From Actinomadura sp. CNU-125 (GTDB lineage: Bacteria; Actinomycetota; Actinomycetes; Streptosporangiales; Streptosporangiaceae): a DNA stretch of 64,000 nt. The notes under the pieces were generated by a model. It was not told where the DNA came from. It ran no database searches and saw only the letters and a program-made list of their open reading frames with translations. The stretch spans positions 1-64,000 of the forward strand of contig NZ_MKJY01000077.1 in NCBI RefSeq assembly GCF_001942465.1. Reading direction: 5' to 3'. A program made the position numbers and the translations under genes. Below, piece by piece: positions 1 through 64,000 of the stretch; the stretch's first letter is position 1; each line of letters begins with the position of its first letter.

Positions 1-826
1 CGAGCGGGCGGCAGTTGCGGACGCGGCGGGACCGGCCGCGGCCGATCGCGCCGTGCCGCCGCCAGATCCAGTGGGCGCAGCTCGTCGCCGTCGGCGGGGG
101 CGCCGGGCCCGGCGAGGATCTCCGCGCGGGCCCGCCGCGCGGTGCTCACGTCCCGGTGGAAGTCGCGGAACACCTGGATCTCGCCCGAGAACCCGTGGTC
201 CCATTTGCCCAGGTAGGTGTAGTCCATCCCGTACCGGCCGGACGTGTCGAGGCCCGCGGCGGACAGCGCCCAGAGACGCGCCTCGCGGGGCGTGGACGGC
301 ACGAGCGCGATCAGCCCGTGCGTCCGTTCGACCCGGCCCGCCTCCGGCCACCGCCAGGACTCCTCGACCCAGTCCGGTTCGTCGCGCAGCGCGGCGTCCA
401 GGCCGGGCGTGCGCCACCGGACCGTCCCGTCCGGGGCGGCCCGCGACGGCCGCCGCCGCGCGAGGTCGCGGGCGGCCCGCCGTCCGAACGAGGTGCACCA
501 GCCGGGGACGATCACGATCGGGTCGGGCGGGTCGGCGTCGAACGGCGTCGGGACGAGGAACTCCCCGTCGACGACCAGCAGCGTCCCCGGACGCGCCTGG
601 TACGACAGGCCCCACAGCAACCGGCCGAGGACGCGCGCGCCGTGCTGGTCCGACAGCACGTGCCAGGTCTCGTGGAACCGGTTCGTGCCGAACCGCACGG
701 CCGTCCCCGGCCGGAGCCCCACGACCGTGTGCCCGCGGCCGTCCAGCCGGACGCGCGGCGGTGCAGCTTCATGCCGTCGCCCGCGTGCCGCGCGTTGCCC
801 GGCCGCTGCACCGCCCCGCCCGTCAT
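1..826 (-). CDS. Uncharacterised protein downstream of rtcB (partial, 3' end off window)
   Basis: Reverse-strand coding sequence beginning 4 nt after the rtcB stop and running off the left edge. I do not recognise the family. A long conserved-looking reading frame can be followed from about 760 down to 1, with stretches such as GTNRFHETWHVLSDQ, IVIVPGWCTSF and RYGMDYTYLGKWDHGFSGE. The ATG at 826 starts a different frame (about 20-25 codons, MTGGAVQRPGN...), so a single-base shift near 760-775 probably joins the two. If no shift exists, the first in-frame start is a GTG further in. Tight spacing to rtcB suggests co-transcription and possibly a shared RNA-repair or tRNA role, which is inference only. 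Confidence 0.5.
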
Positions 827-830
827 CGCG

Positions 831-2024
831 TCAGCCCTTCACGCACACGAGCTGGCGCAGGTGGGCGACGACCTCCACCAGGTCGGACTGCGCCTCGATG
901 ACCTCTTCGATGTCCTTGTAGGCGCCGGGGATCTCGTCGACGACACCGCCGTCCTTGCGGCACTCGACGCCCTTGGTCTGCTCGACGAGGTCCTCGACGG
1001 TGAAGTTCTTGCGGGCCTTGTTGCGGCTCATCTTCCGGCCCGCGCCGTGCGACGCGGAGTTGAACGCCGTCTCGTTGCCGAGGCCGCGCACGATGTACGT
1101 CCCGGTCGCCATGGAGCCCGGGATGATGCCGAGGTCGCCGGCGCCCGCGCGGATCGCGCCCTTGCGGGTGACCAGCAGCTCGACGCCGCCGTACTCCTCC
1201 TCCGCCACGTAGTTGTGGTGGCAGGAGATTGCCTGCTCCCACCGGCAGCGCTTCTCGCCGAACCGGCGGGTCACGACGTTCTGCGCGAGCGCCATCATGA
1301 CCGCCCGGTTGCGGCGCGCGTACTCCTGCGCCCAGAACAGGTCGTGCCGGTAGGCGTCCATCTTCACCGTGCCCGCGAGGAACACCGCGAGGTCGGGGTC
1401 GGGCAGGTCCTGGTTGTGGGGCAGCTTCTGCGCCGCCTCGATGTGCCGCGCCGCCAGCTCGTTGCCGATGTTGCGCGACCCCGAGTGCAGGACGAGCCAG
1501 ATCGCGCCGTCGTCGTCCGCGCACAGCTCGATGAAGTGGTTGCCGCCGCCGAGCGTCCCCATCTGCTGGCGGGCGCGCCCGAACTTGGCCTGCGCCGCCG
1601 GGTGCAGGTCCTCGAACTGCTTCCAGAAGTCGAACCAGCCGCGCATCTTCAGGCCGGGCAGCGCGGACGGGTCGACGGCCTCGCCGTGCGAGCCGCGCCC
1701 GACCGGGATCGCGCGCTCCAGCCGCGACCGGACGCCCGCGAGGTCGTCCGGCATGTCTTCCACGGTCAGCGTCGACTTCGCGGCGCTCATCCCGCAGCCG
1801 ATGTCGACGCCGACGGCGGCCGGGGACACCGCGTCGCGCATCGCGATGACCGAGCCGACCGTCGCGCCCTTGCCGTAGTGGACGTCCGGCATCACCGCGA
1901 GGCCCTCGATCCACGGCAGCGCGGAAACGTTGCGGAGCTGGTCGAGCGCCTGGTCCTCGACCGTCGCGGGGTCGGTCCACATCCGGATCGGAACGCGGCC
2001 GCCCTTGAGAGTCTGGTACGGCAT
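831..2024 (-). CDS. rtcB: RtcB-family RNA ligase
   Basis: 397-residue RtcB homologue, the GTP- and Mn-dependent ligase that joins 2',3'-cyclic phosphate or 3'-phosphate RNA ends to 5'-OH ends in RNA repair. Visible family motifs in order: DVHYGKGATVGSV near residue 48, GVDIGCGM near residue 73 (metal-binding Cys), GGGNHFIE near 158, HSGSRNIGN near 180, CHHNYVAEEE near 249, and SHGAGRKMSR near 325, which contains the His that is guanylylated in the family. Length fits the short bacterial form. The ATG at 2024 is preceded by GAAGGAGAAGGA, a strong ribosome site. The frame is intact, unlike its neighbour selB, and no archease gene is adjacent. Confidence 0.95.
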   Translation of the reverse strand: MPYQTLKGGRVPIRMWTDPATVEDQALDQLRNVSALPWIEGLAVMPDVHYGKGATVGSVIAMRDAVSPAAVGVDIGCGMSAAKSTLTVEDMPDDLAGVRSRLERAIPVGRGSHGEAVDPSALPGLKMRGWFDFWKQFEDLHPAAQAKFGRARQQMGTLGGGNHFIELCADDDGAIWLVLHSGSRNIGNELAARHIEAAQKLPHNQDLPDPDLAVFLAGTVKMDAYRHDLFWAQEYARRNRAVMMALAQNVVTRRFGEKRCRWEQAISCHHNYVAEEEYGGVELLVTRKGAIRAGAGDLGIIPGSMATGTYIVRGLGNETAFNSASHGAGRKMSRNKARKNFTVEDLVEQTKGVECRKDGGVVDEIPGAYKDIEEVIEAQSDLVEVVAHLRQLVCVKG

Positions 2025-2112
2025 TCCTTCTCCTTCTGCGGGGGGATCCGAACCGTGATCTATGACGCCAGATCCGCCGGTTCGGTTTCAACGGGTTTTC
2101 CCCGCGACCGCG

Positions 2113-4085
2113 TCAGGATCTGCGGCGTTCGGTCAGCCCCAGCCCGTCCAGGTGGCGCAGCAGCGCGACGGCGACCCGCCGGGACGCCGGCAGCGCCGCA
2201 CCCGCCTGATCGGGCGTGAACGGCTGCGGCAGCGCCGACAGGATCCGCAGCGCCTCCCGGTCGGCGCCGGGCAGCAGGACGACCTCGTCGCCCAGCCGCA
2301 GCACCGCGCCCGCGCGGGCCGCACCGGCCAGCGCGTCCCCGGTCAGGCCCAGCTCGGCGAGCCGTCCGGCGGCCGGCGCACCGAACGGGTCCCGCGGCGA
2401 GGTCGACGCCGCAACCGCGCGACCGCCCCCGCCCACGCGGGCTCCCCCACCCGCTCGTCCGCCCCCCGATCCGGACGCGTCCCGGCACATCAGCGCAGGC
2501 AACACCCCGAAAGCAGCCGACTCCCCCGGGACCGACGATTCTCCCGCCACAGGCAGTTCGCTCCACGCGAGCGCCTCACCCAACGTGGGCGCCTCACCCG
2601 AGGCAGGCAGTTCGCTCGCCGCAGGCGCATCACTCGACGCGGGCGGCTCGCTCCAGGTGGGCGACTCGGGCGGGCGGGGCGAGCCACTCGGCGTGGGCGG
2701 CTTGGTCGGGGGGTTCGGGGCGGGGGCCGGTAGACGCGGCCGGAGTCCAGGCGCAGGGGCGGGGCGGCCAGGGCGGTCACCAGTTCGCGGGCGGGCAGGC
2801 CGAGGCGGAGCCGGACGGTCTCCAGCGGCAGGCCGGGGCCCGGGCGGTCGGCGGCGTGCCGGGCGGTCGCGGCGGCCGAGGCGGTCGCGCAGCGTGTCCC
2901 AGTGGGCGGGGTCGGCGATCCAGTCGCCGCCCGCGGCGACGGCGTCGGCGGGGATCGCGCAGCCCATCCCGGCGAGTTCGGCGCGGCGCAGGACGCCGTG
3001 GCGGCGCAGCACCACGGCGCCGTCCGGGCGGTCGGGCCAGGACGCCAGCTCGCGGGCGCGGGCGGCGCCGGCGCCGCGCCGCACCAGGGTCGGCGGGCGG
3101 ACGTCGAGGACGCTGACGCCGCGATGGCGCGGCGCTCGGGGTCGCGCAGGACGCCGGTGTCGCCGACGTGCAGCGCCAGGCGGGCGTGAGGGTGAGGCGC
3201 GCGGTGTCGGGGCCGAGGGGCGCAGCGCGACGCGGACGGCGGCGGAGCCGATGTGCAGGGTCATCCGGCGGGCGAGCCGGCCGGACGCCTCGCCGAAGCG
3301 GGTGCGCACGTCCACGCAGGTGGTCGGCGACCATCCGGCCCGGGGGCGACCAGGGCCATGCCGGGCGCGACCCGGCCCGCGTCGCGCAGGGTGAGGACCA
3401 CGCGGGAGACGCCGCCGATCTCGTCGCGGGGTTCGCCGGCGCAGCCGATCGTCCGGACGCGGACGCGTTCGCCCGCGGGCATCAGGAGCAGTTCGTCGTC
3501 GACGCGGACCGTCCCGGCGGCGAGGGTGCCGGTGACGACGCTCTGCCGTCCGGCGGTGAACGCGTGGTCGACCCACAGCCGGACGGGCGCGTCCGGGGCG
3601 GGGACGGGCAGGCGGCCGGCGAGCCGGTCGAGGGCGGCGGCCAGCTCGGCGGTCCCGGCGCCGGTGACGGTGCTGACGGCGACCGCCTCGGCGGCGGCGA
3701 GGGCGGTGCCGGCGAGGCGGTCGCGGGCCTGCCGCAGCGCGATCTTGGGGTCGGCGACGTCCGCCCGGGTGATCGCCAGGACGCCGTTGCGGACGCCGAG
3801 CGCGGCGGCGGCCTCCAGGTGCTCCTGCGACTGCGGCCGCCAGCCCTCGTCGGCCGCGACCGCCAGGAGTACGGCGGGGGCGGGCGCGAGCCCGGCGAGG
3901 ACGGCCGGGACCGAGCGCGGGTCCCCCGGGACGTCCACGAACGCGACGCGGCGTCCGGACGGCAGCCGCGTCCACGCGGTGCCGGTCAGCGCCGGGCCGG
4001 GCTCCTTGGGCTCCATGCCGGTCAGGGCGCGCACGAGCGAGGACTTGCCGTGCGCGGCATGGCCGGCGGTGGCGAGGACCTGCAT
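2113..4085 (-). CDS. selB: Selenocysteine-specific elongation factor SelB (frame-disrupted)
   Basis: Translation factor that delivers Sec-tRNA to in-frame UGA codons. The N-terminal GTPase domain is clear: GHAAHGKSSL (P-loop) at residues 9-18, DVPGDPR (G3), and ITRADV (G4). It is followed by EF-Tu-like domain 2 (VDHAFTAGRQSVVTGTL). The C-terminus ends in the winged-helix signature region around QPFTPDQAGAALPASRRVAVALLRHLDG. The coding sequence changes frame near 3340, 3210, 3185, about 2890 and about 2730, so no single frame covers it. An 11-unit hexapeptide repeat interrupts the linker before the last winged helices. Start: ATG at 4085 directly after an in-frame GTG at 4088. selD and tRNA-Sec lie 6-9 kb away. 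Confidence 0.85.
2500..2697 (-). repeat. 18-bp tandem repeat encoding hexapeptides inside selB
   Basis: Read on the minus strand in the frame of the SelB C-terminus, this stretch is eleven consecutive six-residue units of the form P-x-x-[S/G]-[E/D]-[A/L/S], for example PAASEL (2608-2625), PASGEA (2590-2607) and PTLGEA (2572-2589). The DNA repeats with an 18-bp period and shared cores such as GGTGAGGCGC. It is bounded by Pro-rich sequence on one side and Gly-rich sequence on the other. It probably forms an acidic, disordered linker. Confidence 0.8.
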
Positions 4086-4346
4086 CACGCGGTCCGGAGG
4101 GGGTCGTGCAGACGAACATCCACGAAAGCGGGGTCCACGGAAGGCAACCCTAAGGACGTTCGTGCCAGTCGCGAAACCGGAATGGCCGGGCCCGTGGCGT
4201 CGCGTAGATCACCGCACCGACTTTTCCGGATGTGGGAGTCGAAACCGGACGCCGCCCGATCGTCACTTCGAGGCCAGTGCTAATACTTAGTTTTGATAAT
4301 TACAGTGCCGGGTGCCCGCTTTGCCCGGAGCGTCTGGAGGACCCCC

Positions 4347-5800
4347 ATGACCGGCGCGCCCACCGACGTCCCCAGCAAAGCCGCCGCGCGGACGGGACGG
4401 CCCGCCGCGCCCGCGCACACGATGCTGACGCTGGTCGCGCTCGCGGCGGCCGGGATGGTCGTGTCGGTGCAGCAGACCCTGGTGATCCCGCTGCTGCCGC
4501 GCCTCATGGTCACTTTCGACACGTCGGTCACCGCGGTGACGTGGGTGTTCACGGCGTCGCTGCTGGCGGGCGCGGTCGCGACCCCGCTGCTGACGCGGTT
4601 CGGCGACATGTACGGCAAGAAGCGGATGGTGCTGCTGGCGCTGGTGCTGCTGATCGCCGGGTCGGTGCTGTGCGCGGCGTCCGGTTCGCTGGGCACGCTC
4701 ATCGCGGGACGGGCGCTGCAGGGCGTGTCGTCGGCGCTGGTCCCGCTCGCCATCGGCATGATCCGCGACACGTTCCCGCGCGAGCGGATCACCACGGCGA
4801 TCGGGGTGGTCAGCGCCACGATGGGCGTCGGCGGCAGCATCGGCATGATCGTGACCGGGCTGATCGCCGACCGCACCGCCAGCCACCGTCCGGTGTTCTG
4901 GATCTCCGCGGCGCTCGGCGTCGCCGGTCTCGTGCTGGTCTCGGTGGCCGCGCGCGACGTCGGGGCCCGCGCGGGCGGCCGTCCGGACGTGCCGGGCGCG
5001 ATGCTGCTCGCGGGGTGGCTGGGGTGCCTGCTGCTGGGCATCAGCCAGGGCAACGCGTGGGGCTGGACGTCGGGCGGGGTGCTCGGCCTGTTCGGCGGGG
5101 CGGTCGTGCTGTGCGCGGTGTGGACGGCCGTGGAGCTGCGGGTCCGCGAGCCGCTGGTGCGGCTGTCGCTGCTGGTGGGGGCGCGGTCGCTGTCGGCGAA
5201 CGTCGCGTCCGCGCTGCTCGGGTTCTCGATGTTCGCGGCGTTCACGCTGATCGCGTCGTTCGTCCAGGCCGATCCGGAGCTGGTCGGGTACGGGCTGGGC
5301 GGCACGGTGCTGGACGTCGGCCTGTACATGCTGCCGAGCACGGCGACGATGCTGCTGTCGTCGACGCAGTCGGGGCGGATCACCGCGTGGATCGGTCCCG
5401 CGTACACGCTCGCGGCGGGGTCGCGATCGCCGGGCTGAGCTACTTCTGGCTGGCGCTGTTCAACACTCGCGGGATCGACATGCTGATCTTCAGCGGCGTC
5501 CAGGGCCTGGGGTTCGGGGTGGCGTACGCGGCGCTCGGGACGCTCGCGGTGCAGCACGTCCCGATGGACCGCAGCGGGATCGCCAGCGGCATCAACTCGC
5601 TGGTCCGCACCGGCGGCGGCAGCATCGCGGGGGCGGTGACCGCCGCGATCCTGGCCGGGATGGTGATCGGCGGCTCCGACGTCCCGCGGCTGGGCGCGTA
5701 CGAGCTGTCGTTCTGGATCGTCGGGGCGGGTTCGGTGCTGGCCGCGCTCGTCGCGCTCGGGAACGCGCTGCGCTACCCCCGGGACGGCGCGGGGTTCTGA
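4347..5800 (+). CDS. MFS transporter, DHA2-type drug:H+ antiporter (one frameshift)
   Basis: Multi-spanning major facilitator protein, probably an exporter of small toxic molecules driven by the proton gradient. The first frame (4347 to about 5415) carries TFDTSVTAVTWVFTASLLAG, RFGDMYGKKRM (motif A between helices 2 and 3) and GRALQGVSSALVPLAIGMI (motif C region). The second frame (about 5420-5800) carries the remaining helices, including IFSGVQGLGFGVAYAALGTLAVQ and the conserved GIASGINSLVRTGGGSIAGA. The two join with a one-base shift near 5418. Start ATG 4347 follows GGAGG. AT-rich sequence with a GATAAT hexamer at 4295-4300 may be its promoter. It is divergent from selB. Confidence 0.85.
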
Positions 5801-5953
5801 CCGGCCGTCCGGTCCGGCGGACGGAGGGCCGGTTCTGGCGGCGCGGGGCCTTGACGAACGGCTCCGGTTCCATGCCCTATAGGGGTGCGGCCCTGCCGAC
5901 GGAGCGCCCCGACACGCGGTTCGGGGCCGGGGGACCCGCGACGGGAGGACCAC

Positions 5954-7840
<1,887 letters not shown>

Positions 7841-7853
7841 CCTTCGCCGGGGT

Positions 7854-8119
7854 TCAGCGTCCGCCGCCGGCGGGCCAGCAGGCGACGACCAGGATCACGG
7901 CGGTGACCGCGGTGCCGACCTGCACCGCCGCCTGCCCGACGCTCCAGGCCGCGTCGTCGGGACCGAACAGGCCGAACAGGCTCGTCCCGGCGAAGGCGGC
8001 GACGACGCCGACCGCGATCGTCGCCCACGCCGGCATGCTCGGCCGGCCGGGCGTGATCAGCCGGCCGAGGGCGCCGACGGCGGCGCCCAGCACGATGGCG
8101 GCGATGCTCCCCGCGACGG

Positions 8120-8123
<4 letters not shown>
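7854..8123 (-). CDS. Small GlsB/YeaQ/YmgE-type membrane protein
   Basis: 89-residue hydrophobic protein with three predicted membrane segments and the glycine-rich N-terminal pattern AIVLGAAVGALGRLITPGR typical of transglycosylase-associated/GlsB-like stress membrane proteins. The start is GTG 8123, preceded by GGGAGG and overlapping the upstream transporter's stop in a GTGA arrangement, so the two are translationally coupled. It is the last gene of a selD-transporter-membrane protein operon. Its function is unknown. Confidence 0.7.
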
Positions 8124-9612
<1,489 letters not shown>

Positions 9613-9661
9613 GCGACCCTCCCCCCCGATCATCGCGACGGGGGTCCTACCCAAAGATCGG

Positions 9662-10654
9662 CTACCGCACCACGAGCGCGCGGCGGCCGCGCGGCACCAG
9701 TTCGCCGATCACCGGGGCGCCGGGGATCTCGCCCGCGACCAGCAGTCCGCCGGACGTCTGCGCGTCGGCCAGCAGGAGCCGTTCCTCCTCGCCGATCCGG
9801 CGGAAACCGGTGTGCGGCGACACCCACGCGAGGTTGCGGCGGGTGCCGCCGGGGACGAACCCGTCCCGGACGGCCGCGCGGGCGCCGTCCAGGTACGGGA
9901 CGGCGGCGGCGTCGACGACGGCGGTGACGCCGCTCGCCCGCGCCAGCTTGAACAGGTGGCCGAGCAGCCCGAACCCGGTGACGTCGGTGCCGCACCGGAC
10001 GCCGGCGTCCAGTGCGGCCCGTGCGGCGGCGTCGTTCAGCTCGGTCATCGTCTCGACGGCCTGCGGGAACGTCTCGCCGGTCGCCTTGTGCCGGGCGTTG
10101 AGGACGCCGAGGCCGAGCGGTTTGGTGAGGGTCAGCGGGGTCCCGGCGCGGCCGGCGTTCAGGCGCAGCAGCCGGTCCGGGTCGGCGACGCCGGTGACGG
10201 CGAGGCCGTACTTGGGTTCGGGGTCGTCGACGCTGTGCCCGCCGGCGATGGCGCAGCCCGCCGCGGCGGCGACGTCGCGGCCGCCGCGCAGGACCTCGCG
10301 GGCGAGGTCGCCGGGCAGCAGGTCGCCCGGCCAGGCCAGCAGGTTCAGCGCCAGCAGCGGCTCGCCGCCCATCGCGTACACGTCCGACAGCGCGTTGGCG
10401 GCGGCGATCCGGCCCCAGTCGTAGGGGTCGTCGACGACCGGGGGGAAGAAGTCGACGGTGGACAGGACGGCCCGCCCGTCCGCGATCCGCACCGCCGCGG
10501 CGTCGTCGCCGTCCTCGCCGCCGGCCAGCAGCGGCGCACCGCCGCCGGTGAGCCCGGCCACGACGCGTTCCAGCTCGCCCGGCGGGATCTTGCTGGTACA
10601 GCCGCCGCCGTGGGCGTACTGGGTGAGGCGTGCGGTGCGGGCGAGGGGGGTCAC
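9662..10654 (-). CDS. selD: Selenide, water dikinase (selenophosphate synthetase)
   Basis: 330-residue SelD, which makes selenophosphate from selenide and ATP, the selenium donor for Sec-tRNA synthesis. Seen: HGGGCTSKIPPGEL near the N-terminus, keeping the catalytic Cys and the Lys three residues on (Cys, not Sec, version), ILSTVDFFPPVVDDPYDWG-like substrate motif, NALSDVYAMGGEPL, GGHSVDDPEPKYGLAVTG and GTDVTGFGLLGHL. GTG at 10654 is preferred over TTG 10693 because homology starts there and an AT-rich -10-like element lies six bases upstream, suggesting a leaderless transcript. The frame is intact. It heads an apparent operon with the POT transporter. Confidence 0.93.
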   Translation of the reverse strand: MTPLARTARLTQYAHGGGCTSKIPPGELERVVAGLTGGGAPLLAGGEDGDDAAAVRIADGRAVLSTVDFFPPVVDDPYDWGRIAAANALSDVYAMGGEPLLALNLLAWPGDLLPGDLAREVLRGGRDVAAAAGCAIAGGHSVDDPEPKYGLAVTGVADPDRLLRLNAGRAGTPLTLTKPLGLGVLNARHKATGETFPQAVETMTELNDAAARAALDAGVRCGTDVTGFGLLGHLFKLARASGVTAVVDAAAVPYLDGARAAVRDGFVPGGTRRNLAWVSPHTGFRRIGEEERLLLADAQTSGGLLVAGEIPGAPVIGELVPRGRRALVVR

Positions 10655-10660
10655 CGGGAA

Positions 10661-10666
10661 ATTTAA
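10661..10666 (-). promoter_or_regulatory. -10-like element for leaderless selD
   Basis: Minus-strand TTAAAT is followed by six bases and then the GTG of selD. No ribosome-binding site is visible before that GTG, and this spacing is what a leaderless actinobacterial transcript would have. The hexamer is an imperfect match to TATAAT. Confidence 0.35.
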
Positions 10667-10859
10667 TGCACAACCACCGCAAATGATCAACAACCGGACG
10701 GTACGGGATCGATCACCCAGCGATCACCGGACGATCACGAACGGCCTCCACCTGCGGGAAGAACCCGCGAACCCCTTGCCCGAACAGTGTTCGGCATGGT
10801 GCGATTCAGGTCTGCAAGTCATCACTTACTTCGGCATCGACACCGACACGAGGGGCGAC

Positions 10860-12704
10860 ATGGGCATCCAGGAGCAGCGCGCGGAACTCGACCGGTCCTT
10901 GCAGGGCCGGACCGTCTGCGGCGAACTCGCCGAGACCGTCGAACGGGACGGCGACCGGCCCGCCTACTCCGAGCGCGACGGAGCCGGCTGGCGCACCCTC
11001 ACCTGGGCCGACACCCGCGGCCGCGCGCTGGAGACGGCGGCGGGCTTCGCCGCCCTCGGACTGCGGCCGGGCGAGGTCGTCGCGCTGATGATGCCGAACC
11101 GGTCCGAGCACGTGCTCGCCGACCTCGGCGCCGTCCACGCCGGGGGGATCCCCACCACGGTGTACGCGACGCTCGCCGCCGACCAGATCGCGTTCGTCGC
11201 CGGCGACTGCGCCGCGAAGTACGCCGTCCTCGACGGCCGCGACCAGCTCGCCCGCTGGCTGCCCGCCCTCGACCGGCTGCCCGAGCTGCGCAAGATCGTC
11301 GTGGTGGACGCCGCCGCCTGCCCCGCGGACGACGACCGCTTCATCACCTGGGACGACTTCACCGAACTCGGACGCTCGACCCTCGCCGCCGACCCCGCGG
11401 AGATCGACCGCCGCTGGCGCGCGGTGAAGCCCGAGGACACCGTCACCCTGCTGTACACCTCCGGCACCACCGGCAACCCCAAGGGCGTGCTGATCACCCA
11501 CTCGATGGTGCTGCACGAGGCCGCGATGGTGCAGAACAGCTCGGTGCTGCCCGAGAACCCCTGCGGCGTCTCCTACCTGCCGTTCGCGCACATCGCCGAC
11601 CGCGTCCTCAGCTACTACCTGCCGATCCGGCTGGCCTCGCACGTCCACTTCTGCGCCGACCCGACGCAGCTCACCGCCATCCTCGGCCACGTGCGCCCGC
11701 ACTCGTTCTTCGGCGTCCCGCGCATCTGGGAGAAGATCATGGCGGGCATCCAGGCCGTGCTGGCCGCCGAGCAGGACGAGGCGAAGAAGGCCGCCGTCGC
11801 CGCCGCCCTCGACGCGGGCCGCGCCTACGTCACCGCGCAGGAGTTCGGCAACACCCTCACCCCGGAGATCACCGCCGCGTTCGAGCAGGCCGACAAGGCC
11901 GTCCTGACGCCGATGAAGGCGATGCTCGGCCTCGACCGCGTCGGCCAGGCGTCCAGCGCCGCCGCGCCCCTGCCCGAGGACGTCGCCCGGTTCTTCGCCG
12001 GGCTCGGCCTGAAGATCTTCGACGCGTACGGGATGACCGAGACGACCGGCGCGATCACCGCGAACCTCGCCGACTCGTTCAAGCTCGGGACGGTCGGGCG
12101 CGCGTTCGCCGGCGTGGAGCTGAAGCTCGCCGACGACGGCGAGATCCTCGTGCGCGGCGCGACCTGCACCCCCGGCTACCTCAACCGCCCGGAGGCCACC
12201 GCCGACCTCATCGACGCCGACGGCTGGGTCCGCACGGGCGACGTCGGCAAGCTCGACGAGGACGGGTTCCTGCGCGTCGTCGACCGCAAGAAGGAACTGA
12301 TCATCACCGCGGGCGGCGAGAACATCGCCCCCTCGATGATCGAGAACATGCTGAAGGAGCACCCGCTCGTCGGGCAGGCCCTCGCCTACGGCGACCGGCG
12401 CCCCTACGTCGTCGCCCTGGTCACCCTGGACGGCGAGGTCGCCCCCGTCTGGGCCGCCGCGCACGGCATCGAGCAGACCGACCTGGCCGCGCTCGCCGAG
12501 CACCCGGTCGTCCTGGAGGAGATCGGCCGCGCCGTCGCCGACGCCAACGAGCGCCTCGCCCGCGTCCAGCAGGTCAAGAAGTGGCGCCTGCTGCCCGCCG
12601 AGTGGACCGCCGAGAGCGAGGAGCTCACCCCGACCCTGAAGCTCAAGCGCCGCGTCGTCCACGCCAAGTACGACTCGGCCATCGACGGGCTGTACGCGTC
12701 CTGA
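10860..12704 (+). CDS. Long-chain fatty-acid-CoA ligase (AMP-binding)
   Basis: 614-residue AMP-forming ligase of the FAA1/FadD15-like group that activates long-chain fatty acids. The P-loop is LLYTSGTTGNPKGVLITH near residue 200. It is followed by SYLPFAHIADRV, FFGVPRIWEKIM, DAYGMTETTGAIT, GWVRTGDVGKLDEDGF and KKELIITAGGENIAP (A8/hinge). The C-terminal ELTPTLKLKRRVV carries the catalytic Lys. Start ATG 10860 follows GAGGGG. The frame is intact and the next feature is tRNA-Sec. Confidence 0.92.
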   Translation: MGIQEQRAELDRSLQGRTVCGELAETVERDGDRPAYSERDGAGWRTLTWADTRGRALETAAGFAALGLRPGEVVALMMPNRSEHVLADLGAVHAGGIPTTVYATLAADQIAFVAGDCAAKYAVLDGRDQLARWLPALDRLPELRKIVVVDAAACPADDDRFITWDDFTELGRSTLAADPAEIDRRWRAVKPEDTVTLLYTSGTTGNPKGVLITHSMVLHEAAMVQNSSVLPENPCGVSYLPFAHIADRVLSYYLPIRLASHVHFCADPTQLTAILGHVRPHSFFGVPRIWEKIMAGIQAVLAAEQDEAKKAAVAAALDAGRAYVTAQEFGNTLTPEITAAFEQADKAVLTPMKAMLGLDRVGQASSAAAPLPEDVARFFAGLGLKIFDAYGMTETTGAITANLADSFKLGTVGRAFAGVELKLADDGEILVRGATCTPGYLNRPEATADLIDADGWVRTGDVGKLDEDGFLRVVDRKKELIITAGGENIAPSMIENMLKEHPLVGQALAYGDRRPYVVALVTLDGEVAPVWAAAHGIEQTDLAALAEHPVVLEEIGRAVADANERLARVQQVKKWRLLPAEWTAESEELTPTLKLKRRVVHAKYDSAIDGLYAS

Positions 12705-12718
12705 CGCACCCGGCCCCC

Positions 12719-12724
12719 TATGAT
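12719..12724 (+). promoter_or_regulatory. -10 element of tRNA-Sec
   Basis: TATGAT lies seven bases before the first base of the tRNA, where a -10 box should be if transcription starts at or next to the mature 5' end. The -35 is weak: CTGACG at 12701-12706 is too close for normal spacing. Confidence 0.5.
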
Positions 12725-12731
12725 CGGAAGC

Positions 12732-12827
12732 GGAGGCGTGTGAGCGCCTGGTGGCCTCCCCGACCTTCAAAGTCGACGGTCCCGAGCATCTCGGGACGGC
12801 GGGTTCGATTCCCGTACGCCTCCGCCA
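12732..12827 (+). tRNA. selC: Selenocysteine tRNA (anticodon TCA), CCA encoded
   Basis: 96-nt tRNA. An 8-bp acceptor stem (12732-12739 with 12816-12823) rather than the normal 7 bp marks tRNA-Sec. The anticodon loop CTTCAAA is at 12765-12771 with anticodon TCA (12767-12769), reading UGA. The long variable arm has a 7-bp stem (TCCCGAG/CTCGGGA, about 12780-12796). The T loop is TTCGATT, the discriminator is G and CCA is encoded at 12825-12827. Together with selB and selD this shows the organism decodes selenocysteine. Confidence 0.95.
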
Positions 12828-12870
12828 TCTCCCCCGTCCGCCCCGGCGACGCAAGACGTAACGTGAAGGC

Positions 12871-13095
12871 ATGAGACGGCGGCGGATCGCGTACGCGATC
12901 ATGATGGGGACGTGCCTCACGCTGTTCGTCCTCGCGTGGGCGGTCGTCCGGCACTTCTCCGTCCCCGCCGCGATCGCGATGTCGGTCGTCGCGATGATCA
13001 TCCCGCCCTTCGCCGCGGTCGTCGCGAACCGGAACGTCGAAAGCCGCGACGAGGACGTCCACGGCGGGGACGACCGGCGCGGCGGGACGGCGTGA
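12871..13095 (+). CDS. DUF3099-family small membrane protein
   Basis: 74-residue protein with two predicted membrane helices (about residues 7-26 and 31-51), separated by the short VVRHFSVP turn, and a charged tail rich in D, E and R. The pattern IMMGTCLTLFVLAW...IPPFAAVVANR is what I recognise from the actinobacterial DUF3099 family. Its stop overlaps the GTG of the next gene (GTGA), so they are coupled. Function unknown. Confidence 0.75.
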   Translation: MRRRRIAYAIMMGTCLTLFVLAWAVVRHFSVPAAIAMSVVAMIIPPFAAVVANRNVESRDEDVHGGDDRRGGTA

Positions 13096-13731
13096 CCGAA
13101 CGGCTCACCGACGTCGCCTGGCTGCTGGACCTGGCGGGCGTGTTCGTGTTCGCGGTCTCGGGCGCCCTCACGGCCGTCCGGCAGCGGCTCGACATCGTCG
13201 GCCTGGTGGTGCTCGCCGAGATCACCGGGCTCGGCGGCGGGATCGTCCGCGACCTGATGATCGGCGCGGTGCCGCCCGCCGCGTTCACCAGCCTCGGCTA
13301 CGTGCTGGTCCCGCTGGCCGCGGCGGCGCTGGTGTTCTTCTGGCATCCGCAGGTACGGCGGCTGATGCCGGGGATCATGCTGTTCGACGCCGCCGGTCTC
13401 GCGCTGTTCTGCACGACCGGCACCGTGAAGGCGCTGGCGTACGGGCTGTCGCCGGTGCACGCGGTGCTGCTCGGCATCGTCACGGCGGTGGGCGGCGGCG
13501 CCCTGCGCGACCTGCTGAGCGGGCAGATCCCGGCCGTGCTGTACGACCGGCAACTGTACGCGCTGCCCGCGCTGCTCGGCGCGAGCGGTGGCGGCGGGCG
13601 ACGCGGCGGGCCTGCACGGCGGCGCGCTCACCGCGGGCGCGGCCGTCCTGGCGTTCGCGCTGCGCGTGCTGGCGATGCGGTACGGCTGGCGGGCTCCCCG
13701 CCCGCGCGGAATCTCGGACGATCCGGGGTAG
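13092..13731 (+). CDS. TRIC-type (UPF0126/YicG) membrane channel family protein (one frameshift)
   Basis: About 212-residue protein with the duplicated three-helix layout of bacterial TRIC cation channels. The glycine motifs EITGLGGGIVRDLMIGAVPP and GIVTAVGGGALRDLLSGQIP are the two family repeats. Near 13590 the frame changes; the correct C-terminal frame reads AAGLHGGALTAGAAVLAFALRVLAMRYGW and ends at TAG 13729-13731. Start GTG 13092 is coupled to the DUF3099 gene. Ion specificity cannot be told from sequence. Confidence 0.82.
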
Positions 13732-13923
13732 AACCGGTGACGGAGCGAGTGCTCATGGAGGGCCGGGAATATCCATATGCCAGAGGGTTTCGCATGCCGT
13801 CATGTGGCGGTGGCCCCTGCATCCGGGCTCTCGAAGTGAACGGAAAAAACCTTCACGCACGACGATAGGCACTCCACAGAAGATTGATTGCATGTTCGAG
13901 ATCAGTCACTTAAAGTACTGATT

Positions 13924-15183
13924 ATGTCGCGTTCTGTTGTTCATTGTGGCGTGGTCACCGACGCGGCAACCTGCCACGGCGGGCCCGGATCCGGCGAGCG
14001 GGGCCGTCCCGGCGGGCCGGACGGGGGCGGAGTGCGAACGCTTGCGCCACCGTTCGTGGCGGCAGGCCCGTCCGGGGTAGCGATCCGTACCCGTTTCAAG
14101 GGCCTCACCCCGGAGGACGAGACAGTACTGCGGGCGGTCGGCGCGCATCTGGGTTCCCTGACGTCCCGGGACCTGAAAACCCGGTGCGCCGATGGCGCGG
14201 AACATGATGCGGAGCGGTGGGCCGCCCGCAAGCGGGGGTTGACGGCCGAGTCGTCGGCGCGGTGGGCCCGGAGCCTCACCCAGGCGTCGCATGATCAGTG
14301 GGCCCTGGCCCGCCGGTGCCAGCAGGCACATGTGGAGAGTTTCGAGGCGGGTGTGCGGACGCTTGAGCGGCGGCTGGCACTGCCGCTCGGCGAGAAAGGC
14401 ACCGGGCGCACGCCGGGCGGATACCGGTCCCGCACGGAGTGGTTTCACAAGTCCCGCAGGCTGGGGATGTTGAAAGATCGGCTCGCGGCCGTGCGGGCCG
14501 ACCGGGACACCGGAACGGTGCACGTGGTTCGGGGCGGACGCCGCCTGCTGAATGGACGTCATTACCTGGACAAGGCCGGGCTCCCCGTCGAAGGGTGGCA
14601 GGAGCGATGGGAGGCTGGACGGTCGTTCCTGCAGGCCGACGGGGAATCGGGCAAGAAGCTGGGGAACGAGACCATCCGCGTCACCCCCGAGGGGGAAGTG
14701 TCGATCCGGCTGCCCACCCCGCTGGCCGCTCTGACCAACGCGGCGCACGGCCGCTACGTCCTGTCCGCCCAGGCCGCCTTCGCCCACCGGGGCGCCGACG
14801 TGGCCGTCGACCCCGCATACACCAGCAAGTGGGGTGCGCAGCATTGGCGGCAGCCGATGACCGCCCCCCACCGTGAGGTTTCCCGGCACGATGCGGCGAG
14901 CATCGCGGTCGGGCGACGCGCCCTGGGGCATCCGATCCGGCGACGGACGGCACCGCCCCCGCACGACCGGAGCGATCGTGCGGGGCATCGGACCGTCCAG
15001 ACCGAACCGGAAACCCCCGGACGCGAGGAACCCCGCCACCCCGGCCCGGAGCATGCACACGATGCACGCCCCCGGACGGGACCAAGAACGCGGGCGACCA
15101 GTGCATCCAACACCGTTCGGGACGCGCACAGAACCAGACGATGGGTGCAAAACCCACTCCTGGACACTGTTCAGGAACGGTAA
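13924..15183 (+). pseudogene. tnpB: TnpB-like transposon nuclease with internal deletion of the RuvC core
   Basis: Open frame of about 419 codons resembling the large actinomycete TnpB-related proteins of IS200/IS605-like elements. The N-terminal half (FEAGVRTLERRLALP, GGYRSRTEWFHKSRRLGML, LNGRHYLDKAG, NETIRVTPEGEVSIRLP, LTNAAHGRYVLS) and the end (VDPAYTSKWGAQHWRQP, SRHDAASIAVGRRALGHPIRRR) match. The middle, with the first RuvC Asp and the catalytic Glu, is missing: the N-terminal half joins VDPAYTS in frame at about 14800-14806. Start chosen at ATG 13924; an upstream ATG at 13888 is also in frame. No TnpA (Y1 transposase) gene is adjacent. Probably an immobile remnant inserted beside fdhD. 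Confidence 0.75.
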
Positions 15184-15194
15184 CGTCTTCGGTC

Positions 15195-16008
15195 ATGGGG
15201 CGGATCACCGTGCGCAGGCCGGTACTGAGGCTGAGCACCGGCGGGGCGCGCGGGCGAAGGCCCGACACGCTCGCGGTGGAGGAGCCGCTGGAGATCCGCG
15301 TCGCCGGGCGGCCGCTGACGATCACCATGCGCACCCCCGGCAACGACTTCGACCTGGTCACCGGGTTCCTGGCGGCCGAGGGGATCATCTCGGCGGCGGC
15401 CGACCTCGCGGCGATGCGGTACTGCGCCGACACCGCGGAGCAGAACGTCCTGGAGGTGTCGCTGGCGCCCGGCGTGCCGGAGCCGGACGCGTCGATGGTG
15501 CGGGCGTTCGCCACCACCAGCGCGTGCGGGGTGTGCGGGAAGGCGAGCATCGAGGCGCTGCGCGCCGCCCGCCCGCACGACGTCGCGGGCGATCCGGTGC
15601 GGCTCACCGCCGCGACGACTGGCCGCGCTGCCCGAGCGGCTCCGCGCGGCGCAGCGGGTGTTCGACCGGACGGGCGGGCTGCACGCCGCGGGCCTGTTCG
15701 ACGCCGACGGCGGGCTGCTGGCCGTCCGGGAGGACGTCGGGCGGCACAACGCCGTCGACAAGGTGATCGGCTGGGCGCTGCGCCGCGGGGAGCCGCCGCT
15801 GAGCGGGCGGGTGCTGATGGTGAGCGGACGCGCGTCGTTCGAGCTGACGCAGAAGGCGATGACCGCGGGGATCCCGGTGCTGGCGGCGGTGTCGGCGCCG
15901 TCCTCGCTGGCGGCCGACCTCGCCGAGGACGCCGGGATGACGCTCGTCGGGTTCCTGCGCGGCGAGACGATGAACGTCTATACCGGCGCCGAACGCGTCA
16001 CCGTCTGA
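15195..16008 (+). CDS. fdhD: FdhD, formate dehydrogenase sulfurtransferase (one frameshift)
   Basis: FdhD transfers sulfur from a desulfurase to the Mo/W cofactor of formate dehydrogenase and is required for its activity. Seen: [36 protein letters not shown], the Cys pair [10 protein letters not shown], and, after a frame change near 15615, [29 protein letters not shown] and [14 protein letters not shown]. Ending near [14 protein letters not shown] is typical. Start ATG 15195; a GTAACG-containing gap of 11 nt separates it from the TnpB remnant. No dehydrogenase subunit is in the window; the co-occurring Sec system suggests a Sec-containing FDH elsewhere. Confidence 0.9.
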
Positions 16009-16186
16009 CGACACGCCGGAGCGGGCGTCCGGAACCGGTCCCGGTGACCGGCCGGTTGTCACCCGCCGCGCAAAACCAAGCGGTAACTTGTTGGTCCGCT
16101 CCCAAGAAAGCGCGGGCCGGAACGAGTTGACTCGTCCTCTCGCGCTGCGACGCGCGCACGCCCCGCGACGAAAGAGAGGAGAGGGA

Positions 16187-17122
16187 ATGACGAGGCCCTT
16201 GACGGACCGCGACCCCGCGTCCGGGATCGACGAGCGTCACCCCCCGATCAAACCTCGCCGCGTCACGTTCGACTGGTCGGGGACGCCGCTGCACTGGGTG
16301 CCGGGCGACCCCGTCGCGACCCACATCATCAACTCCTTCCACATCGTCTTGCCCGAAGGCGAGAAATGGTTCATCCAGGCGGTGAAGGACGCTCGGCCGC
16401 ACATCGAGGACGAGCGGCTGCTGGAGGAGATCAAGGGGTTCATCGGGCAGGAGATGGTGCACGCCCGTTCCCACCAGGGCGTGCTCGACGAGATCCTGGA
16501 GCGCAACGGCATCGACGTCTCCAAGATCACCGGCCCGGCGGCGAAGGGGAACGCCGACCGGCCCGCGCAGATGGCGGCGCTGAAGGAGAAGAACCCGCGG
16601 GCGTGGCGGCGCCGGCTGCGCTTCGAGCTCGCCGCGGTCGCCGCGATCGAGCACTACACCGCCGTCCTCGGCCAGTGGATCATGGACAACGAGCGGTTCG
16701 AGAAGTCCGGGGTCGACCCCGTGATGCTGGACCTGCTGCGCTGGCACGGCGCCGAGGAGGTCGAGCACCGGTCGGTGGTGTTCGACGTCTACAAGGCCAT
16801 GGGCGGCCGGTACCCGACGCGCGTCGCGGCGTGGGTGGTGTCGCTGTTCTTCCTGTACTGGGCGCTGATCGGCGGGTCGCTCTACCTCCTCAAGCAGGAC
16901 CCGACGGTCAAGAAGCGGATCACCCCGCTGCGCGTCGTGCGGGCCTACCGGCGGTCGGTGCGGCTCGGGCACGTCCCGGGGATCTTCCGGCTGCTGCTCG
17001 GTGAGGCCCCCGTCTACCTGCGGCCGGGCCACCACCCGTCCAAGGTCTGCTCGACGCCGCAGGCGCTCGACTACCTGATGCGCTCCCCCGCCGCCCGGGC
17101 CGCGGGCTACGACCCGTACTGA
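16187..17122 (+). CDS. Metal-dependent hydrolase, ferritin-like diiron type (PF10118-like)
   Basis: 311-residue protein of a family annotated as predicted metal-dependent hydrolase. Three metal-ligand clusters of ferritin-like diiron proteins are visible: [17 protein letters not shown] near residue 82, [10 protein letters not shown] near 150, and [17 protein letters not shown] near 183. A hydrophobic helix (about 204-224) follows. Start ATG 16187 has GGAGAGG seven bases upstream. It is followed by M24-like and EphD-like genes, a grouping that suggests lipid or hydrophobic-substrate metabolism. The real substrate is unknown and hydrolase is only the family label. Confidence 0.82.
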
Positions 17123-17193
17123 GCGGGTCCGCCGCCGGACGCGCGTGGCGAGCGTCACGCGGGTCCCTCTTGACCGGGGAGGCCCGCGGGCGC

Positions 17194-17199
17194 TTAATT
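17194..17199 (+). promoter_or_regulatory. -10-like element before the M24-like gene
   Basis: TTAATT in an isolated AT-rich patch (TTAATTAA, a perfect 8-bp palindrome at 17194-17201) six bases before GTG 17206. It fits a leaderless promoter but could also be part of an operator. Confidence 0.35.
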
Positions 17200-17205
17200 A
17201 ACATC

Positions 17206-18051
17206 GTGTCCAATAATGTGGCGCTCGCCCGCGTCGACGATCCCGCGGAGCTGGAGCGATTCCGGGCCGTCCAGCGGCTCTCCTACGCGTGCGCCGACGA
17301 GGTGGCCGCCACCCTCGAACCCGGGGTGACCGAGCGCGACGCGTGCCGCCGCATGCGCCGGTGGCTGCGCGCCCACGGCGTGGACGACTGGCTGCACACG
17401 CCGTTCGCCTGGTTCGGCGACCGGTCCGCATTCACCGGTTTCCGCGTCCCCACCCAGTTCCTCCCGAGCGGGACCCGCCTGGAGGAGGGCATGCCGTACG
17501 TCCTCGACATGGCGCCGGTGAAGGACGGCTACTGCGCCGACATCGGGTACGGCGGCGTCCTCGGCGAGAACCCGATCTGGGACCGCGTCGACGCCGACCT
17601 CGCCGAATACCGGACGCTGATCCTGCGCCTCGTCCGCGAGCGGCGGACGTTCGCCGACGTCTACGCCGAGGTGGACGCGCTCATCGAGCGGCAGGGGCAC
17701 CGCAACCGGCACCGCAAGTACCCCGGCCGGGTCATCGGCCACCAGGTCGGCGTCATCGGCGGCGTCCTGCCCAAGCGCGTCGGGTTCCCCTTCGGCGTCC
17801 GCTTCCTGCAGACGATCGGCCGCGAGCTCGTCACCGAGCGGGTCAAGGGCCGGTCGCCGCTGTGGAACGGGGGCGCCCAGTCGCGGCACGCGCCGACGCC
17901 CGGGCTGTGGGCCGTCGAACCGCACATCGGGTTCCGCGGCGTCGGCGTGAAGTTCGAGGAGATACTCGTCGTCACCGACGACGACGCCTACTGGCTCGAC
18001 GACGATCTCCCCCATGTGCGCCGGTGGGCGCGGCGAAAGGCGGCCCGATGA
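17206..18051 (+). CDS. M24 (pita-bread) peptidase-like protein
   Basis: 281-residue protein with the creatinase/aminopeptidase fold: an acidic metal-ligand stretch VLDMAPVKDGYCADIGYGG near residue 100, GHQVGVIGGVLP containing the His-type motif, and AVEPHIGFRGVGVKFEEILVV near the end with the last Glu ligands. The canonical HGxGH is not evident, so peptidase activity is uncertain. Start GTG 17206 is preferred over TTG 17170; AT-rich TTAATT at 17194-17199 lies six bases before it, suggesting a leaderless mRNA. Its stop overlaps the next start (ATGA). Confidence 0.78.
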   Translation: MSNNVALARVDDPAELERFRAVQRLSYACADEVAATLEPGVTERDACRRMRRWLRAHGVDDWLHTPFAWFGDRSAFTGFRVPTQFLPSGTRLEEGMPYVLDMAPVKDGYCADIGYGGVLGENPIWDRVDADLAEYRTLILRLVRERRTFADVYAEVDALIERQGHRNRHRKYPGRVIGHQVGVIGGVLPKRVGFPFGVRFLQTIGRELVTERVKGRSPLWNGGAQSRHAPTPGLWAVEPHIGFRGVGVKFEEILVVTDDDAYWLDDDLPHVRRWARRKAAR

Positions 18052-19806
18052 GCGAACCGACCCGGCGGCGGGTGCGCGGCGACGGCGTCGACCTCGCCGT
18101 CTACGAGCAGGGCGACCGGTCGAACCCGACCGTCCTGCTCGTGCACGGCTACCCCGACACGCACGCGGTATGGGACGAGGTCGCCGAACGGCTCGCCGGG
18201 CGCTTCCACGTCGTCCGCTACGACGTGCGCGGCGCGGGCGCGTCGTCGCGTCCGTTCGGCGCGAAGCACTACGCCTTCGAGCACCTCATGGCCGACCTGC
18301 GGGCGGTGCTGGACGCCGCCGCGCCCGGCCGGACCGTCCACCTCGTCGGGCACGACTGGGGATCGATCCAGAGCTGGGAGGCGGCTTGCACGATGCCGGA
18401 CCGGTTCGCCTCGTTCACCTCGATCTCCGGGCCCTGCCTGGACCACGTCGGCCAATGGACGCGCCGCGCGTTCGGCCGCCCGACCCCCCGCGCCCTGCGG
18501 CGCGCGGCCGCGCAGGGCATGCGGTCCTGGTACATCTACTTCTTCCAGACCCCGCTGTTGCCCGAGGCGCTGTGGCGCGCCGGGATCTCCCGGGCGTTCA
18601 CCCGCGCCCTGGAGGTCGGCGAGGGCGTCCCCGCCCGTCCCGGCCACCCCGCCCGGACGCTGCCGCGCGACGGCGCGGCCGGGGTCGGGCTCTACCGGGC
18701 GAACATGGCGGCGCGGCTGCGCCGCCCCCTCGACCGCCGCACCGACGAGCCGACGCAGGTGATCGTCCCGACCCGCGACCTGTTCGTGTCGCCGCACCTG
18801 GTGGGCGGGCTGGCCGAACGGGTCCCGAACCTGTCGCTGCGGACCGTCCGGGCCGGGCACTGGGTGCCGCGCAGCCATCCGGACGCCGTCGGCGCGGTGG
18901 ATCGCCGAACACGCCGCGGGCGCGGCGGGCGGGCCGCTCACCGCGGCCGAGTCCCGCGGGCTGCGCCGGGCCCGCGTCGCCGGGGACCGCCGCCCCTTCG
19001 AGGGCTCGCTCGTCGTCGTCACCGGGGCGGGCGGCGGCATCGGCCGCGCCACCGCGCTGGCGTTCGCCGCGCGCGGCGCGGAGATCGTCGCCGCCGACCT
19101 GAACGTCGAGGAGGCGCGGCGCACCGCCGAACTCGCCGGACGGTCCGGCCCCGCGGCCCACGCCGTCCGCGTCGACGTCGCGGACGCGAAGGGGATGGAG
19201 GACTTCGCCGCGTCCGTCCTGCGCGACCACGGGGTGCCCGACGTCGTCGTCAACAACGCCGGGATCGGCATGGCGGGGCCGTTCCTCGACCACACCGCCG
19301 ACGACTGGCAGCAGGTCCTGGACGTCAACCTGTGGGGCGTCATCCACGGATCGCGGCTGTTCGCGGCGCAGATGATCGAGCGCGGGCAGGGCGGCCACAT
19401 CGTCAACACCGCGTCGGCCGCCGCGTTCGCGCCGTCGCGCGCCCTGCCCGCGTACGCGACGAGCAAGGCGGCCGTGCTGATGCTGTCGGAGTGCCTGCGC
19501 GCGGAACTGAAGGGCGCCGGCATCGGGGTCAGCGCGATCTGCCCCGGCATCGTCGACTCCGGGATCACCGGACGGGCGCGCTTCGTCGGCCGCGACGACG
19601 CCGCCCAGGCCGCGGGCCGCGACCGCGCGACGCGCGCCTACGCGCTGCGCGGTTTCGAGCCCGCAGGGGTCGCCGAACGGATCGTCGCCGCCGTCCGCGA
19701 CGACCGCGCCGTGGTACCGGTCGCGGCCGAGGCGCACGCCGCCCGCCTCCTCGCCCGCGTCTCCCCCGGCACCATGCGCCTCCTCGCCCGCCTGAACATC
19801 GACTGA
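18048..19806 (+). CDS. ephD: EphD-like fusion: alpha/beta-hydrolase (epoxide hydrolase type) + short-chain dehydrogenase (one frameshift)
   Basis: About 585 residues. The N-terminal alpha/beta-hydrolase has LLVHGYPDTHAVWDEVAERL, RYDVRGAGAS and the nucleophile elbow VGHDWGSIQSWEA, where Asp rather than Ser points to the epoxide-hydrolase/dehalogenase branch. The C-terminal SDR has VVVTGAGGGIGRATALAFA (dinucleotide binding), NNAGIGMAGPF, and the YATSK catalytic Tyr/Lys near 19451. The two halves are in different frames, joined near 18897, where the protein passes from SHPDAVGA into WIAEHAAG. The same domain order is known from mycobacterial EphD, which acts on mycolic-acid-related lipids; whether that applies here is unknown. 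ATGA coupling to the M24-like gene. Confidence 0.85.
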
Positions 19807-19867
19807 CCGCCCGGCCCCGGCGGCCCGGCGGGCGCGGCTTTAGGGTGATCTCCGGGAGGGGATTCGC

Positions 19868-20371
19868 ATGGCGGACGCCGTTGTCGTCGGGGCGGGGCAG
19901 AACGGGCTCGTCGCGGCGAACGTGCTGGCCGACGCGGGCTGGGACGTGCTGGTGCTGGAGGCGCAGCCCGAACCCGGCGGGGCGGTCCGCAGCGACCGGG
20001 GCGTCCGTCCGGACTACGTCAGCGACCTGTGCAGCGCCTTCTACCCGCTCGGCGTGGCGTCCCCGGCGATGCGTGCGCTCGAACTGGAGCGGCACGGGCT
20101 GCGGTGGCGGCACGCCCCGGCGGTGCTGGCCCATCCGCTGCCGGACGGGCGCTGCGCCGTCCTGGAACGGGACCGTGAGCCGGGTGTAACGTGGGCGGGG
20201 TGGCGTCGCGACCCAGAGGTGCACGGGGCGGGCCCAGAGGCCTCGGGGGATGGGCCCGAGTGCGGGTGTGGGCCCACGCCCCGGGGTGGGGCAGGGAGGG
20301 GCGGGCGCGAGCCTGGGGGTGGGCTGGGGCCGGGTTTAGGCGTGGAGGCCGGGTGGTCAGGTGATTTCTAG
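19868..20371 (+). pseudogene. 5' fragment of an NAD(P)/FAD-dependent oxidoreductase (phytoene-desaturase type)
   Basis: The first about 105 codons are a clear FAD-binding N-terminus: VVVGAGQNGLVAANVLADAGW (Rossmann GxGxxG), VLEAQPEPGGAVRSD and DYVSDLCSAFYPLGVASP. Homology stops after LERD at about 20175. From there to the stop at 20369-20371 the frame is Gly/Pro/Arg-rich with no family resemblance. Complete relatives run to roughly 500 residues, so about four fifths is missing. The 3' end meets the stop of the convergent response regulator. Either a deletion during genome decay or an assembly misjoin would give this. Start ATG 19868 follows GGGAGGGGA. Confidence 0.75.
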
Positions 20372-21115
20372 GAGTTTTTCGCGGACGGCGTAGACGACGG
20401 CCTCCATCCGGGAGTGCAGTTGGAGTTTCTCCAGGATGTTGCGGACGTGGTTCTTGACCGTGTTCTCGGAGATGAACAGCTCGCGGGCGATCTCACGGTT
20501 GCCGAGGCCGCGGGCCACCAGGCGCAGGACTTCCATCTCGCGGTCGGTGAGCTTGGGTGCCGGGACCTGCTGGGTGCGCTCCTCGCTGCGCTTGGCCAGG
20601 GAGGCGAACTCGGTGATGAGCTTGGAGGCCATGGACGGGCTGATCAGCGACTGGCCGCCGTGTACGGCGCGGACGGCCTGCGGGACCTCGTCGATGGAGA
20701 TCTCCTTGAGGAGGTAGCCGGTCGCACCGGCCTTGATGGCCTCGAAGAGGTCCTCCTCCTCGTCGCTGATCGTCAGCATGACGATCTTCGCGCTCGGGGC
20801 GGCGTCCTTGATGGCGGTGCACGCCTCGATGCCGCTGCGGCGGGGCATCCGGATGTCCATCAGGACGACGTCGGGCAGCAGGTCGCCGGCCATTTCGACG
20901 GCCTCGTGCCCGTCCCCGCCCTCGCCGATGACCTCGATGTCGTCCTCCTCCTGGAGGACCATTTCCAGACCGCGACGGAACAGCGCGTGGTCGTCGACGA
21001 TGAGCACGCGGATCGGGTCGGCCGACTGCCCGGCCTCCCGGTCGGCAGAGGTCGCGCCGGCGCCGGCCCGACGGGGTGCCGCCGCGGAGCTGCGAGCCTC
21101 GGGATTCTCGCTCAC
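20357..21115 (-). CDS. NarL/LuxR-family response regulator
   Basis: 252-residue two-component regulator. The receiver domain starts at [20 protein letters not shown]; the phospho-acceptor is the Asp in [16 protein letters not shown], and the switch region has [25 protein letters not shown]. The C-terminal LuxR helix-turn-helix is [22 protein letters not shown] and [17 protein letters not shown]. An N-terminal extension of about 33 residues is Ala/Arg/Ser-rich. Position next to hpf and comF is conserved in actinomycetes. No partner kinase is adjacent; the nearest kinase, mtrB, belongs to mtrA. Confidence 0.93.
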
Positions 21116-21598
21116 CTGAGTCGCGGCGTGGAGGAGACGCCGCTTCCCCCTTTCACTTTGGGTGATCTGGGATTACCGGAGGGTCTGTTCCGGGGTGGTC
21201 CGGAACGGTGCGGGGTCCGGGGTCGCCCCCGGTGAAAGTGCGGTGTCGCTCGGTGTCCGGGCCCACGGTGGCGCCCGGGCGAAGCCGGGCCTGGTCCCGG
21301 GATCGAGCCGTCGCGGTCGCCTCCGATCGAATCTGCGGTTCGGGTCGTCCTCGGGAACCTAAAGGGTCCGAGGGCGGATCAGGGGGATTTCGTTCGGGTG
21401 TCTTCCGGAGAACTGCCGCGGGCCACGAAGAGGTTCCCGGTGCGTCTCCGGGCGCCGACACGGGGCGGTGGCCCGGACGGGTCGGGCGGCGGCACTCGGC
21501 CGCGCCCCGTCCCGCCCCGGGCCACCGGCCCGCGGATCGGCTGTACGCCTTTCTAGATCATGACATGGTTCGGGCGGTCACGTGACGCGAGTAACGCA
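21116..21598. other. 483-bp intergenic region between hpf and the response regulator
   Basis: No convincing gene on either strand. The only AT-richer part is around 21553-21575 (TCTAGATCATGACATG), with small overlapping palindromes, just downstream of hpf on the minus strand. The remainder is GC-rich leader of the response-regulator gene. I see no terminator or riboswitch that I can defend. Confidence 0.5.
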
Positions 21599-22258
21599 TC
21601 ACTCTTCGACGAGCCTGATCACTCCGTAGTCCCAGCCTCTTCTCCGGTAGACGACCGAGGGGCGGCCGTCGGTCTTGTCCCGGTACAGGTAGAAGTCGTG
21701 CCCGACGAGTTCCATCTCGAACAGCGCCTGTTCGATGCCCATCGGTTCGGCCCGGTGGAACTTCTCGCGGACGACGACGGGCCCGTCGCCTTCCATCGGG
21801 ATCGGGACGATGTTCTCGTCCGTCGAGACCGCGGTCTCCGGATCGGGCCGCTCCTGGACGGCCGTGGGTTCCGTGCGCGGCGCCGGTTCCGGCGCGGGGA
21901 GCGGCGGTTCCGGGATCGGTTCCATCGTCGCGAGCTTGGCGCGCGCCTTGCCGCCGTGGCTCTTGCGGCGCTCACCGTCGCGGCGGAGCCGCGACTCGAG
22001 CTTGTCCAGCGCCAGATCGAGCGCGCCGTAACGGTCGTCGGCCGCCGCCTCGGCCCGGATCACCGGGCCCCGGGAGCGGATCGTCAGCTCCACTCGCTCG
22101 CGCTGGTCGGCGAGACGCGGGTTGTGCTCCTCCGACACCTCCACATCCACGCGGATGACCTTCTGGTTGAGCCGCTCGATCTTGGCCAGCTTGCCGTCGA
22201 CGTGCCGGCGGAACCGGTCGCCCACATCGGTGTGCCGGCCCCTCACGGTGATGTCCAC
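21599..22258 (-). CDS. hpf: Ribosome hibernation promoting factor, long form
   Basis: 219-residue long-form HPF, which dimerises inactive 70S ribosomes in stationary phase or stress. The N-terminal S30AE domain begins VDITVRGRHTDVGDRFRRHV and continues through VELTIRSRGPVIRAEAAADDRYGALDLALDKLESRL. After an acidic Pro-rich linker, the C-terminal dimerisation domain is KFHRAEPMGIEQALFEMEL and VGHDFYLYRDKTDGRPSVVYRRR. The start is GTG 22258, with GGGGGGAG seven bases upstream; the upstream-extended frame is not supported by homology. Part of the conserved comF-hpf-regulator order. Confidence 0.93.
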   Translation of the reverse strand: MDITVRGRHTDVGDRFRRHVDGKLAKIERLNQKVIRVDVEVSEEHNPRLADQRERVELTIRSRGPVIRAEAAADDRYGALDLALDKLESRLRRDGERRKSHGGKARAKLATMEPIPEPPLPAPEPAPRTEPTAVQERPDPETAVSTDENIVPIPMEGDGPVVVREKFHRAEPMGIEQALFEMELVGHDFYLYRDKTDGRPSVVYRRRGWDYGVIRLVEE

Positions 22259-22948
22259 GCGGGACTCCCCCCTTCGCCCGGTTGCGTTTTTCGCCCGGAC
22301 CGGGGGCCCTGACGTCCCCGGTCCGGGCGCCACAGCACGGTGGGTCGCACCCGCCCGGCCGACCTGGTCTTCGTCCCCACATCCGCCTGCTGAGGGGCTC
22401 GCGGCGCTCTCGCCACTACTGCCCTTCTCCCGGTTCGGGGGATGTCGGATCCCCCGACGGGGCAGGACTTACCTCTAAGGCGCACCGTGATCGGTCGACG
22501 AGAAGTCGCCTTACGTGGGCCGTTTCGCCTGCGCCTGGCATCGGCTAGCCGGATCGTCTGCCGCGTTCCCAAGGAACGCTGCGATCCGACGCAACCACGG
22601 ACCCGGGCGGGTGCCATGTCAAGAACGCTAACCCCTTACGCCTCGAATGTCAGGGGGGTGGAGCGAGGAAAAACTCACGGTCCGTCATCGGTGATCGCCG
22701 CAGCAACGTCCCGCGAGCCCTCCGGAGCGCTGTCACGAGCCGTGATCCCCCCTGGGCACGGGGTTCGCGCGCCTGTCTCCGCCGCAGGTCAGATCACCCT
22801 GGCCCGTCGGTGAGTTTGCGTAATTTCTACTCCTCTCGGCGAGCTTCACTTCCGTGGCTCCCGGGGACGGCGTCCGTCCATGCCGGAGACCGAACACGCT
22901 AGGTAACTACCTACCGATTTTTCGGTCATACGTGAAGAAAGTCACCAT
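22259..22948. other. 690-bp intergenic region upstream of hpf
   Basis: No gene found on either strand. Right end, just after the comF stop on the minus strand: a palindrome TAGGTA-AC-TACCTA at 22900-22913 directly followed by a small hairpin ACCGA-TTTT-TCGGT at 22913-22926, possibly a weak terminator or an operator. In the middle, minus-strand TTGACA occurs at 22616-22621 without a well-spaced -10. The length is unusual in this compact neighbourhood and leaves room for a small RNA or a long 5' leader for hpf. Confidence 0.5.
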
Positions 22949-23657
22949 TCACCCACGACGTCGCGGGGTCATCGCCACCGTGGCCGCCCCCACCACCTCC
23001 GCTCCCGCCGCGCGCAGGGCCCGGGACGCTTCGGAGAGCGACGCCCCGGTGGTCACCAGGTCGTCCACGAGGATGATCCGCCGCCCGGCCACCGGTACCC
23101 GCACCACGATGGCGTCCCGCAGGTTGGCCGCCCGCTGCGCCGCCGTGAGGCCCGCCTGGTCGGCCACCCCACGACGTTGGCGGAGTGCGTGCACCGCCGT
23201 GAGCGCCGCACCTTCCGCTCGCAGGCGCCGCACCGCCTTCCGCACCACGTCCTCCGTCGCGTCCCGCCCCCGCCGCCGCAGCGCCCGCCGCCCCGAAGGC
23301 ACCCACACCACCCACACGGTTGTCGGGGCCCCGTTTACGAGGCTCGGGGCCCGCCCCAGAGGTGGTTGTGGGTCGTGGTTTGGGGAGGGCGGCTTGGATC
23401 GCGGTGGCCAGGGCTTCGCCCAGCGGAGTGGCCAGGCGGGCGCGGCCTTGCTCCTTGTAGGCGGACAGGACGGCTTTCACGGGCCCCTCGTAGACGGCCA
23501 CCGTGAAGGGGCGTGGGACGCCTTGGGGCGCGGGGCCTCGGCGGGCGGGGGCTTGGAGGGGTAGGAGGCAGGTGGAGCAGAGGAGGACGGACGGACGGCC
23601 GCAGCCCGCGCAGCTCTCGGGGAGGACCATGTCGAGGATCGTCGTCAGCAGGTTCAT
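22949..23657 (-). CDS. ComF-family phosphoribosyltransferase-like protein (one frameshift)
   Basis: ComF family protein, linked in other bacteria to DNA uptake or recombination. The N-terminus has the zinc-finger-like ESCAGCGRPSVLLCSTC. Then VAVYEGPVKAVLSAYKEQGR and LGEALATAIQAAL follow in the first frame. After a shift near 23330 the second frame reads VWVVWVPSGRRALRRRG, HALRQRRGVADQAGLTAAQRAANL and the PRTase-type motif RRIILVDDLVTTGASLSEA. Start ATG 23657; stop TGA at 22949. In relatives it lies directly next to lpqB; here about 2.2 kb of other genes lie between. Confidence 0.85.
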
Positions 23658-23917
23658 GTCATCGACGATGCCCGGCCGGTCGCGGGGAGGGCAGGAATTC
23701 TTCTGCCTGTGGATAACTCGCCCCGACCTCGTTCATGGCGTGGGCATTTCCGCAGGTCAGCCACCAAGTGGGCGCAATACTGGAAGCCGTCATCCGCCCG
23801 CTCCCGCAGGTATCACCACCCCTCGGCAACACCTGCTCGCAGGTAGGACGAGTCTGTAACACTGATCCGGCGCATGGCAGATGCAACCAGATGACGCCGA
23901 CTGGAAGGGCGTGCGGG

Positions 23918-24124
23918 ATGGATTCCATGACCGTGTCCCGTGCCGCATGGCGCAAGAGTTCGCGGAGCGGGCAGAACGGCAACTGCGTGGAAGTCGCCGA
24001 CCTCTCAGCGAAGATCGGTCTCCGCGACAGCAAAGCCCCGGAGAGGGGACATCTGTCCCTGACCTCGGACATGTGGGCAGCGCTCGTCGCCGAAGTGCGA
24101 GACGGCCGGTTCGACCTTTCGTGA
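23918..24124 (+). CDS. DUF397-domain small protein (first copy)
   Basis: 68-residue DUF397 protein: WRKSSRSGQNGNCVEVADL, IGLRDSKAPERGHLSLT and the ending WAALVAEVRDGRFDLS match the family. DUF397 genes usually accompany an XRE/DUF5753 regulator, as in the WhiJ locus of Streptomyces development. Here the regulator follows about 0.6 kb downstream with a second DUF397 after it, so this copy is separated from its usual partner. Start ATG 23918 has GGAAGG about 11 bases upstream. Lower GC than the surrounding core genes. Confidence 0.85.
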   Translation: MDSMTVSRAAWRKSSRSGQNGNCVEVADLSAKIGLRDSKAPERGHLSLTSDMWAALVAEVRDGRFDLS

Positions 24125-24379
24125 GCTAGGGCGCCCACCCGCCGAGTGCTTCCTCTGACCGTCTCGTCGGCGGAGGCTCTTCTTGCTTCCCGACCAGTTT
24201 GGGCTCGCTGCGGGGGCGGCGCCGTTGCGATCACCCTCACCGACCGGGTTCCTGCTGGTCGGGTCAGCGAGTACCAGGGGTTTTGGCGCATGAACGCGCC
24301 CCGCGCTTGCACCCGTCCAGGCGTGGACCGTTCGCGGCCGGGATCCGCTCGCGGCTTCCGCCGCCCTACAGCGCCGCCG

Positions 24380-24696
24380 TCACCGCGCGCCCCGGCCAGC
24401 GCCAACGCCGCCCGCCGCGTCATCTCGGCGTCCGCGCCGGCCGGGTATCGCACCGACCCGCCCCAGGCGTAGGCCCACGAGCCCCGCCCGTCCTGCACCG
24501 CCGCCACTGTCACGATGCGACGGCCGATGACCGCCGACAACGCCACGCCGCCGTTCACTTCCAGGACCGGCCGCGATGCCCACCCCAGTTCCACCGGCGC
24601 CGCCGCCAGATCGGCCGGCAGGCGCACCCGGCGGACGATTACCTCCGGCGCTGCGCGCCACCGGCCGCCACGCCTCGAAGGAGGTGGGGGATTCAT
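24380..24696 (-). CDS. Possible small uncharacterised protein
   Basis: Minus-strand frame from ATG 24696 with a protein-like stretch: VIVRRVRLPADLAAAPVELG, ASRPVLEVNGGVALSAVIG, RRIVTVAAVQDGRGSWAYAW, GGSVRYPAGADAEMTRR. Beyond ALALAGARGD near 24385 the frame continues into sequence antisense to the DUF397 gene, so the true end is probably near 24380 in a neighbouring frame. I do not recognise the family. It would be divergent from the XRE gene and slightly overlap its proposed start, which makes both start choices uncertain. Confidence 0.35.
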
Positions 24697-25594
24697 ACGT
24701 TGTTCAGGGTTCGACTCCTCCGCAGCCGAGCCAAGGCCCTGGGACGCGGTGTGCCATCACCGGCCCGGGGCCGCTTGTTTCCGAACTACGACGAATACGG
24801 ACCGACCTGCAGATGTCGATCACAGAGGTTGTGGGACGGCTCGGTTGGCCCGGGTCGAAGCTGTCACGCATCGAGAACCGGCAGATCGGGATCAGCGCGG
24901 CAGACGTCCGGAAGCTTCTGGACCTCTACGGGGTAGATGACCCTCAGCAGGTTCGCGAACTCGTGGAGATGGCGCGCCGCTCGAAGGAGCGAGGGTGGTG
25001 GGAGTCGTACACGACGACCCTGCCGACCGAAACCCGCACCATGATCGGCATCGAAACCGAAGCCTCCTTGATCCGCGCCTACTCACAGGCGCTCATCCCT
25101 GGTCTCCTTCAGACACCGGACTATGCACATGCCGTGATCCGCGCGGCGTGCCCCACGGACTCACAGGAGATCGTCAACGAGCGCGTAGAAATCCGGCTCG
25201 CGCGCCAAGCACTCCTGGAAGAAAAGGAGGCACCCCGGCTCTGGGTCGTCCTCAGCGAGTCGGCGATCCGCCATGTTGTCGGAAGCAACGCGATCATGGC
25301 GACTCAGTTGCGGAGCCTCACCAAAGAGCGCAGCAGGGGCAACGTCGAACTTCAGGTTCTCCCGTTCTCAGCCGGAGAGCATCCGGCGATGGTCGGGTCA
25401 TTCTGGCTCTATGGATTTCCCGCACCGAACGAGTTGGGGCCGTCTACATCGAGACCATGACCAGTGCGTTGATCATGAAGGAACCGGAGGACCTCAACAC
25501 CTACAGCGACGCATTCGACCGCCTCCGAGCAGCGGCGCTCTCCCCCAAGGACACCCGAGCACTAATCCGCTCCCTCGCGGCAGATACGATTTAG
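24684..25594 (+). CDS. XRE-family regulator with DUF5753 (WhiJ-like), one frameshift
   Basis: Helix-turn-helix regulator of the WhiJ/DUF5753 type. The N-terminal HTH is LVSELRRIRTDLQMSITEVV, GRLGWPGSKLSRIENRQIGI and SAADVRKLLDLYGV. The DUF5753 part follows: GWWESYTTTLPTETRTMIGIE, EASLIRAYSQALIPGLLQTP, LLEEKEAPRLWVVLSESAIR and NVELQVLPFSAGEHPAMVGS. Near 25435 the frame changes into VYIETMTSALIMKEPEDLNTY, ending at TAG 25592-25594. Start unclear: GTG 24684 is the nearest in-frame candidate upstream of the HTH, while ATG 24814 would cut into it. The downstream DUF397 gene starts 24 nt later, giving the usual regulator-DUF397 pair. Confidence 0.82.
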
Positions 25595-25618
25595 TTCACC
25601 CGAAGGGAGCCGCCCCTC

Positions 25619-25822
25619 ATGGACGCAAGGCCAACCAAGGTGCGGTGGCGGAAGAGCAGCTATAGCGGCGGCACCGGGGAGTGTGTTGAGGTGGCCGGAC
25701 TGGTAGCGACCATCGGAGTACGCGACAGCAAAGCCCCAGACACAAACCATCTCTCGTGCAGACCAGAAGCTTGGGTTCAATTCGTATCCGATGTGCGTGG
25801 CGGTCGGTTCGATCTATCGTGA
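25619..25822 (+). CDS. DUF397-domain small protein (second copy, paired with XRE)
   Basis: 67-residue DUF397 protein: VRWRKSSYSGGTGECVEVAG, IGVRDSKAPDTNHLSC, and the ending FVSDVRGGRFDLS. It is close to the copy at 23918, sharing WRKSS.SG..G.CVEVA and the GRFDLS end. Start ATG 25619 follows AAGGGAG. Just 24 nt behind the XRE/DUF5753 gene, so they are almost certainly one unit, the arrangement known for WhiJ-like pairs, where the small protein is thought to modulate the DNA-binding protein. Confidence 0.88.
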   Translation: MDARPTKVRWRKSSYSGGTGECVEVAGLVATIGVRDSKAPDTNHLSCRPEAWVQFVSDVRGGRFDLS

Positions 25823-25930
25823 GTTAGACGTCTACTCGCCGCCTCTCCGCCGGCCGGGGCATCGCGATTTGCGAAGAAATTGCTTATACGCGTCTTTTCG
25901 ACCTGACGGTCGTTGGCACGGCGGTTCGGG

Positions 25931-27708
25931 TCAGCGGGGGTAGGAGGGGTCTCGGCCCGCGGTGGAGCAGATCCAGGGGCTGTAGGTGTTCGCGGGTGAG
26001 CGTTGGCGGCAGATCTTCTGCTCGCCCGCGGCGCGGGTGCCGATGAGGACGGGCGCGCCGGGGGCGGCGGTGATCGTCTCGGGTTCGCCGAGGGAGCCGA
26101 CGCCGAGGGACGTGATGGCGCTGCCGCTCACGGGCATCAGGAACGGGAGCGTCTGGGAGTCGCGTTTGGCGCGGCCGAGGACGGCGAGGGTGCCGTAGTC
26201 GCGCCAGGCGATGTCGACGGCGTCCTGGAGTTCGGAGCTGACGGGGAGGAACGCGCCGACGTCCAGGGTGCCGTCGGGGGCGTGGGCGATGCGGCCGATC
26301 TGCACCTGGGGACGGCCGTCGATGCGGACGATCACGGCGGCGCGGACCCCGTCGCGGGCGACGTGGAAGGCGAGGACCTCGCGTCCGCTGAGGCCCCAGT
26401 GGGCGGCGCGGACGGCCCCCTGGCCCGGGCGGCGCACCCACAGGTCGGACCCCTCGGACGTGCTCTCCACCGTCCACAGCGTGCCGTCGGGGCTCCAGGA
26501 CGGTGCGGTGAAGCGGGCGCCGTCGCGGGCGTCAGCAGGACGCGGGGGACGGCCGCGTTCGTGACGGGTGCGGCGACGACGAGCCGGTCGCGGGCCTGGC
26601 TGAGCCCGGCTACCTCCCCGTAGTCGGGCGACACGGCCGGGCGGGACAGGTGCCCGACGGTCGCGGCGACGGGGTGGGGGCGGTCGCCGCGCAGCGTGCC
26701 GAGGGCGCCGGACTCGCCGACGAGGTAGGCGTTCTGGTGGCCCTTGTCCTTCGCGTCGGGGCCGTCCGGCGAGTTCTCCGGCCAGGCGTAGACGGACTGG
26801 GTGGAGCCCATGCCGTCGGCGGTGACGGTCTCGCCGTCGATGCGCAGCCGCCAGCGCTGGATCTCCGACAGTTGCCGGAGCGTCCAGCCGAGCTGGGCGG
26901 ACATGCGTTCGATGTCGCCGCCGTGGGCGGCCTCGGTGAGGTCGACGGTGGCGACGTCGTTGTCGATGGCGACGGGGCCGCGCAGTTCGGTCCCGGCGGG
27001 GAAGGCGCTGCGGACGGCGCCGTTCAGCCAGGACGTGGGGCCGCTGAGGAGCGCCCGGACGAGCTGGGTGGGGAGCGTCTGGCGGTTCACGACCGGCAGG
27101 AAGATCCCGTTGGGGACGAGGGTGTGCCGATCGGGGGCGAAGAAGTACAGGTTGACGGTGCGCATGGCGCGTTCGACGTCGTCCTTGCTGAGGATCAGGC
27201 CGGCCTTGTCGCCGCCGGGCAGGCCGGTGATCCGCCAGGGGCCCTGCGCGGTCCTGGCGAGCTGGAAGGTGACGTCGAGGTCCTTGGGGGCGGCGGTGTA
27301 CTGGCCGTCGGAGGTGATGGTGCCCAGCTGCTCGCCGGTGATCCGGACGGTCGCCTGCCCGCCCTCGGCCTGGACGACCTGGGGCGCGATGATCCGGTCC
27401 GCCAGGACCGTGACGAACGGGCGGGGCCCGGGGTCCCAGCGGGTCTTGGCGCCGAGGTACTCCTTGGCGACCCGGTGGTCGTCGTCGAAACCGGCGGACG
27501 CGGCGAGGAAACCGGAGACGATCTCGGCCGGGCCCCATTCGGGGTCGGGTTCGACGGGGACGAGCCGGACGTACGGGTCGTCGACGCGTTCGGCGCGTTC
27601 GGCGGGCATGCCGGTGACGACCTGGCCGCCGCTGGGGACGCCGGCGCAGCCGGTGCCGGAGACCAGGACGGCGGCGCACAGCATGGTGAGGCCGAGCAGG
27701 CGGTTCAT
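25931..27708 (-). CDS. lpqB: Lipoprotein LpqB (one frameshift)
   Basis: Secreted lipoprotein that acts with the MtrAB system in Actinobacteria. Signal peptide [20 protein letters not shown] then Cys-21; the residue three before the Cys is Gly, so the lipobox is non-canonical. Sporulation/spore-germination-like (GerMN) region: [44 protein letters not shown] beta-propeller-like C-terminal half follows; after a frame change near 26530 it continues with [17 protein letters not shown] and [15 protein letters not shown]. Start ATG 27708 overlaps the mtrB stop (ATGA), matching the classic mtrA-mtrB-lpqB operon. Confidence 0.92.
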
Positions 27709-29341
27709 TCGCCGGCCTCCAGTTCCGCGAAGACGGGACGGGCGTCGCCCGCACCGGGCGGGACGAGCGGGAGCGGGGAGCCGCGGAGTTCCTCGCCCGC
27801 GACGCGGGGCAGCGACAGCCGGAACTGGGAGCCGTGCCCCGGTTCGCCCCACGCCTGGAGCCAGCCGCCGTGGAGCTGGGCGTCCTCGCGGGAGATGGAC
27901 AGCCCGAGGCCGGTGCCGCCGGTGGTGCGTGCGCGCGCGGGGTCGCGCGCCAGAAGCGGTCGAAGACCATTTGTCCCTCCCCCGGTTTCAGTCCGACGCC
28001 GTGGTCGCGGACGGCGACGGCGACGGCGTCGCGGTCGGCCGCGGCGGACACGACGATGTCCTCGCCCTCGCCGTGTTCGACGGCGTTGACCAGCAGGTTC
28101 CGCAGGATCCGCTCGACGCGGCGGCGGTCGACCTCGGCCATGCAGGGTTCGCCGGGCAACTGGAGGACGACCTTGCTGCCCTTGCGTTCGGCGAGGCCCT
28201 GGATGTCGCCGACGGTGCGGAGCACGAGGTCGCGCATGTCGAGCGACTCGGCGTCCAGGGTGGCGGCGCCGGCGTCGTGCCGGCTGATCTCCAGCAGGTC
28301 GCCGAGCAGGGCCTCGAACCGTTCGAGCTGGCTCTGCAGCAGTTCGGCGGAGCGGCCGACGGCGGCGTCGCCGAAGGTGTCGCGGTTCTCGTAGAGCATG
28401 TCGGCGGCGATGCGGATGGTGGTGAGCGGGGTGCGCAGCTCGTGCGAGACGTCGGAGACGAACTGGCGCTGCACCTGCGACAGGTCCTCCAGTTCGCGGA
28501 TCTTCTCCTGGAGGTTCTCGGCCATCTCGTTGAACGAGCGGGCGAGGCGGGCGAGGTCGTCCTCGCCCCGGACCCGCATGCGCTCTTCGAGCCGTCCGGC
28601 GGCGAGGCGCTGGGCGCCCTGCGCGGCGAGCCGGACGGGGATGACGACCTGGCGCGTCACCAGGGAGGCGATCGCGGCCAGGAGGAGGACGAGGACGATC
28701 CCCACACCGACCAGGGAGCGTTCGACGGTGGTGAGGGTTTCCTGTTCCTGCTCCAGGGAGAACAGGTAGTACAGCTCGAACTGGCCGGTGCGTCCGCCCA
28801 CGATGAGGCCGCGTTCGGACGGACGGTCGCCGATGTACGAGAGTTCGCCGTACGTGTAGGCGCGGGTGCCCGCGGGGGCGTTCGCGAGTTCCTCGCGGAG
28901 GCGTTTCGGGACGCTCGCCTCGCGCAGTTCGTTGGTGGCGTACCCGTCGAAGTACTGCTCGTTGGTGTCGCGGATGTACACCTCGTACAGGCCGGACGGT
29001 CCGCTGCTCGACCGCAGCCGGTCGATCGTGGAGTTCAGCCTGCTGCCGTTCCCCGAGGAGTTCCCCAGGTCGCGTTGGACCTGGCCCAGGCCCTCGTCCA
29101 ACTGGAGCCGGGCGGCCTTGACCTTGCTTTCCATCAGCGCGGACGACACCTGCTGCATCAGGAACGCGCCCAGGATCACCACGACGATCCCGGAGATGAA
29201 CAGGGTCGAGGTGACGACCCGTACCTGGATCGAGCGGCGCCAGCGGGTGAACGCCTGGCGGACGGCTCCGCGCAGGAGCCGTCGGAGGGTGCCCAGGATC
29301 CGCCGCGCGAACCGCCCCGCGCTCCTCAAGGAGACGTTCAT
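27705..29341 (-). CDS. mtrB: Sensor histidine kinase MtrB (one frameshift)
   Basis: Membrane kinase of the MtrAB two-component system, which controls cell-wall metabolism and division genes. TM1 is around residues 41-63 ([20 protein letters not shown]), followed by an extracytoplasmic sensor region, TM2 around 222-243 and a HAMP segment. The phospho-acceptor H-box is [20 protein letters not shown]; the N-box is [20 protein letters not shown], with [10 protein letters not shown]. The frame changes near 27945, inside FWRA; the true continuation carries [10 protein letters not shown] (G2 box) and ends in ELEAGE. Consistent with loss of one G in a GC-repeat. The MtrB C-terminus overlaps lpqB's start. 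Confidence 0.93.
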
Positions 29342-29476
29342 GAGGAGCCCGCGGGGCGACGCGCGGTACCGGGCGGGGGGCCGGTCGGACGGCCGGACGA
29401 ACGGAGGATCATCGTCGTGTCACCGGAGGGATCGGGCCGGTGGGGAGTCGAACCGGCGGTGGGTCAGGCGGGCACC

Positions 29477-30154
29477 TCAGGCGGGTCCGGCCTTGTAGCC
29501 GACACCGCGCACGGTCACGACGATCTCCGGGCGCTCGGGATCCTTCTCGATCTTCGCGCGGAGCCGCTGGACGTGCACGTTGACCAGGCGGGTGTCGGCG
29601 GCGTGCCGGTAGCCCCACACCTGCTCGAGAAGGACCTCGCGGGTGAAGACCTGGCGCGGCTTGCGGGCCAGGGCGACCAGGAGGTCGAACTCCAGCGGGG
29701 TGAGGGGGATGTGCTGGTCGCCGCGCTTGACCGAGTGCCCGGCGACGTCGATGGTGATGTCGCCGATCTGCAGGGTCTCGGGCGCGGGTTCGTCGGTGCG
29801 TCGCAGGCGCGCGCGCACGCGCGCGACCAGCTCCTTGGGCTTGAACGGCTTGACGATGTAGTCGTCGGCGCCCGATTCGAGCCCGAGGACGACGTCGACG
29901 GTGTCGCTCTTGGCGGTCAGCATGACGATCGGGATGCCCGACTCGGCGCGGATCTGCCGGCAGACGTCGATGCCGTCGGCGCCCGGCAGCATCAGGTCCA
30001 GCAGCACGAGGTCGGGGCGGGTCTCCCGGAACGCCTCGAGCGCCTTGTCGCCGTCGTGCACGAAGGAGGGCTCGAAGCCCTCGCCTCTCAGCACGATGCC
30101 GAGCATCTCGGCGAGCGCGAGGTCGTCGTCGACGACCAGTACACGTCCTCTCAT
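29477..30154 (-). CDS. mtrA: Response regulator MtrA
   Basis: 225-residue OmpR-type regulator. Receiver: GRVLVVDDDLALAEMLGIVL, phospho-acceptor Asp in RPDLVLLDLMLPGADGID, LTAKSDTVDVVLGLESGADD, and the KPFKPKEL switch Lys. DNA-binding winged helix: LTPLEFDLLVALARKPRQVF, LLEQVWGYRHAADTRLVNVH, RLRAKIEKDPERPEIVVTVR and GVGYKAG. ATG 30154 is chosen over ATG 30163 because GAGGG precedes it at the right distance and family members start MKGRVLVVDDD. mtrB begins 135 nt downstream. The frame is intact. Confidence 0.95.
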   Translation of the reverse strand: MRGRVLVVDDDLALAEMLGIVLRGEGFEPSFVHDGDKALEAFRETRPDLVLLDLMLPGADGIDVCRQIRAESGIPIVMLTAKSDTVDVVLGLESGADDYIVKPFKPKELVARVRARLRRTDEPAPETLQIGDITIDVAGHSVKRGDQHIPLTPLEFDLLVALARKPRQVFTREVLLEQVWGYRHAADTRLVNVHVQRLRAKIEKDPERPEIVVTVRGVGYKAGPA

Positions 30155-30638
30155 GGCCCTCATCGCAAAGTCGGGGTTCGGTGGAGTAAGGCGACGCGCC
30201 GGTTCCCACCTAGCCGCGGAGAGATATGCCTTGGCGTGCCAGGTTACCTGCGTTTGCCTCGTACATGACTCCCCGGAGCCGGGTGGCCGCGCGTCCGGCG
30301 CCCGGCGCCGCCCTCGCCTCGCGGCGGGGCACCGCCTTATGCGCTCCTTATACAGTGCCGGGTTTGTCAAGGGGGCTGTGGAAAACGGCGCGGGAACGGC
30401 CCGGAATCGGCGGATTTCAACACCGGGTTCGGCGTGTCGCGGGGCGGATCGCCGTCCGGGCCCTGCGATGACGGTGAACCCGGCATTGCGGCCATGACAG
30501 GATGACCTGACCGGACGCACGCGGTGGACGCACCCGGTGGAGGCACCGGGCCCTCGCCCCGCACGTGCCCGCCGGGCCCGCCGCAGAGATCGCAGAACAG
30601 ATCGCCGCAGATCGTCGCCGAGATCGCAGGGAGCCGCC
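30155..30638. promoter_or_regulatory. Divergent promoter region between mtrA and the membrane-protein operon
   Basis: 484 bp without a gene. On the minus strand, TTGACA (30365-30370) and TATAAG (30347-30352) are good hexamers but only 12 bp apart, so they may belong to different promoters; TATAAG would put an mtrA start near 30340 and leave a leader of about 185 nt. The 30340-30370 patch is the most AT-rich part. Nothing clear is seen for the plus-strand operon starting at 30639. Confidence 0.4.
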
Positions 30639-31721
30639 ATGCCGGGACCGGACGGCCGGGACGCCGCCGTGGAGGAGGCCGTCCCGTTCCGCCCCATGTC
30701 GATCTCGGAGCTGCTGGACGGCGTGATCGCCGGGATCCGGCGCCGCCCCCGGGTGATCCTGGGGATGTCGGCGACGGTCGCGGCGGTGATCCAGGTGGCC
30801 GGGTCCATCGTCGCGTTCTTCTTCATCGGCGACGACGCCCGGGAGGAGACGACGCCGGACGTCCTGCTGAGCTCGCTCGGGGCGCAGGCGACGCTGAACG
30901 TGCTGCTGCTGGTGCTGTCGGGGTTCGGGATCCTGCTGCTGGCGGGGCTGCTGGCGCCGCTGCTGGGGCGGGAGCTGCTGGGCATGCCGGTCCCGCCGCG
31001 GCCGCCGCGCGACGACCGGTCTCCGCACCGCGGCGCCGGTTCCCCGCTCCGCGACGCCCGTCCGGTGCTGGGACGGCTGGTGGGCACCGCGGCGACCGTG
31101 ATGGGCGTGTCGCTGCTCGCGGTCGCGGTGCCGGTCGTCCCGTTCGTCCTGCTGGCCGCGGCCGGGGCGCACCCGGCGCTGGTGGTGGCGGCCGCGATCC
31201 TGGGGTTCTCCGTCGGGTTCGCTCTGATGGTGTGGCTTTACGTGCTGCTGGTGCAGGCGGTTCCCGCGGTCGTCTTGGAGCGACGCACCGTGGGGGGTGC
31301 GCTCAAGCGCGCGCGGGCCCTCACGAAGGGCCGCTGGTGGCGGTTGTGCGGCGCGCTCCTCCTGGCCCTGCTGGTGACCGTCTTCATGGGGCTCTTCGCC
31401 CTGCGGATCCCCTTCATCGTGGCGCAGCTCGTGTTCTTCGGGGACGGCGGCGACACGCTGGGCGCGCTGGCCGTCGACACGGCCGGACGGATCGTGGCGT
31501 GGTCGGTCGTGCTGCCGTTCGACGCGGGCGTCATCGCGATGCTCTACATGGACCAGCGGATGCGCCGGGAGGGATTCGACCTGGAAGTGCGCATGCAGCG
31601 GACGGCCTCCTCCGCTTCCTCCTCCAAGGACACCCGCCAGAGCCTTGATGCGCAGGAAAGCGAAGAAGACCCCTTCATCGCACTGTGGCGTCCCGCCAAC
31701 GAAACGGGGGCGACTCTCTGA
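30639..31721 (+). CDS. Multi-pass membrane protein, first gene of the MoxR operon
   Basis: 360-residue integral membrane protein with about six hydrophobic segments. It begins VPFRPMSISELLDGVIAGIR, a pattern seen in proteins annotated as glycerophosphodiester-phosphodiesterase membrane-domain or DUF7847-like. Conserved-looking loops are RRTVGGALKRARALTKGRWW and LPFDAGVIAMLYMDQRMRRE. No enzymatic motif. The ending DPFIALWRPANETGATL overlaps the next gene (TGATG). Start ATG 30639 follows GGGAG. Position suggests a structural role in an envelope complex with DUF4129 and DUF58; function unknown. Confidence 0.78.
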   Translation: MPGPDGRDAAVEEAVPFRPMSISELLDGVIAGIRRRPRVILGMSATVAAVIQVAGSIVAFFFIGDDAREETTPDVLLSSLGAQATLNVLLLVLSGFGILLLAGLLAPLLGRELLGMPVPPRPPRDDRSPHRGAGSPLRDARPVLGRLVGTAATVMGVSLLAVAVPVVPFVLLAAAGAHPALVVAAAILGFSVGFALMVWLYVLLVQAVPAVVLERRTVGGALKRARALTKGRWWRLCGALLLALLVTVFMGLFALRIPFIVAQLVFFGDGGDTLGALAVDTAGRIVAWSVVLPFDAGVIAMLYMDQRMRREGFDLEVRMQRTASSASSSKDTRQSLDAQESEEDPFIALWRPANETGATL

Positions 31722-32415
31722 TGCTCGGCTCCTCGCTCCTCGATCCGGCCGACCGCGAGCAGGCCCGGGAGATGGCCCGCCGCGAGCTGGAGAAGCAGAT
31801 CTACCAGCGGGAGGAACCCTCCTGGCTGGAACGGACGTGGCACGACTTCCAGGACTGGCTGCGCGAGCTGCTCAACCAGGCGCCGGGCGGCGAGCCGCAG
31901 GGCAGCGGCAGCGGCATGCTCTCGATCCTGGTGATCGTGCTGGTGCTGGCGGCCGCGATCGCGCTGGCCGCCTGGCTGATGTGGGGGCGCCGCAACCCGC
32001 GCTCGCGGCGCGGGGCGCTGCTGGACGAGACGCGGCCCGCGACGGCGCTCGACCACCGGACGGCCGCCGAGCGGCTCGCGGCGGCCGGGCGGTGGGCCGA
32101 GGCGATCCGCGCGCGGATCCGCGCGGTGGCGCGCGACCTGGAGGAACGCGCCGTCCTCGGGCCGCGGCCGGGCCGCACCGCCGACGAGCTGGCGGGCGAG
32201 GCGGGCGCGGCGGTGCCGTGCTCGCGGACGCGCTGCGCGCCGCGGTGCGGACCTTCGACGACGTCTGGTACGGCGACCGTCCCGGCACCGCCGACGGGTA
32301 CGCGCAGGTCAAGGACCTGGACGACCGGTTGCGCGCGGCCCGTCCGGCGCCGCTGGAGTCCGACGGGCCCGTCCCGGCCGGGCAGGCCGACGAGGATGGG
32401 GGGCCGCGATGGTGA
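31721..32415 (+). CDS. DUF4129-domain membrane protein (one frameshift)
   Basis: About 230 residues. A soluble N-terminal segment (REMARRELEKQIYQREEPSW, ERTWHDFQDWLRELL) is followed by one membrane helix (MLSILVIVLVLAAAIALAAW) and a cytoplasmic C-terminal DUF4129 region. The region includes TAAERLAAAGRWAEAIRARI, RTADELAGEAG and, after a frame change near 32215, the diagnostic FDDVWYGDRPGT. It overlaps neighbours on both sides (TGATG upstream, seven bases downstream). DUF4129 genes accompany MoxR/DUF58 in actinomycetes; some relatives occur with transglutaminases. Confidence 0.83.
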
Positions 32416-33636
32416 TGCAGGCACCGCCCGCCGGACCGGGCGCCGGAACCGGCGCGGCGGCGGGCGAGCCGTCCGCCCGGCAGGTCGCGGGACGCCGCTG
32501 GCGCGCGTCGCGCGGGATCCTGGCGGCGCTCCTCGCCATGGGGGTGATCGCGGTGATCCTGGCCGCGCTGCGCCCGTCGACGTCGGCGACGACGCTCGAT
32601 CCGGAGTCGCCGAAGCCGGAGGGCAGCCGGGCGCTCGCCGCGATCCTGGCGCAGAACGGCACCAGGGTGGAGATCGCACGGAACGTGGACCCGTCCATGG
32701 TCGGGTACAACCCGGGCACCACGCTGGTGGTGACGCACACGGAGCGGCTCACCGACGAGGACCTCACGATCCTGCGCGCGTCCCAGGCGAACCTACTTCT
32801 CGTCCAGCCCACGTCCTACGTGCTGAACGACCTGGCCCCCGGTGTCGGTCTGGTGGCGAACACGTTCTCCGACGTGGACACCCCCGACTGCGACCTCCTG
32901 GCCACGCGCCTGGCGGGTCCGGTCTCGTTCAACGAGTCCTTCCTCTACGAAATCGAACCCGGCGCCCCGTCTGGCGGCACGGACGCCTGCTACCCGGAAG
33001 CGGGCGGCGCGCGCTTGGTACAGGTCCGGCAGCCCGACAAGACCGTCACCGTCCTGGGGTCGACTGCTCCGCTCATCAACGAGACCCTCGACGAGGAGGG
33101 CAACGCCGCGCTCGGCATCAACCTGGCCGGGTTCGGCCGCCACACCGTGTGGCTGATGCCGGAGCTTCCCGAGCCCGGCACCGCTGCGGGCGGGAAGTCG
33201 CTGACCGATCTGCTCCCGTTCGGGGTGAAGCTGTTCTTCCTGGAGCTGCTGGTCGCGGTGCTGCTGGTCGCGCTGTGGCGGGCCAGGCGGCTCGGCCCGG
33301 TCGTCGCGGAGGCGCTGCCGGTCGTGGTCCGCTCCGCCGAGACGGTCGAGGGCCGCGCCCGCCTGTACCGCGCGAGCCGCACCCGCGCGACCGGGCGGCG
33401 GACGCACTGCGCGCGGCGCTCGCGAACGGCTCGTCCCGCTGCTGGGGCTGCCGCGCTCGGCCGCACAGGACCCGGCCGCCGCGCAGCAGATCGTCCCGGC
33501 CGTCGCGGGCCGCACCTCCCATCCGGAGGCGGTCGTGGGCGGTGCCCTGTACGGTCCTGAACCCGTGGACGACGCCGGGCTGCTCGCCCTCGCCGACGTC
33601 CTCGACGACCTGGAAAGGCAGGTACGCGAGTCGTGA
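32409..33636 (+). CDS. DUF4350-domain membrane protein (two frameshifts)
   Basis: About 408 residues. TM near residues 33-55, then an extracytoplasmic domain PEGSRALAAILAQNGTRVEI, TTLVVTHTERLTDEDLTILR, and a second TM (LFFLELLVAVLLVALWRARR) with a cytoplasmic tail beginning RLGPVVAEALPVVVRSAET, all typical of DUF4350. Frames change near 33393 and 33421; the final frame reads ERLVPLLGLPRSAAQDPAA and ends at TGA 33634-33636. It overlaps the MoxR start (GTGA). The domain is fold-related to GldG/ABC-type accessory proteins. Part of the coupled operon. Confidence 0.83.
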
Positions 33637-34700
33637 ACCACCCTGTTGACCTCGGAAAGGGCGGCTGGCCCGGCGACGAGCCGGGCACCGGGCCCGCGGC
33701 GGTGCAGGACACGCCGCCCGACGCCGCGCGGCCCTCCGCGGAGGCGCTGCGGCAGTCCGAGACGGCCCGGGCCGCGCTCGCGGCGCTGCGCGGCGAGGTC
33801 GCCAAGACCGTCGTCGGGCAGGACTCCGTGGTGACGGGCCTGGTGATCGCGCTGCTGTGCCGTGGGCACGTGCTGCTGGAGGGCGTCCCCGGCACCGCGA
33901 AGACGCTGCTGATCAAGACGCTGTCGCGGGCGCTCGACCTGGACTTCAAGCGCGTGCAGTTCACTCCCGACCTGATGCCGGGGGATGTGACGGGCTCGCT
34001 CGTCTACGACAACCGCACCGCAGAGTTCGAGTACCGCGAGGGGCCGGTCTTCACGAACCTCCTGCTCGCCGACGAGATCAACCGGACCCCGCCCAAGACC
34101 CAGGCGTCCCTCCTGGAGGCCATGGAGGAACGGCAGGTTTCGGTGGAGGGCTCCGCGCGCCCCCTGCCCGACCCGTTCGTCGTGTGCGCGACGCAGAACC
34201 CCATCGAGTACGAGGGCACGTACCCCCTGCCCGAGGCCCAGCTCGACCGGTTCCTGGTCAAGCTGACCGTGCCCGTCCCCACGCGGGACGAAGAGATCTC
34301 GATGCTGCAGCGGCACGCGTCCGGGTTCGACCCGCGCGACCTGTCGGAGGTCAAGCCGGTCGCGGGCGCGGCCGAACTCGCCGCCGGACGGGCCGCGACG
34401 CGCGCCGTCCACCTCGACCCCAAGGTCGCCGCGTACGTGGTGGACCTGTGCCGCGCCACCCGCCAGTCCCCGTCCCTGCAGCTCGGGGTGTCGCCGCGCG
34501 GCGCGACGGCGCTGCTGGCGACGTCCCGCGCGTGGGCGTGGCTGTCGGGCCGCGACTACGTGACGCCGGACGACGTGAAGGCGCTCGCCCGGCCGACGCT
34601 GCGGCACCGCGTGGCGCTGCGTCCGGAGGCGGAGCTGGAGGGCGCGACCACGGACGGCGTGCTGGAGGGCATCCTCGCCCACGTCCCCGCGCCGCGCTGA
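33633..34700 (+). CDS. MoxR-family AAA+ ATPase
   Basis: 355-residue MoxR ATPase, a chaperone-type AAA+ protein usually working with DUF58/VWA partners. Walker A GVPGTAKT at residues 84-91, Walker B LLLADEINRTPPKTQASLLE, sensor 1 VCATQNPIEYEGTYPLPEAQ, arginine-finger region LDRFLVKL, and lid domain SLQLGVSPRGATALLATSRA. Start GTG 33633 overlaps the DUF4350 stop; its stop overlaps the DUF58 start (TGATG). The frame is intact. Confidence 0.94.
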   Translation: MNHPVDLGKGGWPGDEPGTGPAAVQDTPPDAARPSAEALRQSETARAALAALRGEVAKTVVGQDSVVTGLVIALLCRGHVLLEGVPGTAKTLLIKTLSRALDLDFKRVQFTPDLMPGDVTGSLVYDNRTAEFEYREGPVFTNLLLADEINRTPPKTQASLLEAMEERQVSVEGSARPLPDPFVVCATQNPIEYEGTYPLPEAQLDRFLVKLTVPVPTRDEEISMLQRHASGFDPRDLSEVKPVAGAAELAAGRAATRAVHLDPKVAAYVVDLCRATRQSPSLQLGVSPRGATALLATSRAWAWLSGRDYVTPDDVKALARPTLRHRVALRPEAELEGATTDGVLEGILAHVPAPR

Positions 34701-35994
34701 TGGCGCTGACCGGACGGCTGGGGCTGCTGGCGCTGCTCGGCGCGCTCGTCCCGATCCTGCTGCCGAGCTGGTGGACGCTGTTCGCGCTGTGGGGCGTCCT
34801 GCTGCTCGGCGTGGCCGCCGACCTGGCGCTCGCGGGCAACGTGCGGGTGCTGCGGTTCCACCGGTCGGGCGACGCGCGGGTGCGGCTGGGCGAGTCGGCG
34901 CGGGTGACGCTGACGGTGGAGAACCTCGGCAGGCGGCGGCTGAAGGCCCGGCTGCGGGACGTGTGGCCGCCGAGCGCGGGGGCGGCGCCCCGGACGGCGG
35001 ACGTGGACGTCCCGGCCGGGGAGCGGCGCCGCGTGGAGCTGACGCTCACCCCGACCCGGCGCGGCGACCGGGAGGCCGTGACGGTCGTGGTGCGCTCGGT
35101 CGGCCCGCTGGGGCTGGCCGCGCGGCAGCTGTCGCGGCGGGCGCCGTGGACGGTGCGGGCGCTGCCGGCGTTCCCGTCGCGCCGCCACCTGCCCGCGAAG
35201 CTGGCGCGGCTGCGGGAGCTGACCGGCGCGCACGTCGCGCAGATCCGCGGGCAGGGCACCGAGTTCGACTCGCTGCGCGAGTACGTGGACGGCGACGACG
35301 TCCGCTCGATCGACTGGCGGGCCACCGCGCGCCGCGCCGACGTGGTCGTCCGGACGTGGCGGCCGGAGCGGGACCGGCGGATCTACCTCGTGCTGGACAC
35401 CGGGCGGACGGCGGCGGGCCGGGTCGGCGACGTCCCGCGGCTGGACTGCTCGATGGACGCGGCGCTGCTGCTGGGCGCGCTGGCGTCCCGGGCGGGCGAC
35501 CGCGTCGACATGCTGGCCTACGACCGGCGGGTCCGCGCCCGGGTGGAGGGCTCGTCCCGGACGGACCTGCTGCCCGCGATGGTGCACGCGATGGCGCCGC
35601 TGGAGCCGGAACTGCTCGAATGCGACGCCGCCGGGATGGTGTCGACGCTGCTGGCGCGGGTGCGGCAGCGGTGCCTGGTCGTGCTGCTCACCGAGCTGAA
35701 CACGGCGGCGATCGAGGAGGGGCTGCTGCCGCTGCTGCCTCAGCTGACCGCCCGCCACCTGGTCGTGATCGCGGCGGTGTCGGATCCGCGGGTCGGGGAG
35801 ATGGCCGCCGGTCGCGGCGACCTGGCGTCGGTGTACGACGCGGCCGCCGCCGAGCGCGCGCGGGGGGAACGCCGTCGGCTCACCGCGGAACTGCGCGGGC
35901 ACGGCGTGGAGGTCGTGGACGCGCTCGACCCGAGGAGATCGCGCCGGCCCTCGCCGACGCCTACCTGGCCCTCAAGGCCGCCGGACGGCTCTGA
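34700..35994 (+). CDS. DUF58-domain membrane protein (one frameshift near the 3' end)
   Basis: About 431 residues. Two N-terminal membrane helices (residues 4-22 and 25-45) are followed by a beta-rich segment and the DUF58 region. GTEFDSLREYVDGDDVRSID and WRATARRADVVVRTWRPERD form the hallmark, then a VWA-like fold beginning RRIYLVLDTGRTAAGRVGD. The frame changes near 35932; the ending EEIAPALADAYLALKAAGRL lies in the second frame. Coupled to MoxR by TGATG. Known pairing: MoxR remodels or activates DUF58/VWA proteins; client unknown here. Confidence 0.88.
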
Positions 35995-36040
35995 AGACGG
36001 CCGCGCGGTGGACGAGCGGCGCCGTGCGGCACTCGGGCAC

Positions 36041-36063
36041 GGGCCGGGGGCCGTCCCCGGCCC
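36041..36063. terminator. GC-rich hairpin between convergent DUF58 and SpoIIM genes
   Basis: Perfect 9-bp stem GGGCCGGGG/CCCCGGCCC with loop GCCGT, lying between two convergent genes. No T tract follows on either strand, as is common in actinomycetes, so termination is inferred from position and stem strength. Confidence 0.5.
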
Positions 36064-36102
36064 TGCGAGCGGCTGCGGACCCCGGCGGGGCCGATCGGCC
36101 GC

Positions 36103-37096
36103 TCAGCCCGCGACGGGCGCGAGGTCGGGCCGCAGTTCGGCGTCGCCGGTCTCGCCCCGCCGGGTCGCCCGCCTGCCGAGGACGATCACGTACGCGAGGA
36201 ACGCCAGCTCGGCGACCACACCGATCGACACGCGCAGCCAGGTCACGTGCACCCAGCCCGTGACGAACCCCTCGATCAGCCCCGAGACGAACAGGACCGC
36301 GACGAGCCCGATGGCGATGCTCACGGCCGCCCGGCCCTCCTCGGCGAGGGCCTGGCCACGGGTGCGGCGCCCCGGGTCCACGATCGTCCAGCCCAGTTTC
36401 AGGCCGCCCGCGACCGCCAGGTACACGGCGGTCAGTTCGAGCAGGCCGTGCGGGAGGATCAGTCCGAAGAAGATGTCGCCCTTGCCGTGGGCGAACATCA
36501 GCCCGCCGGTGAGCCCCAGGTTCACCTGGTTCATCAGCAGGACGTACACGGTGGGTATGCCGAGCAGGATCCCGAAGATGATCGCTACTGCGGACACCCA
36601 CGCGTTGTTGATCCACACCTGGAACGCGAAGGAGGACGCGGAGTGCTCGGTGTAGTAGTTCGCGAAGTCTTCTTCGACGAGCTGACGGATCTCGTCGGGA
36701 GCCCCCACGGACGCCTGTACCTCGGGGTTCTGCACCACCCAGATCGCCAGGGCGAGAGCCAGCAGGTTGCCCAGGACCGCGTTGCCCAGCCACCACCACC
36801 GCAACCGGTAGGCGACCGCCGGGAACGTCACGGTGGCGAACCTCGACACGTCCCGCCACAGCGCGCTGGGGGCCCGCCACGGCCGCCCTGCCCCGCGCCA
36901 CGAGCGACGACAGCCGCCCGACCAGCTCCGGGTCGGGCGAACTGGACCGGACGACCGACAGGTGCGTCGCGGTGCGCTGGTAGAGCTCGACGAGCTCGTC
37001 CACTTCGGCACCGGTCAGCTTCCGCCCGCGGTTGATGAGGTGTTCGAGGCGGTTCCAGTCGGGGTTGTGCGCGGCCACATAGGCGTCGACGTCCAC
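36103..37096 (-). CDS. SpoIIM-family (stage II sporulation protein M) membrane protein (one frameshift)
   Basis: About 330 residues. N-terminal cytoplasmic part: VAAHNPDWNRLEHLINRGRK and VDELVELYQRTATHLSVVRS. After a shift near 36885 the membrane domain begins ALWRDVSRFATVTFPAVAYR and includes AFQVWINNAWVSAVAIIFG, LGIPTVYVLLMNQVNLG and FFGLILPHGLLELTAVYLAV, where the PHG-E motif is a family mark. In Bacillus SpoIIM forms part of an engulfment peptidoglycan hydrolase complex; actinobacterial members lie beside MoxR/DUF58 and RDD genes as here. Start GTG/ATG region at 37096, divergent from the RDD gene. Confidence 0.88.
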
Positions 37097-37166
37097 CCGG
37101 GGAGACTAACGCGTCTCCCCGCCGAACCGGCAAAATAGACAAGCCCCTGCATTGGAGGATCGGCAC

Positions 37167-38210
37167 ATGGGCCAACTCGTCACCGGCGAGGCCGTCGCGC
37201 TCGACATCCGGGTCGCGCGGCTGGCCAGCCGCGGCTGCGCCCTGCTGATCGACCTGGTGCTGCAGGTCGCGATCCTCAACATCGCCGTCTACGTCGCGAG
37301 CGCGACCGCGCTCGTCGCGGACGAGGCGTGGGCGATCGGGCTGTCGCTGCTGGCCACCGTCGCCGTGCTGGTCGGCTACCCGTGCGCGTCCGAGACGTTC
37401 ACGCGCGGGCGCACGCTCGGCAAGATGGCGCTGGGCCTGCGGGTCGTCGGCGACGACGGCGGCCCGATCCGGTTCCGGCAGGCGCTCGTCCGCGCCCTGG
37501 CGGGCTTCATCGAGTTCTGGACGCTCTACGGCTCGCCCGCGCTCATCGCCTCGTTCTGCAACCGGCGGGGCAAGCGGCTCGGCGACATGTTCGCGGGCAC
37601 GGTCGTCATCCAGGAGCGGTCGGGGTCCGGCCTGCTCCGGCCGGTCGCGATCATGCCCGCGCATCTGATCCCCTGGGCGCGCACGCTGGAGCTGTCGATG
37701 CTCTCCGACGAGCTGGCGATGACCGCGCGGCAGTACCTGTCGCGGTTCTGGGAGCTGCGGACGGACGTCCGCGACTCGCTCGGGCAGCGGATCGCGGGCG
37801 ACGTCGCCGCGGTCGTGAGCCCACCGCCGCCGCCGGGCCGGCCGGAGATCATGCTGTCGGCCGTCCTGGCGGAACGGCGGCACCGCGAGCAGTGGCGGCT
37901 GGCCGAGCGCCGCGCCCGCCGGATGCGCCGGCTGGGCCTGCCCGTCCAGTGGCCGGGCGCGCAGCCCGCGCCCGTGATGGCGATGGCGGGACCGCCGCCG
38001 GGGCCGGGCGCGGGACCGCAGGGGCCGCCCGCGCCGCCGCCGTTCAGCGCGCCGGAGGCGGGCCGCCCGGCGTTCCTGCCGCCGCAGAACTACGGCTCGG
38101 GGCCGTACGAGGGCTACCTGAACGCCCCGCCCGGCCGGCCGCTGCCGGGGCCGGGGCCGCAGTACCCGGCGGGGCCGCAGCAGCCGTACCCGCCGTACCC
38201 GCAGGGCTGA
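37167..38210 (+). CDS. RDD-family membrane protein
   Basis: 347 residues. The RDD domain has IRVARLASRGCALLIDLVLQ (Arg and Asp of the family name), ETFTRGRTLGKMALGLRVVG and FCNRRGKRLGDMFAGTVVIQ. Three to four membrane helices are followed by a soluble part (LSMLSDELAMTARQYLSRFW) and a long Pro/Gly/Ala-rich disordered tail with PQNYGSGPYEGY and PYPPYPQG. Start ATG 37167 follows GGAGG. Divergent from SpoIIM with a 70-bp gap; the pair is commonly seen together. Function unknown; some RDD proteins affect Na+/H+ balance. Confidence 0.87.
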   Translation: MGQLVTGEAVALDIRVARLASRGCALLIDLVLQVAILNIAVYVASATALVADEAWAIGLSLLATVAVLVGYPCASETFTRGRTLGKMALGLRVVGDDGGPIRFRQALVRALAGFIEFWTLYGSPALIASFCNRRGKRLGDMFAGTVVIQERSGSGLLRPVAIMPAHLIPWARTLELSMLSDELAMTARQYLSRFWELRTDVRDSLGQRIAGDVAAVVSPPPPPGRPEIMLSAVLAERRHREQWRLAERRARRMRRLGLPVQWPGAQPAPVMAMAGPPPGPGAGPQGPPAPPPFSAPEAGRPAFLPPQNYGSGPYEGYLNAPPGRPLPGPGPQYPAGPQQPYPPYPQG

Positions 38211-38360
38211 CGGCCGGGGCGGACGGCCGCCGAGCAGGGACGTCGCGCGCCGTTTGGCAGTTCGCGCCCGTTTCGCGCGCCGTCCTTGTGCACTTCTCCC
38301 ACTTCCGTCGCTCCCGCGCACCTCCTAATATCCGAACAGATTTCATGTTCTGGAGGTCGC

Positions 38361-39788
38361 ATGCGCGCCCGGATCACCCTCACGACCGTCCTGACGAGCG
38401 CGCTCGCCGCCGGAGCCGCCACCGGAGCCGTCCCCGCCCTCCCCGCGGCGCCCGCGCACGCGGAACAGGCGCCGCCGCGAACGATCGTCGACGACCGCGG
38501 CCGGACGCTGATCCTGCACGGCCTCAACACCGCGAGCAGCGCGAAGGGCCCCAGCGGCCTTCCCTGGATCGACCGTACGGACGTCGTGCGCGAGGCCCGC
38601 GAACTGGGCAGCAACTCCGTCCGGTACCTGATCCAGTGGAAGAACATCGAGCCCGAGCCAGGCCGGTACGACGACGAGTACCTGGACGACGTCGCCGAGC
38701 GCGTCTCCTGGTACCGCGAACAAGGCATGCACGTGATCCTGGACATGCACCAGGACATCTACGGCCCGGCCGCATGCGAGGGGTCGGGCAACGGCGCCCC
38801 CGCCTGGGCCACGTACACCGACGACCTGCCCTGCACCCCGCAGACGCCCTGGGTGCTGACCTACGTACAGCCCGCCGTCATCCGCGCCTACGACCACTTC
38901 TGGAACAACACGGGTGAGCACCCGGAACTCAAGCAGCGGTATACCGCCATGTGGAGGCACGTCGCAGAGCGCTTTGCCGACGACCCCGCCGTACTGGGCT
39001 ACGACCTCTACAACGAGCCGTTCGGCGGCACCCGCCAGTTCGGCTTCTTCGAGGGGCCGATCCTCACGCCGTTCTACCAGGGCATCGTGGACGCGATCCG
39101 GGAGGTCGACCGGGACAACTGGATCTTCGTCGAGCCGCAGGCCCTCGGCCCGAACGAGGGCGCCGAGACGTCCCTCGGGACGCTGCGCGACCCGCGTCCC
39201 GGCGAGCCCCGCCTCGTCTTCGCGCCGCACTTCTACCCCGGCGGCGTCGACATCGGCGGCTCCTACGACGGGTTCACCGAACTGCTGGTCAAGGCCCAGT
39301 TCCTGCTGTGGAAGCGCAACATGCCGGCCGCCGCGCGGCGGCTGGGCATGCCGATGTGGCTCGGCGAGGTCGGCGGCATGCCCGCCGACGCGCCGGGCGC
39401 CGCGAAGTTCACCGGGGAATGGCTGGAGATGGCCGACGACCTGGGCATCGGCTGGGCGTACTGGTCCAGCGACCCGGGCGGCGCCGGGCCGACGGACGGC
39501 GACGGGAACCCGACGCTGTTCGCCGAACTCCTCGCGCGCCCCTACCCGCGCGCCGTCGCCGGTACCCCCACCGAGATCTCCTACGACGGGACGTCGCTCA
39601 CAGTCGGCTGGCGCGCGCGCAGCGGGGCCTCCGGACCGACCGAGATCTGGTTCCCGGCCGACTCCCCCGTCGTGACGTCCACCGACCCCGAGGGCACCTG
39701 GAAGTACCGGTGGGACGCGCAACGCCACGTCCTGTCGGTGTGGGCGGACCCGGGCAGCACCACCCACACCGTGACCGTCAAGCCGTGA
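38361..39788 (+). CDS. Secreted GH5-type glycoside hydrolase (endoglycoceramidase-like)
   Basis: 475 residues. A Sec signal peptide (about residues 1-34, ending APAHAEQA) precedes a TIM-barrel hydrolase. Seen: TLILHGLNTASSAKGPSGL, VRYLIQWKNIEPEPGRYD, MHVILDMHQDIYGPA, acid/base Glu in LGYDLYNEPFGGTRQFG, FAPHFYPGGVDIGG, and nucleophile Glu in PMWLGEVGGMPADAPG. The C-terminal about 85 residues form a beta-rich domain. The layout matches GH5 enzymes that cleave glycosphingolipid-type glycans, an inference from family. Start ATG 38361 has GGAGG. The 3' end overlaps the convergent FAD gene by 11 bp. Confidence 0.87.
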   Translation: MRARITLTTVLTSALAAGAATGAVPALPAAPAHAEQAPPRTIVDDRGRTLILHGLNTASSAKGPSGLPWIDRTDVVREARELGSNSVRYLIQWKNIEPEPGRYDDEYLDDVAERVSWYREQGMHVILDMHQDIYGPAACEGSGNGAPAWATYTDDLPCTPQTPWVLTYVQPAVIRAYDHFWNNTGEHPELKQRYTAMWRHVAERFADDPAVLGYDLYNEPFGGTRQFGFFEGPILTPFYQGIVDAIREVDRDNWIFVEPQALGPNEGAETSLGTLRDPRPGEPRLVFAPHFYPGGVDIGGSYDGFTELLVKAQFLLWKRNMPAAARRLGMPMWLGEVGGMPADAPGAAKFTGEWLEMADDLGIGWAYWSSDPGGAGPTDGDGNPTLFAELLARPYPRAVAGTPTEISYDGTSLTVGWRARSGASGPTEIWFPADSPVVTSTDPEGTWKYRWDAQRHVLSVWADPGSTTHTVTVKP

Positions 39789-41151
39789 CGGCGGGCCTGA
39801 TGTTCTGGTTGTAGTGGAAGACGTTGTCGGGGTCGTACCGCCGTTTCACTTCCGCGAGCATCCGGAGGTTCTCCTCCCCCAGGCCCTCCCGGACGCGGTC
39901 GGTCCCTTCGTCGCCGATGAAGTTCAGGTAGACGGCGCCGGTCGACCACGGCCGCACGGCCTCGCGCAGGCCGTGCGCCCACGCGACGGCGCGCGCGTCG
40001 TCCGCCGCGTTCTCCCACAACCCGAACGGGTGCACGACCCAGGGGTCTTTCCGCCAGGGGATCGGGTATTCGGGTCCCCTGGCGACGGCCCCGCCCATCG
40101 GGAAGAGGACCTGCTGGGAGGGCGACGGGATCACCATGTCGGCGGACGTCTCGCAGAAGCGCGCCACGGCGTCGTCCGGGAACGAGTGCAGGTGCTCCGC
40201 CGACCAGTAGTTCCGGTAGCCCGGCGGGTCGTCGAGCATGCACTGGAGGTCCGAGTACGGCATCTCCGCCTGCATGCCTCCCGCGTGCCCGAGCCGCGCC
40301 ATCGGCCCGATCACCGCGTTGGCCTTCGAGCCCGTCCCCGTGTAGGTCACGAGGAAGGCGAACACGCGGCGTCCCACGAGTTCGTCCGGAACGAACTCTT
40401 CCGGTGGCGCGGTCAAGTACAGGGCTCCGCCGCCCACTTCGTCTGGTGCGGATTTCATGAAGTCCCGGTAGGCGGCCAGGACCTCTGGGCCGGCCTCCAC
40501 CGGCCACAGCAGGAGCGCCACGGAGACTGCCGGGAGCGGGTGCAGCCGCATCGTGAACGAGGTCGCGACGCCGAAGTTCCCGCCGCCGCCGTGCAGCGCC
40601 CAGAACAGCCGCGGGTTCTCCTCCTCGCTCGCCCGCAGGTGCGTCCCGTCGGCCGTCACCAACTCGACCGAGATCAGGTTGTCGCAGGCCAGCCCGAACT
40701 TGCGCTCCAGCCAGCCCGATCCGCCGCCGAGGACGAACCCGCCCACACCGGTCGTGGAGACGCGTCCCCCCGTCGTGGCGAGGCTGTACTCCGCGGCGGC
40801 CCGGTCGAGGTCGCCCATCGTCGCGCCGCCGCCGACGCGGGCCGTCCGGGCGTCCGGGTCGACGGTCACCGAGTTCAGCATCCGCAGGTCGACGACCAGA
40901 CCGCCGTCCACCAGCGCCTTCCCCGCGACACCGTGCCCGCCGCCGCGGACCGACACCTCCAGCCCGCGCTCCCGCGCGAACCCGACCGCCCGCGCCACGT
41001 CATCGGTGTTCGCGCACTGCGCGATCACCGCCGGACGCCGGTCGATCATCCCGTTGAACAGCGTCCGCGCCTCGTCGTAGCCGGGATCGTCCGGCAGTAT
41101 CACCGCACCCGCGAAACCCGTGCGCAGGTCGGCTTCCGTATGGGTGGTCAT
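39778..41151 (-). CDS. BBE-type FAD-linked oxidoreductase, copy 1
   Basis: 457-residue flavoprotein of the berberine-bridge-enzyme family. Seen: PAVIAQCANTDDVARAVGFA, SVRGGGHGVAGKALVDGG with the His that can carry covalent FAD, STTGVGGFVLGGGSGWLERK, NLISVELVTADGTHLRASEE, FWALHGGGGNFGVATSF and the C-terminal RYDPDNVFHYNQNIRP. Start ATG 41151 is chosen over ATG 41157 because AAGGGGG sits at proper spacing for it. The frame is intact. About 1.4 kb upstream lies a second copy in the same direction, and the first roughly 90 codons of the two are identical in DNA. Substrate unknown; relatives oxidise alcohols or sugars. Confidence 0.9.
   Translation of the reverse strand: MTTHTEADLRTGFAGAVILPDDPGYDEARTLFNGMIDRRPAVIAQCANTDDVARAVGFARERGLEVSVRGGGHGVAGKALVDGGLVVDLRMLNSVTVDPDARTARVGGGATMGDLDRAAAEYSLATTGGRVSTTGVGGFVLGGGSGWLERKFGLACDNLISVELVTADGTHLRASEEENPRLFWALHGGGGNFGVATSFTMRLHPLPAVSVALLLWPVEAGPEVLAAYRDFMKSAPDEVGGGALYLTAPPEEFVPDELVGRRVFAFLVTYTGTGSKANAVIGPMARLGHAGGMQAEMPYSDLQCMLDDPPGYRNYWSAEHLHSFPDDAVARFCETSADMVIPSPSQQVLFPMGGAVARGPEYPIPWRKDPWVVHPFGLWENAADDARAVAWAHGLREAVRPWSTGAVYLNFIGDEGTDRVREGLGEENLRMLAEVKRRYDPDNVFHYNQNIRPAVTA
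40823..41085 (-). repeat. 263-bp direct repeat, copy 1 (shared by the two FAD oxidoreductase genes)
   Basis: Base-for-base identical to 42220-42482, with the flanks diverging at once on both sides. It covers the N-terminal FAD-binding codons from about PGYDEARTLF to VGGGA. Confidence 0.9.
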
Positions 41152-41178
41152 GCGCATCCCCCTTGCGCCGTCGCGGAT

Positions 41179-42548
41179 TCAGGCCGCCGGTTCGATGTTC
41201 TGGTTGTGGCGGAACACGTTGTCGGGGTCGTAGCGCTTCTTCACGTCCGCGAGGCGCCGCATGTTCTCGTCGCCCCAGCCCTCCCGGACGCGTTCGCCCC
41301 CTCGTCCCCGATGAAGTTGAGGTAGAGGGAACCCGTCGACCACTGCTCCATCGACGTACGGACGTCCCGTACCCACGTCTTGGCGCGGACGTCGTCGGCG
41401 GGGTCCTCCCACAAGGCCAGCGGGTGCACGACCCACGGGTCTTCCCGCCACGGGATCGGGTACTCGGACGGCCCGCTCGCGACCGCGCCGCCCAGCGGAA
41501 ACAGCGTGTGCCTGGACCCGGACGGCACGATCATGCCGTCGGCGAGCGCGCAGTAGCGCGCCACCGCCTCGTCCGGGAGTTTGCGCACGTGCTGCGCGCT
41601 CCAGTAGTTCCGGAGCCCCGGCCGGTCGTCGTCCATGCACTGGACGGCCGTGTACGGCATCTCCGCGAGCATCCCGCCCGCGTGTCCGTGCCCCATCATC
41701 GGCTCGATCATGGCGCGCATCTCCGGCTCCGTGCCGACGCAGGTGACGATGACGCCGAGCGCGAGCCGTCCGGCCAGGTCGTCCGGGACGAAGTCGGCGG
41801 GCGGGGCGAGCATGTACTCGGCGCCGCCGCCGATCTCGTCCGGCGCCGCCTCCATGAAGTCGCGCAACGCCGTGACGACGTCCGGGCCGGCCTCGGGCGG
41901 CCACAGCAGCATCGCGAGGCCCAGCGTGGCCACCGGGTGGAGCCGGAACGTGAAGGACGTGGAGACGCCGAAGTTCCCGCCGCCGCCGTGCAGCGCCCAG
42001 AACAGTTCCGGGTTCTCCTCCCCGCTCGCCCGGACGTGCCGTCCGTCCGCCGTCACCAGCTCGGCCGAGATCAGGTTGTCGCAGGTCAGCCCGTACTTGC
42101 GCTCCAGCCAGCCGGATCCGCCGCCGAGGACGAGCCCGGCCACACCGGTCGTGGAGACCCGGCCGCCGGTCGTGGCCAGCCCGTACTCCCCGGTCGCGCG
42201 GTCGAGGTCGGCCATGACGGCGCCGCCGCCGACGCGGGCCGTCCGGGCGTCCGGGTCGACGGTCACCGAGTTCAGCATCCGCAGGTCGACGACCAGACCG
42301 CCGTCCACCAGCGCCTTCCCCGCGACACCGTGCCCGCCGCCGCGGACCGACACCTCCAGCCCGCGCTCCCGCGCGAACCCGACCGCCCGCGCCACGTCAT
42401 CGGTGTTCGCGCACTGCGCGATCACCGCCGGACGCCGGTCGATCATCCCGTTGAACAGCGTCCGCGCCTCGTCGTAGCCGGGGTCGCGGGGCAGTATGAC
42501 CTCGCCCGCGAAGTCCGTCCGCAGGCCGGGATCGATGTGAGTGGTCAT
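41179..42548 (-). CDS. BBE-type FAD-linked oxidoreductase, copy 2 (one frameshift)
   Basis: About 456 residues, paralogue of the preceding gene with the same motifs: SVRGGGHGVAGKALVDGG, TTGVAGLVLGGGSGWLERK, LFWALHGGGGNFGVSTSF. The frame breaks near 41295 in a run of five Gs; adding one G restores GDEGGERVREGWGDENMRRL and the ending KKRYDPDNVFRHNQNIEPAA. Start ATG 42548 follows GAGAGGGACG. Outside the identical N-terminal tract the two paralogues differ at many positions, so the identical block looks like recent gene conversion rather than a recent whole-gene duplication. Confidence 0.88.
42220..42482 (-). repeat. 263-bp direct repeat, copy 2
   Basis: Identical to 40823-41085 at a constant offset of 1397 bp. 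See copy 1. Confidence 0.9.
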
Positions 42549-42681
42549 GTTCGTCCCTCTCGTCCAGGATCCGCTGTAGGAAGCGAGGGGTTCGGGACGT
42601 TCGCGCGAGCGGACATCTCCGCCGCCCTGCCGGGCCGTCACGCACTCCTCATTCTGCGCTTCCGGCCCGGGGATGAGAAAG

Positions 42682-42716
42682 ACCTGCGGCTCCTCGGAAA
42701 CCGAGAAGCCGCAGGT
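42682..42716. terminator. Strong hairpin terminator
   Basis: A 10-bp outer stem (42682-42691 with 42707-42716), one mismatch, and a 5-bp inner stem (CTCGG/CCGAG) closed by an AAA loop. It lies 38 bp after the stop of the minus-strand Cys-repeat gene, where the minus strand continues CTTTCTC, and upstream of the minus-strand FAD gene, so it most likely ends the Cys-repeat transcript. Confidence 0.8.
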
Positions 42717-42753
42717 GAAAGGACATGCGAGGGGACGCCTTCGGGCGTGCGGG

Positions 42754-43704
42754 TCAGCTGCCGAGCGCGTTGATCCGCTCGTCGAAGGTCGGCCGCAGCT
42801 TCTTCACGCACATGATCGGCAGCAGCGCCTTCTCCTTGTCCTCGGCTTCGAGGTTGTGGGTCGTGCCCTTCGGGCACTCCCCCTCGGTCCGGGTACGGGC
42901 GAGCACCTTGGCGACGGCCTGCTCGGAGTCGCAGGACGCCGTCTTCAGCCCGCCGATCGCGAACTTCGGGTCCTGGATGCACTCGCCGGACGTGACGATC
43001 AGCCCCTGGCCGCCGAGGCACAGGACGGGCCGGGCGACGTCGCCGCCGAACGACTTGAGCTCCATCGTCTCCAGCGCGGTCGACGGGCACTCCTTCGCCG
43101 TGTCGACCCGCGCGACGACCTTCGCGTACGACTCCTTGTCCGTGCAGGGCGTCTCGCTGCCGAACGCGATCGACGACGTCACGCAGTCGCCGACGCCGAT
43201 CATCGCCCCGCCCACGCCGGGATCGCCCGGGTGCGGGCCGTCGAGGTTGCGCGCGCAGACCGCCGTCGGCGTCCGTCCCTGCGTCTCCTCGCCGGTACGG
43301 ACGCGCGCGACGCCGTCCGCCCCGGCGGGGCAGTCGGGCGACGAGGACATCCCGGCGCTCCCGGACTCGGCCACGACCTGGACGACCTTCGCCTTGGCCT
43401 TCGGGTCGTCGCAGAACACCCGCTCGGCCACCGGCACCTGCTGGTAGGAGCTCTGCTTCCCCTGCATGTCGAACCGGACGCCGATGCACTGATCGGCCTT
43501 CACGGTGCCTTCCGGCGCCGAGGGCTGCGAGGCCAGCACGACGGACCCGATGACGGCGCCGAGGACGAACACGCCGCCCACCGCCGCGACCACGAACACC
43601 CACGGCGACGTCTTGGCCCGCACCGGCGGGGGCGTCGGCCCTGGATACGGCCCCGGCGGACCGGGCGGCCCCGGCGGCTGAGGCGGCGTCCCCGACCCGT
43701 ACAT
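42754..43704 (-). CDS. Single-pass membrane protein with three Cys-rich repeats
   Basis: 316 residues. A cytoplasmic Pro/Gly-rich N-terminus (about 30 residues) and one TM helix (WVFVVAAVGGVFVLGAVIGS) precede an extracellular part built of three repeats. Each has four Cys in the order GxC..C...C..C, for example VKADQCIGVRF/RVFCDDPKAKAKVVQV/PDCPAG/AVCARNL, then VGDCVTSS/PCTDKESYAKVVAR/KECPST/PVLCLGG, then SGECIQDP/ASCDSEQAVAKVLAR/GECPKG/IMCVKKL. The pattern resembles the extracellular LppU-like modules near actinobacterial kinases. Start ATG 43704 follows GGAGG. Divergent from the Ser/Thr kinase, so a shared pathway is possible. Confidence 0.8.
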   Translation of the reverse strand: MYGSGTPPQPPGPPGPPGPYPGPTPPPVRAKTSPWVFVVAAVGGVFVLGAVIGSVVLASQPSAPEGTVKADQCIGVRFDMQGKQSSYQQVPVAERVFCDDPKAKAKVVQVVAESGSAGMSSSPDCPAGADGVARVRTGEETQGRTPTAVCARNLDGPHPGDPGVGGAMIGVGDCVTSSIAFGSETPCTDKESYAKVVARVDTAKECPSTALETMELKSFGGDVARPVLCLGGQGLIVTSGECIQDPKFAIGGLKTASCDSEQAVAKVLARTRTEGECPKGTTHNLEAEDKEKALLPIMCVKKLRPTFDERINALGS

Positions 43705-43961
43705 GGCGTCCTCCACTGGACCAATGATCACGAAGGCAAGGAACTTATCGCACCCGTCCGACACGTTCCGGACGAGCCCGGAGTTCGGCCGCACCGCCAG
43801 AACACCATCACAGAACCACCGGATTCGGACGCCCCATTTCCCTTTTACGGCAACACAAATACGGGGCATTTGCCCGTTTCGGGAACGAACTCGTCCGCGC
43901 GCGACGATCATCACCGAGCCGCCCTCTACTATTCGATTCTGCGAAACAGTGGGAGGCACGG

Positions 43962-45694
43962 GTGGAATCCAGGATTTACGAGGCACTGGCCCACGACGAT
44001 CCGCACGAAATCGGCGGATACCGTGTCATCGCACGGCTCGGCGCGGGCGGCATGGGGCGGGTCTTCCTCGGCGCCACGCAGAGCGGCCGGCGCCTCGCCA
44101 TCAAGGTCGTCCGGCCCGAATTCGCCGACGACCCGGAGTTCCGCCGGAGATTCACGCAGGAGGTCGCCGCGGCCCAGCGCGTCAAGAGCCTCTACACGGC
44201 CCCCGTCATCGACGCGGACACGGCCGGCCCGATGCCCTGGCTGGCGACCGAGCACATCCCGGGACCGTCGCTGGCCGCGGCCGTCCAGGAGTCCGGGCCG
44301 CTGCCCGTGGGGACGCTCTGCACGCTCGGCGCGGGGGTCATCGAGGCGCTGCAGGTCATCCACCGCGTCGGGATCGTGCACCGGGACCTGAAGCCGTCGA
44401 ACGTCCTGCTGGCGGCCGACGGCCCCCGGGTCATCGACTTCGGCGTGGCCCGCGCCGCAGACGCCACCCCGCTCACCCGGACGGGCGGCGTCGTCGGGTC
44501 GCCGCACTACATGGCGCCCGAGCAGGTCCACGGCAGCTCCGCCACCCCGGCCCTGGACGTCTTCGCCTTCGGCTGCCTGCTCTTCTTCGCCGCGACGGCC
44601 CGCAGCCCCTTCGGCGACGGCCCGCCCCAGGCCGTGATGTTCCGGATCGCGAACAACGAGCCCGACCTCGACGGCTGCCCGGACGAACTCAGGTCGCTCG
44701 TCGAACGGTGCCTGCGGCGGGAACCCGCCGACCGTCCGACGCCCGAGGCGATCCTGAACGAGCTCACCGCGGACCGTCCGGCGGCGCCCCCGGAGCAGTG
44801 GCTGCCCGAGCCGGTCACAACGGTTCTGCAGGCTTACGAGGCGGTTCCCGCCGACCCGTCCAGGCGGCAGGCGAACACGGGCGGCCACCCGGTGGCCCCG
44901 CCGCCACCGCCCGTCGGGACGACGCCCGTCCCCGGGCAGACGGTCGCTCCCGGGCAGACGGTCGCCGGTGCGCCCACGGGCGTCCCGCCGGGCACCCCGC
45001 CGCCGGGGACGTACGGGTACCCGCAGCCGGGGCCGCCCGCCCCGCCGCCGGGCGGCAACCAGAAGACGCTGCTGCTGGCCGGTGGAGCCGTCGTCGCCGT
45101 CCTGCTCGTGGTGTTCGTCGCGGCCGCGCTCTTCGTGACGAGGGAGGACGATCCGCCGTCCGCCTCCGAGCGCGGCAACACCGTAGAACCGACGCAGACC
45201 GAGGCTCCGGTGAATCCGGCTCCCTCGACCTCGGCCCCTGCCCCCCCAGCCCGGCGCCGTCGGCCCCGGTCGACGGCGACCCCACCGAATCCGCGGGGAC
45301 GAGCCCGTCACCGGGCGGCGGCGGTGCGGGCGCGCAACCGCCCGGCACCTTCATCGCGGAGTACGAGGGCATCGACATCACGTCCGGCTACGGGATCTTC
45401 TTCACCGACGAACCGACGCGCCCCGAGGAGAACCTGGACGGCGATCTCCACTACGACGGGTATTACCTGGCGGGCGACAACAAATTCGGTCCGATCGAAA
45501 GCGGACAGTCGCCCACCTATGAAACCTGCCACGCCAATACGAAGTACATGAACAACGTGGGCGAACCCCCCAATGGGTCGAAATGGTGCGTTTACACCAA
45601 TACGAGCCTGCTCGGCGTCGTCACCGTCAAAGAGGTCGGCGACGGCTACGTGACCATCGATCTGAAGGTGTGGCAGGGCCCCGCGGACGCGTAG
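43962..45694 (+). CDS. Transmembrane Ser/Thr protein kinase (PknB-type; one frameshift)
   Basis: About 577 residues. Kinase domain: YRVIARLGAGGMGRVFLGAT (Gly loop), LAIKVVRPEF (ATP-binding Lys), VGIVHRDLKPSNVLL (catalytic loop), VIDFGVARA (DFG), GSPHYMAPEQVHG and DVFAFGCLLFF. A Pro-rich juxtamembrane linker and a TM helix (LLLAGGAVVAVLLVVFVAAA) follow. The extracellular region changes frame near 45248 in a run of seven Cs and ends with a compact domain (FIAEYEGIDITSGYGIFFTD, CHANTKYMNNVGEPPNGSKW, VYTNTSLLGVVTVKEVG). The sensor has no PASTA repeats. It is more AT-rich than the kinase part. Start GTG 43962 follows GGGAGG. Confidence 0.9.
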
Positions 45695-45718
45695 GACCCG
45701 CACGGCGCGCGACCGCTC

Positions 45719-46129
45719 TCACCCGACCAGGCGGCGCTCGGACGGGTCGATGGGGACGTCGTTGATGCTGGCCTCGCGGCGGCGCATCAGGCCGTCGTCG
45801 GCGAACTCCCACTGCTCGTTGCCGTGGCTGCGCCACCAGCGGCCGTCCGCGTCGTGCCACTCGTACTCGAACCGGACGGAGATGCGGTTTCCGGTGTAGG
45901 CCCACAGCTCCTTGCGCAGGCGGTAGTCGAGTTCGCGGTCCCACTTGCGGCGCAGGAAGCCCTTGATGGCGTCGCGGCCGGTGAAGAACTCGTCGCGGTT
46001 CCGCCAGACGGAGTCCTCGGTGTAGGCGAGGGCGACGCGTTCAGGGTCGCGGGTGTTCCAGGCGTCCTCGGCGGCCTGGACCTTGGCCCGGGCGGTCTCC
46101 TCGGTGAACGGCGGAAGCGGCGGTCGCAT
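45719..46129 (-). CDS. DUF1348 / NTF2-like protein
   Basis: 136-residue SnoaL/NTF2-like fold protein: [80 protein letters not shown] and [19 protein letters not shown], all typical of DUF1348. Such proteins are often induced by stress but have no fixed enzymatic function. The start is ATG 46129 (GTG 46132 possible). Divergent from a TetR gene, with two palindromic operators between, so it is very probably the TetR target. Confidence 0.88.
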
Positions 46130-46145
46130 CACGGATGTCCTTTCC

Positions 46146-46163
46146 AGAGAACGAGCGTTCTCC
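46146..46163. promoter_or_regulatory. TetR operator, site 1
   Basis: 18-bp near-perfect palindrome AGAGAACGAGCGTTCTCC in the divergent DUF1348/TetR promoter region. It shares AGAGAACG-NN-CGTTCTC with site 2, centre to centre 27 bp away. Confidence 0.85.
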
Positions 46164-46172
46164 AGTTACCCT

Positions 46173-46190
46173 AGAGAACGCACGTTCTCT
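46173..46190. promoter_or_regulatory. TetR operator, site 2
   Basis: 18-bp perfect palindrome AGAGAACGCACGTTCTCT (arms AGAGAACG/CGTTCTCT, two-base centre), ending 14 bp before the TetR start codon; it would overlap that promoter or its ribosome site and so allow autorepression. Confidence 0.88.
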
Positions 46191-46204
46191 ACGCAAGGAG
46201 GGGC

Positions 46205-46747
46205 ATGGACCGGCAGGAGGCCGAGACGCGGCTGCTGGACGCCGCCGAGTCGCTGTTCTACCGAAGGGGCGTCCAGGCGGTCGGCATGGACGAGCTGCGG
46301 ACGGCGTCGGGCGTCTCGCTGAAGCGGCTGTACGGCACGTTCCCCTCCAAGGAAGCGCTGGTGACGGCGTATCTGGAGCGGCGCGACCTGCGCTGGACCG
46401 CCTCCCTGGAGGGCTACGTCGCCACGCGGGACGACCCGGTCGCCGCCGTCTTCGACTGGCTGGGCGAGTGGTTCGCGAGCGACGACTTCCACGGGTGCGC
46501 GTTCATCAACGCGTACGGCGAACTGGGCGAGGGCACGGCACCGGTGGCGGCCGCTGCGCGCGCGCACAAGGAACGGCTGCGGCGGTTCCTGCACGGACTG
46601 GTCGAGGACGACGTGCTGGCCGCGCAACTGGTGATGCTGGTGGACGGCGCCATCGTGTCGGCCGCGATGACCCGGGACCCCGGCGCGGCGGCGACGGCCG
46701 GGGCGGCCGCCGAAGCCCTGGTCCGGAGCAGGGTCACACGCACGTGA
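46205..46747 (+). CDS. TetR/AcrR-family transcriptional repressor
   Basis: 180 residues. N-terminal HTH: AETRLLDAAESLFYRRGVQA, VGMDELRTASGVSLKRLYG, TFPSKEALVTAYLERR. The C-terminal ligand domain contains FHGCAFINAYGELGEG, which occurs in repressors paired with small stress-response or efflux genes. Start ATG 46205 follows AGGAGGGG. It probably represses itself and the divergent DUF1348 gene through the two palindromes. The inducer is unknown. The 3' end overlaps the convergent VanW gene by 14 bp. Confidence 0.92.
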   Translation: MDRQEAETRLLDAAESLFYRRGVQAVGMDELRTASGVSLKRLYGTFPSKEALVTAYLERRDLRWTASLEGYVATRDDPVAAVFDWLGEWFASDDFHGCAFINAYGELGEGTAPVAAAARAHKERLRRFLHGLVEDDVLAAQLVMLVDGAIVSAAMTRDPGAAATAGAAAEALVRSRVTRT

Positions 46748-47597
46748 CCTCGGGCTGCGGCTGGTACTCGGTGTGGTACTTCTCGCGGCGCACCTTGCGG
46801 CCGTCCTCCAGCAGGACGCGCCAGACGTCGATCTCGAACCCCTCGCGGCCGGTCGTGGGCACGCACCTGCTGCCGTGCCCGACGGCCGTGCCGTACGGGG
46901 TGCGGTCGTAGCGTCCGGACGTCCGCGACCGGACGTCGTAGCGGCGTTCGCCCCACAGGCTGACGGTGAGGGACGAGTCGGTGTACGCGACCTCGATGCG
47001 GACGGAGTCACCGGTGTCGTTGCGCCAGCTGAAATCGAGGTCGGGGTAGGCGACGGCCGCCTCGCGCCCGTCCGGGTACTCGGGCATCCACATGGTGTGC
47101 GCGCGCGCCTTCCGGATGTCGAGCCCGGCGCGGAAGACCGCGTTGTAGAGGGTCGAACTGACCTGGCAGATGCCGCCGCCGATGTCCTTCACGAGGCGCG
47201 ACCCCATGATGACGGGCGCCGGGACGTAGCCGCGGTCGCGGGTGCGCGGGCCCACGACCTCGTTGAACGAGAACGTCGCGCCGGGCCGCACGACCGCGCC
47301 GTCCAGCCGGTGGGCCGCGATCTCGATGTTGCGGACGCGCGGCTCGCCCCGCTCGAAACGGGTCGTGAAGGTGCTCATCGGGCGTTCCACCGGGACCGCC
47401 CGCCGCACGGCGGCGCGATCGGGGACCGGAACCGCTCTCGCGGCGGGCTCGCCGGGCGCCCACAGGTACGTCGCCACCATCATGCCGTTGGCGACGAGCG
47501 CGCCGACGACGAACGGCCACCAGCGCCGGACATGGTCGCGCAGCGCCCGCTGGTCCGCGCGGTACCGGCGGTAATGACGGCGCCGGGTCCGTCCCAC
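46734..47597 (-). CDS. VanW-family envelope protein
   Basis: 287 residues. A basic cytoplasmic N-terminus (RTRRRHYRRYRADQRALRDH) and one TM helix (about 29-47) lead to an extracytoplasmic VanW domain: PGATFSFNEVVGPRTRDRGY, LVKDIGGGICQVSSTLYNAV, GLDIRKARAHTMWMPEYPDG, and DFSWRNDTGDSVRIEV. First seen in vancomycin-resistance clusters, but the family is widespread and its function unclear; a VanW gene alone says nothing about resistance. Start GTG 47597 with GGGGG upstream. Confidence 0.88.
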   Translation of the reverse strand: MGRTRRRHYRRYRADQRALRDHVRRWWPFVVGALVANGMMVATYLWAPGEPAARAVPVPDRAAVRRAVPVERPMSTFTTRFERGEPRVRNIEIAAHRLDGAVVRPGATFSFNEVVGPRTRDRGYVPAPVIMGSRLVKDIGGGICQVSSTLYNAVFRAGLDIRKARAHTMWMPEYPDGREAAVAYPDLDFSWRNDTGDSVRIEVAYTDSSLTVSLWGERRYDVRSRTSGRYDRTPYGTAVGHGSRCVPTTGREGFEIDVWRVLLEDGRKVRREKYHTEYQPQPEVTCV

Positions 47598-47698
47598 AGC
47601 TCACACCCCCCGCGGATCCCCGGTCGGGACCCCGGGACGGGAGCCTGCCGGACGCGATGGGGACGAACCGGCCGCCTTTACCTTCTATTCGAGAACTC

Positions 47699-47715
47699 CG
47701 TGCGGAAAACGCACG
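47699..47715. terminator. Small hairpin between DUF6158 and VanW genes
   Basis: CGTGCG-GAAAA-CGCACG: a 6-bp perfect stem with a 5-nt loop, 58 bp downstream of the DUF6158 stop on the minus strand. No T tract. A weak terminator candidate. Confidence 0.35.
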
Positions 47716-47772
47716 CACCCTACGCGCACGTTGATCTCCAGGTGGGACGCCTGGACGGACGGGACGGACGCG

Positions 47773-47994
47773 TCAGCGCGCGCGGGCGCCCTCGCGGAGA
47801 CGGTTGGGGTCGACCTCCCGGGCCGGACGGCGGCGAAGGTACTCGCCCTCCAGCTCGTTCGTCCGCCGGGTGTGCTCCTCGAACGCCTGATCGGACGCGT
47901 GCCGGAGCGTCTCGAAGCGGGTCTCGTACAGATGGCCGAGCTCGCGGAACAGGTCGTCGTCGGGGAGTTCCCGCGGGTCGATTCCCATCGTCAT
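47773..47994 (-). CDS. DUF6158-family small protein
   Basis: 73-residue hydrophilic, probably helical protein: MGIDPRELPDDDLFRELGHL, YETRFETLRHASDQAFEEHT, ELEGEYLRRRPAREVDPNRL. I recognise this actinobacterial small-protein pattern (DUF6158). High Arg and Glu content; no membrane segment. Start ATG 47994 follows AGGAGG. Function unknown. Confidence 0.72.
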   Translation of the reverse strand: MTMGIDPRELPDDDLFRELGHLYETRFETLRHASDQAFEEHTRRTNELEGEYLRRRPAREVDPNRLREGARAR

Positions 47995-48067
47995 CGCCTG
48001 TACCTCCTAGTAGCGGCGTTCCCGTCCCCTACCCGGACGTACACCCGCCATTCGGACCCCCCGCGGC

Positions 48068-49668
48068 TCACTCGGCGGGGCGGAAGACGGCGAGGGCCCG
48101 GCGGTGTTTGGCGAAGCGGATGGTGCCCGCCATCGTCGACACCTCGCCGTCGCGGGCGAGGCGCAGCCGCCCGCGGGCGACCACAGCTCCAATCCCCCGG
48201 CGTGCCACGCGCGGTAGCCGGGCATGAGGGGCAGGTGCCCGGCCAGGACGGCGGCGACGGCGCGGACGCGCGGCACCCGGCGGCCCGTCGCGACCACGCG
48301 GATGTCGAGGCGGCCGTCGTCGAGCCGGCTCCGCCAGGACGGGGCGGCGCCGGGCGTGCCGTAGACGCAGTTCCCCACGAACGCGAGCCAGACGCGCCGC
48401 CGGTGCCCGTCCACGTCCAGCTCGACCGGCTGGGAGCGGCGCAGGGTGCGGACGGCGGCGATCGCGAGCGCGGGCCACTTGCCGAGCCGCCGTTCGAGGC
48501 GCTCGCGCCGGTCGACGATCTCGGTGTAGGCGCCGAAGCTCGCGGTGTTGAGGAACAGCTGCTCCTCGTCCGTGCTCTGCACGGAGCCGACGTCCACACG
48601 GCCCAGACGTCCGTTGCGGTAGGCCGCGATCGCGTCCGCCGGGCTCTCGATCCCGTACGCGCGGGAGAAGTGGTCGAACGTGCCGCCGGGCACCACGAGG
48701 AGGGGCACGTCGTGCGTGAGCGCCGCGCGCGCGCCGGCGTTCACGGTGCCGTCTCCGCCCACGACGGCGAGGACATCGGCGCGGGCCGCGGCCTCCGCGA
48801 GCACCTTGTCGATGTCGTCTTCCGAGGCCGGCCGGACGATCTCGGCCGCGGGCAGCTCGCGTTCCAGGAGCCCGACCGTCATGTCGGTGGACGTCGGCAG
48901 GATCCCGGACGGTCCGTCGCCCGACCCCGCGTTGACGACCGCGACGATCCCGCGGCCCTCGGCGTCGACGCCGCTCGTCCGCGGCGCCGGCCGGGGCCGA
49001 GGCGGGCCGCGGGCGGGCGCGGGGCCGACACCGCGCGCGCCGCAGCGCGGCGAGCGCGCCGATGCCGACGCCCACGAGCACGTCGCCCGGATAGTGGGCG
49101 CCGGTGTAGACGCGGGCGAACGCGACGGCGGCGGCGGTCGCCGCGACGGGCGCGGCCACGGCGGCGGGGGCCTCCAGCGCCACGCGGTCGCGAACGCGGC
49201 GGCGGAGGCGGAATGGCCGGACGGGAACGCGTGCGAGGTCGGCAGCTTCCAGCGGATCCGCATCGGCGGGACCAGGTCCACGACGGGCCGCTTCCGGCGG
49301 AACGCGTGCTTGCCGATGATGTTCACCGCGGGGCTCGCCACGGCGATCCCGATGGCCCCGCGCAGCGCGGCGCGCCGCAGCGCGGGCCGTCCGGCGAGGC
49401 CGAGGACGCCGGCGGTGGTGAACCAGAGCACGCCGTGGTCGGCGAACCGGGACAGCCGGGGCAGGACGTACTCCAGGCCGGGCAGGTGCGCGGCGGCGAC
49501 GCGGTCGAACGCCCACCGGTCGGCGCGGCCCAGCCGCCGCAGTACCCACGGCCGGCGGCGGCGCCGGGGTCTATGCTCGACCGCGGACACGGGCCGGGGC
49601 GTCGGCCGGGACGCGTTCTGCGCGGCTCCGGACGGGCCGGAGGGAGCCCTCGAGTGGTTGACGCGCAT
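48068..49668 (-). CDS. PAP2 phosphatase / diacylglycerol-kinase-type lipid kinase fusion (frameshifts)
   Basis: About 530 residues. N-terminal PAP2 domain: GKHAFRRKRPVVDL, TSHAFPSGHSASAAAF (catalytic His region) and, in a second frame (49190 to about 49000), VAFARVYTGAHYPGDVLVG. The C-terminal DAGK-catalytic domain is IVAVVNAGSGDGP, ADVLAVVGGDGTVNAGARAA, LLVVPGGTFDHFSRAYG and FLNTASFGAYTEIVDRRERL. A third shift near 48180 leads to the end FAKHRRALAVFRPAE. Known as a bifunctional arrangement in actinomycetes; likely acts on membrane lipids or undecaprenyl-type carriers. Start ATG 49668. Confidence 0.85.
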
Positions 49669-49764
49669 CCCTCGGGTATCCCCCAAGGCGCGACATGATT
49701 CCGGGAAGATCTCAAATCGGGGGTCACATGCGGGCGAACGTCACTCGGGCATCTTCGACTGCAA

Positions 49765-49770
49765 TAAGCT
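49765..49770 (+). promoter_or_regulatory. -10 element of the ABC exporter operon
   Basis: TAAGCT (TAnnnT type) seven bases before ATG 49778, with no ribosome site between, suggesting a leaderless mRNA. Confidence 0.4.
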
Positions 49771-49777
49771 TCCCGGC

Positions 49778-50749
49778 ATGAGTCACCCGGAACGGCTCGG
49801 TTCCCCGGGTGGCGAGTCGGTCGGCACGATCGCGGAGCCTCCTCACGTGAACGAGAAGCTGTCCGACTACGCCGCACGGCATGGGCTGAGGCAGAGCGCG
49901 GCACGTCCGCCGCTGCGCAAGTACATCCGAGACGTGTGGGCCAGACGCAACTTCATCTGGGCCTTCGCCTCGGCGAAGAACATCTCGATGTACAGCGACT
50001 CGCGCCTCGGCCAGGTGTGGCAGGTGCTGACGCCGCTGCTGAACGCGGCCGTCTACTACCTGATCTTCGGGTTGCTGCTGCAGCTCGACCGCGGCATCCC
50101 GGACTTCATCCCGTTCCTGGTGACGGGCGTCTTCCTGTTCGGGTTCACGCAGCGGTCGGTCACCGCGGGGTCCAAGTCGGTCGGCGACAACCTGTCGCTG
50201 ATCAGGGCGCTGCACTTCCCGCGGGCGACGCTGCCGCTCGCGATCGCGGTCGTCGAACTGCAGCAGCTGCTGCTGTCGCTGATCGTCCTGTTCGGGATCA
50301 TCATCGCGTTCGGCGAGCCGCTGACGCTCTACATGTTCCTGTTCGTCCCGATCCTGATGCTCCAGCTGATGTTCAACGTGGGCATCAGCATGGTGATGGC
50401 GCGGCTCGGGGCGTTCAACCGGGACATCACGCAGCTGCTCCCGTTCGTCATGCGTACCTGGCTGTACGCGTCGGGCGTCATTTTCAGCCTGCCGCAACTG
50501 ATGGAACGCGCCGATCTGCTGAACAACCACCCGTGGCTCGGCGAGATCCTCCAGGCCAACCCCGCGTACGTGTTCCTGGAGCTGAGCAGGCACGCACTGC
50601 TGGGCGAGTACCGGAACTACGTCGAGACCGGCCTGGGCATGACGTCCATGGGCCAGCTGTGGCTGTACGCGGTCGGCTGGGCCGTCGCCATGCTGATCGG
50701 CGGTTTCTACTTCTTCTACCGTGCCGAGGAGCGTTACGGCCGTGGCTGA
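49778..50749 (+). CDS. ABC-2 type polysaccharide/teichoic-acid exporter permease (TagG/Wzm-like)
   Basis: 323 residues, six predicted membrane helices. The cytoplasmic N-terminal amphipathic segment and SMYSDSRLGQVWQVLTPLLN are typical of O-antigen and teichoic-acid exporters. Others are FIPFLVTGVFLFGFTQRSVT, SLIRALHFPRATLPLAIAVV, VMRTWLYASGVIFSLPQLME and NPAYVFLELSRHALLGEY. Paired with the ATPase below (overlap). No glycosyltransferases are nearby, so the exported polymer cannot be told. Confidence 0.9.
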   Translation: MSHPERLGSPGGESVGTIAEPPHVNEKLSDYAARHGLRQSAARPPLRKYIRDVWARRNFIWAFASAKNISMYSDSRLGQVWQVLTPLLNAAVYYLIFGLLLQLDRGIPDFIPFLVTGVFLFGFTQRSVTAGSKSVGDNLSLIRALHFPRATLPLAIAVVELQQLLLSLIVLFGIIIAFGEPLTLYMFLFVPILMLQLMFNVGISMVMARLGAFNRDITQLLPFVMRTWLYASGVIFSLPQLMERADLLNNHPWLGEILQANPAYVFLELSRHALLGEYRNYVETGLGMTSMGQLWLYAVGWAVAMLIGGFYFFYRAEERYGRG

Positions 50750-51533
50750 CACCAAGGTCCGCAACGAGGTCGAGATCGACCCCGCCCGGGAGCCGATCGT
50801 CGTCGTGGACGACCTGCACATCGTCTACCGGGTGTTCGGCGCGGGCGGCAAGGGCAACGCGGCGAGCGCGTTCTCCCGCGTGCTGCGGCGGCAGAACCGT
50901 CCGACGATGACCGAGATCCACGCGATCAAGGGGCTGTCGTTCGTCGCCTACCGCGGCGAGGCCGTCGGGATCATCGGCACGAACGGCTCCGGCAAGTCGA
51001 CGCTGCTGAAGGCCATCGCGGGCCTGCTGCCGCCGCACAGCGGCGGCGTCTACACCGACGGGCAGCCGTCCCTGCTCGGCGTCAACGCCGCGCTGATGAA
51101 GGACCTCACGGGCGAGCGCAACATCGTCCTCGGCTGCCTGGCGATGGGAATGTCCCCGACCGAGACGAAGGCGAAGTATCACGAGGTCGTGAACTTCGCC
51201 GGGCTCAAGGAGGGGTTCATCCAGTACCCGATGCGGACGTACTCGTCCGGTATGGGCGCTCGCCTCCGGTTCGCGATCGCGGCCGCCAAGACGCACGACG
51301 TGCTGCTGATCGACGAGGCCCTCGCCACCGGCGACGCCAAGTTCAAGAAGAAGAGCAAGCGCCGCATCGACGAGCTGCGCAAGGAGGCCGGGGCGGTCTT
51401 CCTGGTCGCGCACCAGCTCGACACGGTGAAGGAGATGTGCGACCGCGTCCTGTGGATCGACGACGGCAAGATGCGCATGGACGGCCCGCCGGAAGAGGTC
51501 ATCTCCGCATACACCGAAGCGACCGGGAAGTAA
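50742..51533 (+). CDS. ABC exporter ATPase (TagH/Wzt-like)
   Basis: 263-residue ATP-binding subunit: Walker [41 protein letters not shown] (typical of polysaccharide exporters), signature [16 protein letters not shown], Walker [20 protein letters not shown], and [20 protein letters not shown] with the switch His. Lacks the extended C-terminal carbohydrate-binding domain of longer Wzt. Start GTG 50742 lies inside the permease 3' end, 8-bp overlap, with GGAG upstream. Confidence 0.9.
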
Positions 51534-51627
51534 CGGGCGACCGGGAAGCGACGGCGCGCCGCGCTCGGGCCGCCCGCGGCTGGTAGAGATGGACCGACAC
51601 GAAGATCCGTCTCACGAGGAGGTCGCG

Positions 51628-52149
51628 ATGGCCGCCAAGCCGCCGCTTCCGCACGAGTTCCTGCCGCAGGTCCCGTCGTTCACCGTCACCAGCGACGACG
51701 TCGCCGAGGGCGAGCCGCTCGGCGACGCGCACGTGTTCGACGACTGGGGCTTCTCCGGCGGGAACAAGTCCCCGCACCTGCGCTGGTCGGGCTTTCCCGC
51801 CGAGACCAAGAGCTTCGCGGTGACCTGCTTCGACCCGGACGCGCCCACCGGCAGCGGGTTCTGGCACTGGTCGCTGTTCGACGTGCCCGCCGAGGTCATC
51901 GAGTTGCAGACCGGCGCCGGGACCGAGGACGCCAAGGTCGGCGTGCACGCCCGCAACGACTACGGGGTGAAGGCGTTCGGCGGCGCGGCCCCGCCCCCCG
52001 GCGACCCGCACCGCTACGTCTTCACCGTGCACGCGCTGGACGTCGAGTCCCTCGGCCTCGACGCCGACACGGCTCCCGCCGTCGTGGGGTTCAACATCAC
52101 CGCGCACACCATCGCCCGCGCCGTGCTCGTCCCCGAATACGGAAGCTGA
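51628..52149 (+). CDS. YbhB/YbcL-family PEBP-like protein
   Basis: 173 residues. Phosphatidylethanolamine-binding-protein fold: [40 protein letters not shown] (ligand-pocket D-P-D-A-P and H), [20 protein letters not shown] (G-P-P.G..H.Y) and the ending [11 protein letters not shown]. Cytoplasmic; no signal peptide. Function in bacteria unclear. Start ATG 51628 follows GAGGAGG. Confidence 0.9.
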
Positions 52150-52284
52150 CGCCCCCGCCCGGGTCCGGGGCGCCCCCGGACCCGGTGGCGGGAACGGACA
52201 TCCACCCTGCGGAAGAATTCGCTGATTCCCTCGCCGCGGCCGCGAGATGCTGGTGCTTCGCCACGCCAGCGAGAGGACGGGGCC

Positions 52285-53054
52285 GTGTCGACCTGGAGTC
52301 GGGAACAGGACCGCGAGGAGTACGGGTACGGGCTCGGCGACCCGGGCGGCGTGCTCGTGCTGAAGTACCGCTCGTCGGGCGGGATCGGTTTCGGTGAGAG
52401 CCGGCAGGACTTCCTGCACCAGCTGTACTGGTCGCCGGACGGGCCGCTCGCGACGTCCCAGGGGTTCATCACCGCGCCCCGGGAGGCGTACTGGGTGCGG
52501 CGCGCGGTGAGCCACGAGGTGCGGGCGGGCGACCGGCAGACCGTCTACCGGATCTGCCTGCGGGAGGTCCCGGCGAAGCTGACGGCGCTGCGCGCCGGTC
52601 CGGTGCCGATCGACGGCGAGGCGGCGCGGCTGATCGTGCGGATCGCCCACCGGGACTGCGACGAGGCGACCGCGTTCGCCGCGCGCCGCCGCATCCTGGC
52701 CGGGCTGGGCACCCCGCCGGTGTGGGCGCCGTCCGGGACGGGCGTGGCGCTGACCGTGGCGCGGGCCCTGTGGCGCGATCCGGCCGACAGACGCACCTGG
52801 ACGAGTGGGCGGAGCGGCTGCGCGTCAGCGTGAAGACGCTGCAGCGCGACTTCGTCCGCGAGTTCGGTATGCCGTACACGCAGTGGCGCACCAAGCAGCG
52901 GCTGCTCGCCGCCCGGGTGCTGCTGTGCTTCACCCCGGTGACGCAGGTGGCGCCGCTCGTCGGGTACGCCAGCCCGTCGGCGTTCATCACGGCGTACACG
53001 AAGGAGTACGGGCACACGCCGGGGCGCACCGTCCCGCGCGCGAGCCGCATCTGA
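52285..53054 (+). CDS. AraC-family transcriptional regulator (one frameshift)
   Basis: About 256 residues. An N-terminal cupin-like sensor domain (QDFLHQLYWSPDGPLATSQG, ITAPREAYWVRRAVSHEVRA) is followed, after a frame change near 52790, by the AraC DNA-binding domain: LDEWAERLRVSVKTLQRDFV, REFGMPYTQWRTKQRLLAAR and VGYASPSAFITAYTKEYGHT. Typical of regulators with one-component sensing. Start GTG 52285. Its target is unclear; the adjacent PEBP and hypothetical genes are candidates. Confidence 0.85.
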
Positions 53055-53170
53055 GAGCGGCCAGGCCGGAAACGGACCGTCCCCGTCCACACATGGCCGT
53101 TTTCTCCCGTTTACGGCGGTTCACCCGTCGTTGATCATTAGGGCGGGAGCGGACGGACGGGGGACGGGCC

Positions 53171-54385
53171 ATGGCCTGGTTCACACGGCGGCGCGGGCCG
53201 GACCGGCACGATCCGGCGAGCATGCTGGAGGGCGCCGAGCGCGCACTGGGGCTGGGGCGGGCGGACGCGGCGCTCGGGCTTCTGGAGACGGCCGAGGAGG
53301 CCTGCCGGGCGGCGCCCGCCGCGCGGCTGGGGCTGCTCCTGGACGTCCTGCGCTGCAAGGGCGAGGCCCAGGCGGCGGCGGGCCGCGGCGCGTCGGCCGT
53401 CCTCACCCTCGACGAGGCGCTGACGGGCTACGACGCCGCGGCGGCGACCGGGCCGCTCTCGCCGCTCTTCCTGGACTACGGGCGGGCGCTCGTCGTGAAC
53501 GCGGACGTCCTGCGCCGGTTCGGCGATCCGGACCTGGCGGTCGCCTCGGCGGACGGCGCCGTCCGGCAGTACTTGAACAAGTCATCCGAAATCAATTCAT
53601 CGGTGAACGGATCGACGCACATCGACCGTTTCCGCCGCGCCACCGCGATCGCCTCGGAGCTGCACGCGGCGGGCGGGCGGCTGCATCTGGCCCTCCAGGT
53701 GGACGACATGGCGGTGCAGGCCGCGGGACCGGCCGGGCCCGCGCGGGGCCCGGCGACGGCGCGCAGGGCCGTGCACCTGCGGGCGGACGGGCGGGCGCGG
53801 GAAGCCGACGAGCTGATCCGCGAGCTGCGGCGGTCCTGGCCGGAGGCGCTCGCGGAAGCGGAGGCGACGTTCGCGGCGCCGCCGCGGATCACGCTGCGGC
53901 AGGCGATCGAGAAGGCGCGCGCGGGGCTCGGGAAGGGGGCGCTGACGTACTCGCTGGAGGCGGTGCTCACCGACCCCGGCGACAAGACGGCCGCGGGCTG
54001 GATGACGTCCGTGCGCGCCCCGGCGAAGGCGCTGCCGCCCGCCGCCCCCTCCTCGCCCGCGCGGCGGCGGCCCTGGCCGCCGATCGCGGGGACGTGCCGG
54101 AGGACGTCGCGCCCGTCCTCGCGCTGGAGGCGCACTACATGTTCGCCGCGGCCTCGGCCGAGCAGGTGCAGGAGATGCGGCACGGCCTCGGCGGTTCGGC
54201 CCGGACTGGGCCCGCGCGCTGCTGTGGCTGGCGCGCGACGTCCACGGCGGGACGGACGCGGCCCTCGCCGCCGATCTGGCGGACTGGCTGCGCGGGGTGG
54301 TGCTGCGGCTCCGCCCCGTCGCCTCGTCGACCCCGGCGTCGCGGCGGTCATCGAGGAGTGCCACCCGTTCGCCTCGGGCGGCTGA
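53171..54385 (+). CDS. Uncharacterised TPR-like helical protein (three frameshifts)
   Basis: About 404 residues, Ala/Arg-rich, helix-repeat-like: MLEGAERALGLGRADAALGL, LDVLRCKGEAQAAAGRGASA, FLDYGRALVVNADVLRRFGD. Frames change near 54040, 54195 and 54325; correct pieces include LAADRGDVPEDVAPVLALEA, DWARALLWLARDVHGGTDAA and VDPGVAAVIEECHPFASGG. I do not recognise a family beyond TPR-like character. A notably AT-richer island (53565-53630, NKSSEINSSVNGSTHID) breaks the GC-rich background. Start ATG 53171. Confidence 0.65.
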   Translation: MAWFTRRRGPDRHDPASMLEGAERALGLGRADAALGLLETAEEACRAAPAARLGLLLDVLRCKGEAQAAAGRGASAVLTLDEALTGYDAAAATGPLSPLFLDYGRALVVNADVLRRFGDPDLAVASADGAVRQYLNKSSEINSSVNGSTHIDRFRRATAIASELHAAGGRLHLALQVDDMAVQAAGPAGPARGPATARRAVHLRADGRAREADELIRELRRSWPEALAEAEATFAAPPRITLRQAIEKARAGLGKGALTYSLEAVLTDPGDKTAAGWMTSVRAPAKALPPAAPSSPARRRPWPPIAGTCRRTSRPSSRWRRTTCSPRPRPSRCRRCGTASAVRPGLGPRAAVAGARRPRRDGRGPRRRSGGLAARGGAAAPPRRLVDPGVAAVIEECHPFASGG

Positions 54386-54474
54386 GCCGACCCGCGCACG
54401 GCATCGGACGGCTCGGACGGCTCGCCCGCCGCGGTGCGGCGTGTCCGCCCGGGGGCGGACACGCCACGGCGGGG

Positions 54475-55789
54475 TCACCCCTGGAAAGGGAAACGGTCCG
54501 CGAAGGCGGGCTTGAGGTCGTCCAGCCAGACCGCCTCGGGGTCGTACTTGGCGAAGAACGGCTTGCGACGAGCGAGGAGTCGCGCGCCTGGATGAAGTGC
54601 AGCGCGAACACCTTCTCCCCGAACATGTCGAGGACGCCGTCCACGCAGACCTTGCCGGGCGTGGCGGACATCGACGGCCCCCGGACGGTGCGGGCGAGCC
54701 CGGAGACGTTGCTGTAGGCGTCCCGGAAGATCTCGTACGCGTCGGCCAGGGGAACCGCGAAGTAGTCCTGGGGGCCGTGTCGCGCTCCACGAACATGTAG
54801 TACGGGACGAGCCCCATGCGCGTCTGCACGCGCCACATCGTCTCCCAGGTCCGCGCGTCGTCGTTGATCGTGCGGATCAGCGGGGCCTGCGTGCGGATGA
54901 CCGCGCCGGTGTCGCGGATGCGGCGGCACGCCTCGGTGACCATGAGCGGTTCGAGCTCGCGCGGGTGCGTGAAGTGCGCCATGAACGCGAGGTTCTTGCC
55001 CGACTCCACGACCTGCTCGAACAGGCGGAGCATGTCGTCGGCGTCCGGGTCGGTGACGAACTTCTGCGGCCAGTACGCGAGCGACTTGGTGCCGATGCGG
55101 ATCGACTCCAGCTGCTCCAGGTCCAGCAGCGGCTCGACGTAGCGGCGCAGGACCGGCTCGCCCATGATCATCGCGTCGCCGCCGGTGAACAGGACGCTGG
55201 TGACCTCGGGGTGCGCGATCAGGTACTCGCGCAGCGCGGCGGGCTCGTCACCGGCCATCTTCAGGTCGGCTTCGCCGACGAACTGCGCCCAGCGGAAGCA
55301 GTACGTGCAGTACGCGTGACACGTCTGTCCCTGCTTGGGGAAGTACAGGACGGTCTCGTCGTACTTGTGCTGCATCCCGGGGATCTTGCCGTCGCCGAAG
55401 CTCGGGATGTTGAGCTCCATCTGCCCGGCCGGATGCGGGTTCAGCTTCATCCGCACCGCGTGCGCGGCGGCCTCCACCTCCGCCTTGGGCGCCTCCCGGG
55501 CGAGCAGGTCCGACAGGTGCGCGACGTCCCCGGCCGGGAGCATGTCCTCCTGCGGGAAGACGAGCCGGTAGATGGGGTCGTCGGGCGCCGCCGTCCAGTC
55601 GATCAGCTCGTCGATGACGTAGGCGTTCGTCCGGAACGGCAGGACGGTCGCGACGGCCCGGGTGGCGAGCCGCTGTGCCGGCGAAAGCCCGGCACGAGCG
55701 GTCAGCTCGTCGAGGTGCTTCGCCGTGAAGGCGCGGAACTTGCGACCGGTGGATCGCATGGCGGGGGCCGCGTCGTTCACCAGTGTCAC
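54475..55789 (-). CDS. Lysine 2,3-aminomutase-family (KamA/YodO-like) radical SAM protein (two frameshifts)
   Basis: About 439 residues. The radical SAM cluster is in GQTCHAYCTYCFRWAQFVG (CxxxCxxC). Also SVLFTGGDAMIMGEPVLRRY, ESIRIGTKSLAYWPQKFVTD, FMAHFTHPRELEPLMVTEAC and VIRTQAPLIRTINDDARTWE. Frame shifts near 54775 and 54573; the final frame ends RKPFFAKYDPEAVWLDDLKP then ADRFPFQG. GTG 55789 is preferred because AGGAG lies nine bases upstream; GTG 55819 has none. Family members interconvert alpha- and beta-lysine or modify EF-P; no EF-P or ablB gene is adjacent, so the substrate is open. Confidence 0.87.
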
Positions 55790-56175
55790 GTGTTGGTACT
55801 CCTTGCTGTCGGCGGGCACGACGCGCCGGATGGACGCGTCGTCACGGACTGTGAGCAGAGGACCGGCAAGTCACCCCCATTGAACAGTCCTTGGGCGGTT
55901 CCTGCCGAATTGATACCCCATACACGGTACGGGGCAAGCCCGGTCAGTCAGGATCCCGACAAATCACCCGGACATGATCGTGGACGCGGGACTCCTTGTA
56001 AACGACTACGCGACGTCAGCGCGCACCGGATCGGCGGACGGTGCGGGCCCGCCGCGGGACCGCCGCGGGACCGCCGCAGGGCCGCCGCGGAACCGTCCGG
56101 AAACGCGGCGCAGGTCACACCATCGACGATGTTCGGAAATACTGGCGTGACCCGTGCGGTGCTAGGGGGTGTGCG
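55790..56175. other. 386-bp divergent intergenic region (KamA / DUF998)
   Basis: No gene. Between 56047 and 56096 there are about four imperfect tandem copies of a 12-bp unit close to CCGCCGCGGGAC. The left half (55870-55980) is more AT-rich and probably holds the kamA-like promoter; I cannot pick hexamers with confidence. Confidence 0.45.
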
Positions 56176-56979
56176 GTGGACTCGGCGAACGCCCGGGGGA
56201 CGGTCGGCACGACCGTCCCCGCGGACGGTCCGGACGAGCGCGGGAAGCGGCGTGCGGACGGGCGCGACGGGCGCGACGGGCGCGACGGGCCCGGAACGGC
56301 GCCCCGGTTCATGGTCGTCCTGGCCTGCGCGGCGGCGGTCTGCTACGCGTCCTTCCTGCTGGAACACCTGTTCAGCCCCCAGCTCGACGCCGTCAACGGG
56401 TACGTCAGCGAACTGTCCGCGGCCGACCAGCCGTTCCGGTTCGTCTACGGCGGCGGCGACGCGCTGACCGGCGTGCTGACGCTCGCGCTCGTCGCGGGCG
56501 CGCTGCGCCGGCTGCGGCGGCGCCCGCTGGCGACGGCCGGGTGGTCGTTCCTCGGCGTGTTCGGGGTCTGCGCCATCGGGGACGCCGTCTTCCCGCTCGA
56601 CTGCGCGCCGAGCCTGCAGACGTGGTGCGCGCTGCGGGAACGGTCGTCGCACGTGTCGTTCTCGCACGCGTTCCACTCGTTCACCAGCAGCGCCGTGATC
56701 GTCTGCGGGGTCGCCGCGCTGCTGCTGCTGTCGCTGGCCGCCCGCCGGTACGGGTGGTGGCCCGCGCTGGCCCGCTGGGGCTGGCTCCTCGCGCTCACCG
56801 AGTCGGTGTTCGCCCTCGGCACGCTCGCGGCCATGTACCACGGGCAGTGGCTCGGGATCGTCCAGCGCTTCCAGATCGGGATCCTGTGCCTCGGCCTGCT
56901 GACGATCGCGTGGGCCCTGCATTCCGACCGCCTGCGCGCCGCGCGGGACGCGCGCGCGGCCCGGGAGGGCGCCGGGTGA
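56176..56979 (+). CDS. DUF998-family membrane protein
   Basis: 267 residues, about six membrane helices. After a disordered N-terminus carrying DGR repeats come VVLACAAAVCYASFLLEHLF, VNGYVSELSAADQPFRFVY, GVCAIGDAVFPLDCAPSLQ and SFSHAFHSFTSSAVIVCGVA, typical of DUF998. Function unknown. Start GTG 56176 with GGGGG upstream; it ends in a GTGA overlap with the hydrolase gene. Confidence 0.82.
   Translation: MDSANARGTVGTTVPADGPDERGKRRADGRDGRDGRDGPGTAPRFMVVLACAAAVCYASFLLEHLFSPQLDAVNGYVSELSAADQPFRFVYGGGDALTGVLTLALVAGALRRLRRRPLATAGWSFLGVFGVCAIGDAVFPLDCAPSLQTWCALRERSSHVSFSHAFHSFTSSAVIVCGVAALLLLSLAARRYGWWPALARWGWLLALTESVFALGTLAAMYHGQWLGIVQRFQIGILCLGLLTIAWALHSDRLRAARDARAAREGAG
56257..56292 (+). repeat. 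9-bp tandem repeat in DUF998 gene
   Basis: Four consecutive copies of GACGGGCGC (last copy GACGGGCCC) coding for repeated D-G-R near residue 30. Likely variable in length between strains. Confidence 0.8.
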
Positions 56980-57860
56980 GCGAGGTCGCGGGCGAGGTCG
57001 TGAACGTGGGGCGCGAGCAGGTCCACGTGGTCCGCTCCGGGCCGCTGGACGGGCCGCCGGTGCTGCTCGACTCCGGGCTCGGCGGCGCGTGGTTCGACTG
57101 GGAGCCGCTGACGGCCCTGCTCCGGGACGCCTGCCGGGTGACGGTGTTCGACCGTCCCGGCCTCGGGGCGAGCCCGGCCGGGGCCGCGCCGCCGTCGCTG
57201 CGCCGGGACGTCGCGCTGGCCGCCGCCCTCGCCGAACGCCCGGCGGGGCGGCCCGCACGGCCGGTCACGGTGGTCGCGCACTCGATGGCGGCGTTCCACG
57301 CGGAGGCGCTGGCGCGCGTCCGTCCCGAACTGGTCCGGGCGCTCGTCCTGGTCGACCCGAGTCACGAACACGACGCGCGCGCGAGGGTGCGGCTCTCGTC
57401 CGTCCTGTCCCCGGCCTGCACGGCGGTCGGCGCGCTGCTGGAGGCGACCGGCGCGGCCGGTGTCGTGGGGCCGTGGGGACGCCGCGCGGTGCTGCGGCAC
57501 ACGAGCCGCGCGGGCGACCCGGCCACGGACGCGGCCGTCCGTGCGGTGTACGGGCGCGGGACGGTCCTGGGCACCACCTTCGCGGAGAACTTCGCCTACC
57601 GGGAGATGGCCGCGGACCTCGTCGCTCTGCGCGCGCGCCGCCCGTTCCCGCCCGTCCCCCTGGTGGTGTTGACGGCCCTGGACGACGTCCGGCGCGAAGC
57701 GTGCAGGCGCGCGTGGGCGGACGGGCACGCTCGTCTGGCGGCGATGTCCCCGCACGGTCGGCAGGTAAAGCTTCCGGAGGCGCGCCACATGATCCACCTG
57801 GACCGTCCGGACGCGATCGCCGACGCGGTCGCCGAAGCGCATCGGAAGATCCCGGCGTGA
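56976..57860 (+). CDS. Alpha/beta-hydrolase
   Basis: 294 residues. Oxyanion region VLLDSGLGGAWFDWEPL, RVTVFDRPGLGASPAG, nucleophile Ser in TVVAHSMAAFHAEALARV, acid candidate in VVLTALDDVRREACRR and catalytic His in LPEARHMIHLDRPDAIAD. Substrate unknown. Coupled to DUF998 upstream and a lipoprotein downstream by GTGA overlaps, so all three form one operon. Confidence 0.87.
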   Translation: MSEVAGEVVNVGREQVHVVRSGPLDGPPVLLDSGLGGAWFDWEPLTALLRDACRVTVFDRPGLGASPAGAAPPSLRRDVALAAALAERPAGRPARPVTVVAHSMAAFHAEALARVRPELVRALVLVDPSHEHDARARVRLSSVLSPACTAVGALLEATGAAGVVGPWGRRAVLRHTSRAGDPATDAAVRAVYGRGTVLGTTFAENFAYREMAADLVALRARRPFPPVPLVVLTALDDVRREACRRAWADGHARLAAMSPHGRQVKLPEARHMIHLDRPDAIADAVAEAHRKIPA

Positions 57861-58216
57861 GGCGGGCCGGGCGCCTGCTCGCGGCGGTGCTCCTGATCGC
57901 CGCCCTGTCGGGCTGCGACGCGATGCAGCGGATCTCCGAAGGCGCGTACCGCAACGCCGTCAGCGACGGGACGACCGACGAGCTGCGGGCACGCGGCGTC
58001 GAACTCGAACACCGTCCCGACTGCGCCTTGGCGGAGACGGGGTCGGACGCGCTCGTCCGGGTGCACTGCAAGGCCCGCACCCGGACGGGCGAACCCGTCA
58101 CCGTGCGGGGCGTCGCGCACGACGCCGACACGCCGCGTCCGCGCGAGCAGTACGTCGTGACCGTCGGCGAACGTGAGATCTTCCGCACGGATTGTCTCGG
58201 CCCCGACTGCGATTAG
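57857..58216 (+). CDS. DUF4333-like lipoprotein
   Basis: 119 residues with signal peptide and a good lipobox, LLIAALSGC (Cys-20). The mature part contains ELRARGVELEHRPDC and REQYVVTVGEREIFRTDC, with paired Cys, resembling the DUF4333/PknH-sensor-like type. It shares layout with the next gene. Start GTG 57857 overlaps the hydrolase stop. Confidence 0.75.
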   Translation: MRRAGRLLAAVLLIAALSGCDAMQRISEGAYRNAVSDGTTDELRARGVELEHRPDCALAETGSDALVRVHCKARTRTGEPVTVRGVAHDADTPRPREQYVVTVGEREIFRTDCLGPDCD

Positions 58217-58305
58217 CCGCGGCCCAAAGATCCGCATACGGCGAGGAAAAACCGGCCACTCACCGCATACGTCACCACACACAGGGCGATATCGGGTTCG
58301 TGGAG

Positions 58306-58706
58306 ATGACTCGGAAGAAAGCCGCGATCCTCGGGTCGGCCGTGGCCGCGCCCTGGTCCTGGGCGGGGTCGCCGCCGCCGCGATCGTGCTGCTGACCGGC
58401 GGCAAGGAACTGCCCTACAAGACGCAGTCGGAGATGCGCGGAGCGATGCCGTCGATGGCGGCGGCCGAGCTGAAGGCACGCGGCGTGACCCTGGCGGGCC
58501 CGCTCGACTGCGAAGGCGTGCCGGGCTGGACGAACCAGCGGTTGCGCGTGTCCTGCACCGGGACCACGACGGACAAGAAGCCGGTCGAAGTCCTCGGCAG
58601 CGGGCAGATGCAGACGCAGGACGCCTACTACACGATCCTCGTGGACGGGCAGCCGCTCGTGGAGAACCTCGCGTGCATGGGCGACGGCTGCCAGAAGGAC
58701 GAGTGA
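58306..58706 (+). CDS. Secreted or membrane-anchored DUF4333-like protein (one frameshift)
   Basis: About 133 residues. N-terminal membrane anchor TRKKAAILGSAVAA continuing, after a shift near 58350, as LVLGGVAAAAIVLLTGGKEL. Mature part: ELKARGVTLAGPLDCEGVPG, LRVSCTGTTTDKKPVEVLG, YYTILVDGQPLVENLACMGD then GC. The spacing of the four Cys and the ARGV...DC/V.C/V.G/DC pattern parallel the preceding lipoprotein, so they are probable paralogues. Start ATG 58306 is tentative; GTG 58300 is also possible. Confidence 0.7.
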
Positions 58707-58732
58707 CCCGGACCCGGACGCGACCGTCCTCA

Positions 58733-58796
58733 CGTTGATCTGCGGCGTGTTGCCCTTATGGACGCCCGAGTTAGGGCAACACGCCGCAGATCAACG
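58733..58796. repeat. Perfect 24-bp inverted repeat with 16-nt spacer
   Basis: Arms 58733-58756 and 58773-58796 are exactly complementary; the spacer is 58757-58772. Each arm begins CGTTGATCTGCGGCGTG when read inward. It lies 27 bp after the DUF4333-like gene and 160 bp before plsX. No T tract follows. Too long and perfect for a routine actinomycete terminator; may be a terminator, a dispersed palindromic element or a non-autonomous mobile remnant. Confidence 0.9.
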
Positions 58797-58871
58797 AAAC
58801 CCGGGGGGGATTTGGGGTGGCCGGAAACCTCGCAGTGAAGATCGCCACTCCGGGCGGTGGTCGTCAAGACG

Positions 58872-58946
58872 GGTGAAAGAACGTCCTACCATGCGATGAG
58901 CTGCATCATCGCAGAGCACCGCATTCCGCGCCGGTGTTCTTTCACC
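58872..58946. promoter_or_regulatory. Nested inverted repeats upstream of plsX
   Basis: Outer arms GGTGAAAGAAC (58872-58882) and GTTCTTTCACC (58936-58946) are perfect 11-bp complements. Between them is a second dyad, TGCGATGA-GCTGCA-TCATCGCA (58892-58913), with 8-bp perfect arms. The outer right arm ends 13 bp before ATG 58960, so the structure would include or mask the plsX ribosome site. Operator pair or mRNA structure. Confidence 0.75.
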
Positions 58947-58959
58947 GTCTGGAGCCGCC

Positions 58960-60255
58960 ATGTCCGGCAGCACGTCGGCGAGGGGCGAGCCGTCGCGTCC
59001 GTCGCGCCACGGGACGGCGCCGGCCCGCCGCGCGGGGACGGCCCGGCGGGTCCGCCCGCTGCCGATCGCCGTCGACACGATGGGCGGCGACCACGCCCCC
59101 GCGGAGATCATCGCGGGCGCGGTGGAGGCGGTGCGCGAGCACGACGTCCGGCTCGTCCTGGTCGGCCAGGCGCCCCGGATCCGCCGCGAGCTGGACCGGT
59201 ACGGGATCACCGGCCAGATCCCGATCGTGCACGCCGACGAGGCCCTCGACATGGGCGAGGGCGCGCTGGCGAGCTGGCGCAAGCCCCGCTCGTCCATCGC
59301 GATCGCCTGCCACCTGATCAAGCAGGGCCGGGCGTCGGCGCTGGTGTCGGCGGGCGGCACCGCCGGGGTGGTGGCGACGTCCCGGCTGCGGCTGAAGGGG
59401 CAGCAGGGCGTGATGCGGCCCGCGATCGCGGTGACGCTGCCGTCCCGGCCCGGACCCACGATCCTGCTGGACGCCGGCGCGACCGCCGACGTGAAAGCCG
59501 AGGGCCTCGTGCAGTACGCGGCGCTCGGCACCGCCTACGCGCAGGTGTTGCTCGGCACCGAACGTCCCCGGGTCGGGCTCCTGACCATCGGGGAGGAGCC
59601 GGGGAAAGGCAACAAGCTCGCCAAGCGCGCGCACGAACTGCTCGCGAGCGGCAACCACGGCATCGAGTTCGCGGGGAACGTGGAGGGGCACGACCTGCTG
59701 CGCGGCAGCGTCGACGTGATCGTCACCGACGGGTTCACCGGGAACGTGGCGCTGAAGACGATGGAGGGCACGATCCGGACGGCGTTCGCGGAGATCCGCG
59801 ACGCGATGACGTCCACCGCGACCGCCCGGATGGGCGCGCTGCTGCAGCGCCGCCGGATGGCCGGGCTGCGCGACCGGCTCGACCCCGACACCTACGGCGG
59901 CGGCGTCCTGCTCGGCCTGAACGGGACGGTCGTGATCGCGCACGGCGCGGCCCGGGCCCGCGCGATCACGTCGGCGTGCGAGCTGGCGGACCGGCTCGCC
60001 GCGGGACGCATCGTGGAGCGGATCCGCGAGCAGGTGGCGCTGACGCGCACCCACCGGTTCGGGCGCTGGACGCACGGGACGGGCGACGAGAAGAACGCCG
60101 ACCGGCCGAACGAGACGGCGTCCGAAGCGGGCGACCTTCCGGCCGCCTCGGCGAACGGCGGTCCGGGCGGGGGCGTCCTCGACGCGCCGCCACCGCCGCG
60201 TTCCGCCGAGGACGCCGCCCCGGACGACGTCGAGCTGCCCGGCGGCAAACCGTGA
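58960..60255 (+). CDS. plsX: Phosphate acyltransferase PlsX
   Basis: 431 residues. PlsX makes acyl-phosphate from acyl-ACP, the first step to phosphatidic acid with PlsY. Seen: PLPIAVDTMGGDHAPAEIIA, VHADEALDMGEGALASWRKP, ALVSAGGTAGVVATSRLRLK, TILLDAGATADVKAEGLVQY, EEPGKGNKLAKRAHELL, VIVTDGFTGNVALKTMEG and GGGVLLGLNGTVVIAHGAAR. An N-terminal basic extension (about 33 residues) and a long disordered C-terminal tail are extra. Start ATG 58960 follows GGAG. It is not beside rpmF, fabH or acpP, the usual neighbours. Confidence 0.93.
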   Translation: MSGSTSARGEPSRPSRHGTAPARRAGTARRVRPLPIAVDTMGGDHAPAEIIAGAVEAVREHDVRLVLVGQAPRIRRELDRYGITGQIPIVHADEALDMGEGALASWRKPRSSIAIACHLIKQGRASALVSAGGTAGVVATSRLRLKGQQGVMRPAIAVTLPSRPGPTILLDAGATADVKAEGLVQYAALGTAYAQVLLGTERPRVGLLTIGEEPGKGNKLAKRAHELLASGNHGIEFAGNVEGHDLLRGSVDVIVTDGFTGNVALKTMEGTIRTAFAEIRDAMTSTATARMGALLQRRRMAGLRDRLDPDTYGGGVLLGLNGTVVIAHGAARARAITSACELADRLAAGRIVERIREQVALTRTHRFGRWTHGTGDEKNADRPNETASEAGDLPAASANGGPGGGVLDAPPPPRSAEDAAPDDVELPGGKP

Positions 60256-60323
60256 TCGCGACCTGCGGGCGATCCGCGCGGCCCGCATGGGAAAACCAGG
60301 ACGAGGTAGCGCGCGCGGGCCGA

Positions 60324-60329
60324 TAGCCT
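60324..60329 (+). promoter_or_regulatory. -10 element of leaderless argS
   Basis: TAGCCT (TAnnnT) followed by exactly six bases then ATG 60336; no ribosome site. Confidence 0.45.
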
Positions 60330-60335
60330 TTGTGC

Positions 60336-62081
60336 ATGTCCGACCCGCAACTCGTACTCGCCGCCCGGGTCCAGGCCGCGCTCGCAGCCGCCTTCGGACC
60401 GTCTTACGCGGACGCCGACCCGGTCATCCGGCCGTCGCAGTTCGCCGACCTTCAGGCCAACGTGGCGCTGCCGCTGGCCAAGAAGCTGGGCCGCAAGCCG
60501 CGAGACGTGGCGAACGAGATCACCGAGCATCTCGACGTCGCCGGCCTCGTGTCGAAGGTCGAGGTCAGCGGGCCCGGCTTCATCAACCTGACGCTCGCCG
60601 ACGAGTGGATCGCCGGGGAGGCCCAGCGGGCCCTGGAGGACGCGCGGCTCGCCGTTCCGGCGGCCGCGGAACCGCAGAAGATCGTGGTCGAGTACTCCTC
60701 GCCGAACGTGGCGAAGGAGATGCACGTCGGCCATCTGCGGACCACGATCGTCGGTGACGCGATCGCCCGCATCCTGGAGTTCCTCGGGCACGACGTCGTC
60801 CGCGACAACCACGTCGGCGACTGGGGCACCCCGTTCGGGATGCTGATCGAGCACCTGCTCGACCTCGGCGAGGACGCCGCCGCGCGCGACGACTCGTCCG
60901 TCCGCGACCTCACCGCCTTCTACCAGGCGGCGCGGAAGAAGTTCGACGGCGACCCCGTGTTCGCCGACCGGGCCCGCAACCGGGTGGTCGCCCTCCAGGC
61001 GGGCGACCCGGAGACGCTGCGGCTCTGGCAGATCCTCGTGGACGTGTCGAAGCGGTACTTCGAGTCCGTCTACACGCGGCTCGGCGTCAGCCTCACCGAC
61101 GACGACATCAAGGGCGAGAGCTTCTACAACGACCTCCTCGCCCCGACGGTGCGGGAACTCGAAGACAAGGGCATCGCCGTCGTCAGCGACGGCGCGCTGT
61201 GCGCGTTCCCGCCCGGGTTCACCGGCCGCGAGGGCGAGCCCCTCCCGGTGATCATCCGCAAGAGCGACGGCGGCTACAACTACTCGACGACCGACCTCGC
61301 GACCGTCCGGTACCGGGTCGACACCGAGCACGTCGACCGGATGATCTATGTGGTGGGCACCCCGCAGTCGCTGCACTTCCAGATGATGTTCGCCGTCGCC
61401 CGGATGGCGGGCTGGCTCGGCGACGACGTCCCGGCCGAGCACGCGCAGATCGGCAACGTCCTCGGCACCGACGGCAAGATCCTGAAGACCCGCGCGGGCG
61501 GCACCGTGAAGCTCGCCGAACTGCTGGACGAGGCCGTCGAGCGGGCCGGGGCCGCGTTCGACCAGATCGAGCACGTCGAGGAGTTCGACGACGCGACCCG
61601 GTCGCAGATCGTCGAGGCGGTCGGGATGGGCGCGGTCAAGTACGCCGACCTGTCGGTGGCGCGCGACAGCGAGTACGTCTTCGACTTCGACCGGATGATC
61701 TCGTTCAACGGCAAGACGGGCCCGTACCTGCAGTACGCGGCCGCGCGGATCCGGTCGATCTTCCGCAAGGGCGGCATCGCGCCGGAGGACGCGACCGGCC
61801 CGATCGTCCTGCGCGACCCCGCCGAGCGGGCGCTCGCGCTGACGCTCCTCGGATTCGGCGCCGCGCTGGAGCAGGCCGGTGCGACCGCCGAGCCGCACAA
61901 GCTCGCGGGCTACGTGTACTCCGTCGCCGACGCCTACACGACGTTCTACGAGAACTGCCCGGTGCTCAAGGCCCCCGACGAGGACACGAAGGCGTCCCGG
62001 CTGGCGCTGTGCGCCGCGACGCTCCGCACCCTCGAAACCGGCCTGCACCTCCTCGGCGTCCCGACCCCGGAACGCATGTAG
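60336..62081 (+). CDS. argS: Arginyl-tRNA synthetase
   Basis: 581 residues, class I synthetase charging tRNA-Arg. The N-terminal additive domain has RPSQFADLQANVALPLAKKL and PGFINLTLADEWI. The HIGH-type motif is VEYSSPNVAKEMHVGHLRTT. Also DNHVGDWGTPFGMLIEH, SDGGYNYSTTDLATVRYRVD, and a DGKILKTRAGGTVKL loop in place of KMSKS, normal for this ArgRS group. The anticodon-binding domain carries the usual NGKTGPYLQYAAARIRSIFR and YTTFYENCPVLK. ATG 60336 is preferred over GTG 60330 because of the -10 position. The frame is intact. Confidence 0.96.
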   Translation: MSDPQLVLAARVQAALAAAFGPSYADADPVIRPSQFADLQANVALPLAKKLGRKPRDVANEITEHLDVAGLVSKVEVSGPGFINLTLADEWIAGEAQRALEDARLAVPAAAEPQKIVVEYSSPNVAKEMHVGHLRTTIVGDAIARILEFLGHDVVRDNHVGDWGTPFGMLIEHLLDLGEDAAARDDSSVRDLTAFYQAARKKFDGDPVFADRARNRVVALQAGDPETLRLWQILVDVSKRYFESVYTRLGVSLTDDDIKGESFYNDLLAPTVRELEDKGIAVVSDGALCAFPPGFTGREGEPLPVIIRKSDGGYNYSTTDLATVRYRVDTEHVDRMIYVVGTPQSLHFQMMFAVARMAGWLGDDVPAEHAQIGNVLGTDGKILKTRAGGTVKLAELLDEAVERAGAAFDQIEHVEEFDDATRSQIVEAVGMGAVKYADLSVARDSEYVFDFDRMISFNGKTGPYLQYAAARIRSIFRKGGIAPEDATGPIVLRDPAERALALTLLGFGAALEQAGATAEPHKLAGYVYSVADAYTTFYENCPVLKAPDEDTKASRLALCAATLRTLETGLHLLGVPTPERM

Positions 62082-62085
62082 GGCC

Positions 62086-63014
62086 TCAGCGGGCGGCGGG
62101 CGCCCCCGTCTCCGGGGTTCCCGGCGCAGGTGCGCCCGTCCCGGGTGCCCCCGCCCGTTCCCGCGCGGCCTGCTCCCGGACGGACGGGACGATCTCGAGC
62201 GCGAACTCCGCGAGGTGTTCGGGCGCGCCCGCGAACAGGAACGTGTCGACGCCGTGCCCGACGGCCAGTTCGGTGAGTTCGTGGATCCACTGGCGCGGCG
62301 GGCCGTGCAGGAATCCGCGCGACTCGCGGGCGATCGTCCCGTCCAGCACGTACCCGCGCCGGATGTCGGCGGGGTCGCGGCCGACGCGGGCGGCGGCGGC
62401 GTCGATGCGGCGCCGCGCCTCGGGCAGCCGCTTCGGCGGGACGCGCGCGGACCGGGCGCGCAGCCGTCGGCGACGGCCGGTCAGGTCGAGCCGCGCGGCC
62501 CGTCCGTGCCGAGCCAGATCGGGATCCGCCGCCGCGGCGCCGGCCCGGCCTGCGGCGCCGCGAACCGGTAGTGCGCGCCGCCGAACACGAGACCGCCCTG
62601 GTCGCTCCACTGCAACCGGACGACCTGGACCGCCTCCTCCAGCGCGGCCACGGCGGACGCACCGGGCGCGGGCCGTCCGCCGAACGCCTCGACACCGGCC
62701 GGGGACGCACCGGCGCCGAGCCCGAGTTCGGCGCGCCCGCCGCTGAACCCGTCCATGGTCGCGATCGCCTTGGCGAGGGCGGCGGGCGGGCGCAGCGGCA
62801 GGCACGCCACGGCGGGCAGCATCCGGATCCGCGACGTGACGGCCAGCGCGGCCGCCAGCACCGCCAACGCGTCGGCGCTGCCGCGCCGGTACGGCTCGTC
62901 GCGGACGCCGAGCAGGTCGAGCCCGAACCTGTCGGCGTCCTGCGCGGTGCGGATCAGCGGCTCGGCGCCGTCCGGTCCGAGCGACAGCCCGAACCGCAGC
63001 GGTCGCCGCGTCAC
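62086..63014 (-). CDS. LLM-class (F420-type) oxidoreductase (frameshifts)
   Basis: About 309 residues. Luciferase-like monooxygenase fold: RFGLSLGPDGAEPLIRTAQD, DRFGLDLLGVRDEPYRRGSA, ALAVTSRIRMLPAVACLPLR, ALAKAIATMDGFSGGRAELG, LGAGASPAGVEAFGGRPAPG, and RIPIWLGTDGPRG. Around 62490-62450 the frame changes, probably more than once, into RLPEARRRIDAAAARVGRDP, ELAVGHGVDTFLFAGAPEHL. In actinomycetes such enzymes mostly use F420, but cofactor and substrate are inferred. Start GTG 63014 overlaps the DUF2630 stop (GTGA). Convergent with argS, 4 bp between stops. Confidence 0.84.
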
Positions 63015-63256
63015 TGCAGGTAGCCTTCGACCTCGTCCGGCGGACGCACCCCGGCGTCGTCCGGGTTCTCGCCCGCGTCGAGCCGGGCGCGGCGGCGGCG
63101 CAGCAGGTCCCAGCACTGGTCGAGCGCGACTTCGAGGTCCTGCAGCCGCCGGCGCTCCTCGGCCCGGCTCAGGTCGCCGCGCTGGAGACGTGCCCGCAGG
63201 TCCTGCTCCTCGCCGACGAACTCGCCGATGCGGGCGAGGATGTCCTCTTCCTTCAT
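63011..63256 (-). CDS. DUF2630-family small protein
   Basis: 81 residues, charged, helical: EDILARIGEFVGEEQDLRAR, RAEERRRLQDLEVALDQCWD, LLRRRRARLDAGENPDDAG, DEVEGYLQ. Matches actinobacterial DUF2630. Start ATG 63256. Just 3 bp after the stop of the upstream repeat protein and coupled to the LLM gene downstream. Function unknown. Confidence 0.87.
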   Translation of the reverse strand: MKEEDILARIGEFVGEEQDLRARLQRGDLSRAEERRRLQDLEVALDQCWDLLRRRRARLDAGENPDDAGVRPPDEVEGYLQ

Positions 63257-63259
63257 CGG

Positions 63260-64000
63260 TCAGCGCCCGCGCCCGATCCCGTTGCCGGTGAGGCCGCTGA
63301 GGAACCCGCCGGGCGACGTCCGCGGCTCGACGAACGGCGCCGCGGGCGGCACGGTCGCGGCCGCGGACCGGGCGGCGGCGACGGCACGGGCGGCCGGGCT
63401 TCGGCCGACTGATCCCGCCCCCTTGGCGGACGCGCTCGTCGTGCGGGACGTCGTGCTCCTGCGGGCCGTCGAGGCGCGCGGGCCGCTCTTCTTCGCCGTG
63501 CTCGCCTTGCTCGTGCTCGCCTTGGACGTACTGGCCTTGCTCGTGCTCGCCCTGGCCGAACCCGACTTCGCCGAACTCGACTTCGCCGGGGTCGTCCGGG
63601 CGGTCGTGGTCGACCGGGAACGCGAGGCGGCGGAGGTCGACTTGCGCGCGGTGCCGGACTTGGCGGTCGAGCTCTTCGCCGCGGTCGTGCTCTTGGCCGC
63701 CTTGGCGCGTTCCTTGCTCATCTCCTTGGCCGCCGCGTCCATCGCCTTGGCGGCGTCGGTCATCGCCTTGGTCGCGGTCGTCATCGCCTTGGTCATCGCG
63801 GTCATGGCCTTCGCCGACGACGACGCCTTCGTCGCGACCGACTTCATCTTCGTGGCGGCGGCCTTGGCCTCGGACGCCGCCTTGGTCACCCGCGTCCCGG
63901 CGGCGGTCGACGAGCGGCTCGTCGCGGCGCTCGTCCGCGACGCGGGCTTCTTCGCAGCGGTCTTCGAGGCGGACGCCCGCGACGTGGACGCCTTCGTGCC
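63260..64000 (-). CDS. Lys/Ala/Ser/Thr-rich repeat protein (5' end off window)
   Basis: At least 246 residues without its start, since the frame is open to the window edge. The GTG at 63889 is internal. Composition resembles histone-H1-like or nucleoid-associated proteins: TSRASASKTAAKKPASRTSA, VATKASSSAKAMTAMTKAMT, tandem 15-bp units giving repeated ASTSK (about 63496-63552), then a neutral C-terminus FVEPRTSPGGFLSGLTG. The middle A-K-A-M-T section could form an amphipathic helix. DNA or RNA binding is inferred from basic repeats only. It could also be a phasin- or magnetosome-like helical repeat protein. Confidence 0.7.
   Translation of the reverse strand, partial: GTKASTSRASASKTAAKKPASRTSAATSRSSTAAGTRVTKAASEAKAAATKMKSVATKASSSAKAMTAMTKAMTTATKAMTDAAKAMDAAAKEMSKERAKAAKSTTAAKSSTAKSGTARKSTSAASRSRSTTTARTTPAKSSSAKSGSARASTSKASTSKASTSKASTAKKSGPRASTARRSTTSRTTSASAKGAGSVGRSPAARAVAAARSAAATVPPAAPFVEPRTSPGGFLSGLTGNGIGRGR

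Follow-up and report, generated by a model that had tools for sequence, protein, structure and literature searches.

A hairpin in which all 24 of the 24 arm bases are paired across a 16-nt spacing lies between a small open reading frame and plsX in the window, the 64,000-nt stretch of Actinomadura DNA that was analysed. The features of the locus are as follows.

About 58386 to 58706, + strand: upstream ORF of about 106 aa with its stop 26 nt 5' of the hairpin (own codon-bias gene caller)
58703 to 58833: segment without a counterpart in the closest relative, G002, and so the outer limit of the inserted or replaced DNA (BLAST)
58733 to 58756, + strand: left arm of the hairpin, 24 bp (inverted-repeat search)
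58742 to 58787: core GCGGCGTGTTGCC...GGCAACACGCCGC, the pattern used to count the family (genome pattern searches)
58757 to 58772: loop, 16 nt, varying among copies (alignment of copies)
58773 to 58796, + strand: right arm of the hairpin, 24 bp (inverted-repeat search)
58797 to 58823: weak similarity to the right outer arm of the long form described below (shuffle p = 0.034)
58960 to 60255, + strand: plsX (PF02504), the gene downstream of the hairpin (Pfam match)

The original prediction held that exact complementarity over 24 bp was beyond chance here and that no T tract followed, and both statements were borne out. With gaps of up to 60 nt allowed, the longest perfect inverted repeat measured 24 bp in the window, compared with a mean of 11.1 bp and a maximum of 17 bp in 100 order-1 Markov copies, and among the 25 longest of the window's 73 inverted repeats this was the sole pair with 100% complementarity. 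The repeat at 58733-58796 is genuine and exceeds chance expectation. The 64-nt hairpin alone has a folding energy of -50.8 kcal/mol, and the folding of the region 58704-58860 has a z-score of -5.4. A promoter and terminator scan of 57800-59300 gave zero hits, and thus no T tract on either side; the plsX copy has the G+C-rich hairpin of a canonical Rho-independent terminator and lacks its T run. A Pfam search assigned the ORF of about 106 aa to no family, and an Rfam covariance search over the repeat found nothing at the gathering score, the best match being CcsR1 with 19.6 bits against a gathering score of 65.3. Elsewhere in the window, a long ORF on the minus strand (53597-55819) resembles a lysine 2,3-aminomutase at its start, with a radical-SAM cysteine motif; further on it seems to drop that identity, perhaps through a frameshift.

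A dispersed family restricted to the genus

The window comes from a 9.96-Mb draft genome of 603 contigs (G000), in which the arm was found, with up to three mismatches, at 56 sites on one strand and 55 on the other, compared with none for its reversed control, and in which 52 complete hairpins have a common 13-bp core, GCGGCGTGTTGCC...GGCAACACGCCGC. The plsX hairpin thus belongs to a small dispersed element with about fifty near-identical copies. It had been proposed that a search of the genome and its relatives with the arm sequence would tell a dispersed element from a single conserved copy; the many copies found confirm the former, and the 52 hairpins refute the latter. Analyses of G000 used 51 of the 52 exact-core copies, with the omission of L092, which begins at a contig end, and four degraded or cut copies (L099-L102) were inspected and left out of the counts. 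Loops differ among the copies, and the commonest one is found both ways round with respect to the outer flanks. A model in which the arms serve as uptake sequences was considered and rejected, lone arms being rare: 111 arms were found at up to three mismatches, and 104 would be explained by the 52 exact-core hairpins.

Several further observations concern the surroundings of the copies. Copies or half copies lie no more than 400 bases from the ends of at least eight G000 contigs (C36, C105, C164, C179, C222, C240, C323 and C572); the palindrome seems to break the draft assembly, and C164 and C572 may be the two sides of a single copy. Hairpin pairs about 1,020-1,057 bp apart were seen in three genomes (G020:C12:335507/336564; G027:C13:317651/318707; G000 L088 at about 1502/2521), and the near-equal spacing in G020 and G027 may represent one conserved arrangement. 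A second dispersed repeat, CCATCACCCCAGCCAGAGCGGACC..., adjoins two G000 copies (flanks of L078 and L096) and also occupies the L070 junction interval in G052 (L310:13195-14045).

The range of the element was established with 65 genomes taken to be Actinomadura and 15 genomes of other genera. The exact core is present in 16 of the 65, and a draw of 250 genomes from the family gave exact-core matches in 8, all of this genus, while a draw of 396 from the phylum matched in one, G000 itself. A relaxed core was found in 28 of the 65 genus genomes and in 0 of the 15 others (its reversed control gave one match, in one other-genus genome), with the highest counts in G033 (138), G004 (103), G060 (81), G047 (80), G000 (52) and G045 (52). 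A covariance model built from 52 copies matches 47 of the 65, with both-strand counts reaching at least 79, and Actinomadura latina NBRC 106108 holds a copy whose contig number and position agree with G020:C12:335507, which is why the genus is taken to be Actinomadura; if this strain is G020, it has 12 copies by the relaxed core. The element is a genus-restricted family. A 20-mer met with in six records of other organisms (L032-L037) had no second arm within 120 bases in any of them and was taken as chance. As regards carriage by plasmids or phages, a 68-base query found no match and one exact 21-mer was absent from viral contigs.

The 52 aligned copies had been collected by the exact 13-bp core, which is accordingly invariant by construction. 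In their stem, 64 cells were changed on both sides, as against 18.7 +- 3.5 in shuffles, and covariation was 0.152 compared with 0.066 when shuffled; the number of pairs with double changes, 8, was not unusual (shuffles 6.3, with 55 of 500 equally high). Searching other species without the exact-core condition revealed distinct paired cores, among them TGTCGTCC/GGACGACA, TGTTGTTG/CAACAACA and AGTCGTCG/CGACGACT. The core versions are species-specific and are altered on both arms together. Most exact-core copies of G047 have one identical palindromic loop, the pattern that a recent burst would give.

Empty junctions and a proposed CTAG target

The closest relatives by PlsX are G002, G037 and G052, at about 90% identity. 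The relaxed pattern occurs in neither G037 nor G052 and once, elsewhere, in G002, and the covariance model finds four matches on both strands in G002 and none in the other two. The two sides of the plsX junction are 90% and 94% identical to G002, but the match breaks off at 58702 and is taken up again at 58834, G002 having 75 unrelated bases in the gap. The hairpin is missing from the relatives' intervals at 19 of 19 comparable junctions, plsX included, at most of which the intergenic interval is simply unlike, a clean insertion point being readable at few. These junctions comprise that of plsX, 11 drawn from 13 flank pairs on the rule that both flanks be adjacent in at least one relative, and 7 from stretches chosen by synteny; there was no adjacent flank pair at L050, L065, L078, L085 or L096, and a possible second flank of L066 was left out.

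It might be supposed that the upstream gene simply has an ordinary terminator here, a single one passed on by vertical descent, as a strong hairpin 26 nt behind a stop codon would suggest, but this has to contend with 52 copies of one core and with relatives that have no hairpin at the plsX junction. Moreover, 18 pairs of copies from different genomes have at least one similar neighbour, and just 2 of these, both G008-G047 pairs, have both neighbours in common, which indicates that positions are mostly species-specific. As a full account this explanation is refuted, and we give it virtually no credence, though the element may still act as a terminator.

The element also has a long form, which with both CTAGs included measures 121 bp in one copy and 145 bp in another; it terminates in CTAG[T/C]GC(G/A)G and contains a near-perfect central hairpin with arms of at least 24 bp. 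The 145-bp element, L049, has CTAG[T/C]GCGG at both ends; most copies retain at most one long-form end. Inspected by eye, L072 in G000 reads CGGGC-CTAG-TGCAGCG..hairpin..GGCGCGG-CTAG-ACGATCG, and the same site in G002, G037 and G052 has a single CTAG, which in G002 and G052 forms the overlapping TAG stops of two convergent genes; in G000 both CTAGs act as stops, so both stops survive. L049 also has CTAG on both sides in G000, and by eye the same place in G002 is TTAA, not CTAG. At L059 the left end starts at a CTAG stop that is also present in G002 and G052. CTAG on both sides together with a matching relative was seen in just 2 of the 51 G000 copies, L072 and L049. Insertion of the element is supported by the 19 of 19 empty junctions and by the CTAG on both sides of these two copies. 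The mechanism we propose is that the element inserts at CTAG and leaves a CTAG at both ends; the target would often be a single gene's TAG stop or, in a convergent pair, the place where two TAG stops overlap, and the stops would consequently survive.

Long-form ends of the type CTAG[T/C]GCGG, or close variants, occur in G000, G047 and G054, and by eye L328 and L331 of G004 have the same outer arms around a different core. The end motif exceeded its control in G000, where 14 of 51 copies have it (the control averages 4.4 and peaks at 8), and in G047 (6 of 23; 1.6 and 3); it did not clearly do so in G054 (2 of 16; 0.9 and 2) and did not in G008 (2 of 30; 2.2 and 6). In a pooled test without G033, where CTAG forms 0 of 12 facing stops, the stop is formed by CTAG in 39 of the 143 genes that face a copy as against 13 of 147 other genes (p = 5e-5); the excess is significant in G000 alone (p = 3e-4) and not in G008, G047 or G054 taken singly. 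CTAG also lies near 28 of 51 G000 copies as against 11 of 612 windows further out, but the stop-matched test is the fair one because those windows are mostly coding. In G033, GACCGGGTGGTC stands on at least one side of 13 of 13 copies and on both sides of 11, CTAG is nearby in 0 of 13, and the outer ends differ from those of the long form. The G033 hairpins L175-L187 lie within a longer palindrome with outer arms TGACCACCCGGTC, and in some of these copies the TGA of the arm resembles the stop of the neighbouring gene.

In most G000 copies the outer ends are lost and the core is retained, a pattern to be read with the caveat that counting by the core favours intact cores. No CTAG lies within 70 nt of the plsX copy, and whilst its right flank is weakly like the long-form outer arm (p = 0.034), its left is unrecognisable (shuffle p = 0.789). 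It is presumably a trimmed copy behind the small upstream ORF, any CTAG ends having been lost.

Position at gene ends and a putative terminator role

An important consideration is where the copies lie relative to genes. Gene context was taken from our own codon-bias caller, by which some genes are missed. In five genomes 57 of the 117 classified copies are between convergent genes, 59 between codirectional genes and 1 between divergent genes, compared with 21, 84 and 28 among the background junctions of the same stretches (convergent versus divergent, p = 1.9e-11). Copies without a called gene on one side were omitted (16 of 133 in the five genomes and 2 of 20 in G004). Those used were 16 of 18 exact-core copies in G054, 23 of 80 copies in G047, 30 of 34 in G008, 20 of 103 in G004 and, in G033, the 13 exact-core copies of the 138 found by the relaxed pattern. 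In G004, whose subfamily has a different core, 18 of the 20 copies were classified, 10 as convergent, 6 as codirectional and 2 as divergent, against a background of 2, 8 and 6. For codirectional copies the median distance is 12 nt from the stop upstream and 119 nt from the start that follows, and 46 of 53 (G033 left out) are nearer the stop than the start. The suggestion that the hairpin is an insulator ahead of plsX received no specific support, as the copies keep to the 3' end of whichever gene lies upstream.

A terminator role is likely, to judge from position, symmetry, hairpin strength (-50.8 kcal/mol) and replaced hairpins. The hairpin would serve neighbouring genes as a strong terminator, or as a block at the 3' end, without a U tract, and at convergent junctions it would block in both directions. 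As to the replaced hairpins, three junctions (L060, L063 and L068) hold the element in G000, whereas every relative in which both flanks are present (2, 2 and 3 respectively) has there, between the same two stops, a common and unrelated perfect hairpin of 11-18 bp. An unrelated stem of 10-14 bp occurs in G037 alone at L069, L083 and L093, and a different strong hairpin was seen by eye in G052 at L070. At each of L052, L072, L075, L089 and L093, the stops of one or more relatives overlap or together cover no more than 18 nt. Such a role would preserve the core as the outer ends decayed and older terminators disappeared. Against this has to be set the point that target choice alone could put copies at gene ends, and a wobble test for selection on the sense RNA found no bias (20 G-U against 18 A-C arm mismatches, p = 0.87).

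Positive supercoils gather at convergent junctions, and this, together with the symmetry and strong conservation of the palindrome and the neutral wobble test, would suit a site that acts as DNA, recognised by a chromosome- or supercoil-binding protein and multiplied through some copying process. Such a site is improbable, however, since the copy number ranges from none to more than 100 among species of one genus, which is unusual for a housekeeping site, and the close relatives G037 and G052 have zero copies.

A more serious alternative is that the element is a purely selfish MITE of no benefit to its host, in which case the placement at gene ends would reflect a CTAG or stop-codon target combined with the loss of harmful insertions. 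The CTAG target and the lack of sense-strand wobble bias both agree with this, and in the accessible part of the source pneumococcal repeats and IS elements are likewise over-represented between convergent genes, which its authors read as tolerance (PMC3049150). The three junctions at which a hairpin common to all the relatives compared has been replaced by the element count against it, as does the retention of the G000 core with mostly lost outer ends, albeit that core-based counting favours intact cores. We regard pure selfishness as rather unlikely, though to be taken seriously. The fuller proposal, which is put forward tentatively as a possibility, is of a transposable bidirectional terminator that targets the palindromic CTAG of overlapping convergent TAG stops, regenerates both stops, gives both genes a symmetric terminator and in the long run takes the place of native terminators; each Actinomadura species would in this way be refitting some of its convergent junctions with a version of its own.

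The mobiliser and comparison with known systems

With moderate confidence, the element may be described as a non-autonomous, MITE-like mobile hairpin inserting at CTAG and a probable bidirectional terminator without a U tract. It is short, non-coding and multicopy (long copies of 121 and 145 bp; 52 exact-core copies), the long form has terminal inverted repeats, as in L049, and target-site duplication is seen in empty and filled pairs at L072 (three relatives) and L049 and was not seen at the plsX copy. The original prediction that the hairpin had been mobilised by a helper transposase holds in part: insertion is upheld by the 19 of 19 empty junctions and the CTAG on both sides of two copies, while the right-end search of G000 brought no helper to light and the distribution of Y1 transposases does not follow copy number.

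One candidate helper is the REP-associated tyrosine (Y1/RAYT) transposase. A dispersed palindrome with species versions is REP-like, Y1 matches occur in some copy-rich genomes (2 in G000, 1 in G004, 3 in G022 and 1 each in G033, G045 and G054), and REPs too prefer convergent and unidirectional junctions according to the part of the source available (PMC3733652). However, Y1_Tnp is absent from nine genomes with 41 to at least 79 model matches (G008, G020, G030, G031, G035, G047, G056, G060 and G062), G018, G037, G052 and G061 have Y1 matches and zero model matches, and an unpaired GTAG tag was not seen by eye among the copies printed. The Y1 mobiliser was rejected, PF01797 and copy number being unlinked over the 65 genomes, and that the element is a REP moved in this way is extremely improbable. 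The putative mobiliser is a DDE-type transposase with an IS630- or IS5-like target habit, acting in trans. IS630 reportedly prefers the TA in CTAG, going by the title of a 1991 paper cited in PMC2170065; the likeness to IS630 is limited to the CTAG target. CTAG is also reminiscent of IS5-type elements. The ends relevant to a search for a parent transposon are CTAG[T/C]GCGG or GACCACCCGGTC; in G000, the long-form right end was found at 10 places, 7 beside hairpins and 3 others, with 7 for the control. A likeness to integron attC sites is doubtful, as the box consensus does not fit.

A literature search, made mostly without subscription papers, found no title or abstract opening on an Actinomadura element of this kind. 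REP elements, as portrayed in the accessible part of one account (PMC3733652), are similarly short, dispersed palindromes at convergent and unidirectional junctions, tagged with GTAG or CGTC and associated with RAYT, and CGTC REPs are also said there to lack a dedicated transposase; the Actinomadura element is longer, no unpaired GTAG/CGTC tag was seen in it by eye and Y1 does not track its copy number. With bacterial MITEs such as the pneumococcal RUP it has in common a length below 200 bp, the absence of coding capacity, terminal inverted repeats in the long form and target duplication, but going by the available portions of the sources (PMC3049150, PMC10969869) it differs in being GC-rich, in a central hairpin far better kept than the ends and in that a search of G000 with the right end found no parent IS.

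The element bears on how high-GC actinomycetes end transcription without U tracts. In Streptomyces, intrinsic terminators are long, very stable, U-poor hairpins behind coding sequences, which the accessible part of the report describes individually (PMC12207403), whereas the Actinomadura hairpin is one sequence family at many junctions. It also calls for caution, as a strong hairpin found just downstream of an actinomycete gene may turn out to be a repeat. The occupied and empty junctions of close relatives offer a natural case in which to ask whether transposition can disseminate terminators that then take over from native ones.

The closest idea is SPRITE of the pneumococcus, which the accessible part of its description presents as a dispersed, terminator-like hairpin repeat near the 3' ends of genes, over-represented between convergent genes, and for which a target duplication could not be established (PMC3049150). 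By the same account SPRITE is AT-rich with a U-rich tract and an 18-bp duplex, whereas the Actinomadura element is GC-rich with 24-bp arms, no U tract and CTAG on both sides in two copies; the AAAA/TTTT ends of SPRITE are also unlike its ends, the two being set apart by their descriptions. Dispersed terminator-like repeats are already known, and what would be new here is such a repeat with a stop-preserving CTAG target.
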